Source: Oscillospiraceae bacterium
GTDB lineage: Bacteria > Bacillota > Clostridia > Oscillospirales > Oscillospiraceae
Direction: 5' to 3'
DNA length: 36,172 bases
Assembly: GCA_017541995.1 (NCBI GenBank)
Contig: JAFXYD010000058.1
Span: forward strand, 1 to 36,172
The position numbers and the translations under genes were made by a program. Positions 1 through 36,172 of this stretch are shown here, piece after piece (the first letter of the stretch is position 1; the number at the start of each line of letters is the position of its first letter). Under the pieces are notes generated by a model that did no database searches, was not told the origin of the DNA, and saw nothing but the letters and a program-made list of their open reading frames with translations.

Positions 1-429
1 CCGGTTCAGTCGCTCCTGGACGCGGTTGAGGCTGTCCTCGAGGCAGAGATACAGCACGTCGCCCTTTTTCGTGGGGAGCTCCCACAGAGGGTCACCCCTT
101 GCGATTCGAATGCCGAGGTCCAGTACCAGCCAGGACTTACCTGCCTTCGGCGCGCCGCCCAGGATTGACAAGCCCTCGGGAAGCAGGCCCTCCACGCAGA
201 AGCGAATCGGCTCCAGCCGCATATCCGCCAACTCCTCACCGCTTACCACGTTGAGAGGCTGAATCTCTCGGCAGGACGGCTCTTCTGTGACGGGACCGGG
301 CGGCAGTTCCCAAGGGGGCTCGGGCTCATAGACCACAGTGGGCTCGCTGGGTACGCTGTCCTCCCACGGGTCGGGGAACGAAAACTTATAGGGCTTTTGC
401 GTAGGGCTTTGCGTTTGGTTATTTGACAT
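1..429 (-). CDS. RepA-like AAA family ATPase (AAA_25), C-terminus beyond window
   Basis: The frame is open from an ATG at 429 to the left edge, so only the first 143 residues are visible. After a proline- and glutamate-rich N-terminal tail of about 70 residues comes a Walker A loop, GGAPKAGKSW, preceded by 'LLPEGLSIL' and followed by 'YLCLEDS', the layout of RepA/RecA-like hexameric helicases (AAA_25) found on plasmids, phages and integrative elements. A good AGGAGG lies just upstream of the ATG. In that leader a short hairpin (CTGCTCC/GGAGCAG) precedes the ribosome binding site. The likely role is replication or maintenance of a mobile element, which is family knowledge; a primase or primase-helicase partner would be expected to the left. 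The family call is fairly secure from the Walker A context, the exact role is not. Confidence 0.8.
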   Translation of the reverse strand, partial: MSNNQTQSPTQKPYKFSFPDPWEDSVPSEPTVVYEPEPPWELPPGPVTEEPSCREIQPLNVVSGEELADMRLEPIRFCVEGLLPEGLSILGGAPKAGKSWLVLDLGIRIARGDPLWELPTKKGDVLYLCLEDSLNRVQERLNR

Positions 430-681
430 ATGTTATCCTCCTTCTCTGCTCCTCGTAAAAATTCGGGAGCAGTATCTATATTACAATTTTCGAGTGTTTT
501 TCCCTGTCTCTCCGGGCCGCTTCCTGTGCTCTGCTTCGACCACGTTTTCGACGGTCCAAACTCACAGCAGCGTAGGGTTTCCCCCTCCCCACCAGAGGCG
601 GGCTTTTTGCTGATAATCCGGATCGTCATATTCCTCCCGGCAGGTGATTCAGTTGTCAAGATACAAGTTGCCGACGACGCG

Positions 682-954
682 TCAGCGGCTGTGGATTCCG
701 GTTTTCTGCCCTGCGGATTTGAGGGCATTCAGCCGATCCTGGGAGTAGGGCTTCGTCAGCCGCAGGCTGCAGCGGTGCTTGTCGATCTCGAAGCTCATTT
801 TGCCGCCGTCGATTTCCGTGATCCGGCAGAGCTCCGGGAACTCCTCCGCAAATCGCCTCAGCCGCTTTTTCAAATCCGTGTTATGGGTGGTGATCTCCAT
901 TGTGGGATCGGCCTCGTTGAAGTAAATCTGAGTGAATTTCTGTTGCTTGTTCAA
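682..954 (-). CDS. small conserved mobile-element protein, function unknown
   Basis: This 90-residue protein uses a TTG start at 954, supported by a GGAGG eight bases upstream; no ATG in frame sits as well. It has a charged, helix-strand composition with the stretch 'TTHNTDLKKRLRRFAEEFPE' followed by a basic C-terminus and no membrane segment. Small proteins of this kind (an 'NTDLKKRL...FPELC' core) recur beside DNA-binding or replication genes on clostridial mobile elements, from memory of the families rather than a search. It lies upstream of the RepA-like ATPase on the same strand with about 250 bases between, so the two may share a transcript. No function is proposed. Confidence 0.65.
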   Translation of the reverse strand: MNKQQKFTQIYFNEADPTMEITTHNTDLKKRLRRFAEEFPELCRITEIDGGKMSFEIDKHRCSLRLTKPYSQDRLNALKSAGQKTGIHSR

Positions 955-997
955 ATGCTTTTCCTCCGAAAACTTGTTGCTTTTTGGCTGTTCCGCT

Positions 998-1119
998 CCG
1001 GGTCAAGACCCGGAAAAGAGAGCCTTTTTTCCGATAAAACTTACTCTGGCGACCCGTTGTACCTTCCCGGTCTGCGCTGTCGGCTGATTTCCGTTTTCCC
1101 CGGGTCAAGACGGGAAAAC
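998..1119 (-). repeat. two related hairpin-forming repeats in leader of minus-strand gene
   Basis: Two degenerate copies of one unit lie in the leader of the 682-954 gene. Read on the minus strand, each begins AAAAAAGGC, runs through a CTTTTCC-like block and ends with GTCTTGACCCGG. Copy one folds as GTTTTCCC (1093-1100) against GGGAAAAC (1112-1119). Copy two is the palindrome CCGGGTCAAGACCCGG at 998-1013. They may be attenuator-like leader hairpins or repeated protein-binding sites; the sequence does not decide. On the plus strand both are followed by a T6 run. Confidence 0.45.
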
Positions 1120-1183
1120 ACGCCTTTTTTCAATCCTCCTTTCTGAGGTTTATTTGATTCAACATTTTGTGACACAATTAGCC

Positions 1184-1212
1184 TTGCCTCCTTCCCGGTC
1201 CTGGGTTATAAT
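1184..1212 (+). promoter_or_regulatory. sigma-A-type promoter of the DUF6076 gene
   Basis: TTGCCT at 1184-1189 and a perfect TATAAT at 1207-1212 are separated by 17 bases. Transcription would begin near 1219, about 95 bases before the start codon. The rest of 955-1313 holds the minus-strand leader repeats and nothing else recognisable. Confidence 0.6.
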
Positions 1213-1313
1213 GTTGATAAGACCATTATACGAATCAGAAATATTTTTTTAAATGTCACATCGAAATAGTCATTTTCGGCTGGTTTCGATTTGAGACAGA
1301 GGGGGGATTGGAT

Positions 1314-2483
1314 ATGCCGCGGATGCTGGTATGGCAGCAAGAAGGCGATACTTTAAAACAAGCCTTTGATGTGTTCGGAGCCAGGGCAAAGGATTTTTCC
1401 GTATCGGAAACCCTGATTTCGTTTTCAGAGTTGGACGTCTCCCGGCTGCATCCCATTGCGGAAGGGCTGTATCAAAAAGCCGACGAGTATTTTTCTCTGA
1501 AAGACAAGCGTAAGTTCACCGCCGAGCAGTTTTTGGAATTCCAGGCCCAACTCCATGAGGCTGTGGCGGCGATCTATGAGCTGGGGGAGCTGTACGGGAA
1601 CCTGGCAGAGGCGGAGTTTTGCGAATGCGGACCGTATTACTGGAGCCTCGACCAGCTGCTGCTGGAGCAGCGGTTAGATTTCTTCGGAACTTGTGCTGCT
1701 ATTCAAAACATGTTCAGCATCGGATGCTTGCTGGTATACTTTTTCATCTACGTCAACGCCTGGATCTGTGAGGGGCTGGAGGAATATATAGAAAAGGGGA
1801 CACTGCTCCCCGCCCATGCCGTCTGCGAGGCACAGATCACGTTGTTCTTCGACAAGGGGGTTGTGACGGAACGGTATGAATTCCAGCGGTCGAGAGACTA
1901 TTTTTCCTATCTGCTCCTTCGGTTTGCTCAGAGCGGAATGCCCTTGCGGAAGTGCGCCTACTGCGGGAAGCTGTTCGTGCCCCTGTCCAAGAAACATACC
2001 AAATACTGTGAGCGGATCCAGAAGAACGGAAAGACCTGCATGGAGCTGGGCCCGGCGAACCGGCACCGCAAGGCGGTGGCGAAGGACCCGGTTTTGGAGA
2101 CCTATGACCGGGTCAAGCGGAGAATGTATAAGCGGACGGAGCGAACAAGCGAGGGCTACGGTGTCAGCGCCTTCCCAATGAGCATTCGGGAGTATTCCGC
2201 CTGGCTGGAAGCTGCCACCGCAGTCCGGCAGCAGTACCTTGATAGAGAGATTTCCGCAGAAGAGGCCATCAAAAAACTGGAGCCGGACGAAACAAAACGT
2301 CCGACTCCAGTGGAGTACGATATTGGAGAATTGGATCAGCCCCGGGAAAATCCGGTCTCCGACAAAACCGCCTGGTGGCAGGAAGGCACCGCAGAGCTGC
2401 TGCGGGCACTAAAGAAAGGGCAGGAATCCGGGGAACTGATCCCGGAGGAAGATGTTGTGGAACACTTTGATTGCAATCAATGA
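1314..2483 (+). CDS. DUF6076 family protein with a Cys/His zinc-binding motif
   Basis: A protein of 389 residues from the ATG at 1314, chosen because the G-rich ribosome binding site (1301-1306) is seven bases away; an in-frame TTG at 1308 would be too close. The N-terminal half is acidic and helical. About residues 215-245 contain CAYCGKLFVP followed by HTKYCERI, a C-x2-C...H-x3-C arrangement expected to bind zinc, then a basic stretch (ANRHRKAVAK, VKRRMYKR) suited to nucleic acid contact. This layout matches the DUF6076 family common on accessory DNA of Clostridia, whose function is unknown; the end resembles CGNR-type zinc fingers. It has its own promoter and is divergent from the minus-strand replication genes. 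A regulatory or DNA-binding role is inference only. Confidence 0.75.
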   Translation: MPRMLVWQQEGDTLKQAFDVFGARAKDFSVSETLISFSELDVSRLHPIAEGLYQKADEYFSLKDKRKFTAEQFLEFQAQLHEAVAAIYELGELYGNLAEAEFCECGPYYWSLDQLLLEQRLDFFGTCAAIQNMFSIGCLLVYFFIYVNAWICEGLEEYIEKGTLLPAHAVCEAQITLFFDKGVVTERYEFQRSRDYFSYLLLRFAQSGMPLRKCAYCGKLFVPLSKKHTKYCERIQKNGKTCMELGPANRHRKAVAKDPVLETYDRVKRRMYKRTERTSEGYGVSAFPMSIREYSAWLEAATAVRQQYLDREISAEEAIKKLEPDETKRPTPVEYDIGELDQPRENPVSDKTAWWQEGTAELLRALKKGQESGELIPEEDVVEHFDCNQ

Positions 2484-2575
2484 TGGACTGAAGAATTCCA
2501 CCCGTCTCAACACATCATATATTTTTCTCTGGATTTGTGTTATACTACATGTATCCACAGGAAAGGAGCGGCGCT

Positions 2576-2800
2576 ATGGAACAACGGAGATCCCTTTTGA
2601 TCAAGGACACCACCCGGGAGGAGCGGGAGCGGATTGTGCACCAGGCCCTGTGGGGGAGCTGTGGGGTGGACTGCGAATTCTGCTCCGGCTGCGACAACCG
2701 GGGCGGCGGGCGGATTGAGAGCATCTACCAGCCCTATATCGACGGTCTAAAGGAGCTGCGGGAGATCAATGCGGAATACAACGCACCCTTTGTGCGATAA
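2576..2800 (+). CDS. small cysteine-rich hypothetical protein
   Basis: A 74-residue protein beginning at the ATG at 2576, preceded by AAAGGAG; the longer in-frame extension to 2537 lacks a ribosome binding site. The middle carries four cysteines, CGVDCEFCSGC, followed by a glycine-rich turn and an amphipathic helical C-terminus. The cysteine spacing (C-x3-C-x2-C-x2-C) suggests a metal or iron-sulfur site. It lies 92 bases after the DUF6076 gene on the same strand, with a TATACT box near 2540 that could be its own promoter. The family was not recognised and no function is assigned. Confidence 0.6.
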   Translation: MEQRRSLLIKDTTREERERIVHQALWGSCGVDCEFCSGCDNRGGGRIESIYQPYIDGLKELREINAEYNAPFVR

Positions 2801-2940
2801 CACGGAACAAATCACCAGCCCCAGACCGGGAAATCCGGCCTGAAGCTGTGTGGTTCTGCGTTATAATGCTGCCTGGCGCTTATTCCTGCCAAAGGTGTTT
2901 CTCCAATTCACCTTTCACAAACATGGGTGTAGAGGTACAA

Positions 2941-2964
2941 TTTACCTGACGTATGTCAAGTAAA
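2941..2964. repeat. 24-bp interrupted dyad upstream of the tandem repeats
   Basis: TTTACCTGAC and GTCAAGTAAA flank GTAT, an almost perfect dyad with one mismatch per arm. It lies between the small cysteine-rich gene and the 23-bp tandem repeats. It may be an operator or a leftover end of an insertion sequence. Bases 2801-2940 show no gene. Confidence 0.35.
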
Positions 2965-2987
2965 ATGCCATTATTAGCAAATCTATC

Positions 2988-3074
2988 GCCAATCGTCGGA
3001 AAAATAATCGGCCAATCGTCGGAAAAATAAACGGCCGATCGTCGGAATAATAATCGGCCAATCGTCGGAAAAAT
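2988..3074. repeat. four tandem copies of a 23-bp unit
   Basis: Copies start at 2988, 3011, 3034 and 3057 (the last is 18 bases). The unit is GCCAATCGTCGG followed by AAAAATAATCG; copies differ at one to three positions, for example GCCGATCGTCGG in copy three. There is no spacer between copies, so this is not a CRISPR array. The array ends 35 bases upstream of the toxin-antitoxin promoter. It could be an iteron-like protein-binding array or part of a transposon end. Confidence 0.75.
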
Positions 3075-3108
3075 GTACTGCTGCGGTATTATCCATGCGA
3101 ATTGACCG

Positions 3109-3137
3109 TTGACATTATATCGCTACAGCGATATAAT
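3109..3137 (+). promoter_or_regulatory. consensus promoter with a 10-bp inverted repeat operator in its spacer
   Basis: TTGACA (3109-3114) and TATAAT (3132-3137) are both perfect and exactly 17 bases apart. The spacer holds TTATATCGCT (3115-3124), AC, and AGCGATATAA (3127-3136), a perfect 10-bp inverted repeat overlapping the -10 box. This is the expected place for autorepression by the HTH antitoxin encoded downstream; the binding partner is inferred. Confidence 0.75.
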
Positions 3138-3159
3138 AAGAGCGAAAGGAGTTGGTCGC

Positions 3160-3852
3160 ATGCTTCTATACCACGGTTCAAAAGAAATCATCACAAAGCC
3201 CAAGTACAACCACGGGAATGCACATAACGATTATGGGAAAGGCTTTTACTGCACGGAGCATATTGAGCTGGCCAGGGAATGGGCCTGCCAGGAGCCGCGG
3301 GACGGGTTCGTGAATCAGTATGAATTGGCGACGGAAGACCTGCGCATCCTGCGGCTGACACAGCCGGACTACCATATTCTGAACTGGCTGGCGATCCTCC
3401 TGGAAAACCGTACCTTTGAGCTCAAAGGCCGAATTGCCGTCAGCGCCAAGGAGTATGTGCTTCGGGAATTCCTGCCGGAATACCGCAGCTACGACGTGAT
3501 CATCGGCTACCGGGCAGACGACTCCTATTTCTCCTTTGCCAGAGACTTCATCAACAACGCCATATCCCTGCAGCAGTTGGGGAAGGCCATGTATCTCGGC
3601 TCTCTCGGGGAGCAGGTGGTCCCTATCAGCAGAAAAGCTTTCTCTGCGCTGCGCTATCTCGGCCACGAATATGTGGACGGCGCTGCCTGGTATCCCAAGT
3701 ACACAGCCAGAGATACCGCGGCGCGAAACGCCTATGCGGAGGAGAGCGCAAAGGAGATTGGGCTGGAGGAGCTTACCGTACTTGACATTATGAGAAGGAG
3801 GATGAAAAATGAAGACATTTTCACCGTCCTACAGCAAAGCCTATCTGAATGA
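3160..3852 (+). CDS. DUF3990 family ADP-ribosyltransferase-like toxin
   Basis: A 230-residue soluble protein from the ATG at 3160 with AAAGGAG upstream; the longer frame to 3109 overlaps the promoter and is rejected. It opens with LLYHGSKEII and then HNDYGKGFYCTEHIELARE, the hallmark of DUF3990, a family placed in the ADP-ribosyltransferase clan and often found as the toxin of two-gene modules. 'YDVIIGYRADDSYFSFARD' near residue 120 is also typical. By family knowledge it would modify a cellular target using NAD; target and activity are unknown. The next gene overlaps its 3' end by 44 bases and encodes an HTH protein, a classic toxin-antitoxin layout with translational coupling. The operator in the promoter supports autoregulation. 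Confidence 0.75.
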   Translation: MLLYHGSKEIITKPKYNHGNAHNDYGKGFYCTEHIELAREWACQEPRDGFVNQYELATEDLRILRLTQPDYHILNWLAILLENRTFELKGRIAVSAKEYVLREFLPEYRSYDVIIGYRADDSYFSFARDFINNAISLQQLGKAMYLGSLGEQVVPISRKAFSALRYLGHEYVDGAAWYPKYTARDTAARNAYAEESAKEIGLEELTVLDIMRRRMKNEDIFTVLQQSLSE

Positions 3853-4459
3853 CGCCATGGACAGCCTCGGCGCCATGTTTGATTATGCCGTCAACGACGG
3901 CGACTACAAAGCAGACGACTTTTTTGACCGTTTCGTCGCCTCCGGCGTCGCAAGAAATATCGAGCTGGGCAATCCAAAGTTTCTGGCGGGCATGTCCGGC
4001 GTGGAAATGGCGCAGGAGGTGCTGCGCCGAACCGAACCGGCGCACAAGCCCTTCCGGCAGCGGTTTCGCGAGCAGCGGATGCCGGAGTACTGGATGGGCT
4101 GGGCGCTTTCCTACCTGCAATGGCGCACCGGAAACAGCTTTTCTCAGCTTCGCAGCCGAAAGCTGGGGCCGACGGAACTGCTGCGGCTCTATCCCATCAT
4201 GCACGAAGCCGACCTGAGCAAGCTGGAAGCCCTGGCTGCGGAACGCATGAGGGATGACACGGGAAAAACCGCGCTTCAGACAATCCGCAAGCAGTGCGGG
4301 CTCTCCCAGGCGCAGCTTGCGAAGGCCTCCGGTGTCTCCCTGCGGATGATCCAGCTTTATGAACAAGGCCAACGAGACATCCGGAAAGCAGAGGCCGGGA
4401 CGATTGCCGCCCTGGCAGACGCGCTGCGCTGCGATATGCAGGCGCTGATTGGTCCGTGA
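3809..4459 (+). CDS. XRE-type HTH antitoxin partner of the DUF3990 protein
   Basis: A 216-residue protein whose ATG (3809) lies inside the toxin gene, with GGAGG at 3797-3801. Residues 1-150 form a domain of unknown fold (DAMDSLGAMFDYAV..., MPEYWMGWALSYLQWRTG) that recurs in proteins next to DUF3990 genes. Residues 152-212 are an XRE/Cro HTH: LQTIRKQCGLSQAQLAKASG, then VSLRMIQLYEQGQRD. The N-terminal domain probably binds the toxin and the HTH probably binds the 10-bp inverted repeat at 3115-3136; both are inference from the arrangement. Toxin first, antitoxin second is the less common order. Confidence 0.75.
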   Translation: MKTFSPSYSKAYLNDAMDSLGAMFDYAVNDGDYKADDFFDRFVASGVARNIELGNPKFLAGMSGVEMAQEVLRRTEPAHKPFRQRFREQRMPEYWMGWALSYLQWRTGNSFSQLRSRKLGPTELLRLYPIMHEADLSKLEALAAERMRDDTGKTALQTIRKQCGLSQAQLAKASGVSLRMIQLYEQGQRDIRKAEAGTIAALADALRCDMQALIGP

Positions 4460-4485
4460 GAAGACAGTGCCCGGTTTCGTGGTGA

Positions 4486-4529
4486 CAAAGCGGCGTTGGT
4501 TCGGTTTTTTAGGAACCAACGCCGCTTTG
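4486..4529. terminator. perfect 17-bp hairpin after the toxin-antitoxin pair
   Basis: CAAAGCGGCGTTGGTTC (4486-4502) pairs perfectly with 4513-4529 around a loop GGTTTTTTAG. No T-run follows, so termination is plausible rather than certain. It separates the toxin-antitoxin operon from the convergent DUF6809 gene and could serve both strands. Confidence 0.6.
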
Positions 4530-4545
4530 CCCAATTCGGAGGCAG

Positions 4546-4827
4546 CTATTCCTCATATAGCTCTGGCTGGTTAGTCAGAGCTTCGGCGGCCAGCTGCATA
4601 CCCAAGCGGAAGCCGCTGCGGAAGGCCAGCCGGGCCTCGTAGTCCCGAAGCTCCGCCTGGTTGCCCTCCAGCTTTTCCAGAATGGCCCCGGCCTCCGGGT
4701 GCAGCGCCGCCAGCTCCGCCCGGTTCCGCTCCATCAGCCGCGCCAGGGCCATCTGCTTCTCATCCTGCTTCTCCAGTACCTCCCCAGGCGTCACCGCCCC
4801 ATACCACAGCGCGTCAATCAGATCCAT
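4546..4827 (-). CDS. DUF6809 family protein
   Basis: A 93-residue protein. The ATG at 4827 (MDLIDALWYG...) is preferred because AGGGAG is seven bases upstream; an in-frame GTG at 4833 is too close. It begins with the typical LIDALWYGAVTPGE segment and continues as an acidic amphipathic helix (RNRAELAALHPEAGAILEKL, RDYEARLAFRSGFRLGMQL), a pattern of DUF6809 proteins that are abundant on clostridial mobile elements. Function is unknown; a coiled-coil or adaptor role is only a guess. A 39-codon small ORF with a strong ribosome binding site overlaps its start by ten bases. Confidence 0.7.
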   Translation of the reverse strand: MDLIDALWYGAVTPGEVLEKQDEKQMALARLMERNRAELAALHPEAGAILEKLEGNQAELRDYEARLAFRSGFRLGMQLAAEALTNQPELYEE

Positions 4828-4937
4828 GCGCACACTCCCTCATAACCCAAAGCGCGGCCCCGGTCCGAACACCCGAACCAAAGCCGCGCCTGGTTGTTTC
4901 TTCTGTTATTATGTTTGTGTTGCATCTTATGCTGCAT
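4818..4937 (-). CDS. possible 39-residue leader peptide overlapping the DUF6809 start
   Basis: An ATG at 4937 is preceded by AAGGAGGG seven bases upstream, a near-ideal site, and the 40-codon frame ends at 4818, ten bases inside the DUF6809 gene. The product begins with a repeated MQHK motif, is basic in the middle and ends GVCAWI. The strong site and overlap suggest translational coupling or a leader; the amino-acid sequence resembles nothing known, so it may be non-functional. Confidence 0.35.
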   Translation of the reverse strand: MQHKMQHKHNNRRNNQARLWFGCSDRGRALGYEGVCAWI

Positions 4938-5018
4938 ATGCGCTCCCTCCTTGCAACACAAAACAATATCACAACTCCCGACGAAAGTCCAGAACTATCG
5001 TGCCTCTTTCTCGCTGTG

Positions 5019-5287
5019 TCAAAGAGGAAATAGCAGCAGAATCATAGCAATGCCGCCAAGCAGAATCATCTCCTGCTTGACGGCGTTTCTATTGCGAATT
5101 GATAGATTTGATTTGTCTTTCCCGTTCTTACTTCTTCTGATAGCCTGTGATCAGGGTCAGCACGAAGCAGATTACGGTATTCCTTCGCCTTCTCCACAGG
5201 CAGCTCGGAATAGTCGACCGATGTTACGTGCGCTTTCGGATGTAACTCTGAAAAAACTATCAGGTTTTTATTTGACTTAATTGACCG
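5019..5287 (-). pseudogene. decayed fragments: SAM methyltransferase piece and membrane-protein piece
   Basis: No intact gene is present. Frame A (5287 down to 5066) reads LIVFSELHPKAHVTSVDYSE then LPVEKAKEY, resembling the second strand and acidic loop of class I SAM-dependent methyltransferases ('...VDYSE.SVEKAKE...'), and then loses resemblance. A second frame from about 5185 to 5019 reads CFVLTLITGYQKK, shifts, and continues through a charged stretch to MILLGGIAMILLLFPL and a stop, like the end of a small membrane protein. The two frames overlap, so this is probably a chimeric junction of deleted genes. Bases 4938-5018 hold nothing further. Both family resemblances are from memory and weak. 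Confidence 0.4.
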
Positions 5288-5379
5288 CTACTGCAACAAG
5301 AGAGGCGTGATTGACCTTGTGTGTCCTCTGACGGGAGGGATTTCATTCGGCGGAGAAACCGACCAACATATGGTGTTTC

Positions 5380-5415
5380 TGTGTAAAACATGTAAGCGCT
5401 TACATGTTTTACACA
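5380..5415. promoter_or_regulatory. 36-bp perfect palindrome, upstream operator of the sugar-acid operon
   Basis: The arms TGTGTAAAACATGTAAGC and its exact complement meet at a central CG with no loop. The core TGTAAGCGCTTACA fits both the LacI-family operator style and the CcpA cre consensus. It lies about 60 bases upstream of the -35 box of the permease operon. A repressor dimer at this site could loop to the second site at 5510-5525. Binding by the LacI protein encoded at the end of the operon is inferred from the third site in front of that gene. Confidence 0.8.
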
Positions 5416-5474
5416 ATTTTTCCTCTGCTTTTTTGTGCAACTCAGAGAAATGACGAAAGATTTTCTCGTAAATA

Positions 5475-5525
5475 TTGACATTTCAAGATCTTAAGTATAT
5501 AATCAAGATATGAAAGCGCTTACAT
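5475..5525 (+). promoter_or_regulatory. promoter and second operator of the permease operon
   Basis: A perfect TTGACA (5475-5480), 17 bases, and a perfect TATAAT (5498-5503). The operator ATGAAAGCGCTTACAT (5510-5525) sits on the expected transcription start, a position that blocks initiation. With the palindrome at 5380-5415, the centres are about 120 bases apart, suitable for looping. A leader of roughly 140 bases follows to the ATG at 5649; no riboswitch was recognised in it. Confidence 0.8.
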
Positions 5526-5648
5526 ATTTTAGCAAATTGGTGGCCACCTTTTGCGCAGCGTTTCTGAACTCAACATCCCGTCAAACCTACTGTGCGTGTT
5601 CGGTAAAGCACGCGCCTGCAGTCACAAAGAAATGAAAAGGAGAACGTC

Positions 5649-7007
5649 ATGGAATACGTAATTGGAATTCTTCTGCTGCTTTCCTTCTTCGGCCTGGTTT
5701 ATTATGCGGTCCGGGGAGGAAACCTGATGATGGGCATTTTTGTCATGGCTATCATCTGGACTGTCCTGCCGATGCTCGGCAATATGCTCGTCAAGAATCC
5801 TGAATTTATCGCCGCAAACGCGGATACCATCGGGATCAGCTGGAAGGATGCCTTGACCAAGGTCTTCCAGAGTGGTCCGGAGGGCTGGGGCTCCACCTTG
5901 GTCAACGTGATTTTCGGCGCCTGGTTCGGCCGCGTGCTGATGAAAACCGGTATCGCTTCCACCCTGATCCGGAAGGTCACCGAGCTGGGCGGCGACAAAC
6001 CGCAGATCACCTGCATCCTGCTTTGCATCGTCACCACCGCCTGCTTCTCCTCTGTGTTCGGTGCCGGTGCGGTGGTCGCCATCGGCGTCATCATCCTGCC
6101 GATCTTTCTGTCCTTGGGCATTCCCAAAACCCTTGCTACCTGCGCGTTCATGATGAGCGTCGGCGCCGGCATGTTCGTGAACCCTGTTCTGTATCAGCAG
6201 TTCTCCGCCTTTTTCCTGGGCGAGGGCGGTGAGCGACTGTACACCTATGAAATGCACACCTCCTGGGGGATTTACGCGCTTCTGGTCCAGGTCGCGGTGG
6301 TCATCGTCATGGTGCTTCTTCTGAGCCGGAAAAAGAAAATCCACGCCTGGGGTGCGGTGACCCCTGCAGACATTCGCGCCCGCAGAGGGGAGAGCGCTCC
6401 CGGGATCGCTCTGATCACGCCGGTTCTTCCGGTGATCCTGCTGATTCTCTTCAAGGTTCCCATCATCCTGGGCTTCACCATCGGCTCATTCTACGCCTAT
6501 ATCACCTGCCGGCAGATCAAAGGCTGGGCTCAGATGTGCCGTATGATCAACAAAGATTTCTTCGACGGTGTGGTGGATACCGCTCCGCTGGTCGGCTTCC
6601 TGCTGATCCTTCCCATGTTCAACAAATCCTCGGAGCTCTGTGTTCCCTACTTCAACGCCCTTCTCGGCGGCGTGATTCCCAACAACACACTGATTCTCAG
6701 CATCGTATTCGCAGTGCTTGCGCCGCTGGGTATGTTCCGCGGTCCGCTGACGCTGTTCGGCTGCGGGGCTGCAACGCTTGGCATCTTGAAGGGCTTCGGT
6801 TTTGCGCCGGCCTTCCTGGCACCGCTCATCATCATTCCCAGTACAGTAATGAACGTTTCCTGCTGTGTGACGCAGTCCTGGATCGTCTGGGGCGTCAATT
6901 ATACCAAGACCACAACGAAGGAATTCCTGAAGGTGAGTCTGGTTGCCGGCTGGATCGTATGTATCATCGTGCAGCTCATGTGCTGGTTCATGTTCGGTCG
7001 GGCATGA
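5649..7007 (+). CDS. GntP/CitMHS-like (ion transporter superfamily) anion permease
   Basis: A 452-residue integral membrane protein with about twelve hydrophobic segments and AAAAGGAG before the ATG. It starts with a membrane helix (EYVIGILLLLSFFGLVYYAV), has glycine-rich re-entrant-looking stretches such as VFGAGAVVAIGVIILP and GAGMFVNPVLYQQF, and a cytoplasmic basic loop at about residues 225-250 (LLSRKKKI...RARRGES). This is the architecture of the gluconate/citrate/C4-dicarboxylate ion transporter superfamily, usually secondary symporters of organic acids. As first gene of an operon ending in KDG kinase and KDPG aldolase it most likely imports a sugar acid or derivative. The exact family and substrate cannot be read from sequence. 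Confidence 0.75.
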   Translation: MEYVIGILLLLSFFGLVYYAVRGGNLMMGIFVMAIIWTVLPMLGNMLVKNPEFIAANADTIGISWKDALTKVFQSGPEGWGSTLVNVIFGAWFGRVLMKTGIASTLIRKVTELGGDKPQITCILLCIVTTACFSSVFGAGAVVAIGVIILPIFLSLGIPKTLATCAFMMSVGAGMFVNPVLYQQFSAFFLGEGGERLYTYEMHTSWGIYALLVQVAVVIVMVLLLSRKKKIHAWGAVTPADIRARRGESAPGIALITPVLPVILLILFKVPIILGFTIGSFYAYITCRQIKGWAQMCRMINKDFFDGVVDTAPLVGFLLILPMFNKSSELCVPYFNALLGGVIPNNTLILSIVFAVLAPLGMFRGPLTLFGCGAATLGILKGFGFAPAFLAPLIIIPSTVMNVSCCVTQSWIVWGVNYTKTTTKEFLKVSLVAGWIVCIIVQLMCWFMFGRA

Positions 7008-7070
7008 GACGGCAGACTCGGAAAAGCAAACAGCGACTGAAGATCATGGACAGAAAAAGGAGATTTCATT

Positions 7071-9197
7071 ATGAGCAGAAAAGTCAGAATGGGAATTGAC
7101 GTCGGCGGCACACATACCAAAGCCGTTGCGGTGGACAACGATACGCAGCAGATTATCGGAAAGTCTACCGTAAAGACGACGCACGACGACGTTTCCGGTG
7201 TTGCAGCCGGCGTCGTCCAGGCCTTCCAGAATTGCCTGAAGGAAAACAGCATCAACCCGGAGGACGTCATCTTTGTTGCCCACAGTACGACCCAGGCTAC
7301 CAACGCGCTCATCGAAGGCGATGTCGCCAAGGTCGGCGTGATCGGGACCGCCCTGGGCGGGCTTGAGGGATTGCTGGCAAAAGCGCAGATGCACTTGAAG
7401 AATATCCATCTGGATCAAAATAAAAAGATCGAAATCACTAACGCGTTTATCCCGAACAAGTCCTTTGCCCCCGAAACGGTGCAGGACGCCGCGAAAAAGC
7501 TGGCTGCCGACGGGGCGCAGGTCTTTGTTGCCACCAGCGCCTTCGGTGTGGACGACGTTACCTGCGAGCAGAATATCGCGGAGATCACCAAGGGTCAGAT
7601 GGGCATGGAGACTACGGTTGCCTCTGAGATTACCAAGCTCTACGGTCTGACCAGAAGAACCAGAACCGCAGCGATTAACGCCTCCATTTTGCCGAAAATG
7701 CTGAACACAGCCAATCAGACCGAGCGCTCGGTCCGCGAGGCCGGTGTGAAGGTTCCTCTGATGATCATGCGGGGAGACGGCGGCGTCATGGAAATCAACG
7801 AGATGAAAAAGCGCCCGGTTCTGACAATGCTGTCGGGTCCCGCAGCCTCGGTGATGGGCTCGCTCATGTATCTTCGGGCATCCAACGGTGTGTACTTTGA
7901 AGTGGGCGGCACCACCACCAACATCGGCGTCATCAAAAACGGCCGGCCTGCGATCGACTATTCCATTGTCGGCGGGCACCGCACCTATATCACCTCCCTT
8001 GACGTCCGCGTCCTTGGCGTGGCAGGAGGCTCTATGATCCGCGTCAGCAAGAGCAAGGTGGAGGACGTTGGTCCCCGTTCCGCCCACATCGCCGGCCTGG
8101 ATTACGCGGCATTTACCCCGACGGAGGAGATCGTGGACCCGCAGCTGGAGCTGTTCTCCCCGAAGCCCGGCGATCCGGCGGATTATGTGGCCATCAAGCT
8201 CAGGAACGGCAAGCGAATCACCATCACCAACACCTGTGCAGCCAACGTTCTGGGTCTGGTGACAGAGGCGGACTACTCCCATGGCAACGTGGAGTCCTGT
8301 CGACGCGCCATGCAGCCGGTGGCGGATTACTTGGGTATCACCGTAGAACAGGTGGCGGAGCAGATTCTGACCCGGGCCTACGAAAAGATCTCCCCTGTGA
8401 TCCTGGAGCTGGCGGAGAAATACAAGCTGGAGCATGATCAGATATCTTTGGTGGGCGTCGGCGGCGGCGCGACCTCGCTGATCGGCTTCTGTTCCAACAA
8501 GATGGGCGTGCAGTACAGCGTGCCGGAGAATGCGGAGGTCATTTCCTCCATCGGCGTCGCACTGGCAATGGTACGGGACGTGGTGGAGCGCGTTGTCCCC
8601 AACCCCACCGCGGAGGACATCCGCAGCATCAAGGCTGAGGCTGTCAACAAGGCAGTCGAGAGCGGAGCTGCCCCCGACACCGTAGAGGTCCACATTGAAA
8701 TTGACCCGCAGACTTCCAAGCTTACCGCCATTGCCCTTGGCTCAACGGAGGTGAAGACCCAGGATCTGATGGCTGCCTGCACGGAGCCGGAGGCCAGAGA
8801 ACTGGCTGCAAAGGATATGCGCAGCACTGCTGCCAATGTTGAGCTGGTCGCTCAGACAGGAAACTTCTTTGTCTACCAGACGGACGTCAAGGAGAAGCGG
8901 CCGGTCCGCATCCTGGATAAGAAGGGATTTATCAAGGTGCAGCGCACCGACGCCAAGGCCAAAACTGCTAAGGTCGCCTCTTACCGGAATGCAGTTTCCA
9001 CTCTGTGGGAGGAAATGGCAGTTTATACTGCAGACGCGATTCTGCGTCCGGACTATTACATCTGCGCCGGCGCCAGGGTCATGGACTTCAGCGGCACCGG
9101 AGAGCTGGATCAGGTTCTGATGCTGATGGAGATCGAAATGCAGATCCTTGATCCCAACGATGAGGTCATCGTTGTGGCTGCAAAGGCCCAGCTTTAA
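7071..9197 (+). CDS. hydantoinase/oxoprolinase family protein (HyuA-type, stand-alone)
   Basis: A 708-residue soluble protein with an actin-like ATPase fold. The first phosphate loop is GIDVGGTHTKAVAVD (residues 8-22), followed by the family motif HSTTQATNALIEGD near residue 70 and the second loop GGTTTNIGVI near 280. Length and motifs match the hydantoinase A / 5-oxoprolinase subunit family, which uses ATP to open cyclic amides or, in acetophenone and acetone carboxylases, to activate a carbonyl. The usual partner HyuB is absent, and the C-terminus (about 530-708) does not look like HyuB. In a sugar-acid operon it may phosphorylate or open a cyclic (lactam, lactone or imide) substrate; this is inference. 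It follows the permease after 63 bases with AAAGGAG upstream. Confidence 0.8.
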   Translation: MSRKVRMGIDVGGTHTKAVAVDNDTQQIIGKSTVKTTHDDVSGVAAGVVQAFQNCLKENSINPEDVIFVAHSTTQATNALIEGDVAKVGVIGTALGGLEGLLAKAQMHLKNIHLDQNKKIEITNAFIPNKSFAPETVQDAAKKLAADGAQVFVATSAFGVDDVTCEQNIAEITKGQMGMETTVASEITKLYGLTRRTRTAAINASILPKMLNTANQTERSVREAGVKVPLMIMRGDGGVMEINEMKKRPVLTMLSGPAASVMGSLMYLRASNGVYFEVGGTTTNIGVIKNGRPAIDYSIVGGHRTYITSLDVRVLGVAGGSMIRVSKSKVEDVGPRSAHIAGLDYAAFTPTEEIVDPQLELFSPKPGDPADYVAIKLRNGKRITITNTCAANVLGLVTEADYSHGNVESCRRAMQPVADYLGITVEQVAEQILTRAYEKISPVILELAEKYKLEHDQISLVGVGGGATSLIGFCSNKMGVQYSVPENAEVISSIGVALAMVRDVVERVVPNPTAEDIRSIKAEAVNKAVESGAAPDTVEVHIEIDPQTSKLTAIALGSTEVKTQDLMAACTEPEARELAAKDMRSTAANVELVAQTGNFFVYQTDVKEKRPVRILDKKGFIKVQRTDAKAKTAKVASYRNAVSTLWEEMAVYTADAILRPDYYICAGARVMDFSGTGELDQVLMLMEIEMQILDPNDEVIVVAAKAQL

Positions 9198-9227
9198 CGC
9201 AAAGGAAACGGAACAGGAGGCGGCAGC

Positions 9228-10013
9228 ATGATCAAGCTCAGAGAAACCCTCGCCAGGCGGTTAAACCGAACGCAGGAGGTTCGGCACAAGTCTTGGCCGG
9301 TTCGGGAGATGGTGGAGCAGCTCACTGCGCTGAGCGACGCCCAATTTGGACAATACGCCTTTTTACATGAGCCTCTGGAGGGAAAATTCAGCGCAGCGCA
9401 AAAAGAGCAGTACATTCAAGCTGCCAACCGCTGCGGCCAAGAAACTGCGGCGAGTTGGGAGGCACGGCTCTCGGGTGGGGCAGATTGTTCCGAGTCGCAG
9501 CCGAGCCGCCTGCTGACGAAGCTGGCAGGCCAACTTGGCGTCACGGTGCAGGATGAGACCGTTCCAATCGGCGGTGGACACGTTTTGTTTGCCCAGTTTG
9601 TGGAGCCAAATCGGATCACCATTTTCCGAGACTGCCTGGAACGCCTGGATCTTCTGATCCGGGACGAAGGGTTGGAGGACCTGTTTGAAGGAGTAGACTT
9701 CCGGAGCGTACTGCTGGCGCATGAACTCTTCCATGCGGTGGAATTTGCGCAGAAGGATCGAATCTACACGCAAACCGAAAAGGTCGAGCTCTGGCGCAAA
9801 CCGTTTTCCAATAAATCGAGAATCCTGGTGCTGAGTGAGATTGCCGCTATGGCCTTTGCCAAAGCACTCTGCCGTCTCTCCTTTTCTCCCTATGCGTTGG
9901 ACGTACTGTTGATGTATTCCTACCATGCGGATGCAGCCTGCGCGCTCTATGAAGAGATCATGGCAGCAGCAGGGCTTCCGCTGACACAAGAAACAGGAGA
10001 AGAACCATGCTGA
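9228..10013 (+). CDS. putative HExxH zinc protein of unknown function
   Basis: A 261-residue soluble protein starting at ATG 9228 after AGGAGG. Residues 161-172 read VLLAHELFHAVE, an HExxH zinc motif (H165, E166, H169). A conserved-looking LSEIAAMAFAKAL follows about 35 residues later, where E204 could be the third ligand as in gluzincins. There is no signal peptide, so it acts in the cytoplasm. I do not recognise the family. It sits between HyuA and a YhcH-type anomerase and overlaps the next gene by seven bases, so it is firmly part of the operon. A peptidase, amidase or hydrolase acting with HyuA on an amino-sugar or glycoconjugate substrate is possible but unproven. Confidence 0.7.
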   Translation: MIKLRETLARRLNRTQEVRHKSWPVREMVEQLTALSDAQFGQYAFLHEPLEGKFSAAQKEQYIQAANRCGQETAASWEARLSGGADCSESQPSRLLTKLAGQLGVTVQDETVPIGGGHVLFAQFVEPNRITIFRDCLERLDLLIRDEGLEDLFEGVDFRSVLLAHELFHAVEFAQKDRIYTQTEKVELWRKPFSNKSRILVLSEIAAMAFAKALCRLSFSPYALDVLLMYSYHADAACALYEEIMAAAGLPLTQETGEEPC

Positions 10014-10501
10014 CAACAACCATCGGCCTTGCCGAACAATATGAATATCTGACCGAACGCTTCCAAAAGGCCTACGCTTTTTTGAAGCAGACGGATTTCA
10101 GCCAATACCAGGAGCCCTGTGAGATCGAGATCGACGGCAGAGATGTCTATGCACAGGTGCAGATCTACGAAACCAAGCCGGCGGACGAGTGCCGCTTTGA
10201 AGCCCACAGGCGCTATTTTGACATTCAATATATGGCCCAGGGCGAGGAGTACATGGGCTTTCTTCCAAAGGACGCATTGGAGCCCGACACAGATTACGAC
10301 CCGGAAACGGACCTTGCCTTTTTCCGGCAGCCTGCCGCCTGGGGCAAAATTCTTCTGTCAGAAGGACGCTTTGCCGCCGTATCACCAGATGACGGACATA
10401 TGCCGCGGTGTATGGCAGGCACGCCGCGGCTGGTCAAGAAAATTGTTGTCAAAGTACGCGTACCGGAACCGCAGAAAGGAGTCAACACATGGCAGAAGTA
10501 A
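10007..10501 (+). CDS. YhcH/YjgK/YiaL (DUF386) family cupin, probable sugar anomerase
   Basis: A 164-residue protein overlapping the previous gene by seven bases and the next by thirteen. It has the family signatures VYAQVQIYETKP, E-AHRRYFDIQYMAQGEE, and FFPEDGHMP-like VSPDDGHMPRC near residue 130, with the histidines expected to bind metal in the cupin barrel. Members include E. coli NanQ (YhcH), which interconverts sialic acid anomers, and EbgC, so the family generally speeds ring opening of sugars or ulosonic acids. Here it would supply the correct form of a keto-sugar acid to the kinase that follows. The family is secure, the substrate is not. Confidence 0.88.
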   Translation: MLTTTIGLAEQYEYLTERFQKAYAFLKQTDFSQYQEPCEIEIDGRDVYAQVQIYETKPADECRFEAHRRYFDIQYMAQGEEYMGFLPKDALEPDTDYDPETDLAFFRQPAAWGKILLSEGRFAAVSPDDGHMPRCMAGTPRLVKKIVVKVRVPEPQKGVNTWQK

Positions 10502-11418
10502 TGCTGTTCGGCGAACCCATGGTCATGTTCGTCGCAAAGAACCAGGCGCCGCTGGAGGACGTGGAAGAATTCAGCCGTTTTTTGGCAGGAGCGGAGATCA
10601 ATGTGGCCATTGGTCTAACCCGGTTGGGCCACAGCGCGGCCTACTGCACAAAGCTGGGGGACGATCCCTTTGGCAGATACATTGAAAAAAAGCTCAAAAG
10701 CGAGGGAATCGAAGCCCAGATCACCTATGACCCCCTGCACTGGACCGGCTTTCAGCTGAAAAACCGTGTCATCGAGGGAGATCCCGAGGTTGTCTATTTC
10801 AGAAAAAACAGTGCGGCTTCCCATATGACCGAAGCAGATGTGGATGCACTGGATTTCACCGGCGCAAAAATCCTGCATGTCACTGGGATTCCCCCCGCTC
10901 TTTCACAGAACTGCCGGGACGCCACCTATCATCTGATTGAGACAGCCAGAGCCCACGGGCTGCTGATCAGCTTTGATCCAAACCTCCGTCCCTCCCTTTG
11001 GGAGAGTGAGGAAGCCATGATCCGCACCGTCAACGATTTGGCCTCCAAGGCGGATATCGTGCTGCCGGGAACCGGGGAAGGAAAGGTTTTGATGGGCAGC
11101 GACGATCCCGAAACCATAGCCCGCTTTTACCGCAGCATCGGCGCGGATACTGTGATCGTAAAGGACGGCTCCCGCGGTGCCTACGTCAGCAGCTCCCAGG
11201 GAGAAAAGCACTATCCTGGCTTCCGTGTTCCCAAGGTTGTGGACACCGTTGGCGCTGGCGACGGCTTTGCCGTGGGCATCCTGAGCGCCATCCTGGAGCA
11301 GCTGTCTCTTGAGGAGACAGTCCGCCGCGGGAACGCCATCGGCGCGATCCAAGTGTCGGTCCGCAGCGACAACGAAGGCCTCCCCACCCGGGAAGAGCTA
11401 AAGGCCTTTATGGGCTGA
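10489..11418 (+). CDS. kdgK: PfkB family 2-keto-3-deoxygluconate kinase
   Basis: A 309-residue carbohydrate kinase. The ATG at 10489 has GAAAGGAG upstream; the longer frame from 10408 lies inside the previous gene. PfkB signatures are present: AGAEINVAIGLTRLG near residue 32 and DTVGAGDGFAVGIL near 250, the latter with the catalytic aspartate. SFDPNLRPSLW and LPGTGEG are typical of KDG kinases (EC 2.7.1.45), which make KDPG from 2-keto-3-deoxygluconate and ATP. The KDPG aldolase gene three places downstream supports this assignment over fructokinase or ribokinase. It is translationally coupled to the anomerase gene. Confidence 0.85.
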   Translation: MAEVMLFGEPMVMFVAKNQAPLEDVEEFSRFLAGAEINVAIGLTRLGHSAAYCTKLGDDPFGRYIEKKLKSEGIEAQITYDPLHWTGFQLKNRVIEGDPEVVYFRKNSAASHMTEADVDALDFTGAKILHVTGIPPALSQNCRDATYHLIETARAHGLLISFDPNLRPSLWESEEAMIRTVNDLASKADIVLPGTGEGKVLMGSDDPETIARFYRSIGADTVIVKDGSRGAYVSSSQGEKHYPGFRVPKVVDTVGAGDGFAVGILSAILEQLSLEETVRRGNAIGAIQVSVRSDNEGLPTREELKAFMG

Positions 11419-11429
11419 GGAGGATTGCC

Positions 11430-12083
11430 ATGAAACTACAGACAGCGATTGACCGGGTCAGTCTGGAGCAGATGCTGGAGCTTGGCCAGGGCCTTTGCGG
11501 CCATACTGACCTTGTGGAAGTCGGGACCTCCCTGATCAAGGAGTACGGAATTGCAGCCAGTGTCGGCGCCATGCGGCGGAGTTTTCCGAACATGACGATT
11601 CTGGCGGACATCAAAACCTGCGATGAAGGAGCTTATGAATTTCAGAAGGCTTACGAAGCTGGAGCAGACGTTGCAACGGTCATGGGCTTTTCCACCGATG
11701 CTACGATCCGCGCCTGCGCCGAGGTAGCTGAAGCCTTTGGAAAGGACTGGTTCATCGACCTGATGGAGTTGCCGGAGGAGGCAGTTTATCGGGTTGCCAT
11801 GAACTGGCCAAATGCCATCTTCGGCGTTCACCTCTCCTTTGACCAGCAGGGCGCAGGTCTTCGAGCGCTGGTAAGCCGCAGCACACAGATCATCCACGCC
11901 GCCGAAGCAACGGACGGAAAGCTGCGCCGGATCGCGGTTGCAGGCGGCGTGAAGCTGGATGTGCTCCCGGAGCTCAAGCTATGCGGCGTTGATACCGTAA
12001 TCGTTGGCTCCGCCATCACCAAGGCAACCGAAATCTCACAGGCAGCGGAGGCTTTTTTCCGAGCTTGCCACAAAACAACCTAA
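11430..12083 (+). CDS. hxlA: 3-hexulose-6-phosphate synthase / ketogulonate-phosphate decarboxylase family
   Basis: A 217-residue TIM-barrel protein of the orotidine-phosphate-decarboxylase suprafamily. The active-site D-x-K-x-x-D is seen as LADIKTCDEG (D60, K62, D65), and the phosphate-binding strand end is IAVAGGVKLD with VDTVIVGSAIT near the C-terminus. Two activities share this scaffold: hexulose-6-phosphate synthase (EC 4.1.2.43; formaldehyde plus ribulose-5-phosphate) and 3-keto-L-gulonate-6-phosphate decarboxylase. A phosphohexuloisomerase directly downstream favours the first, but in a sugar-acid operon a decarboxylase is also credible. AGGAGG at 11417-11422 overlaps the end of kdgK. 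Confidence 0.82.
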   Translation: MKLQTAIDRVSLEQMLELGQGLCGHTDLVEVGTSLIKEYGIAASVGAMRRSFPNMTILADIKTCDEGAYEFQKAYEAGADVATVMGFSTDATIRACAEVAEAFGKDWFIDLMELPEEAVYRVAMNWPNAIFGVHLSFDQQGAGLRALVSRSTQIIHAAEATDGKLRRIAVAGGVKLDVLPELKLCGVDTVIVGSAITKATEISQAAEAFFRACHKTT

Positions 12084-12096
12084 GGAGAGGATCATC

Positions 12097-12639
12097 ATGA
12101 TGAGCGTATTAAAGGACATTCTTGCTGAGATTGAAACCGTTTTGAACGCGGTGGAGGAAACGCAGCTGGAGGCTGTAATGGATCGGATGAAGAAAAGTCG
12201 TCGGGTGTTTGTGGACGGTGAAGGCCGTTCCGGTTTTTCCGCAAAGGGCTTTGCCATGCGGCTGATGCACCTGGGCTACACGGTCTTCTTTGTCGGTGAA
12301 ACCATCACCCCAGCGCTGCGGGAGGGTGACCTGTTTATCGCAGTTTCCGGCTCCGGCAAGAGCGCCAACGTGGTCAATGACGCAAAGAAGGCCAAGGCTG
12401 CCGGCGCGGAGCTGGTGGCGGTGACATCCAAGCCGGACTCTCCCTTGGCCCTGGAGGCAGACTGCGTGCTGGTTATCCCCGGCACCGTTAAGGGCGACGC
12501 AGGCAACCAGCGCAGCTCCATTCAACTGCTCAGCTCTCTGTTTGACCAGTGTCTGCACATAACGCTGGACGCCCTGTGCCTGCTCCTGAGCCGCCGTGAC
12601 AACACTGCCAACGAAACAGCCACCGGCGCACATTGGTGA
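12097..12639 (+). CDS. hxlB: 6-phospho-3-hexuloisomerase, SIS domain
   Basis: A 180-residue protein, nearly all one SIS (sugar isomerase) domain. GEGRSGFSAKGFAMRLMHLG (residues 41-60) and IAVSGSGKSANVV (81-93) are the phosphosugar-binding loops, and the C-terminal SIQLLSSLFDQCLHITLDAL is typical of HxlB. The reaction is D-arabino-hex-3-ulose-6-phosphate to fructose-6-phosphate (EC 5.3.1.27). With the preceding gene it forms the classic HPS-PHI pair used for formaldehyde fixation or, in reverse, for making ribulose-5-phosphate. Two adjacent ATG codons (12097, 12100) both fit AAGGAGAGG. Its stop codon is one base from the next start. Confidence 0.88.
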   Translation: MMSVLKDILAEIETVLNAVEETQLEAVMDRMKKSRRVFVDGEGRSGFSAKGFAMRLMHLGYTVFFVGETITPALREGDLFIAVSGSGKSANVVNDAKKAKAAGAELVAVTSKPDSPLALEADCVLVIPGTVKGDAGNQRSSIQLLSSLFDQCLHITLDALCLLLSRRDNTANETATGAHW

Positions 12640-12640
12640 A

Positions 12641-13288
12641 ATGATGGAGCATCTGACAGAATTCATTGCAGGCATCGGCTTGGTGCCCGTGGTCAAACTG
12701 AACCATCCGGAGCGGGATGCCGCCGCGCTGGGAAAAGCACTCTGCGCAGGAGGGATTCCCGTGGCGGAGATCACCTTCCGGGCGCCAGACGCTGATACCG
12801 CGATCCGCCTGATGAAGCAGTCCTGCCCGGAAATGGCCGTCGGTGCCGGAACAGTCACCAGCTTGTCCCAGATCGACCGGGTGATCGACTCCGGCGGTGA
12901 CTTCCTTGTTTCGCCGGGCTTTGATCCTGAGCTGGTTGCCTATGCCCAGGAGAAGGGAATACCGATATTCCCCGGTTGCACCACCGCCAGCGAGTACCAC
13001 CAGGCGCTGAAATTCGGCTTAACCGTGCTGAAATTCTTTCCTGCTGAGCAGAGCGGGGGCCTGGAAAAAATCAAAGCTCTGGCTGCTCCGTTTCCCATGT
13101 TCCGAATCATGCCTACCGGAGGAATCCATCTTTCCAATCTCGGGACCTATCTTGCCTGCCCTGTAATCCTTGCCTGCGGTGGCTCGTATATGGTCGCACA
13201 GGAGTTGATTGATGGAAACCGCTGGGAAGAGATTACGGCATTGTGCAGACAGTCAGTGGAGATTGTTCGGCAGGCAAGACTATGCTGA
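12641..13288 (+). CDS. eda: 2-dehydro-3-deoxy-phosphogluconate (KDPG) aldolase
   Basis: A 215-residue class I aldolase. VAEITFRAP holds the general-base glutamate (E43), the Schiff-base lysine is K131 in TVLKFFPAEQSGG, and the phosphate site is MPTGGIHLSNL. It splits KDPG into pyruvate and glyceraldehyde-3-phosphate (EC 4.1.2.14). The ATG at 12641 lies one base after hxlB's stop, so translation is coupled; no strong ribosome binding site is seen. An in-frame GTG at 12596 inside hxlB is less likely. As the last enzyme gene before a strong terminator it closes the catabolic operon and shows that the route ends in the Entner-Doudoroff lower branch. Confidence 0.9.
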   Translation: MMEHLTEFIAGIGLVPVVKLNHPERDAAALGKALCAGGIPVAEITFRAPDADTAIRLMKQSCPEMAVGAGTVTSLSQIDRVIDSGGDFLVSPGFDPELVAYAQEKGIPIFPGCTTASEYHQALKFGLTVLKFFPAEQSGGLEKIKALAAPFPMFRIMPTGGIHLSNLGTYLACPVILACGGSYMVAQELIDGNRWEEITALCRQSVEIVRQARLC

Positions 13289-13292
13289 GGCA

Positions 13293-13333
13293 AATCCCGG
13301 GGCAAACAGCCCCGGGATTCCTCTTGCTTTTTT
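13293..13333 (+). terminator. intrinsic terminator of the catabolic operon
   Basis: AATCCCGGGGC (13293-13303) pairs perfectly with GCCCCGGGATT (13309-13319) around AAACA. It is followed by CCTCTTGC and a T6 run. The promoter of the regulator gene begins inside this T-rich tail. Confidence 0.85.
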
Positions 13334-13372
13334 GAAGGAAATCGTTTATAATGCAGGCATGAAAGCGCTTAC
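13324..13372 (+). promoter_or_regulatory. promoter and operator of the LacI regulator gene
   Basis: TTGCTT (13324-13329), 17 bases, then a perfect TATAAT (13347-13352). The operator TGAAAGCGCTTAC (13360-13372) covers the start of transcription and matches the site at 5511-5523. A repeat of the same operator in front of both the operon and the regulator points to autoregulation. Confidence 0.75.
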
Positions 13373-13399
13373 GGAACGAATTGACAGGCAGGTGGGATT

Positions 13400-14380
13400 A
13401 TGAATATCTACGACATTGCAAAAGAAGCAGGCGTCTCCATCGCAACGGTTTCCAGGGTGATCAATAACAAGGGATACGTCAGCGAAAAAACCCGCGCAAA
13501 GATTGAAGCCGTAATGGCAAAGGCGGAGTATCAGCCCAGCGCCATTGCCAGGGGCCTGGCCAGCGGTAACTCAAAGACCATTGCGATCTTTGCTGTGGAT
13601 GTCCGAGTGCCCCACTATGCCACAACCTCCTTTACGATGGAGCGGCTTCTGACGGATCTGGGCTATCTTGTCATCATCTGCAACACCGGCGAGGACATTG
13701 CTGACTGGCGCCGGTATCTGAGTATCATGCGGGAACGGAACATCGACGGTATTATTTTGACCGGCTCGATCTATAACCGGTTGGAGCGGGATGAGATACT
13801 GGACAGCTTTTCGGAGATTCCCATCGTCATGGCCAACGGGCGCATGAAGCGGCCTAATGTCAAATCCGTTTTTGTGGATGAGGGCCATGGCATTGAGTTG
13901 GCCACGGAGCACCTGTTCTCCCGTGGCCATACAAAGTTGGCCTATGTGGTGGACAAGGACACCGAATCTGCCGAGCGCAAGAAAAACGGCTTTATCCGGC
14001 AGCTGGCCATGCTGGGGACCCTTGACGCAGTGCGCCATGTTTACACCGCCCCCTACGGAATGGAGGGCGGCGCACAAATCGGACGGATGCTCTATGAAAA
14101 AGGGTATAACGGCATCGTGTTCGGTGAGGACCTGACCGCGGTCGGCGCAATGAATGCCCTGCGCGCAGACGGAATTGCAGTGCCGGAGCAGATGGCGATT
14201 ACCGGCTGTAATAATTCCGAGTATGCCTACATCTGCAGCCCCGGCCTCACCACGGTCAACAATAAAGCCGAGGTCCTCAGCGAGCTGACCGTCCAACTGC
14301 TGATCAACATTCTGAACGGGAAAAAAGAGATTGCCGAAATGGTCGTCATTCCGGATCTGGTCATCCGCAGCAGCACCTGA
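13400..14380 (+). CDS. LacI family transcriptional regulator of the sugar-acid operon
   Basis: A 326-residue repressor of standard length. Residues 1-55 carry the HTH (IYDIAKEAGVSIATVSRVIN) and hinge helix (PSAIARGLASG), followed by a periplasmic-binding-like sensor domain with the typical IDGIILTGS and MAITGCNNSEYAYICSPGLT segments. It should bind the AAGCGCTTAC sites at 5390-5405, 5512-5525 and 13361-13372 and release them on binding an intermediate, perhaps a phosphorylated keto-sugar acid. The ATG at 13400 has only a weak G-rich site. The sites also fit the cre consensus, so global catabolite control by CcpA may act too. Confidence 0.88.
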   Translation: MNIYDIAKEAGVSIATVSRVINNKGYVSEKTRAKIEAVMAKAEYQPSAIARGLASGNSKTIAIFAVDVRVPHYATTSFTMERLLTDLGYLVIICNTGEDIADWRRYLSIMRERNIDGIILTGSIYNRLERDEILDSFSEIPIVMANGRMKRPNVKSVFVDEGHGIELATEHLFSRGHTKLAYVVDKDTESAERKKNGFIRQLAMLGTLDAVRHVYTAPYGMEGGAQIGRMLYEKGYNGIVFGEDLTAVGAMNALRADGIAVPEQMAITGCNNSEYAYICSPGLTTVNNKAEVLSELTVQLLINILNGKKEIAEMVVIPDLVIRSST

Positions 14381-14497
14381 CGGAGATTCCGCAGCGAATC
14401 CAAAACATAAAAAACGATGATTTGTGAGACGCAGCCAACTAACATGCCCGAATGACTAGTGGAGTCATGAAGCAGTAGGTTCTTGAATGAAAAGAGC

Positions 14498-14535
14498 AGT
14501 TTCCATTCCTGCAGTAAACCTGTAAAATGGAAACT
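14498..14535. terminator. hairpin after the LacI gene
   Basis: AGTTTCCATT and AATGGAAACT form a perfect 10-bp stem around an 18-base loop. It lies 117 bases after the regulator's stop with no T-run, so it may be a weak terminator or a binding site. A second hairpin (14555-14590, CCCGCAGGCAGCGC against GCGCTGTCTGCGGG) follows and would end transcription of the minus-strand gene beyond it. Confidence 0.45.
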
Positions 14536-14598
14536 ACCTATGTCATAATCACAGTCCCGCAGGCAGCGCGGGTTTTGCGCTGTCTGCGGGTGCGGGGA

Positions 14599-14838
14599 CT
14601 ATTTGTTGTCACGGCGGAAGCGGTTTAGGACGGTCAGGTAGTTGGGGCTCAGGACGAAGTCGATGACGTTTTCCTTTGGGATGTAGTAGGTGTGGCGGAT
14701 GACGAAGTGGGCCACCAGGTTTTTGCGCAGGAGCCTCCGGGCGTAGTTATCGCCAATGCGGAGCATGGCGCAGAATTCCGGGAGGGTCACCACATCCGGG
14801 TAGGTACGTAAACGCCTTTCATAATCCTGTCTTGTCAT
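14599..14838 (-). CDS. small HTH DNA-binding protein, excisionase-like
   Basis: A 79-residue basic protein from the ATG at 14838, with GGAGAA upstream (AAAAGGAG); the longer frame to 14877 has no better site. DVVTLPEFCAMLRIGDNYARR is a winged-helix/MerR-like HTH of excisionase type, followed by the wing 'HTYYIPKENVIDFVLSPNY'. Proteins like this direct excision or regulate integrases on tyrosine-recombinase elements. Its place about 375 bases from the tRNA-Leu half-site at 15,213 fits that role. No integrase gene is adjacent in the window, so the element's integrase is presumably beyond the left edge. The family is fairly sure, the function inferred. Confidence 0.7.
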   Translation of the reverse strand: MTRQDYERRLRTYPDVVTLPEFCAMLRIGDNYARRLLRKNLVAHFVIRHTYYIPKENVIDFVLSPNYLTVLNRFRRDNK

Positions 14839-14868
14839 GATCGGTTCTCCTTTTTCGGCTGTGCATGT

Positions 14869-14961
14869 GGCGCACAATGTGCGCCGCTACAAAGCGGATG
14901 TATTTCCGACGGCAGAGGATCTGACAAGGTGGTGATTTTTCGGTGGCGCACGATGTGCGCC
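14869..14961. repeat. two copies of a GGCGCACAATGTGCGCC palindrome
   Basis: GGCGCACAATGTGCGCC at 14869-14885 and GGCGCACGATGTGCGCC at 14945-14961 are both followed by GCTAC. They belong to the same 'gtagNggcg...' palindromic family seen at 32,956 and 35,835 onward. They lie between the excisionase-like gene and the tRNA half-site. From 14962 to 15212 no gene is seen. Confidence 0.65.
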
Positions 14962-15212
14962 GCTACATAAGGCTGATTGTTTTTGCGACCTCCGGGGAGT
15001 CTTTTTTGGTTGCTGATTTGCTTGGCGACCTCGGAACGACCTCCGATTTCCGATTTTTTGTTCCGAGGGGGGAGAGGGCTCGAATCAGTAGGCCCAGCAA
15101 AGCTTTTTGGCCGTTTTAGGGGCATTTTCCCCGGAAAAACCTGGGGAAAGCATCTTCTCTAACGACCTCCAACGGGCGCTAAGTTCCGCCAGCTTCGGCT
15201 TTTCCCCTATCA

Positions 15213-15267
15213 CTTAAAATCCGCCGGTAGCGATACCGTACCGGTTCGACTCCGGTTAGCGGCACCA
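15213..15267 (+). mobile_element. displaced 3' half of tRNA-Leu(UAA): attachment-site scar
   Basis: The stretch starts at CTTAAAA, the anticodon loop of tRNA-Leu with anticodon UAA, and continues as the 3' anticodon strand TCCG. Next come a long variable arm (CGGTA-GCGA-TACCG), a perfect T arm (ACCGG TTCGACT CCGGT), the acceptor strand TAGCGGC and ACCA. The bases before 15,213 do not form an anticodon 5' strand, D arm or matching acceptor strand, so the 5' half is missing. This is what integration in the anticodon loop leaves at the far end of an element. The intact tRNA-Leu gene should lie at the other end, left of the window. Confidence 0.75.
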
Positions 15268-15268
15268 C

Positions 15269-15307
15269 CGACACGTCCAAATCGCAGATTTGGGCGTGTC
15301 GATTTTT
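15269..15307 (+). terminator. intrinsic terminator belonging to the tRNA-Leu locus
   Basis: CGACACGTCCAAATC (15269-15283) pairs with GATTTGGGCGTGTCG (15287-15301), one G-T pair, loop GCA, then ATTTTT. It follows the CCA end by one base, as expected for the original tRNA gene's terminator left on the chromosome side. Confidence 0.8.
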
Positions 15308-15329
15308 CGTTCAGCAGCTCGCTGGCCCG

Positions 15330-15482
15330 ATATACTAAGCCGGCTTTCACGGAGAGAACCGGCCGCGCTCCTCGGGTGAGGCGGCGGGAGCCGGCGGAGG
15401 AAAGCCCGGCTGCGGGAAGGGAAGAAGGAAGGCAGTTCAGCGGCCCTGTGCGGGCCGACCTGGACTGCCTTCCTGTTTTTTT
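15330..15482 (+). ncRNA. possible structured transcript ending in a strong terminator
   Basis: The stretch is very GC-rich and self-complementary (GCCGGCT/AGCCGGC-type pairings) and carries AGGAAAGCCCGGC. It ends in a long hairpin: AGGAAGGCAGTTCAG (15426-15440) against CTGGACTGCCTTCCT (15460-15474), with an inner CGGCCC/GGGCCG stem, followed by T7 (15476-15482). A TATACT box lies at about 15,335 without a good -35. The terminator is clear and no plus-strand gene precedes it, so a small RNA is possible; alternatively it only terminates read-through or, on the minus strand, follows the nitroreductase gene. Confidence 0.35.
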
Positions 15483-15495
15483 GCGGGCGAACGCC

Positions 15496-16011
15496 TCAGA
15501 CTCTGTAAATATAATCCGCTTTTCTGGGAGCGGGCGGGTTGGCGGGCTTGGCCGCGTAGCCCAGGATCAGATTTCCGATGCCCTCATAATTTCCCTGGAT
15601 GCCAAGCTGCTTCAGAATAGCCTTTCCTTCCTCGCTCTCAAACTCCTCCTTGGCCCGGTGGATCCAGCAGCTGGCCACGCCCAGATCCGCCGCGGCGTTC
15701 ATCAGATTGCCCAGCACCAGGCTGCCGTCGCAGAGGTAAGTCGGGATATCCTTGTTGGCCAGCACCACCAGCAGCTCCGGGGCGCCGTAGAAGGGGTCGA
15801 TGTCCATGCCCATGGCGGCGGCGTTCAGCTTCCGCAGCCTGGCCCGAATCTCCGGGTCCCGGATCACCAGGATGATGGGGGACTGCTTGCCCATGCCGGT
15901 GGCGGCATAGGTGCCGGCCTCCAGGATGGCGTTCAGCTTTTCCTCCTCCACGTGCTCGGGCAGATAGGCCCGGCAGCTCCGCCGGGTTTTCAGAACGGTT
16001 AAGGTTTCCAT
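15496..16011 (-). CDS. nitroreductase family flavoprotein
   Basis: A 171-residue FMN-dependent oxidoreductase from the ATG at 16011, with AGGAGG upstream. The N-terminus has the family start LKTRRSCRAYLPE with the FMN-binding arginines. The middle reads APELLVVLANKD and VLGNLMNAAADLGVASCWIHRA, and the C-terminus 'IGNLILGYAAKP' is typical. Such proteins reduce nitro compounds, quinones or similar acceptors with NAD(P)H, and many have unknown natural substrates. A possible promoter (TTGATT, 17 bases, TATTTT) lies 60 bases upstream on the same strand. The gene is downstream of an HxlR regulator on the same strand and may belong to its redox-stress regulon. Confidence 0.85.
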   Translation of the reverse strand: METLTVLKTRRSCRAYLPEHVEEEKLNAILEAGTYAATGMGKQSPIILVIRDPEIRARLRKLNAAAMGMDIDPFYGAPELLVVLANKDIPTYLCDGSLVLGNLMNAAADLGVASCWIHRAKEEFESEEGKAILKQLGIQGNYEGIGNLILGYAAKPANPPAPRKADYIYRV

Positions 16012-16139
16012 GCGTAATCCTCCTAAAATAAAATAATTGTTGTAAAACGCGGAATCAAAGGGAAGCTTTGCCGCGGCTGGACCCGGGGCCGCCTGGGGCG
16101 GCAGAGTCCCCGCCGCACAGCGGGGCCTGCCGCGCAGGC

Positions 16140-16493
16140 TCACGCTCCGCCGGGCTCCTTCATCTGGGCGATATACGCCTTGCCCCAGGCCTCCATGGCG
16201 GCGATGACCGGATGAAACTGTCTGCCGATCTCGGTCAGGGAATACTCCACCCGGGGCGGGATCGCCTCGTACTGCACCCGCCTGACCAGGCCGTAGTCCT
16301 CCAGGGCCTTGAGCTGCGCGGACAGGGTGGCGTGGGTCATTTTCGGCATCTTCCGGAGCAGCTCGTTGAAACGGGTGGGCCCGTCCTCCAAATAGAGCAG
16401 GATCAGCACCGCCCACTTGCCGGAAATCAGACTTTGGGCCGTGGCGTAGGGGCATTTGCCGAAGCGCTCCTCCAGGGTGCTCTGCGACGCCAT
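16140..16493 (-). CDS. HxlR family transcriptional regulator
   Basis: A 117-residue winged-helix protein. It carries the family's conserved cysteine at C14 in GKCPYATAQ, then ISGKWAVLILLYL, the recognition region FNELLRKMPKMTHATLSAQL and the wing 'YEAIPPRVEYSLTEIGRQF'. HxlR proteins of this type sense electrophiles or reactive oxygen through that cysteine and control flavin oxidoreductases. The start codon overlaps the stop of the upstream PPOX-like gene by one base, so the two are co-translated. The family is certain; the inducer is not known. Confidence 0.9.
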   Translation of the reverse strand: MASQSTLEERFGKCPYATAQSLISGKWAVLILLYLEDGPTRFNELLRKMPKMTHATLSAQLKALEDYGLVRRVQYEAIPPRVEYSLTEIGRQFHPVIAAMEAWGKAYIAQMKEPGGA

Positions 16494-16894
16494 CAGACGT
16501 CGAACTCCTCTTTCAGATCCAGCATCCCGCGGATCTCGGCGTGGCCGTCCTCCAGATAGAACAGCCCCATCTCCCAGCCGTTCTTGTCATAGAGGGCCAT
16601 GATCTGCGGCATGGCCTCCCGGACCTTTGCCAGCAGTCCCTCGTCCTTTACGACCTTCGCCCTTCCGTCATAGCGCAGAAACTCTCCGCCCTTGAGCGCC
16701 AGAACCTCCACCCTGGGATTGGCGCTCAGCTGGCGGAACACGTTCTTGAAGGTGCCGCATCCGAAATACAGCCTGTCCCCCACCAGCATCTGGAAGCCGA
16801 AGGGACGGCCCTTGGGCTGATCGCCGTCGGTGGTCAGAAAAAAGAAAGTCTGTGCCGCGTTCAGAAATTCGTGGATTTTTGCTGCGTTGTTCAT
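16493..16894 (-). CDS. pyridoxamine 5'-phosphate oxidase-like flavin-binding protein
   Basis: A 133-residue split-barrel protein with the typical start KIHEFLNAAQTFFFLTTDGD, then PKGRPFGFQML and LYFGCGTFKNVFRQL. The last section (FLRYDGRAKVV, 'MALYDKNGWEMGLFYLEDG') completes the barrel. Proteins of this group bind FMN or F420-like cofactors and reduce or detoxify small molecules. It is too short and lacks the C-terminal part of a true PdxH. It is the first gene of a two-gene operon with the HxlR regulator, under a promoter at 16,934-16,962. Confidence 0.85.
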   Translation of the reverse strand: MNNAAKIHEFLNAAQTFFFLTTDGDQPKGRPFGFQMLVGDRLYFGCGTFKNVFRQLSANPRVEVLALKGGEFLRYDGRAKVVKDEGLLAKVREAMPQIMALYDKNGWEMGLFYLEDGHAEIRGMLDLKEEFDV

Positions 16895-16933
16895 TGTTCG
16901 TTCTCCTTTCGGTCATTTTATTGAACTGCTTTA

Positions 16934-16962
16934 ATTATACGACTGTTTTCCCCATTGCGCAA
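16934..16962 (-). promoter_or_regulatory. promoter of the PPOX-hxlR operon
   Basis: On the minus strand TTGCGC (16962-16957), 17 bases, then a perfect TATAAT (16939-16934), about 40 bases upstream of the PPOX start codon. HxlR autoregulation through this region is expected but no clear dyad was picked out. Confidence 0.65.
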
Positions 16963-17091
16963 GTACGATTTTTTGTGATACCGAGTATCGCGGAGAATAC
17001 CGCGGACCGGCTCCGCCCTTCGAAACCCGTCTGCTGCGGCGCGCCGGGACGCCGGCGCAGCCCTTTTCCGGGGCGGGCGCGGAGATATGTA

Positions 17092-17120
17092 TTGCAATCG
17101 TCCGCTTGAGCCTGTATAAT
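17092..17120 (+). promoter_or_regulatory. promoter of the flavodoxin-phosphatase operon
   Basis: TTGCAA (17092-17097), 17 bases, then a perfect TATAAT (17115-17120), 52 bases before the ATG at 17173. It is divergent from the PPOX promoter; the two are separated by a GC-rich stretch with no gene. Confidence 0.65.
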
Positions 17121-17172
17121 AATACCATCACGCAGAGACGGAATTGCGCAATTGCGTTGGAGGGGAAAGAGG

Positions 17173-17826
17173 ATGAAAACGATCATACTAAACGGCAGCC
17201 CCAGGAAGAACTGGAACACGGCGCTGCTGCTGCAGGAGGCCCGGAGGGGGGCGGAGTCGGCGGGCGCGGAGACGGAGTACGTCGAGCTGTTTGATCTCTC
17301 CTACACCGGCTGCCGCTCCTGTATGGCCTGCAAGCGGAAGGGCGGAGCGCGCTGCAAATGCTTCTGGAAGGACGATCTGTCTCCGCTGCTGGACCGGATC
17401 TTTGCCGCCGACGCTCTGATTCTGGGCTCCCCCATCTATCTGGGGGACGTGACCAGCCAGGTTCACGGCCTCATGGAGCGGCTGCGCTTCTGCACCCTGT
17501 CCTACGACGACTATTCCAACTACTTCACCGGCCGGGTCAACGTGGGCCTCATTCTGACCATGAACGCCTCGAAGGCCTACTATCGGCTTGCCTACCGGAA
17601 GAAGGCGGAGGAGCTGGCCGGGAGCTTCCGGGCGCTGAACGGCTCGGTGGAAATCCTGCCCTGCTGCGATACGCTCCAGGTTGCGGATTACAGCCGCTAC
17701 GACATGGCGAGCTTCAGCGAGGCCCACAAGAGAGCGTCCCGGGAAAAGCAGTTCCCCAGGGATTTGGCGGAGGCCTTCCGGATGGGAGCGAGGCTGAGCG
17801 GAGGGAAAGAAAATGCGGAAGGCTGA
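17173..17826 (+). CDS. NAD(P)H-dependent FMN reductase / flavodoxin-like protein
   Basis: A 217-residue flavodoxin-fold protein. It starts KTIILNGSPRKNWNTALLLQ, the phosphate-binding loop for FMN. CRSCMACKRKGGARCKC follows at residues 50-66, a cysteine cluster found in iron-sulfur flavoproteins (C-x2-C-x2-C...C). The second FMN loop is ILGSPIYLGDVTSQVHGLMERL. The cysteine spacing suggests an Fe-S cluster between flavins, with electron transfer from ferredoxin or NADH. The ATG is preceded by AAAGAGG. The next gene overlaps its end by 14 bases, tying it to a signalling phosphatase, an unusual pairing. Confidence 0.82.
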   Translation: MKTIILNGSPRKNWNTALLLQEARRGAESAGAETEYVELFDLSYTGCRSCMACKRKGGARCKCFWKDDLSPLLDRIFAADALILGSPIYLGDVTSQVHGLMERLRFCTLSYDDYSNYFTGRVNVGLILTMNASKAYYRLAYRKKAEELAGSFRALNGSVEILPCCDTLQVADYSRYDMASFSEAHKRASREKQFPRDLAEAFRMGARLSGGKENAEG

Positions 17827-19654
17827 AAAGAAGCAAGCCGGAGGCTCCGGAAGGGAGCGGGAGATTTCCCTTTCCCTGAAGCTGAATACCCTGATCGCGG
17901 TGATCATTCTGATCGTATCCGCGGTGCTGGTGACCATCAGCTATGATTCCTTCTCGAAAACCGCGTATATCCCCTATACCGAAAAGCTCCTGGAGGCGGA
18001 AAAGCGCCTGACAGACAGCACGGAGGATCCCCTGAGCGACGTGGTATTGCTCTACCGGACCACGGAGCTTCCGGGCTTCGACGAGGCCCGCAGCGAAACG
18101 GTGCGGACCCAGGATCCCAACGCGCTGAACGAGTTTCTGCTCCAATACGGGGTCGAACCGAAAACGGGACGTCTGACCAGGGTGGAGGAGCTGATGAAGC
18201 CCATTGTGGATGAAGACGGCAACGTGCACATGGCGGACGCCATCGACATGACGCAGTACTGGAACAACCTGGGCCTGGGGCTGACCTATTTCGTTTCCGA
18301 CCTGGGCATCACCCGGATCCAGATTGTGGTGGAGCGGGAAACCGGGGGATACCTGGAACTGCTGAAGATGGGCGGATCCATGGACAGCTTCATGGGCACC
18401 ACGATTCTGAGCTACGGCAATAAAACGGAGCACGCAGAGGCCGTGGAGCGGTATCTCGCGCAAAAGGAGCACAAGCCCTTCTTCCTTTCGGTGGAGGACC
18501 GGACCGAGCTGGTCCAGGTCACGCCGATGGAGCGGGACGGGCTTCGCTTCTATCTGATCTTCTCCGCCGACGTCACCGCCACCGAGGAGGCCCAGACCGC
18601 CTTCCTGCGGCGGAGCCTGCTGCTGGTGGGCCTGATGACCGTGGCAGCCATTACGGTCATGGTCTTTCTCCTGCGCCGCATGACCGTAAAGCCCTTGAAG
18701 GCGCTGACGCGGGCCGCGACGAATTTCGCGGCCGGCGGCGAGGGGGTCCGCCGGGAGGAAATCGCGGAGCTGGATATCCGCAGCAAGGACGAGATCGGCA
18801 CCCTCTACCGGGAGATCCGCTCCATGCAAGGCCGCATCATCGACAGCACGGAGCGCATCACCCGGATGACCGCGGAGAAGCAGCGCATCAGCACGGAGCT
18901 GGAGCTGGCGACCCGCATCCAGACGGACATGCTGCCCAACGTCTTCCCGCCCTTCCCGGAGCGGAAGGAATTTGACGTATACGCCCTCATGGACCCGGCA
19001 AAGGAGGTGGGGGGCGATTTCTACGACTTCTTCCTGGTGGACGAGGACCATCTGGCCCTGGTGATCGCGGACGTCTCCGGCAAGGGCGTTCCCGCGGCCC
19101 TGTTTATGATGATCTCCAAGATCATGGTGCAGGATCGGGTAAAGTCCGGCCTGTCTCCGGCCCAGGCGCTGCGGCAGGTCAACGAGGCGATTCTGGAGAA
19201 CAACAGCGAGGACATGTTCGTCACCGTCTGGCTGGGCGTGCTGGAGCTCTCCACCGGGAAGCTCACCGCCGCCAACGCGGGGCATGAGTACCCCGTTGTG
19301 ATGGAGCCCGGCGGGAGCTTCACCCTGTTCAAGGACCCCCACGGTTTTGTGGTGGGGGCCATGCCGGGAATGAAGTACCGGGAGTATGAGCTGCGTCTGG
19401 CCCCCGGGGCCAAGCTCTTCGTCTACACCGACGGGGTGCCGGAGGCCGCCAACGAGGAGGCGGAGCTGTTTGGAACCGCGCGGCTCCAGGCGGCGCTGAA
19501 CGACGCCGCGGCGGGGACGCCGGAGCAGATCCTGCGGCAGGTCCGGGCGGCAGTGGACGCCTTTGTGGGCCGGGCGGAGCAGTTCGACGATCTGACCATG
19601 CTCTGCCTGGAGTATCGGGGAACGGAGGCGCAGCCCTCGCGGCAGGAAGCTTGA
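17813..19654 (+). CDS. membrane SpoIIE/RsbU-type PP2C phosphatase with HAMP domain
   Basis: A 613-residue membrane signalling protein. One transmembrane helix lies at 24-44 (LNTLIAVIILIVSAVLVTIS), an extracellular sensor region at about 45-265, a second helix at 268-287, a HAMP linker at 288-345, and a short helical stretch (TELELATRIQTDMLP). The PPM catalytic domain spans 375-602. Metal-binding aspartates are seen in EVGGDFYDF (about D402), IADVSGKG (D420), YTDG (D540) and FDDLTM (D592). Proteins of this kind dephosphorylate anti-anti-sigma (STAS) proteins to turn on a partner-switching sigma response. No STAS or RsbW-like kinase gene is nearby, so its substrate is elsewhere. The sensor region matches no domain I know. 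Confidence 0.88.
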   Translation: MRKAEKKQAGGSGREREISLSLKLNTLIAVIILIVSAVLVTISYDSFSKTAYIPYTEKLLEAEKRLTDSTEDPLSDVVLLYRTTELPGFDEARSETVRTQDPNALNEFLLQYGVEPKTGRLTRVEELMKPIVDEDGNVHMADAIDMTQYWNNLGLGLTYFVSDLGITRIQIVVERETGGYLELLKMGGSMDSFMGTTILSYGNKTEHAEAVERYLAQKEHKPFFLSVEDRTELVQVTPMERDGLRFYLIFSADVTATEEAQTAFLRRSLLLVGLMTVAAITVMVFLLRRMTVKPLKALTRAATNFAAGGEGVRREEIAELDIRSKDEIGTLYREIRSMQGRIIDSTERITRMTAEKQRISTELELATRIQTDMLPNVFPPFPERKEFDVYALMDPAKEVGGDFYDFFLVDEDHLALVIADVSGKGVPAALFMMISKIMVQDRVKSGLSPAQALRQVNEAILENNSEDMFVTVWLGVLELSTGKLTAANAGHEYPVVMEPGGSFTLFKDPHGFVVGAMPGMKYREYELRLAPGAKLFVYTDGVPEAANEEAELFGTARLQAALNDAAAGTPEQILRQVRAAVDAFVGRAEQFDDLTMLCLEYRGTEAQPSRQEA

Positions 19655-19685
19655 GGCAAAAAAAGAATGCCCGGAGGCCCTTTTT

Positions 19686-19720
19686 CCCGGGAGCGTGTAA
19701 TGGTTTTGTACGCCCCCGGG
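19686..19720. terminator. GC-rich hairpin after the phosphatase gene
   Basis: CCCGGGAGCG (19686-19695) pairs with CGCCCCCGGG (19711-19720), one mismatch, with a T-rich loop. No T-run follows, so terminator function is possible but not certain. Confidence 0.5.
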
Positions 19721-19815
19721 TGTAGAATGGGGCTAAAGCCACGGGAAAGCCGCCGCTCCGCTCCCCGGAAGCGGCGTCCCGGTCAAGGGCGCTTGTAGAT
19801 CAGAGAGGAAAGAGA

Positions 19816-21600
19816 GTGAGCGATATGCCGAAAAAAGACGCAAAGCCCATCGTGCCGAAGAACGCGACTGTGGAGCAGGCCGGTCTGCATCTGGCGGCCC
19901 AGCTGGCCCGAGGCATGCGGAAGGACGGAAAAATCGGCCCGGATTACCAGCTGTATCTGGACTTTTTCGATTCCATCCAGGCCCGTGCCGAGGAGGAACG
20001 GCTGCGGGAGAGCCGAAATGCCTCCAAAAACGGCGCGCTGCCGGAGGATCTCCGCGTGCCGCGGAAGGATCAGTCCCCCACCTGGTATACCCGTGTGGCC
20101 GCGCTGCAGAGCCGCCGCACCGGCCTGGACATACGGATCCGGAACCTGGCCGAGGCGCTCCACAAGGGCGACGCCCAAAAGGCAAAGACGGATCTGAGCA
20201 GCCTGACCAAGGAGCTGGGCTTCTTCGCCCAGGAATATGCCAACTACATGGCTTCAGCCGGACCGGAGCTGATGAACCGGCACCCGGAGCTGCAGCGCTT
20301 TACGGAGCTCTGGGAGAACGGGAGCTTCCGGGAGGGCAAGGAGGTGGAGCAGGTTCTGAACTCCGCCCTGGAGGCTGCCTCGAAGGAGGGGGAGTCCGCG
20401 CCGCCGGAGGAGGAGCGGAAGCCCATCGCGGCGGAGCCCGGGGAGGAAAAAGCCCCGGAGGACGAGCTGGAGCAGAACTTCAACATCAACGACTTTCAGA
20501 TTGAGAACGAGCGGAAAAAGAAGGCGGGGGAGCGCTTCCAGGCCCACATCACCCACGACCTCTACAGCCCGGGCTGGCACAGCTACGAGGGCATCCTGGG
20601 GGACTGCGCCGAGAAGGCCAAGGGCGCCGAGCGGGAAAGGCTGGAGAAGCTGCTGGCCATAGCGCTGACCGCCGCCCAGTTCCGGCGGGACGGCGTGCCG
20701 CTGGACGAAATCCAGATCAAAAATTCGGCGGAGGATCTGGAGTTCAGCGACGGCTTCGCCGCCATGGTGCAGAACACGGCGTATATCAAGGACGTGCTCA
20801 GCAAACCCGAGCGGATCAACGAGACCCTGGATACCTTCCTGCGGGAGCGGAAGCTGGATCAGGAGGGGAAGCCGGAGCGTCAGAGCTACGACGAATATCT
20901 GCGGCGGCACACCTGGCCCAACGTGCCGGAGGGACGGGAGAAGGAATATCTGGCCAAGGCCATTGCCGCCCACCGTCTGGCCTCCAGCGGCACCCCCTTT
21001 GATCTCAGCGAGATCCGCAGCGACGCCAGGCTGATCGAAAAGCAGAGCTCCTTCAAGCAGATGACCGAGACGGATTCCAACCGCAGCAAGGGAGAGGCCA
21101 AGCTTCGGCGCTGGCTTTACCGGGAGAACCTGCAGCCGGCCAGCCAGGAGCTGGCGCTGCGGCGCAGGTATAAGATCAGGGTCAACCGGGAGGAGCCCCA
21201 GGACAGATCCATCAAGTCCTGGGCCGGGTATCGGCGGATGCACACCGGCCAGAATATCCCGGTCAACGCCACCCAGGCCCAGAAGCGCCTGTATCTGGCA
21301 AAGGCCGCAGTCGCGGTTCGGGGCATGGCGGATGACCAGCCCTTCTCCGTGAAGGCAGCCCGCAAGCAGGCCGAGCGGTTGATGAAAAACAAGTATTTCC
21401 AGGCGGCGACCAAGGATCCGGAGAAGCTCTCCCGGATCCTGGAAAGCGGCAAAATCACCGAGATCTTTGAGGAAATGTCCACGGCGCGCCGGGAGCTTCT
21501 GGGACGCAAGAAGCCCGCGGCAGACGTGAGCGTGCCCAGCTATCAGGGGCGGCAAAATCCCGATCAGCAGCCCACAGAGCTGGGAAGTCTGGGCATCTGA
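19816..21600 (+). CDS. unrecognised 594-residue helical protein with three internal repeats
   Basis: The GTG start at 19816 is seven bases after AGGAAAGAG-like sequence; an ATG at 19825 is further away. The product is highly charged, soluble, without signal peptide or membrane segment. Residues 1-190 form one helical region, 191-220 an acidic proline-rich linker, and 250-555 three related units of about 80-90 residues (starting near 254, 358 and 469). Each has an aromatic start, a block like 'EREYLAKAIAAHRL', a PF/PL turn (VPLDEI, TPFDLSEI, QPFSVKAA) and a final aromatic helix. The C-terminus is polar and unstructured. I do not recognise the family; a scaffolding or host-interaction protein is possible. 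It stands alone, between terminators. Confidence 0.75.
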   Translation: MSDMPKKDAKPIVPKNATVEQAGLHLAAQLARGMRKDGKIGPDYQLYLDFFDSIQARAEEERLRESRNASKNGALPEDLRVPRKDQSPTWYTRVAALQSRRTGLDIRIRNLAEALHKGDAQKAKTDLSSLTKELGFFAQEYANYMASAGPELMNRHPELQRFTELWENGSFREGKEVEQVLNSALEAASKEGESAPPEEERKPIAAEPGEEKAPEDELEQNFNINDFQIENERKKKAGERFQAHITHDLYSPGWHSYEGILGDCAEKAKGAERERLEKLLAIALTAAQFRRDGVPLDEIQIKNSAEDLEFSDGFAAMVQNTAYIKDVLSKPERINETLDTFLRERKLDQEGKPERQSYDEYLRRHTWPNVPEGREKEYLAKAIAAHRLASSGTPFDLSEIRSDARLIEKQSSFKQMTETDSNRSKGEAKLRRWLYRENLQPASQELALRRRYKIRVNREEPQDRSIKSWAGYRRMHTGQNIPVNATQAQKRLYLAKAAVAVRGMADDQPFSVKAARKQAERLMKNKYFQAATKDPEKLSRILESGKITEIFEEMSTARRELLGRKKPAADVSVPSYQGRQNPDQQPTELGSLGI

Positions 21601-21606
21601 GCCCAG

Positions 21607-21653
21607 GCAGCAGGGCTCCGGAGCGAGGCTCCGGGGCCCTGCTTGCGATTTTT
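21607..21653 (+). terminator. strong intrinsic terminator
   Basis: GCAGCAGGGCTCCGG and CCGGGGCCCTGCTTGC form a long stem closed by a small loop around AGCGAG, followed by GATTTTT. It ends the transcript of the 594-residue protein gene seven bases after its stop. Confidence 0.8.
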
Positions 21654-21736
21654 GAAAAAAACAGAACAGAATCCCGCACATCCCGGGCTGTTTTGCGTCT
21701 ATACAGGTGAAAGGACCTTTCAAAGGAGGTGGCCCC

Positions 21737-22291
21737 ATGGAGGACGCCGGAATCATCACGCTCTTCGAGCAGCGAAACCAGGAGGCCGTCAGCGAGATCA
21801 GCCGGAAATACGGAGGCTACTGCCAGACCATCGCCGGGAATCTGCTGCCCCGGGAGGACGCGGAGGAGTGCGTCAACGACGCCTGGCTCCGGGCCTGGGA
21901 GAGCATACCCCCCGCCAAGCCCCAGTGCCTGCGGGCCTTCCTGGGAAAGATCACCCGCCGCCTGGCCATCAGCCGCTGGCGGAGCCTCCAGGCGCAGAAG
22001 CGGGGCGGAGGCATGAGCCTGCTGCTCTCGGAGCTGGAGGACTGCCTGCCGGATCCCAGAGGCGTGGAGGAGACGGTGGAGACCAGAACCCTTTCCCGGC
22101 TGATGTCGGACTGGCTTCGGGCCCTGCCCCGGGAGGACCGGGTGCTGTTTCTGCGGCGCTACTGGTACGGGACGACGGTGAAGGAGCTGGCGGCGGAGCT
22201 CGGCTGCACGGAAAACCAAATGGCCCAGCGGATGCGGAAGCTCCGGGTCGCGCTGCGGCTGCGATTGGAACAGGAGGGAATCTCAATATGA
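21737..22291 (+). CDS. ECF-type RNA polymerase sigma factor
   Basis: A 184-residue sigma-70 family protein from the ATG at 21737, with AAAGGAGG upstream. Region 2 is seen in LLPREDAEECVNDAWLRAWE (about residues 36-55) and the -10-binding FLGKITRRLAISRWR. Region 4 is LPREDRVLFLRRYWYGTTVK then ELAAELGCTENQMAQRMRKL. A 7-bp inverted repeat, TGAAAGG-A-CCTTTCA (21708-21722), lies just before the ribosome binding site and may regulate translation or transcription. The next gene overlaps by four bases (ATGA) and encodes a membrane protein, the normal position of its anti-sigma factor. Confidence 0.9.
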   Translation: MEDAGIITLFEQRNQEAVSEISRKYGGYCQTIAGNLLPREDAEECVNDAWLRAWESIPPAKPQCLRAFLGKITRRLAISRWRSLQAQKRGGGMSLLLSELEDCLPDPRGVEETVETRTLSRLMSDWLRALPREDRVLFLRRYWYGTTVKELAAELGCTENQMAQRMRKLRVALRLRLEQEGISI

Positions 22292-23751
22292 AATCAGAAA
22301 AACTGTATGACGCCATCACGGAGGTGGAGGAGCCCCTGGTGGAGGAAGCCGCGGCCCCTCTGGAAAAGCGGAAGAAAAAAGCCCTCCGGCTGCGCTGGGT
22401 CAGCGCCATTGCCGCTGTGCTGGCCCTGGCCATTCTGCTGACGGCGGTGCTCCGGCCCGGACGGGAGGGAAGCCTGACGGCCTACGCCCTGGAAAGCCCC
22501 GTCTACCCGGCCACCGCTCCCTACCCGGACGTGAGCGCCCTGATGAATGGCGAGAACGTGGATCAAAGCAAGCTGGAGCAGGAGTATGAGGCCTGGGAGC
22601 ACGCTCGGTGGCAGCGGGTAGCGGCCAAAAACAGCTACTCCGCCGCTGAGCTGAGGCACTATCTGCAGGCCGCCATTCCGGCCTATCTGGGGGGGCACGA
22701 GGGAGAGAACGCGGCCTGCTCGCCGCTGAACCTCTACCTGGCCCTGGCGATGCTGGCGGAGACCACAGAAGGGGAGAGCCGGGCCCAGCTCCTCTCCCTG
22801 CTGGGGACGCAGGACATGGACAGCCTGCGGAGCCTGTGCGAAAATCTCTTCGCGGCCAACTACGTGGACGACGGGGCCGACAAGTCCCTGCTGGCCGCGG
22901 CAATCTGGCTGCGGGAGGAGATGGACTACAAGACCGAGACCCTGCAGCGCCTGGCGCAGAGCTACTACGCCGCCTCCTTCCGGGGGCCCATGGGCAGCGA
23001 GGACTACGACGCCCAGCTGCGGGAATGGATCAACGCGCAGACCGGAAACCGTCTGACGGAGCAGACCAAGAGCCTGGCCTTCGACCCCAGAACCGTCCTG
23101 GCTCTGACCACCACCGTGGACTTCACGGCCCACTGGTACGCAGCCTTCGAGCCCGAAAGAACTGAGGACGCCGACTTCCACGCCGGGAAGGGGGATCTGC
23201 CCTGCAAGATGATGCGCATGGACGACACGGGGAGCTACTATTGGGGTCGGCAGTTCGGCGCCGTGGACCTGCAGTTCAAGGAGAACGGCAGCATGCGCTT
23301 CCTGCTGCCGGACGAGGGGGTGAGCCCCGAGGCCCTGCTGCGGGACCCGGAGGCCATCTCCTTCCTGCTGAGCTCCGGCTATGATGACTGGGAGCAGAAG
23401 AAGAGCCTGATTATCCACCTGGGGCTGCCCAAGTTTGACGTTTCCTCCCAGCTCTCCCTGGAGCAGAGCCTGAAGGAGCTGGGGATCACCGCTGCCTTCG
23501 ACCCGGAGACCGCGGATTTCAGCCCCCTGACGGACAGCGAGGGCGTCTTCCTCTCCCAGGTGAAGCACGGCGTCCGGGTGGCCGTGGACGAGGAGGGCGT
23601 CACCGCCTCCGCCGTCACCATGCTCATCGGCGCCGGAGCCGCGATGCCCCCCGACGAGGAGGTGGATTTCACCCTGGACCGCCCCTTCCTCTTCGCCATC
23701 TACGGCATGGACAATCTGCCCCTCTTCGTGGGCATTGTGAATCAGCCGTAA
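22288..23751 (+). CDS. membrane-anchored serpin in the anti-sigma position
   Basis: A 487-residue protein. Residues 1-36 form a short charged cytoplasmic tail (MKSEKLYDAITEVEEPLVEE, KRKKKALRLRW), 37-55 are a transmembrane helix, and the rest is exported. The exported part is a full serpin: ACSPLNLYLALAMLAE, the breach/shutter segment, the hinge VDEEGVTASAVT (434-444), and the end signature FTLDRPFLFAI. By canonical numbering P1-P1' would be A451-A452, small residues suited to an elastase- or subtilisin-like protease. The tail and helix resemble the anti-sigma-like proteins that follow ECF genes in this group of bacteria. It may therefore sense proteases and control the sigma factor, or simply guard the cell surface. 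Overlap with the sigma gene is ATGA. Confidence 0.9.
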   Translation: MKSEKLYDAITEVEEPLVEEAAAPLEKRKKKALRLRWVSAIAAVLALAILLTAVLRPGREGSLTAYALESPVYPATAPYPDVSALMNGENVDQSKLEQEYEAWEHARWQRVAAKNSYSAAELRHYLQAAIPAYLGGHEGENAACSPLNLYLALAMLAETTEGESRAQLLSLLGTQDMDSLRSLCENLFAANYVDDGADKSLLAAAIWLREEMDYKTETLQRLAQSYYAASFRGPMGSEDYDAQLREWINAQTGNRLTEQTKSLAFDPRTVLALTTTVDFTAHWYAAFEPERTEDADFHAGKGDLPCKMMRMDDTGSYYWGRQFGAVDLQFKENGSMRFLLPDEGVSPEALLRDPEAISFLLSSGYDDWEQKKSLIIHLGLPKFDVSSQLSLEQSLKELGITAAFDPETADFSPLTDSEGVFLSQVKHGVRVAVDEEGVTASAVTMLIGAGAAMPPDEEVDFTLDRPFLFAIYGMDNLPLFVGIVNQP

Positions 23752-23765
23752 TTCGGAATCATAAG

Positions 23766-23798
23766 ACGCGCCCATGACCACAGCGGTCATGGGCGCGT
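23766..23798. terminator. perfect 14-bp hairpin after the serpin gene
   Basis: ACGCGCCCATGACC pairs with GGTCATGGGCGCGT around ACAGC, 15 bases after the stop. The following sequence is only moderately T-rich (TTGTGCTGTTC). From 23799 to 24021 no gene is seen; the last 90 bases become strongly T-rich. Confidence 0.7.
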
Positions 23799-24021
23799 TT
23801 GTGCTGTTCGGAAAGGGCGGGCGGAAGCGTCGGCGGCCTGCCGGGGCTTGGGATCACGGCCTGGGCAGCTGATCCTGATTCCAGAGCGCCCCCTTCTCCG
23901 CGTCGGCCCGGGGAGGCCAGGTCCATCATCCGGTCCGTCTGCCTCCAGTATAACATCTCAAGGGTACAAAATTATTCCTTTTTATTCCTTTATTTCTTTT
24001 TCCGCAAGTGAAAAATTATCG

Positions 24022-24148
24022 TTGCCTTTTTTTGCAAGATATGATAGGATAACAATAAGAATACCATAGGCGCAGCATACCCTTTTGGCGGTTTTTGGAC
24101 TGGGTGGGGCTGCGTCGGGTATGGAACAGATCCGGGAGGGCGATAACA
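24022..24148 (+). promoter_or_regulatory. promoter and structured leader of the rnf operon
   Basis: TTGCCT (24022-24027), 17 bases, TAGGAT (24045-24050). The leader contains CGCAG (24071-24075) and CATACCC (24076-24082), which can pair with CTGCG (24110-24114) and GGGTATG (24117-24123). The two helices cross, so they form either a pseudoknot or alternative structures. GGAGGG at 24135-24140 serves the GTG start of rnfC. The leader matches no riboswitch class I know. Confidence 0.5.
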
Positions 24149-25504
24149 GTGAATTTAACCTTTCGCGGCGGGGTCCATCCCAAGGGGCGGAAGGAGCTGA
24201 GCAGGGAAGCCCCCCTGCGCCGCTTCGATCCGGCTCCCGGCGAGATGATATTCCCCCTGGCACAGCACATCGGCAAGCCCGCCAAGGCGGCGGTCAAGAA
24301 AAACGATCCCGTTCTGGTGGGCCAGAAGCTGGGTGAGGCGGACGGCTTTGTCTCCGCCTGCGTCATCAGCTCCTGCTCCGGCAAGGTCAAGGCCATTGAG
24401 AAACGGCGCACCATTGCCGGCACCATGACCGAATGTGTCGTGGTGGAAAACGACGGTCTCTACACCCCCATCGAGGGTCTGGGCCGCCGTGAGGATCCCA
24501 ACACTCTGACCAACCAGGACATTCTCAAGCGAGTAAAAGAGGCCGGCATCGTGGGCCTGGGCGGCGCGGGCTTCCCCACCCACGTGAAGCTGGCCCCCAA
24601 GGCGCCGGATCAGATCCGCTATCTCATCGCCAACGGCGCCGAGTGCGAGCCCTACATCACCTGCAACGACCAGCTCATGCGCAGCCGGGCGGCGGGCATT
24701 GTGGAGGGCCTGGAGCTGACGCTGCGGCTCTTCCCCAACGCGGAATGCGTCGTCGGCATCGAGGACAACAAGCCCGAGGCCATTGCCGCCATGGAAAAGG
24801 CGGTGAAGGGAAAGGCCCGGATGCGGGTCCTGCCCCTGCACACCAAGTACCCCCAGGGCGGTGAGCGCAGTCTGATCCGGGTGGTCTCCGGCATCGACTT
24901 CCCGGTCTCCATGCTCCCGGCGGACGTGGGCTGCATCGTGCTGAACGTGGGCACCGCCTACGCCATCGGCCGGGCCGTGGCCTGGAACGAGCCCCTGTTT
25001 GAGCACGTGCTCACCGTCACCGGCGAGGCGGTCCGGGTCCCCGGCAACTTCATCGCCCGGGACGGCACCACCTTCGCCCAGCTTCTGGAGGCCTGCGGCG
25101 GCCTGAAGGAGGGCGTCACCCCCGCCAAGGCCCTCTCCGGCGGCCCCATGATGGGCGTGGCCGTGGGCTCTCTGGACGTACCCATCCAGAAGAATACCAA
25201 CGCCCTGACCCTGCTGGCGGTGGATCCTGTGGAAAAGGCCGAGAAGGATCAGACCTTCTGCCTCCACTGCGGCCGCTGCGCCACGGTCTGCCCCAACGGT
25301 CTGGTGCCCGCTCTGATGGCGGACGCCATCCACATGAAGAACTGGGAGCGCTATGAAAAGAAGCTCTACGGTCTGGACTGCATCGCCTGCGGCTCCTGCA
25401 CCTACATCTGCCCGGCCCGTCGGCCCCTGACCCAGATGTTCAAGCAGACCAAGGCGGAGATCATGGCCCGCAAGCGGGCGGAGCAGGCAGGAGGTAAGAA
25501 ATGA
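24149..25504 (+). CDS. rnfC: Rnf complex subunit RnfC (NADH- and FMN-binding)
   Basis: A 451-residue peripheral subunit of the ion-translocating ferredoxin:NAD+ oxidoreductase. A GTG start at 24149 follows GGAGGG; the frame's upstream ATG is in the leader. The N-terminus (FRGGVHPKGRKELS) is typical. GLGGAGFPTHVK (136-147) is the nucleotide/flavin site and NGAECEPYIT (162-171) the family signature. Two 4Fe-4S motifs lie near the end: CLHCGRCATVCP (C371, 374, 377, 381) and CIACGSCTYICP (C411, 414, 417, 421). It exchanges electrons with NAD on the cytoplasmic side. First gene of rnfC-D/G-E-A-B, overlapping the next by four bases. Confidence 0.95.
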   Translation: MNLTFRGGVHPKGRKELSREAPLRRFDPAPGEMIFPLAQHIGKPAKAAVKKNDPVLVGQKLGEADGFVSACVISSCSGKVKAIEKRRTIAGTMTECVVVENDGLYTPIEGLGRREDPNTLTNQDILKRVKEAGIVGLGGAGFPTHVKLAPKAPDQIRYLIANGAECEPYITCNDQLMRSRAAGIVEGLELTLRLFPNAECVVGIEDNKPEAIAAMEKAVKGKARMRVLPLHTKYPQGGERSLIRVVSGIDFPVSMLPADVGCIVLNVGTAYAIGRAVAWNEPLFEHVLTVTGEAVRVPGNFIARDGTTFAQLLEACGGLKEGVTPAKALSGGPMMGVAVGSLDVPIQKNTNALTLLAVDPVEKAEKDQTFCLHCGRCATVCPNGLVPALMADAIHMKNWERYEKKLYGLDCIACGSCTYICPARRPLTQMFKQTKAEIMARKRAEQAGGKK

Positions 25505-27045
25505 ATCAGAGACTGAACCTTTCCGCCGGCCCCCACGTAAGGGACGTCTGGACTACCTCCTTTATTATGAGGATGGTTCTGCTGGCTCTGATGCCGGCCA
25601 CCGTCATCGGCGTCATCACCTTCGGCCTGCCTGCCCTCTGGGTGATCCTGGCCTCGGTGATCTCCGCCGTGGGCACGGAATTCATCTTTGACAAGCTCAC
25701 CGGCAGGGGCGACACCTGGAAGGACGGCTCCGCGGCGGTGACGGGCCTGCTGCTGGCCCTGACCCTCTCCGCCCAGACCCCCCTCTACGCCCCCATCATC
25801 GGCGCTATCTTCGCCATTCTGGTGGTGAAATGCGCCTTCGGCGGCCTGGGCAAGAACTTCATCAACCCCGCCCTGGCGGCCCGCTGCTTCCTTCTGATCT
25901 CCTTCCCCAGCGCCATGACGGTCTACGGCATCGACGGCGTGGCCTCCGCCACCCCCTGCGCGGACCTGGCGGCGGGCAAGGTGGTGAACATCACCTCCAT
26001 GTTCCTGGGCTCCGCCAACGGCGACATCGGCGGCTCCATCCTGGGCCTGCTCATCGGCGGCCTGGCGCTCTGGGCCTTCGACATCATCCACGGCCAGATC
26101 TGCCTCACCGTCCTGGCCTCCTTCACCGTGGTCATCGGCCTCTTCGGCAGCAAGGGCTTTGACCCCGCCTTCCTGGCCGCCCATCTCTGCGGCGGCGGCG
26201 TGGTGCTGGGCGCCTTCTTCATGGCCACCGACTACGTCACCTCCCCCATGAGCCGCCTGGGCCAGACCTTCTACGGTGTGATGATCGGCATCCTGGGGGC
26301 CCTGTTCCGCATCTTCGGCTCCGCGGCGGACTCCTTCAGCTACTCCATCATCACCGCCAACCTCTTCGTCCCCATCATCGACCACTACATTGTGGATAAG
26401 CCCTACGCCTACCGGCGCCAGGCCATCGACCGCCGCACCCCGGGCTGGACGAAAAAGCCTCTGTCCCAGCGGATCCCCAAGCCCGTCATTGCCCTGACGG
26501 TCATCGCCCTCATCGCGGGCCTGGCCCTCTCCGGCGCCTACTCTCTGACCAAGGACACCATCGACGCCCAGAAGCAGGCCGCCTCCGCGGCAGCCTACAA
26601 GGCGGTGCTGCCCGAGGCCGAGAGCTTCGAGTCCCAGAGCGCCAAGGTGGAGCTGCTGAACGGCGAGGTCTACGGCTCCGGCTTCGGACGGGTCTACATC
26701 AACGAGGCCCTGGTGGGCAGGGACGCCGCCGGCAACGTGGTGGGCTACGCGGTCTCCGTTACCTCCGCCGAGGGCTACGACGGCAACGTCACCCTGTCCC
26801 TGGGCGTCAGCGCCGCGGGCAAGATCAACGCCATCTCCTTCACCGAGCTCCACGAGACCCCCGGCAAGGGCATGCTTTGGAGCGAGGCGGAGCATCTGAC
26901 GAAGTTCAACGGCAAGGACGCCGTGAAGCTGACCCTGGGTCAGGAGATTGACGGCATCACCGGCGTCACCATCACCTCCAAGGCCGTGGTCAACGCCGTG
27001 AACGCCGGTCTGGACTTCATCAACACACAGTTAAGGGGGGAGTAA
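25501..27045 (+). CDS. fused Rnf subunits RnfD and RnfG
   Basis: A 514-residue protein joining two normally separate subunits. Residues 1-300 are RnfD, a multi-helix membrane protein; residues 325-514 are RnfG, with one membrane helix (328-348) and an exported FMN-binding domain. Both covalent-FMN motifs (D-x-x-S/T-G-A-T type) are present in variant form: DGVASAT (acceptor T151) in RnfD and DGITGVT (acceptor T490) in RnfG, the latter with Val for Ala. The linker (301-325, basic) lies in the cytoplasm. The frame is continuous with no frameshift, and no separate rnfG exists in the operon. Fusion would fix the flavin-to-flavin distance. An ApbE flavin transferase must be encoded elsewhere. Confidence 0.93.
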   Translation: MNQRLNLSAGPHVRDVWTTSFIMRMVLLALMPATVIGVITFGLPALWVILASVISAVGTEFIFDKLTGRGDTWKDGSAAVTGLLLALTLSAQTPLYAPIIGAIFAILVVKCAFGGLGKNFINPALAARCFLLISFPSAMTVYGIDGVASATPCADLAAGKVVNITSMFLGSANGDIGGSILGLLIGGLALWAFDIIHGQICLTVLASFTVVIGLFGSKGFDPAFLAAHLCGGGVVLGAFFMATDYVTSPMSRLGQTFYGVMIGILGALFRIFGSAADSFSYSIITANLFVPIIDHYIVDKPYAYRRQAIDRRTPGWTKKPLSQRIPKPVIALTVIALIAGLALSGAYSLTKDTIDAQKQAASAAAYKAVLPEAESFESQSAKVELLNGEVYGSGFGRVYINEALVGRDAAGNVVGYAVSVTSAEGYDGNVTLSLGVSAAGKINAISFTELHETPGKGMLWSEAEHLTKFNGKDAVKLTLGQEIDGITGVTITSKAVVNAVNAGLDFINTQLRGE

Positions 27046-27046
27046 G

Positions 27047-27727
27047 ATGAACAAATATCTGGAACGGCTGTACAACGGCCTCATCAAGGAAAACCCCACC
27101 TTAGTGCTGATGCTGGGCATGTGTCCCACCCTGGCGGTCTCCACGCGAGCTGCCAACGGCATCGGCATGGGTCTGTCCACCCTGGCGGTGCTGGCGCTCT
27201 CCAACCTGGTGATCTCCCTGCTGCGCAAGGTGATTCCCGACCAGGTGCGGCTGCCGGCCTACATCGTCATCGTGGCCTCCCTGGTCACCGTGACGGAGCT
27301 GCTGATCGAGGCCTATCTGCCCTCGGTCTATGAGGCTCTGGGCATCTACATCCCGCTGATCGTGGTGAACTGCATCATCCTGGGCCGGGCCGAGGCCTAC
27401 GCCAACAAGAACGGCCCCCTGCTCTCCATTATGGACGGCATCGGCATGGGCCTGGGCTTCACCGTGGCCCTGACCCTGGCCGGCGCGGTCCGGGAGATCC
27501 TGGGCAGCGGCACCTGCTTCGGCCTTCGGATCCTGCCCGAGACCGTGGAGCCCATGGGCATCTTCATCCAGCCTCCCGGCGCCTTCCTGGTGATCGCCCT
27601 GTTCATCATCATCATGAACGCCATCGGCATCAAGACCCGCCAGCGCCAGCTGGTGGAGAGCGGCTGCGACGGCTGCTGCGCCAACTGCGCGGCCAAGTGT
27701 GAGGCCCCCAAGGAGGTGGCGAAATGA
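27047..27727 (+). CDS. rnfE: Rnf complex subunit RnfE
   Basis: A 226-residue membrane protein with six hydrophobic segments, starting one base after the RnfD-G stop and preceded by GGGGGAG. KENPTLVLMLGMCPTLAVST is the family start with the conserved membrane cysteine; the second half-repeat carries IPLIVVNCIILGRAEAYA. RnfE and RnfA form inverted partners around an Fe-S centre in the membrane. The C-terminal tail CDGCCANCAAKC (residues about 206-217) is an extra cysteine cluster, found in some anaerobe RnfE/NqrD proteins or possibly unusual here. Confidence 0.95.
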   Translation: MNKYLERLYNGLIKENPTLVLMLGMCPTLAVSTRAANGIGMGLSTLAVLALSNLVISLLRKVIPDQVRLPAYIVIVASLVTVTELLIEAYLPSVYEALGIYIPLIVVNCIILGRAEAYANKNGPLLSIMDGIGMGLGFTVALTLAGAVREILGSGTCFGLRILPETVEPMGIFIQPPGAFLVIALFIIIMNAIGIKTRQRQLVESGCDGCCANCAAKCEAPKEVAK

Positions 27728-28305
27728 ACAACAATCTGCTTCTGATCCTGCTCTCCGGCGCCCTCATCAACAACGTGGTGCTGAGCCAGTTTTTGGGCAT
27801 CTGCTCCTTCCTGGGCGTGTCCAAGCAGATGAAGGCCTCCGTCTCCCTGGGCGGCGCGGTGGTTTTCGTCATCACCATCGCCTCCGCGGTGGCCTGGCTG
27901 CTGTACAACTTCGTGCTGGAGCCCCTGGGCCTGGATTTCATGAAGACCATCGTCTTCATCCTGGTGATCGCGGCCCTGGTGCAGATCGTGGAGATGTTCC
28001 TGAAAAAGAGCTCTCCGGCGGTCTACAAGGCCCTGGGCATCTTCCTGCCTCTGATTACCACCAACTGCGCCGTGCTGGGCGTGGCCCTCACCAACGTGCA
28101 GAACGGCTACAACTTCATCGAGTCCGTGCTGGCGGGCTTCGGCACCGCCCTGGGCTACACCCTGGCCATCGTGCTGCTGGCGGGCATCCGCAGCCGCATC
28201 AACGAGGAGGATCTGCCCGCCCCGCTGCGGGGGGCGCCCATCGTTCTGATTGCCGCCGCCCTGATGTCCATTGCCTTCATGGGCTTCTCCGGCCTGTCGT
28301 TCTAA
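27724..28305 (+). CDS. rnfA: Rnf complex subunit RnfA
   Basis: A 193-residue membrane protein with six helices. It starts inside the end of rnfE (ATGA overlap). INNVVLSQFLGICSFLGVSK and ITTNCAVLGVALTN are the family motifs with the two membrane cysteines that share an Fe-S cluster with RnfE. The role is electron transfer across the membrane. AAGGAGG at its 3' end is the ribosome binding site of rnfB. Confidence 0.95.
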   Translation: MNNNLLLILLSGALINNVVLSQFLGICSFLGVSKQMKASVSLGGAVVFVITIASAVAWLLYNFVLEPLGLDFMKTIVFILVIAALVQIVEMFLKKSSPAVYKALGIFLPLITTNCAVLGVALTNVQNGYNFIESVLAGFGTALGYTLAIVLLAGIRSRINEEDLPAPLRGAPIVLIAAALMSIAFMGFSGLSF

Positions 28306-28315
28306 GGAGGGTGCC

Positions 28316-29119
28316 ATGGAAATTATTCTGATTACCACCCTGGTCATCACCGTCATCGGTATGATCGTGGGCGCGGGCCTGGTCTTCACGGGGAAGCGAT
28401 TCGCCGTGGAGGTGGACGAGCGGGAGGCCGCCGTCCGGGAGGCCCTGCCCGGCAATAACTGCGGCGCCTGCGGCTACGCCGGCTGCGACGCCATGGCCGC
28501 CGCCATCGCCCAGGGCGAGGCTCCGGTGAACGGCTGCCCAGTGGGCGGCGCTCCCGTGGCGGAGAAAATCGGCGCCATCATGGGCGTGGAGGCCGGCGCC
28601 GTGGAGCGGCGGATCGCCTTCGTCCGCTGCAAGGGCAGCTGCGACTACACCAAAAGCCAGGGCAACTACATCGGCGTTCCCGACTGCGCCAGTGCGGTGC
28701 GGGCGGGTCTGGCCCTGAAGGACTGCGACTACGGCTGCCTGGGCCTGGGCTCCTGCGTGAAGGCCTGCCCCGAGCAGGCCATCCGGATGGTGGACGGCAT
28801 CGCCGTGGTGGACCGCCGCCGCTGCGTGGGCTGCGGCCTCTGCGCCAAGGCCTGCCCCAAGGGCCTCATCGAGCTGATCCCCGAGCGCAACCGGGTGGCG
28901 GTCCGCTGCTCCAACAAGGACAGAGGCCCCCAGGTGAAGCAGGTCTGCTCCACGGGCTGCATCGGCTGTATGCTCTGCACCAAGCAGTGTGAAACCGGGG
29001 CCATCACCGTCACCAACAATCTGGCCCACATCGACTACGCGGCCTGTACCCAGTGCGGCAAGTGCGCGGAGAAGTGCCCCGTGAAGGTGATTACGCCCCC
29101 CGTGGGGTCGAGTTCTTAG
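28316..29119 (+). CDS. rnfB: Rnf complex subunit RnfB (polyferredoxin, ferredoxin entry)
   Basis: A 267-residue protein from the ATG at 28316 after AAGGAGG. One N-terminal membrane helix (3-23) is followed by the 4Fe-4S motif NNCGACGYAGCDAM...GCPVG (about residues 46-75). Several ferredoxin-like clusters then follow: CLGLGSCVKACP, CVGCGLCAKACP, CIGCMLCTKQCE and CTQCGKCAEKCP. It takes electrons from reduced ferredoxin and passes them into the membrane part. Its length agrees with clostridial RnfB, which has more clusters than the proteobacterial form. Last gene of the rnf operon. Confidence 0.95.
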   Translation: MEIILITTLVITVIGMIVGAGLVFTGKRFAVEVDEREAAVREALPGNNCGACGYAGCDAMAAAIAQGEAPVNGCPVGGAPVAEKIGAIMGVEAGAVERRIAFVRCKGSCDYTKSQGNYIGVPDCASAVRAGLALKDCDYGCLGLGSCVKACPEQAIRMVDGIAVVDRRRCVGCGLCAKACPKGLIELIPERNRVAVRCSNKDRGPQVKQVCSTGCIGCMLCTKQCETGAITVTNNLAHIDYAACTQCGKCAEKCPVKVITPPVGSSS

Positions 29120-29124
29120 TTTTC

Positions 29125-29240
29125 AGTTCTTAGAAATTAGGGAAGGAGTTTTTCTGATCTGACGATCAGAAAAAAAGAAAAAAATCTCATTTTTCAATTC
29201 GCAGAATTGAAAAATACCATCCCTAAGAACTAATCTCTAA
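29125..29240. terminator. rnf terminator within nested A/T-rich hairpins
   Basis: TTTTTCTGATC (29149-29159) pairs perfectly with GATCAGAAAAA (29164-29174), a terminator for both strands. A second hairpin, ATTTTTCAATTC / GAATTGAAAAAT (29189-29215), follows. Both are enclosed by GTTCTTAG...GGGA and TCCCTAAGAAC. The 'ttcaatt/aattgaa' style recurs at 36,049 onward and looks like an interspersed repeat family. Confidence 0.65.
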
Positions 29241-29299
29241 TTTCTAATCTCTATATTGAGCACCCAGTTGACTACCGAACCGAAAAGGAGAGAACAACT

Positions 29300-30604
29300 A
29301 TGGACAAAAAAACCATCGTCTGGAAGCTCATCTGCGGCCTTGTGATCGTGGGGGTGGCGGTGCTGCTGCTCAGCGGCGTGTTGAACGGCAACGACGTCCG
29401 CTACCACACCGAGGCCCTGACCCGGGAGGAGCTGACCCAGCTCAACGCCCCGGCTCCCGAGAAGCAGGCCTATGACGGCACCATCAACGCCGCCGCCTGG
29501 AAGGAGGTCTTCCCCTACATCGCGGATTCCATGGAGGCCAACGGCAAAAACGACGAGATCGTGGACTACCTGGCCCAGGACCCCTATCTGAAGAACATCT
29601 ACGAGGGCTACGGCTTCGCCAAGGAGTACGGCTCCGCCCGGGGCCACAACTACACCCTGGAGGACGTCCACCACACCGCCCGTCCCCACGCCACCGCCAA
29701 CTGTCTCACCTGCAAGACCCCCAACTTCGCCAAGCTGGTGCAGGACAAGGGCGTGGAGGCCTATACCTACGACTTTGAGGAGGTCTGGACCCAGATCCAC
29801 GACCAGGGCGAGGTGGTCAGCTGCTACACCTGCCACGGCAACAGCGCCGGCAACAACGGCGAGCTGCGGGTCACCCATACCTACGTCAACAAGGCCCTGG
29901 GGGCCAACGTCCAGAGCATCAACCCCGGCACCCTGAGCTGCGGCCAGTGCCACATCGAGTACTACTTCACCCCCGCCGACAAGGAGACCATGATGCCCTA
30001 CAACAGCGTGGAGGCCATGACCCCGGAGGCCATTCTGGAGTACTACGACACGATGGTTCTGCCCGACGGCACCGTGGGCTTTGCCGACTGGACCCAGGAG
30101 AGCACCGGCGCCCGGATGCTCAAGGCCCAGCACCCGGAAATGGAGACCTATCTGCTGGGCAAGCACGCCGCCGAGGGCCTCAACTGCGCCGACTGCCACA
30201 TGGAGATCAAGCTCAACGAGGACGGCACCGTCTACCACAGCCATGAGCTGGTGAGCCCCCTGGACAGCCCCGCCATTCTGGAGAGCTGCGCCAAGTGCCA
30301 CGGCGACACCAACATGACCCAGATGGTCCACCGCATCCAGGATCAGATCACCACCCGGGAGACCGAGACCGGCAACAAGCTCTCCGCCTTCAAGGACGCC
30401 CTGGCCGCCGCCAACCAGGGGGGCAAGCTCAGCGAGGCGGATCTGAACGCCGTTCGCAAGCTCTACCGGGAGGCCCAGTGGTTCTTCGACTTCTGCTATG
30501 TGGAGAACTCCGAGGGCGCCCACAACTCCGAGCTGGCCAACCGCTGCCTGGACACCGCCGAAGCCAAGATCGCCGAGGGCATGGCCCTGCTGGGCGGACA
30601 ATAA
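29300..30604 (+). CDS. nrfA: cytochrome c nitrite reductase, ammonia-forming (NrfA)
   Basis: A 434-residue exported enzyme held by an N-terminal helix (8-28) with no clear cleavage site. It has five haem c motifs: the catalytic CLTCK (C135, C138, K139) and four CxxCH motifs at C175 (CYTCH), C214 (CGQCH), C296 (CADCH) and C330 (CAKCH). R114, Y221 or Y222 and H278 occupy the places of the catalytic Arg, Tyr and His. It reduces nitrite to ammonium with six electrons. The usual NrfH quinol dehydrogenase is not encoded here. The gene lies between the Rnf operon and cytochrome c maturation genes, so electrons may come by another membrane route. AAGGAGAG precedes the ATG. Confidence 0.96.
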   Translation: MDKKTIVWKLICGLVIVGVAVLLLSGVLNGNDVRYHTEALTREELTQLNAPAPEKQAYDGTINAAAWKEVFPYIADSMEANGKNDEIVDYLAQDPYLKNIYEGYGFAKEYGSARGHNYTLEDVHHTARPHATANCLTCKTPNFAKLVQDKGVEAYTYDFEEVWTQIHDQGEVVSCYTCHGNSAGNNGELRVTHTYVNKALGANVQSINPGTLSCGQCHIEYYFTPADKETMMPYNSVEAMTPEAILEYYDTMVLPDGTVGFADWTQESTGARMLKAQHPEMETYLLGKHAAEGLNCADCHMEIKLNEDGTVYHSHELVSPLDSPAILESCAKCHGDTNMTQMVHRIQDQITTRETETGNKLSAFKDALAAANQGGKLSEADLNAVRKLYREAQWFFDFCYVENSEGAHNSELANRCLDTAEAKIAEGMALLGGQ

Positions 30605-30622
30605 GGGAAAAGAGAAAACGGC

Positions 30623-31639
30623 ATGAGCGAGGATATCGCCTTTTCAGAAATCACACGGATCATTGAGGAAGCGCGGGGAAATGCCTACCGTAAGGTGAAC
30701 GAGGAGCTGATCCTCATGTACCGTCGGATCGGACAATTCCTCTCGGAACAATCCAAAACGGCAAGCTATGGCGATGGCTATATCGACGCGCTCTCCGCCT
30801 ATATTCAGCGGCAGTTTCCCGGCATCAAGGGCTTTGACCGGCGCGGGCTCTACCGTATGAAGCAGTTTTACGAGACCTACGCCGGAAATGAAAAAGTGTC
30901 AGCACTGCTGACACAATTGAGCTGGACCAATCATCTGCTCATTATGTCAGGAAGCAAAAGTGAAGAGGAGCGGGAATTCTATCTGCGCCTGGCGGTTCAG
31001 GAACACTACAGCTCCCGGCAGTTGGAGCGCCAAATGGACAGCGCATACTATGAACGGTATATGCTGTCCAGGGAAAAGCTGCTGCCGGAGGCAAAGGAAC
31101 CCAGGCAGAATCCTTTCCTGGATTCCTATGTGGTGGAGTTTCTGAACCTGCCGGATGTCTTCCATGAAAATGATTTCCGGAAGGCCTTGGTGCGGGGAAT
31201 GCGCAGCTTCATGCTGGAGCTTGGGAAGGACTTCACTTTTGTAGGTGAGGAATTTCCCATCCAGGTCGGTGGTGAGGATTACCGGATCGACCTGCTGTTT
31301 TTCCACCGCAGTCTTCGCTGTCTTGTGGCACTGGAACTGAAGGTCGGGAAATTCAAGCCGGAATACGTCTCCAAGATGGATTTCTATCTGGAGGGATTGG
31401 ATCGGCAGATCAAAAAGCCGGACGAAAACCCGAGCGTCGGCCTGCTGCTCTGCGCATCCAAGAATGACGAAGTGGTGGAATATGCTCTGAGCCGCACCCT
31501 GTCTCCAATGATGGTGGCACAGTATCACCTGCAGCTCCCTGATAAGGATATTCTGCGTAAGAAGCTGCAGGAGCTGTCCAGCCTGCCAGAGCAGATTGCA
31601 GAAGAGAACCGCCACAGCAATCCGGGAATTGCCGATTGA
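30623..31639 (+). CDS. DUF1016 (YhcG-type) PDDEXK nuclease domain protein
   Basis: A 338-residue protein. The N-terminal DUF1016_N region (about 1-155) has RRGLYRMKQFYETY and LSWTNHLLIM, the C-terminal part is the PDDEXK nuclease fold with D223 in YRIDLLFF and E238/K240 in ALELKVGKF. Members occur with restriction-modification and other defence genes; molecular function is not settled. It begins 18 bases after nrfA with no terminator, inside an otherwise metabolic cluster. Its codons are less GC-rich than those of its neighbours, which suggests later arrival. Its stop codon overlaps a promoter for the next gene. Confidence 0.88.
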   Translation: MSEDIAFSEITRIIEEARGNAYRKVNEELILMYRRIGQFLSEQSKTASYGDGYIDALSAYIQRQFPGIKGFDRRGLYRMKQFYETYAGNEKVSALLTQLSWTNHLLIMSGSKSEEEREFYLRLAVQEHYSSRQLERQMDSAYYERYMLSREKLLPEAKEPRQNPFLDSYVVEFLNLPDVFHENDFRKALVRGMRSFMLELGKDFTFVGEEFPIQVGGEDYRIDLLFFHRSLRCLVALELKVGKFKPEYVSKMDFYLEGLDRQIKKPDENPSVGLLLCASKNDEVVEYALSRTLSPMMVAQYHLQLPDKDILRKKLQELSSLPEQIAEENRHSNPGIAD

Positions 31640-31697
31640 CAATTCCCGCAAAACCCGATACAATAGCGGCAGAGGACCCATCCTCTGCCGCTTTTTC
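31636..31697 (+). promoter_or_regulatory. promoter for resB overlapping the DUF1016 stop, with terminator hairpin
   Basis: TTGACA (31636-31641) covers the DUF1016 stop codon; after 17 bases comes TACAAT (31659-31664). A hairpin AGCGGCAGAGG (31665-31675) / CCTCTGCCGCT (31682-31692) with TTTT directly follows. The hairpin would end the DUF1016 transcript, while the promoter restarts transcription for resB. Confidence 0.65.
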
Positions 31698-31714
31698 AGA
31701 AAGGGTACTGTACG

Positions 31715-32959
31715 ATGAAAAAAGTTTGGAAATTCCTGGGCTCCATGCAGTTTGCCATCATTTTGCTGGTGGTGCTGATCCTGGCCTGCGCCGGGGGGAG
31801 CTTTATTCCCCAGGGTCACAGCTACGAGCAGTACGCAGAGCTCTACTCCGAGCGGACTGCCGGGCTGATCCTGGGCCTGGGGCTGGACGACGTGTTCCAC
31901 GCCTGGTGGTTTTTGCTCATCACCGCCTTCCTCTGCGGCAATCTGCTGCTCTGCAACCTGATCCGCCTGCCCCAGCTGCTCCGGCGCAGCAAACAGGCCG
32001 ACGACCCCGCCCACCTGGGAGCTCCCTGCGTGGAGCTGGAGGGGATTCGGGACCCGGAGCCCATTTTTGCCCGGCTCCACATGCCCAAGGCGCGGGAAAC
32101 GACGGATGAAGCGGGCCGCCCGCTGCGGATCTCCGTGCAAAACCGGGTCGGCCTCTGGGGCGCCTGGGCCTGCCACCTGGGCATTCTGCTGCTGATTTTG
32201 GGCTTCGCTCTGGGGCAGATGACCAAGGAGGAGTACACGGTCTACGGGGTTCCGGGCGAGATCAAGCAGATCGGCGAGACGAGCTATTTTGTGAAGATCC
32301 ATGACTTCCGGGTGGATCGCTCCGAGAGCGGCTTCGTAGAGCAGTACACCACCAGCCTGACGGTGATCGACAACGCCGACGAGAACGATCCCATGTCCGT
32401 GGACGCCGTTGCCAGCGTCAACCACCCCGGCTCCGCCTTCGGCTTCAAGCTCTACCAGAACTCCATGGGGGACGCGGCCAAGCTGACGGTGCGGAAGGAT
32501 GGGAAGCTCCTCCAGGAGAGCTGGGCCTGCGCGGGGGACAGTGTTCCCATTCTGGAAACGCCTCTGTCTCTTCGCCTCCAGTCCGTCCTCCGGGAGGAGG
32601 CGGAGGAGGAGCGGAACCCAACGGGCTATGCCTATATGATCTTCGTGGGCGAGGAGTTCTACACCATGAACGTCCAGGGCCCGGGAGAGAGCATCCCCGA
32701 GCTGGGGCCCAACTATGAGGTCAGCTTCTCCGAGGCCCAGAGCTACACCCTGCTGCAGATCAAGCGGGACCGCTTCACCCCCTTGGCCTTTGCGGGGGGC
32801 CTCGTCACCCTGCTGGGCCTGCTGCTGGCCTTCTACCTGCAAGTCCGGAAGCTCTGGGCCGTCCAAAACGAGGACGGCACCTGGACGATCCGCGGCAGCT
32901 CCCCCAAGGGCGGAGCCCTTTACGCCGACCGGGTCAAGGAAGCCGCTGCCTCTTCGTAG
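31715..32959 (+). CDS. resB: cytochrome c biogenesis protein ResB (System II)
   Basis: A 414-residue membrane protein. Helices lie at about 11-30 (MQFAIILLVVLILACAGGSF), 60-80 (HAWWFLLITAFLCGNLLLCN), 150-170 and a last one near 350-370, with a large exported domain between the third and fourth. SFIPQGHSYEQYAELY and the KLYQNSMGD segment are family features. With CcsB it forms the haem transport and cytochrome c ligation complex outside the membrane. NrfA, with five haems, is the obvious client. AAAGGG precedes the ATG. A single CxxCK ligation site in NrfA may need a special ligase (in some bacteria), and none is seen. Confidence 0.93.
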   Translation: MKKVWKFLGSMQFAIILLVVLILACAGGSFIPQGHSYEQYAELYSERTAGLILGLGLDDVFHAWWFLLITAFLCGNLLLCNLIRLPQLLRRSKQADDPAHLGAPCVELEGIRDPEPIFARLHMPKARETTDEAGRPLRISVQNRVGLWGAWACHLGILLLILGFALGQMTKEEYTVYGVPGEIKQIGETSYFVKIHDFRVDRSESGFVEQYTTSLTVIDNADENDPMSVDAVASVNHPGSAFGFKLYQNSMGDAAKLTVRKDGKLLQESWACAGDSVPILETPLSLRLQSVLREEAEEERNPTGYAYMIFVGEEFYTMNVQGPGESIPELGPNYEVSFSEAQSYTLLQIKRDRFTPLAFAGGLVTLLGLLLAFYLQVRKLWAVQNEDGTWTIRGSSPKGGALYADRVKEAAASS

Positions 32960-32993
32960 GGGCGGCTCTTACCCCGAAGGGGTGAGCCGCCCG
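32956..32993. repeat. 'gtaggggcgg' interspersed palindrome
   Basis: GTAGGGGCGGCTCTTACCCC followed by GAAGGGGTGAGCCGCCC folds into a long hairpin right after the resB stop. It belongs to the same family as the copies at 35,835-36,021. Confidence 0.7.
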
Positions 32994-33074
32994 GCATTCG
33001 GAACGAATGCAATTTGCCGCAGGCAAATCCAGCACGGCTCCACAAAAAATATAAGTGGAAAGCGAGGGAAACCC

Positions 33075-33899
33075 ATGACCAATCTGCTGAACATCGAAAA
33101 CACCCTGTTTTACATCGTAATCTGCCTCTACTTCGCCGCCATGATCTTCTACTTCCTCTTCATCGCCCTGAAGAAGGACGGCGTGGCGAAGCTCGCCGCC
33201 ATCATCCAGGCCGTGGGTCTGCTGCTGCATACCGCGGCGCTGATCTGCCGGGGCATCGGGGCCGGGCGGCTGCCCATGACCAACCAGTATGAGTTTGCCA
33301 CCAGCTTCGCCTGGGGCCTTTGCCTGGTGAGTCTGATTTTCATTGCCCGGTTCAAATTCCCCGTCATCGGGGCCTTTGCCGCTCCGGTGATCCTTCTGCT
33401 CATCGGCTACGCCGCCATGCAGAGCAAGGAGGTCAAGGAGCTGATGCCCTCCCTGCGCTCCAGCTGGCTGGGCTTCCACGTCTCCACCGCCATCATCGCC
33501 TACGGCTCCTTCGGCGTCAGCTTCGTGCTGGGCATCATCTTCCTGCTGCGGGAGAAAATGCAGGACAAGGGCTTCTGGGATCGGCACGTCCCCGCCCGGG
33601 AGAAGCTGGATCTGATCTCCTACCGCTCCGTCTGCCTGGGCCTGCTGTTTCTGACCGTCACCATCGTCACCGGCGCCATCTGGGCGGAGCAGGCCTGGGG
33701 CTCCTACTGGTCCTGGGACCCCAAGGAGACCTGGTCTCTGGTGACCTGGCTGGTCTATGCCGTCTATCTCCACCTCCGCATCCGCCGGGACTGGAAGGGC
33801 AAGGCCGCCGCCATCTTCGCCGTGGCAGGCTTTGTGTGCGTCATGTTCACCTACATCGGCGTCAATACCTTCCTGCCGGGCATTCACAGCTACGCATAG
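33075..33899 (+). CDS. ccsB: cytochrome c biogenesis protein CcsB/ResC (WWD domain)
   Basis: A 274-residue membrane protein with about eight helices, start at the ATG 33075 (GCGAGGGA upstream). The haem-handling WWD motif is WGSYWSWDPKETWSLVTWL (around residues 213-231). Conserved histidines lie in LLLHTAAL, GFHVSTAI and near the C-terminus (FLPGIHSYA). It is the partner of ResB and moves haem to apocytochromes such as NrfA. The naming of this protein differs between species (CcsA, CcsB, ResC). It is separated from resB by a palindromic repeat. Confidence 0.93.
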   Translation: MTNLLNIENTLFYIVICLYFAAMIFYFLFIALKKDGVAKLAAIIQAVGLLLHTAALICRGIGAGRLPMTNQYEFATSFAWGLCLVSLIFIARFKFPVIGAFAAPVILLLIGYAAMQSKEVKELMPSLRSSWLGFHVSTAIIAYGSFGVSFVLGIIFLLREKMQDKGFWDRHVPAREKLDLISYRSVCLGLLFLTVTIVTGAIWAEQAWGSYWSWDPKETWSLVTWLVYAVYLHLRIRRDWKGKAAAIFAVAGFVCVMFTYIGVNTFLPGIHSYA

Positions 33900-33953
33900 C
33901 CTTCCCCTTGAGGGGAAGGTGCCCCAGTGCGCACACTGGGGCGGATGAGGTGG
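33900..33953. repeat. interspersed repeat made of two adjacent hairpins
   Basis: CCTTCCCCTTGAGGGGAAGG is followed by GCCCCAGTGCGCACACTGGGGC and CGGATGAGG. This composite occurs widely between genes in Oscillospiraceae-type genomes, from memory. It separates ccsB from the ABC transporter gene. Confidence 0.65.
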
Positions 33954-34028
33954 CGCTTCGATCAACCGGGCACACCGGGATTCCGGCATTGCCCGCCCGG
34001 AAGGAATGTCAAAATTCAGGAGAACCCT

Positions 34029-35816
34029 ATGAATCAGCAGGAAAAGCAATCAAATATCAAGGGCTCTGAGTCTCTGCGGGAGCTGCGGCGGCGCTGGAAG
34101 GACGGCACCTTCCGGGAGATCCTGGAGGACTGGAAGTGGATCTTCACCTATTCCAGGCGCTACAAGGGCGCCATTGCCTTCTATACCCTTCTGGGGATTC
34201 TCTCCACCACCCTGGGGCTGGTGGGGGCCGTGGCCAGCAAGCACGTCATCGACATCATCACCGGCTACCAGACCTCCAAGCTGGCGGTGCTGATTGTCAT
34301 CTACGTGGGCAGCACCCTCTTCAGCCTGGTGCTCAGCAGCCTCCTGGGCCGCATCTCTCTGAAGCTGGGCATCCGCATCGGCAACGACGTCCAGCGGGAC
34401 ATCTTCGACAAGATCATCGACGCCGACTGGGCGGCCCTGAACCGCTATGAGAGCGGCGACATCCTCAACCGCTTCTCCAACGACATCGGCACCGTGGGCA
34501 CCAACGCCGTGAGCTGGCTGCCCACCATCATCGTCTCCCTCTACCGCTTCGCCGCCACCTTCTTTGTGATCCTCCACTATGACTGGATCATGGCGGTTTT
34601 CGCCTTTGCCACGGCCCCGGCCCTGCTGCTGGCCTCCCGCTTCATCCTGCGCCGCCAGCGGGAGCACGGCAAGAAGGTCCGCAAAATGGCCAGCGAGGTC
34701 ATGAGCTTCGAGCTGGAGACCTTCTACAACATGGATACCATCAAGTCCTTCGGCATCACCGACCAGTACAGCGCCCGGCTCCGGGACTGGCAGGAGAAAT
34801 TCAAGAAGGTGAACCTGGACTACAATCTGTTTACCATCCAGACCAACGTCTTTCTCACGGTGCTGGGCTCCCTGGTGTCCATGGGGGCCTTTGGCTACTG
34901 CCTGTATCAGCTCTGGACCCACGCCATTACCTACGGCACCATGACCCTGTTCCTGCAGCAGACCTCCAAGCTCTCCGGGGCCTTTCAGAACGTCATCGGC
35001 ATCATCCCCAGCTTTCTGAATTCCTCCATCTCCGCCCACCGGATCCGGGAGCTGGTGGAGCTGCCCAAGGAGCACCACGTGGAGGCCAGCCGCTCCCTGC
35101 GGCAGAAGGCCGAGGGCGGCTTCACCGTGGAGCTGCGGGATCTGGACTTTGCCTACGTGGAGGACCGGACCGTGATCCGGGACTCCCGGCTCATTGCCTC
35201 CCCCGGGGAGATCGTGGCCCTGATCGGGGCCTCCGGGGAGGGCAAGACCACGCTGATCCGGCTGATTCTGGCCCTGGTGCGCCCCGGAAAGGGGCAGGCG
35301 CTGATTCGGGCCGCCGACGGCACGGAGTATGAGCTGAACGCGGAGACCCGCCGGCTCTTCTCCTACGTGCCCCAGGGCAACACCATCCTCTCCGGCACCA
35401 TCGCGGAGAATCTCCGCATGGGCAAGGCCGACGCCGACGAGGCGGAGATGGTCCGGGCCCTGGAGACCGCCTGCGCCTGGGAGTTTGTGCGGAAGCTGCC
35501 CGAGGGCATCCACACGAAGCTGGGCCGCCGGGGCAAGGGCCTCTCCGAGGGCCAGGCCCAGCGCATCGCCATTGCCCGGGCTGTGCTGCGCAACGCCCCC
35601 GTCCTTCTGCTGGACGAGGCCACCTCTGCCCTGGACGTGGCCACGGAGCGCCGGGTGCTGAAAAACGTCATGGAAAGCAATCCCCGCCGCACCTGCATCG
35701 TCACCACCCACCGGCCCACGGTGCTGAGCCTCTGCCGCCGGGTCTACCGGGTGGTGGATCAGACCGTCACCGAGCTGGACGAGGAGAGCTCCGCCAGGAT
35801 GGCCATGGAGTTTTAG
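34029..35816 (+). CDS. ABC exporter, fused membrane and ATPase domains
   Basis: A 595-residue half-transporter from the ATG at 34029 after AGGAG. A cytoplasmic N-terminus of about 45 residues precedes six transmembrane helices (about 45-345). The ATPase domain (about 365-585) carries Walker A GASGEGKTT, Q-loop SYVPQGN, the signature 'LSEGQAQRIAIARAVL' (LSEGQ for LSGGQ), Walker B VLLLDEATSALD and the switch histidine TTHRP. It should act as a homodimer or with a partner not encoded nearby, exporting a lipid, peptide or drug. The substrate cannot be predicted. The location after the cytochrome maturation genes might hint at a CydDC-like redox role, but the sequence does not clearly show that. 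Confidence 0.9.
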   Translation: MNQQEKQSNIKGSESLRELRRRWKDGTFREILEDWKWIFTYSRRYKGAIAFYTLLGILSTTLGLVGAVASKHVIDIITGYQTSKLAVLIVIYVGSTLFSLVLSSLLGRISLKLGIRIGNDVQRDIFDKIIDADWAALNRYESGDILNRFSNDIGTVGTNAVSWLPTIIVSLYRFAATFFVILHYDWIMAVFAFATAPALLLASRFILRRQREHGKKVRKMASEVMSFELETFYNMDTIKSFGITDQYSARLRDWQEKFKKVNLDYNLFTIQTNVFLTVLGSLVSMGAFGYCLYQLWTHAITYGTMTLFLQQTSKLSGAFQNVIGIIPSFLNSSISAHRIRELVELPKEHHVEASRSLRQKAEGGFTVELRDLDFAYVEDRTVIRDSRLIASPGEIVALIGASGEGKTTLIRLILALVRPGKGQALIRAADGTEYELNAETRRLFSYVPQGNTILSGTIAENLRMGKADADEAEMVRALETACAWEFVRKLPEGIHTKLGRRGKGLSEGQAQRIAIARAVLRNAPVLLLDEATSALDVATERRVLKNVMESNPRRTCIVTTHRPTVLSLCRRVYRVVDQTVTELDEESSARMAMEF

Positions 35817-35834
35817 CGAAAAGCCGCTCCGCCC

Positions 35835-36021
35835 GTAGGGGACGGGTTCCCCGTCCCGCACTTCCCGCCCCGCCCGTAGGGACGGCTCTCAGCCGTCCGC
35901 GTACCCCGCACGGACGAGGCAACAGGCAACAGGCAACAGGCAACAGACCCGCCCGTAGGGGCGGTCATTGACCGCCCGCCGTACCCCGCACCCCGCCGTA
36001 GCGGCGGTCATTGGCCGCCAC
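35835..36021. repeat. cluster of four 'gtaggg' palindromes
   Basis: GTAGGGGACGGGTTCCCCGTCCC (from 35835; given in parts here as arms GGGGACGGG/CCCGTCCC), GACGGCTCTCAGCCGTC (from 35881), GGGCGGTCATTGACCGCCC (from 35958) and GGCGGTCATTGGCCGCC (from 36002) each follow GTAG. They are short dyads without coding potential, probably non-autonomous interspersed elements. From 35817 to the window end no gene is seen. Confidence 0.65.
35919..35946. repeat. four tandem copies of the 7-mer GCAACAG
   Basis: Exact 4 x 7-base tandem array inside the palindrome cluster. Such an array may vary in copy number between strains through slippage. Confidence 0.9.
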
Positions 36022-36048
36022 ATGCACCCGGCCTCGGGCGAAGCGGGA

Positions 36049-36172
36049 ATTGAAAATTGAAAGTTGAAAATTGAAAATGTCGGTGTTTTCAAATTGCGAT
36101 TTGAAAACATTGAAAATGGGGACGGGGGAACGGATTGCCACGACCAGTCTGCGGACTGGTCTCGCAATGACA
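36049..36172. repeat. ATTGAAA tandem array, A/T hairpin and 'ggattgccac' repeat end
   Basis: Four 7-mers (ATTGAAA x2, GTTGAAA, ATTGAAA) lie at 36049-36076. A perfect hairpin TGTTTTCAAAT / ATTTGAAAACA follows at 36084-36109. The last 46 bases (CGGATTGCCACG... hairpin GACCAGTC/GACTGGTC ...CTCGCAATGACA) resemble a repeat common in Oscillospiraceae-type genomes, from memory. Confidence 0.65.

Follow-up and report, generated by a model that had tools for sequence, protein, structure and literature searches.

A transmembrane serpin encoded behind an ECF sigma factor as a candidate protease-sensing anti-sigma factor in Oscillospiraceae

What does a serpin do in the place where an anti-sigma factor is usually encoded? 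This question is raised by two overlapping genes on contig JAFXYD010000058.1 of an Oscillospiraceae bacterium (assembly GCA_017541995.1), of which we analyzed a stretch of 36,172 nucleotides, hereafter the window; all features given below are on its forward strand. The first gene (21737-22291) encodes an ECF sigma factor of 184 aa (TIGR02937, E 1.3e-18), in which Pfam finds Sigma70_r2 (3.5e-9) and Sigma70_r4_2 (1.4e-8). The second (22288-23751) encodes a transmembrane serpin of 487 aa, the proposed anti-sigma factor. Based on gene comparison and on analogy with RsiV, we put the probability at roughly 0.6 that the two genes form a signalling cassette, in which a membrane anti-sigma factor carries a serpin as a protease sensor. 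This reading draws on the pairing of the genes across genomes, a tail family shared with other ECF partners, conserved hinge and shutter residues, and a conserved promoter-like block upstream of the operon; we infer that the tail binds the sigma factor, that the protease is trapped, which way the signal runs and how it crosses the membrane.

The order of parts in the 487-residue protein is a cytoplasmic tail (residues 1-37, 22288-22398), one membrane helix (about residues 38-56, 22399-22455), a linker (residues 57-137, 22456-22698), and a full serpin domain (residues 138-487, 22699-23748). PF00079 matches residues 138-487 with an E-value of 7.5e-61 and covers model positions 19-370 of 370, with the first 18 unmatched; we count the domain as complete. 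The Pfam scan of this protein returned nothing besides PF00079; no NCBIfam family and no described anti-sigma domain model matched. In 100 non-redundant sigma-serpin pairs, the 15 residues before the helix hold a mean of 5.9 K/R and the 15 after it 1.3, and the count is higher before the helix in 97 of the 100 pairs, an excess that fits a cytoplasmic N-terminus. By hydropathy and K/R bias, the window protein thus has the layout of a single-pass anti-sigma factor, with an N-terminal cytoplasmic segment, one helix and an outer domain. It also has the gene position of one, directly beside the ECF gene, since the sigma stop codon and the serpin start codon (ATG at 22288) share the letters ATGA; co-transcription is predicted from this gene order. 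A preliminary description of the locus had claimed both the ATGA overlap and the cytoplasmic tail with a single membrane helix, and both are borne out here. A terminator-like inverted repeat followed by TTT (23766-23800, read by eye from the sequence) appears to end the two-gene operon.

The named genome record with the nearest relative, L214, was compared together with 4 kb on either side. DNA similarity to the window is confined to the two genes plus 39 matching bp where the promoter and leader lie, which places the flanking genes outside the cassette. Upstream of the cassette, 17813-19654 encodes a SpoIIE-type phosphatase with a HAMP domain that is not kept beside the cassette in L214. The gene run downstream, at 24095-29119, is presumably an Rnf complex operon, judging from the translations. 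The nearest relative itself (L214:4001-5818) has about 120 extra residues C-terminal to the serpin domain, as does the serpin of L102.

Recurrence of the gene pair and of its cytoplasmic tail

The pair recurs widely. In the genomes of the genus and a sample of the family, at least 54 serpin genes immediately follow an ECF gene, from at least 25 genus codes. At least 15 of these pairs come from the genus, where 13 of 23 genomes have one, and at least 39 from 33 further genomes of the family. Within the family sample, at least 35 of 200 genomes have a pair, including two genus genomes that are also in that sample. Serpins as such are present in nearly all of the genus genomes (22/23) and in about half of the sampled family genomes (107/200). 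These pair counts are lower bounds with some contig-edge matches outside the count, and the 54 include two truncated genes (L212, L213). The overlap is exactly 4 bases in 38 of the 54 pairs, which argues that the neighbourhood of sigma and serpin genes is not due to chance.

In named genome records, at least 500 relatives were found, and at the best 80 loci 55 of 85 serpin ORFs had an ECF gene directly upstream, 37 of the 55 with the exact 4-base overlap. The titles of the paired records include Oscillospiraceae, Lachnospiraceae, Flavonifractor, Pseudoflavonifractor, Oscillibacter, Cuneatibacter, Blautia and others, and the named-record set of 55 has 7 identical serpins in common with the set of 54. 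One Oscillospiraceae isolate with the cassette is Flavonifractor sp. AGMB03687 (L215). The usual anti-sigma position, as the preliminary description put it, is taken by a serpin protein in many genomes, and the survey of other genomes that it proposed shows the pairing to be recurrent. In a phylum-wide sample, serpins occurred in 75 of 398 genomes, and none of the 30 best-scoring serpin loci from these 75 genomes had an ECF gene upstream. The window's own assembly, which is 78% complete, has four serpins, and the other three start like lipoproteins.

We noted some variations on the arrangement. L190, L201 and L209 encode serpins with a tail of the ECF-partner type and a membrane helix, and an upstream ECF gene was not found at these loci. 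L171, L218 and L222 each contain more than one tail-bearing or YP-type serpin, arranged in tandem, and in L171 and L222 a second tail-bearing serpin comes after the first.

The tail of the window protein matches no Pfam model. We derived a profile from the cytoplasmic segments of 93 coupled serpins, with the TM helix left out. Six non-serpin ECF partners from the window's own genome scored 15.5 to 39.6 bits with this profile, all above the best of 4867 scored shuffled-tail decoys (11.2 bits), and a seventh, L032, scored 24.4 bits. Five partners of more distant ECF sigma factors in the same genome scored 3.9 bits or less. The seven partners that match the tail profile adjoin exactly the seven sigma factors most similar to the window sigma factor, which score 213 to 95.9 bits against it, with the next at 67.2 (30 of the 37 region-4 matches in the genome compared). 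Six of the seven tail-sharing partners were scanned with Pfam and matched 0 families. Taken together, the tail profile and the sigma ranking indicate one sigma subgroup with one tail family and varied outer domains, the serpin being the outer domain in the window. As is expected of a single-pass anti-sigma factor, the N-terminal segment of the window protein is thus related to those of other ECF partners. Six pairs combine a second, different class of tail with a second class of sigma factor. In the region L241:4001-5347, a long charged repeat (ERGEQERRKQ-like) lies between the conserved start of the tail and the membrane helix.

Serpin domain, linker and the proposed switch

Hinge and shutter residues have known roles in inhibitory serpins, and Thr or Ser at P14 together with a small residue at P9 belongs to the classical inhibitory pattern. 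The hinge and reactive-centre loop of the window protein (residues 434-455, DEEGVTASAVTMLIGAGAAMPP, at 23587-23652, placed from the translation and the hinge columns) has Glu at P17, Gly at P15, small residues at P12-P10 and Thr at P8, as inhibitory hinges do, but Val at both P14 and P9. In 101 coupled or tail-bearing rows of the alignment, P17 is Glu in 98, P15 is Gly in 101, P12 is Ala or Gly in 101, P10 is Ala, Ser or Thr in 101, and P8 is Thr in 93, while at P14 98 rows have Val, Cys or Ile and 2 have Thr. P9 is mostly Tyr (30 of 52 parsed rows, with several rows misparsed). The Trp194 equivalent is Trp in all 101 rows. The loop sequences of coupled forms, departures at P14 and P9 included, recur in uncoupled relatives from the same clade.

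At the shutter (equivalents of Ser56 and Asn186), the 101 coupled or tail-bearing rows have Asn/Thr or Asn/Ser in 77, Asn/Ala in 6, and the canonical Ser/Asn pair in 7, versus 100 canonical pairs in 131 uncoupled rows. Of all 232 rows, 107 have Ser/Asn and 101 have Asn/Thr or Asn/Ser, which is a reciprocal exchange, and such an exchange may keep the contact between the two positions. Judging from these residues, the hinge and shutter look competent for loop insertion except at P14 and P9. The earlier proposal of a serpin that changes shape on protease attack therefore stands in part: the hinge and shutter residues look suited to insertion, and P14 (Val/Cys/Ile) and P9 (mostly Tyr) are unlike the classical inhibitory hinge. 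We take P1 to be Ala451, a prediction made by counting 14 residues from P14, and elastase- or subtilisin-like proteases as targets would be a guess from this residue.

The linker carries a conserved strap motif, YPxxxxYP (residues 73-80), in which Y73 and P74 are invariant in 51 sequences. Of 100 non-redundant pairs, 97 have YP or FP within the linker, and the YP strap is present also in uncoupled relatives. The PDB sequences nearest to the serpin domain are conserpin and tengpin (tengpin E 5e-32), and tengpin, a Thermoanaerobacter serpin, also has an N-terminal extension. To our knowledge, tengpin is neither membrane-tethered nor coupled to a sigma factor. Its extension is described as docking near strand s1A and stabilizing the native state (PMC8233489), so the YP strap could by analogy respond to loop insertion.

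A comparable system is RsiV of sigma-V in Bacillus subtilis, described as a single-pass anti-sigma factor whose outer domain binds, senses and inhibits lysozyme (PMC5014341) and which is subsequently cleaved by signal peptidase and degraded (PMC6066255). The window protein would share with RsiV the principle that the outer domain binds and inhibits the enzyme that is sensed, but its outer fold and its target differ, with Serpin as the only Pfam match. We considered AYA after the membrane helix as an RsiV-like signal-peptidase site and dropped it: AXA precedes the YP motif in 49 of 67 near-membrane forms, 23 of 30 far-linker forms and 12 of 19 uncoupled forms. With AXA about equally common in all forms, it is better seen as a feature of the strap, and there is no case for a signal-peptidase site. 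The genome does encode a site-2-type M50 protease (E 3.8e-55). Domains of the DUF3298 or DUF4179 type characterize the RsiV family, and Pfam found none in the window protein. Anti-sigma factors of the DUF4179 type are described as Firmicutes membrane anti-sigma factors with varied outer domains (PMC6066255), and unlike these, neither the window protein nor the six tail-sharing paralogous partners that were scanned match DUF4179.

Siropins, which inhibit neutrophil elastase and proteinase 3 according to PMC5127057 and PMC8233489, and other gut bacterial serpins resemble the window serpin in their origin from gut Firmicutes and their small-residue hinges. Unlike it, siropins are described in the available parts of these two papers as intracellular or exported and without a sigma partner. 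Among open papers, searched by title and the start of the abstract, we found no report of a serpin anti-sigma factor, in agreement with the earlier expectation that it would be new.

In the proposed cassette, the short tail that the serpin protein has in the cytoplasm would keep the sigma factor inactive at the membrane, and the serpin domain would be exposed outside as a bait. A protease attacking the reactive-centre loop would be trapped or would trigger loop insertion, and the loop change, relayed through the strap and linker, would lead to loss of the anti-sigma factor, probably by regulated intramembrane proteolysis. The freed sigma factor would then drive at least its own operon. We suggest tentatively, at somewhat less than even odds, a more specific version, in which the stressed-to-relaxed transition of the serpin acts as a one-shot transmembrane switch: loop cleavage outside would displace the YP strap, and the altered linker would expose the anti-sigma factor to proteolysis, turning suicide inhibition into gene expression. 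If the widespread sigma-serpin cassette is what we propose, one group of serpins would act as receptors through which protease attack is signalled to the genome, and the principle of an anti-sigma factor that inhibits an enzyme and also serves as its receptor would extend from lysozyme to proteases.

The alternative that survives best is that the tail is a true anti-sigma segment and the serpin outside does no more than bind a ligand or play a structural part, with another signal, such as envelope stress or a small ligand, and with loop insertion uninvolved. That other outer domains are found on this tail family, with 0 Pfam families in the 6 of 7 partners scanned, would agree with this, as would the departures of P14 and P9 from the classical hinge. 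However, the coupled forms keep P17, P15, P12, P10, P8, the invariant Trp and a paired exchange at the shutter, and within one clade they have loop sequences in common with uncoupled relatives. We regard this alternative as unlikely.

Promoters of coupled and uncoupled serpins

Upstream of the sigma gene, at 21677-21703, there is a putative ECF-type promoter with a -35-like CACAT (21677-21681) and a -10-like GCGTCTATA (21695-21703). Of 101 usable regions upstream of ECF-serpin operons, 53 could be aligned on this -10, in a seed-led alignment without a shuffle control of that count, and an AACATTT-like block 18 nt upstream of the -10 is common to the 53 regions. A strict pattern, ACATN{12,15}GCGWCTATA, occurs once in the window's own assembly, at the window operon, and 0 times in the reversed control; being unique there, it gave no further regulon targets. 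A promoter-like block in this position fits autoregulation of the operon.

The leader contains a palindrome, TGAAAGG-A-CCTTTCA (21708-21722), of a type shared among leaders: inverted repeats of the form GAAAGG..CCTTT occur in 19 of 101 leaders, with 0.055 expected from mononucleotide shuffles. The CCTTT of the palindrome could also base-pair with AAAGG in the ribosome-binding site. The predicted RNA fold of 21708-21745 was no better than that of shuffled sequences (z 0.88). In ECF operons the GAAAGG..CCTTTC palindrome lies between the -10 and the ribosome-binding site, and it is also found in the leaders of L029, L030 and L013.

A matrix made from the operon promoter scored above threshold at some uncoupled serpins as well, 5 of 40 in the genus (0.1 expected) and 12 of 83 others (0.075 expected). 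On inspection the -35 of these matches differs (GGAAC), and we rejected them as instances of the same promoter; this -35 led to a search for a separate promoter of uncoupled serpins. GGAAC-N16/17-CGTC is present within 250 nt upstream of 78 of 124 uncoupled serpins (64 with N16, 14 with N17), versus 0.8 expected from shuffles and 5.9 from random windows, and 75 of the 78 sites are 20-72 nt upstream of the script-chosen start codon. The pattern is absent from the 110 nt upstream of 108 coupled operons. The genes behind it are mostly lipoprotein-like, for example L002, L003, L138 and L197. From their upstream sequences, the uncoupled serpins look as if they carry an ECF-like promoter of their own. 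An ECF sigma factor that reads GGAAC..CGTC was not found with the strict pattern, which has 4 sites in the window's own genome and 2 matches in the control; a variant pattern has 5 sites and 2 control matches. Across 8 chosen genomes, 7 have one GGAAC..CGTC site each, of which 3 are directly before an uncoupled serpin.

These promoters bear on another alternative, that the serpin is an effector: the sigma factor would drive a protease inhibitor that is tethered to the membrane and protects the cell, and the sigma factor would itself be controlled by something else. The ECF-driven appearance of uncoupled serpins (78/124) is in line with this, and so is the existence of tail-bearing serpins with no neighbouring ECF gene. 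For an effector, however, a signal peptide or lipobox would do, and the uncoupled relatives use one, while the coupled forms keep a tail common to other ECF partners as well as the 4-base overlap (38/54). We therefore think it rather improbable that the serpin is simply an effector.

Co-variation and apparent repeated joining of tail and serpin

For a comparison of distances we used 98 pairs, from which duplicates, short domains, L241 and L246 had been removed. Tail distance tracks sigma distance (r 0.73) more than serpin distance tracks sigma distance (r 0.35). The partial correlation of sigma and tail given the serpin is 0.69, compared to 0.16 for sigma and TM given the serpin and 0.21 for tail and serpin given the sigma factor; all three partials, including those that serve as contrasts, exceed 999 permutations. 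Leaving out the second tail class hardly changes the result (r 0.71, partial 0.69). Within the window's own genome, where there are only 8 sigma-tail pairs, with divergent and short tails, the tail does not follow the sigma factor (r 0.16, p 0.18), and in the same 8 pairs it is the TM region that follows it (r 0.62, p 0.005). It is very improbable that the tail serves only as an unspecific anchor in the membrane and that the gene order is an operon convenience, for although the tails are short and basic beside the helix and do not co-diverge with the sigma factor in these 8 pairs, shuffled tails of the same composition fall short of the profile score and the tail family tracks one sigma subgroup.

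A tree of 186 serpin domains has 15 changes between the coupled and uncoupled states, versus at least 43 in each of 50 label shuffles; the tree is a quick one without a mixture model, and gain and loss are not distinguishable from it. The coupled serpins are mostly in one large mixed clade, and L136, L140, L147 and the pair L153/L174 are among uncoupled serpins elsewhere. The joining of tail and serpin appears to have occurred at several separate places on the serpin tree.
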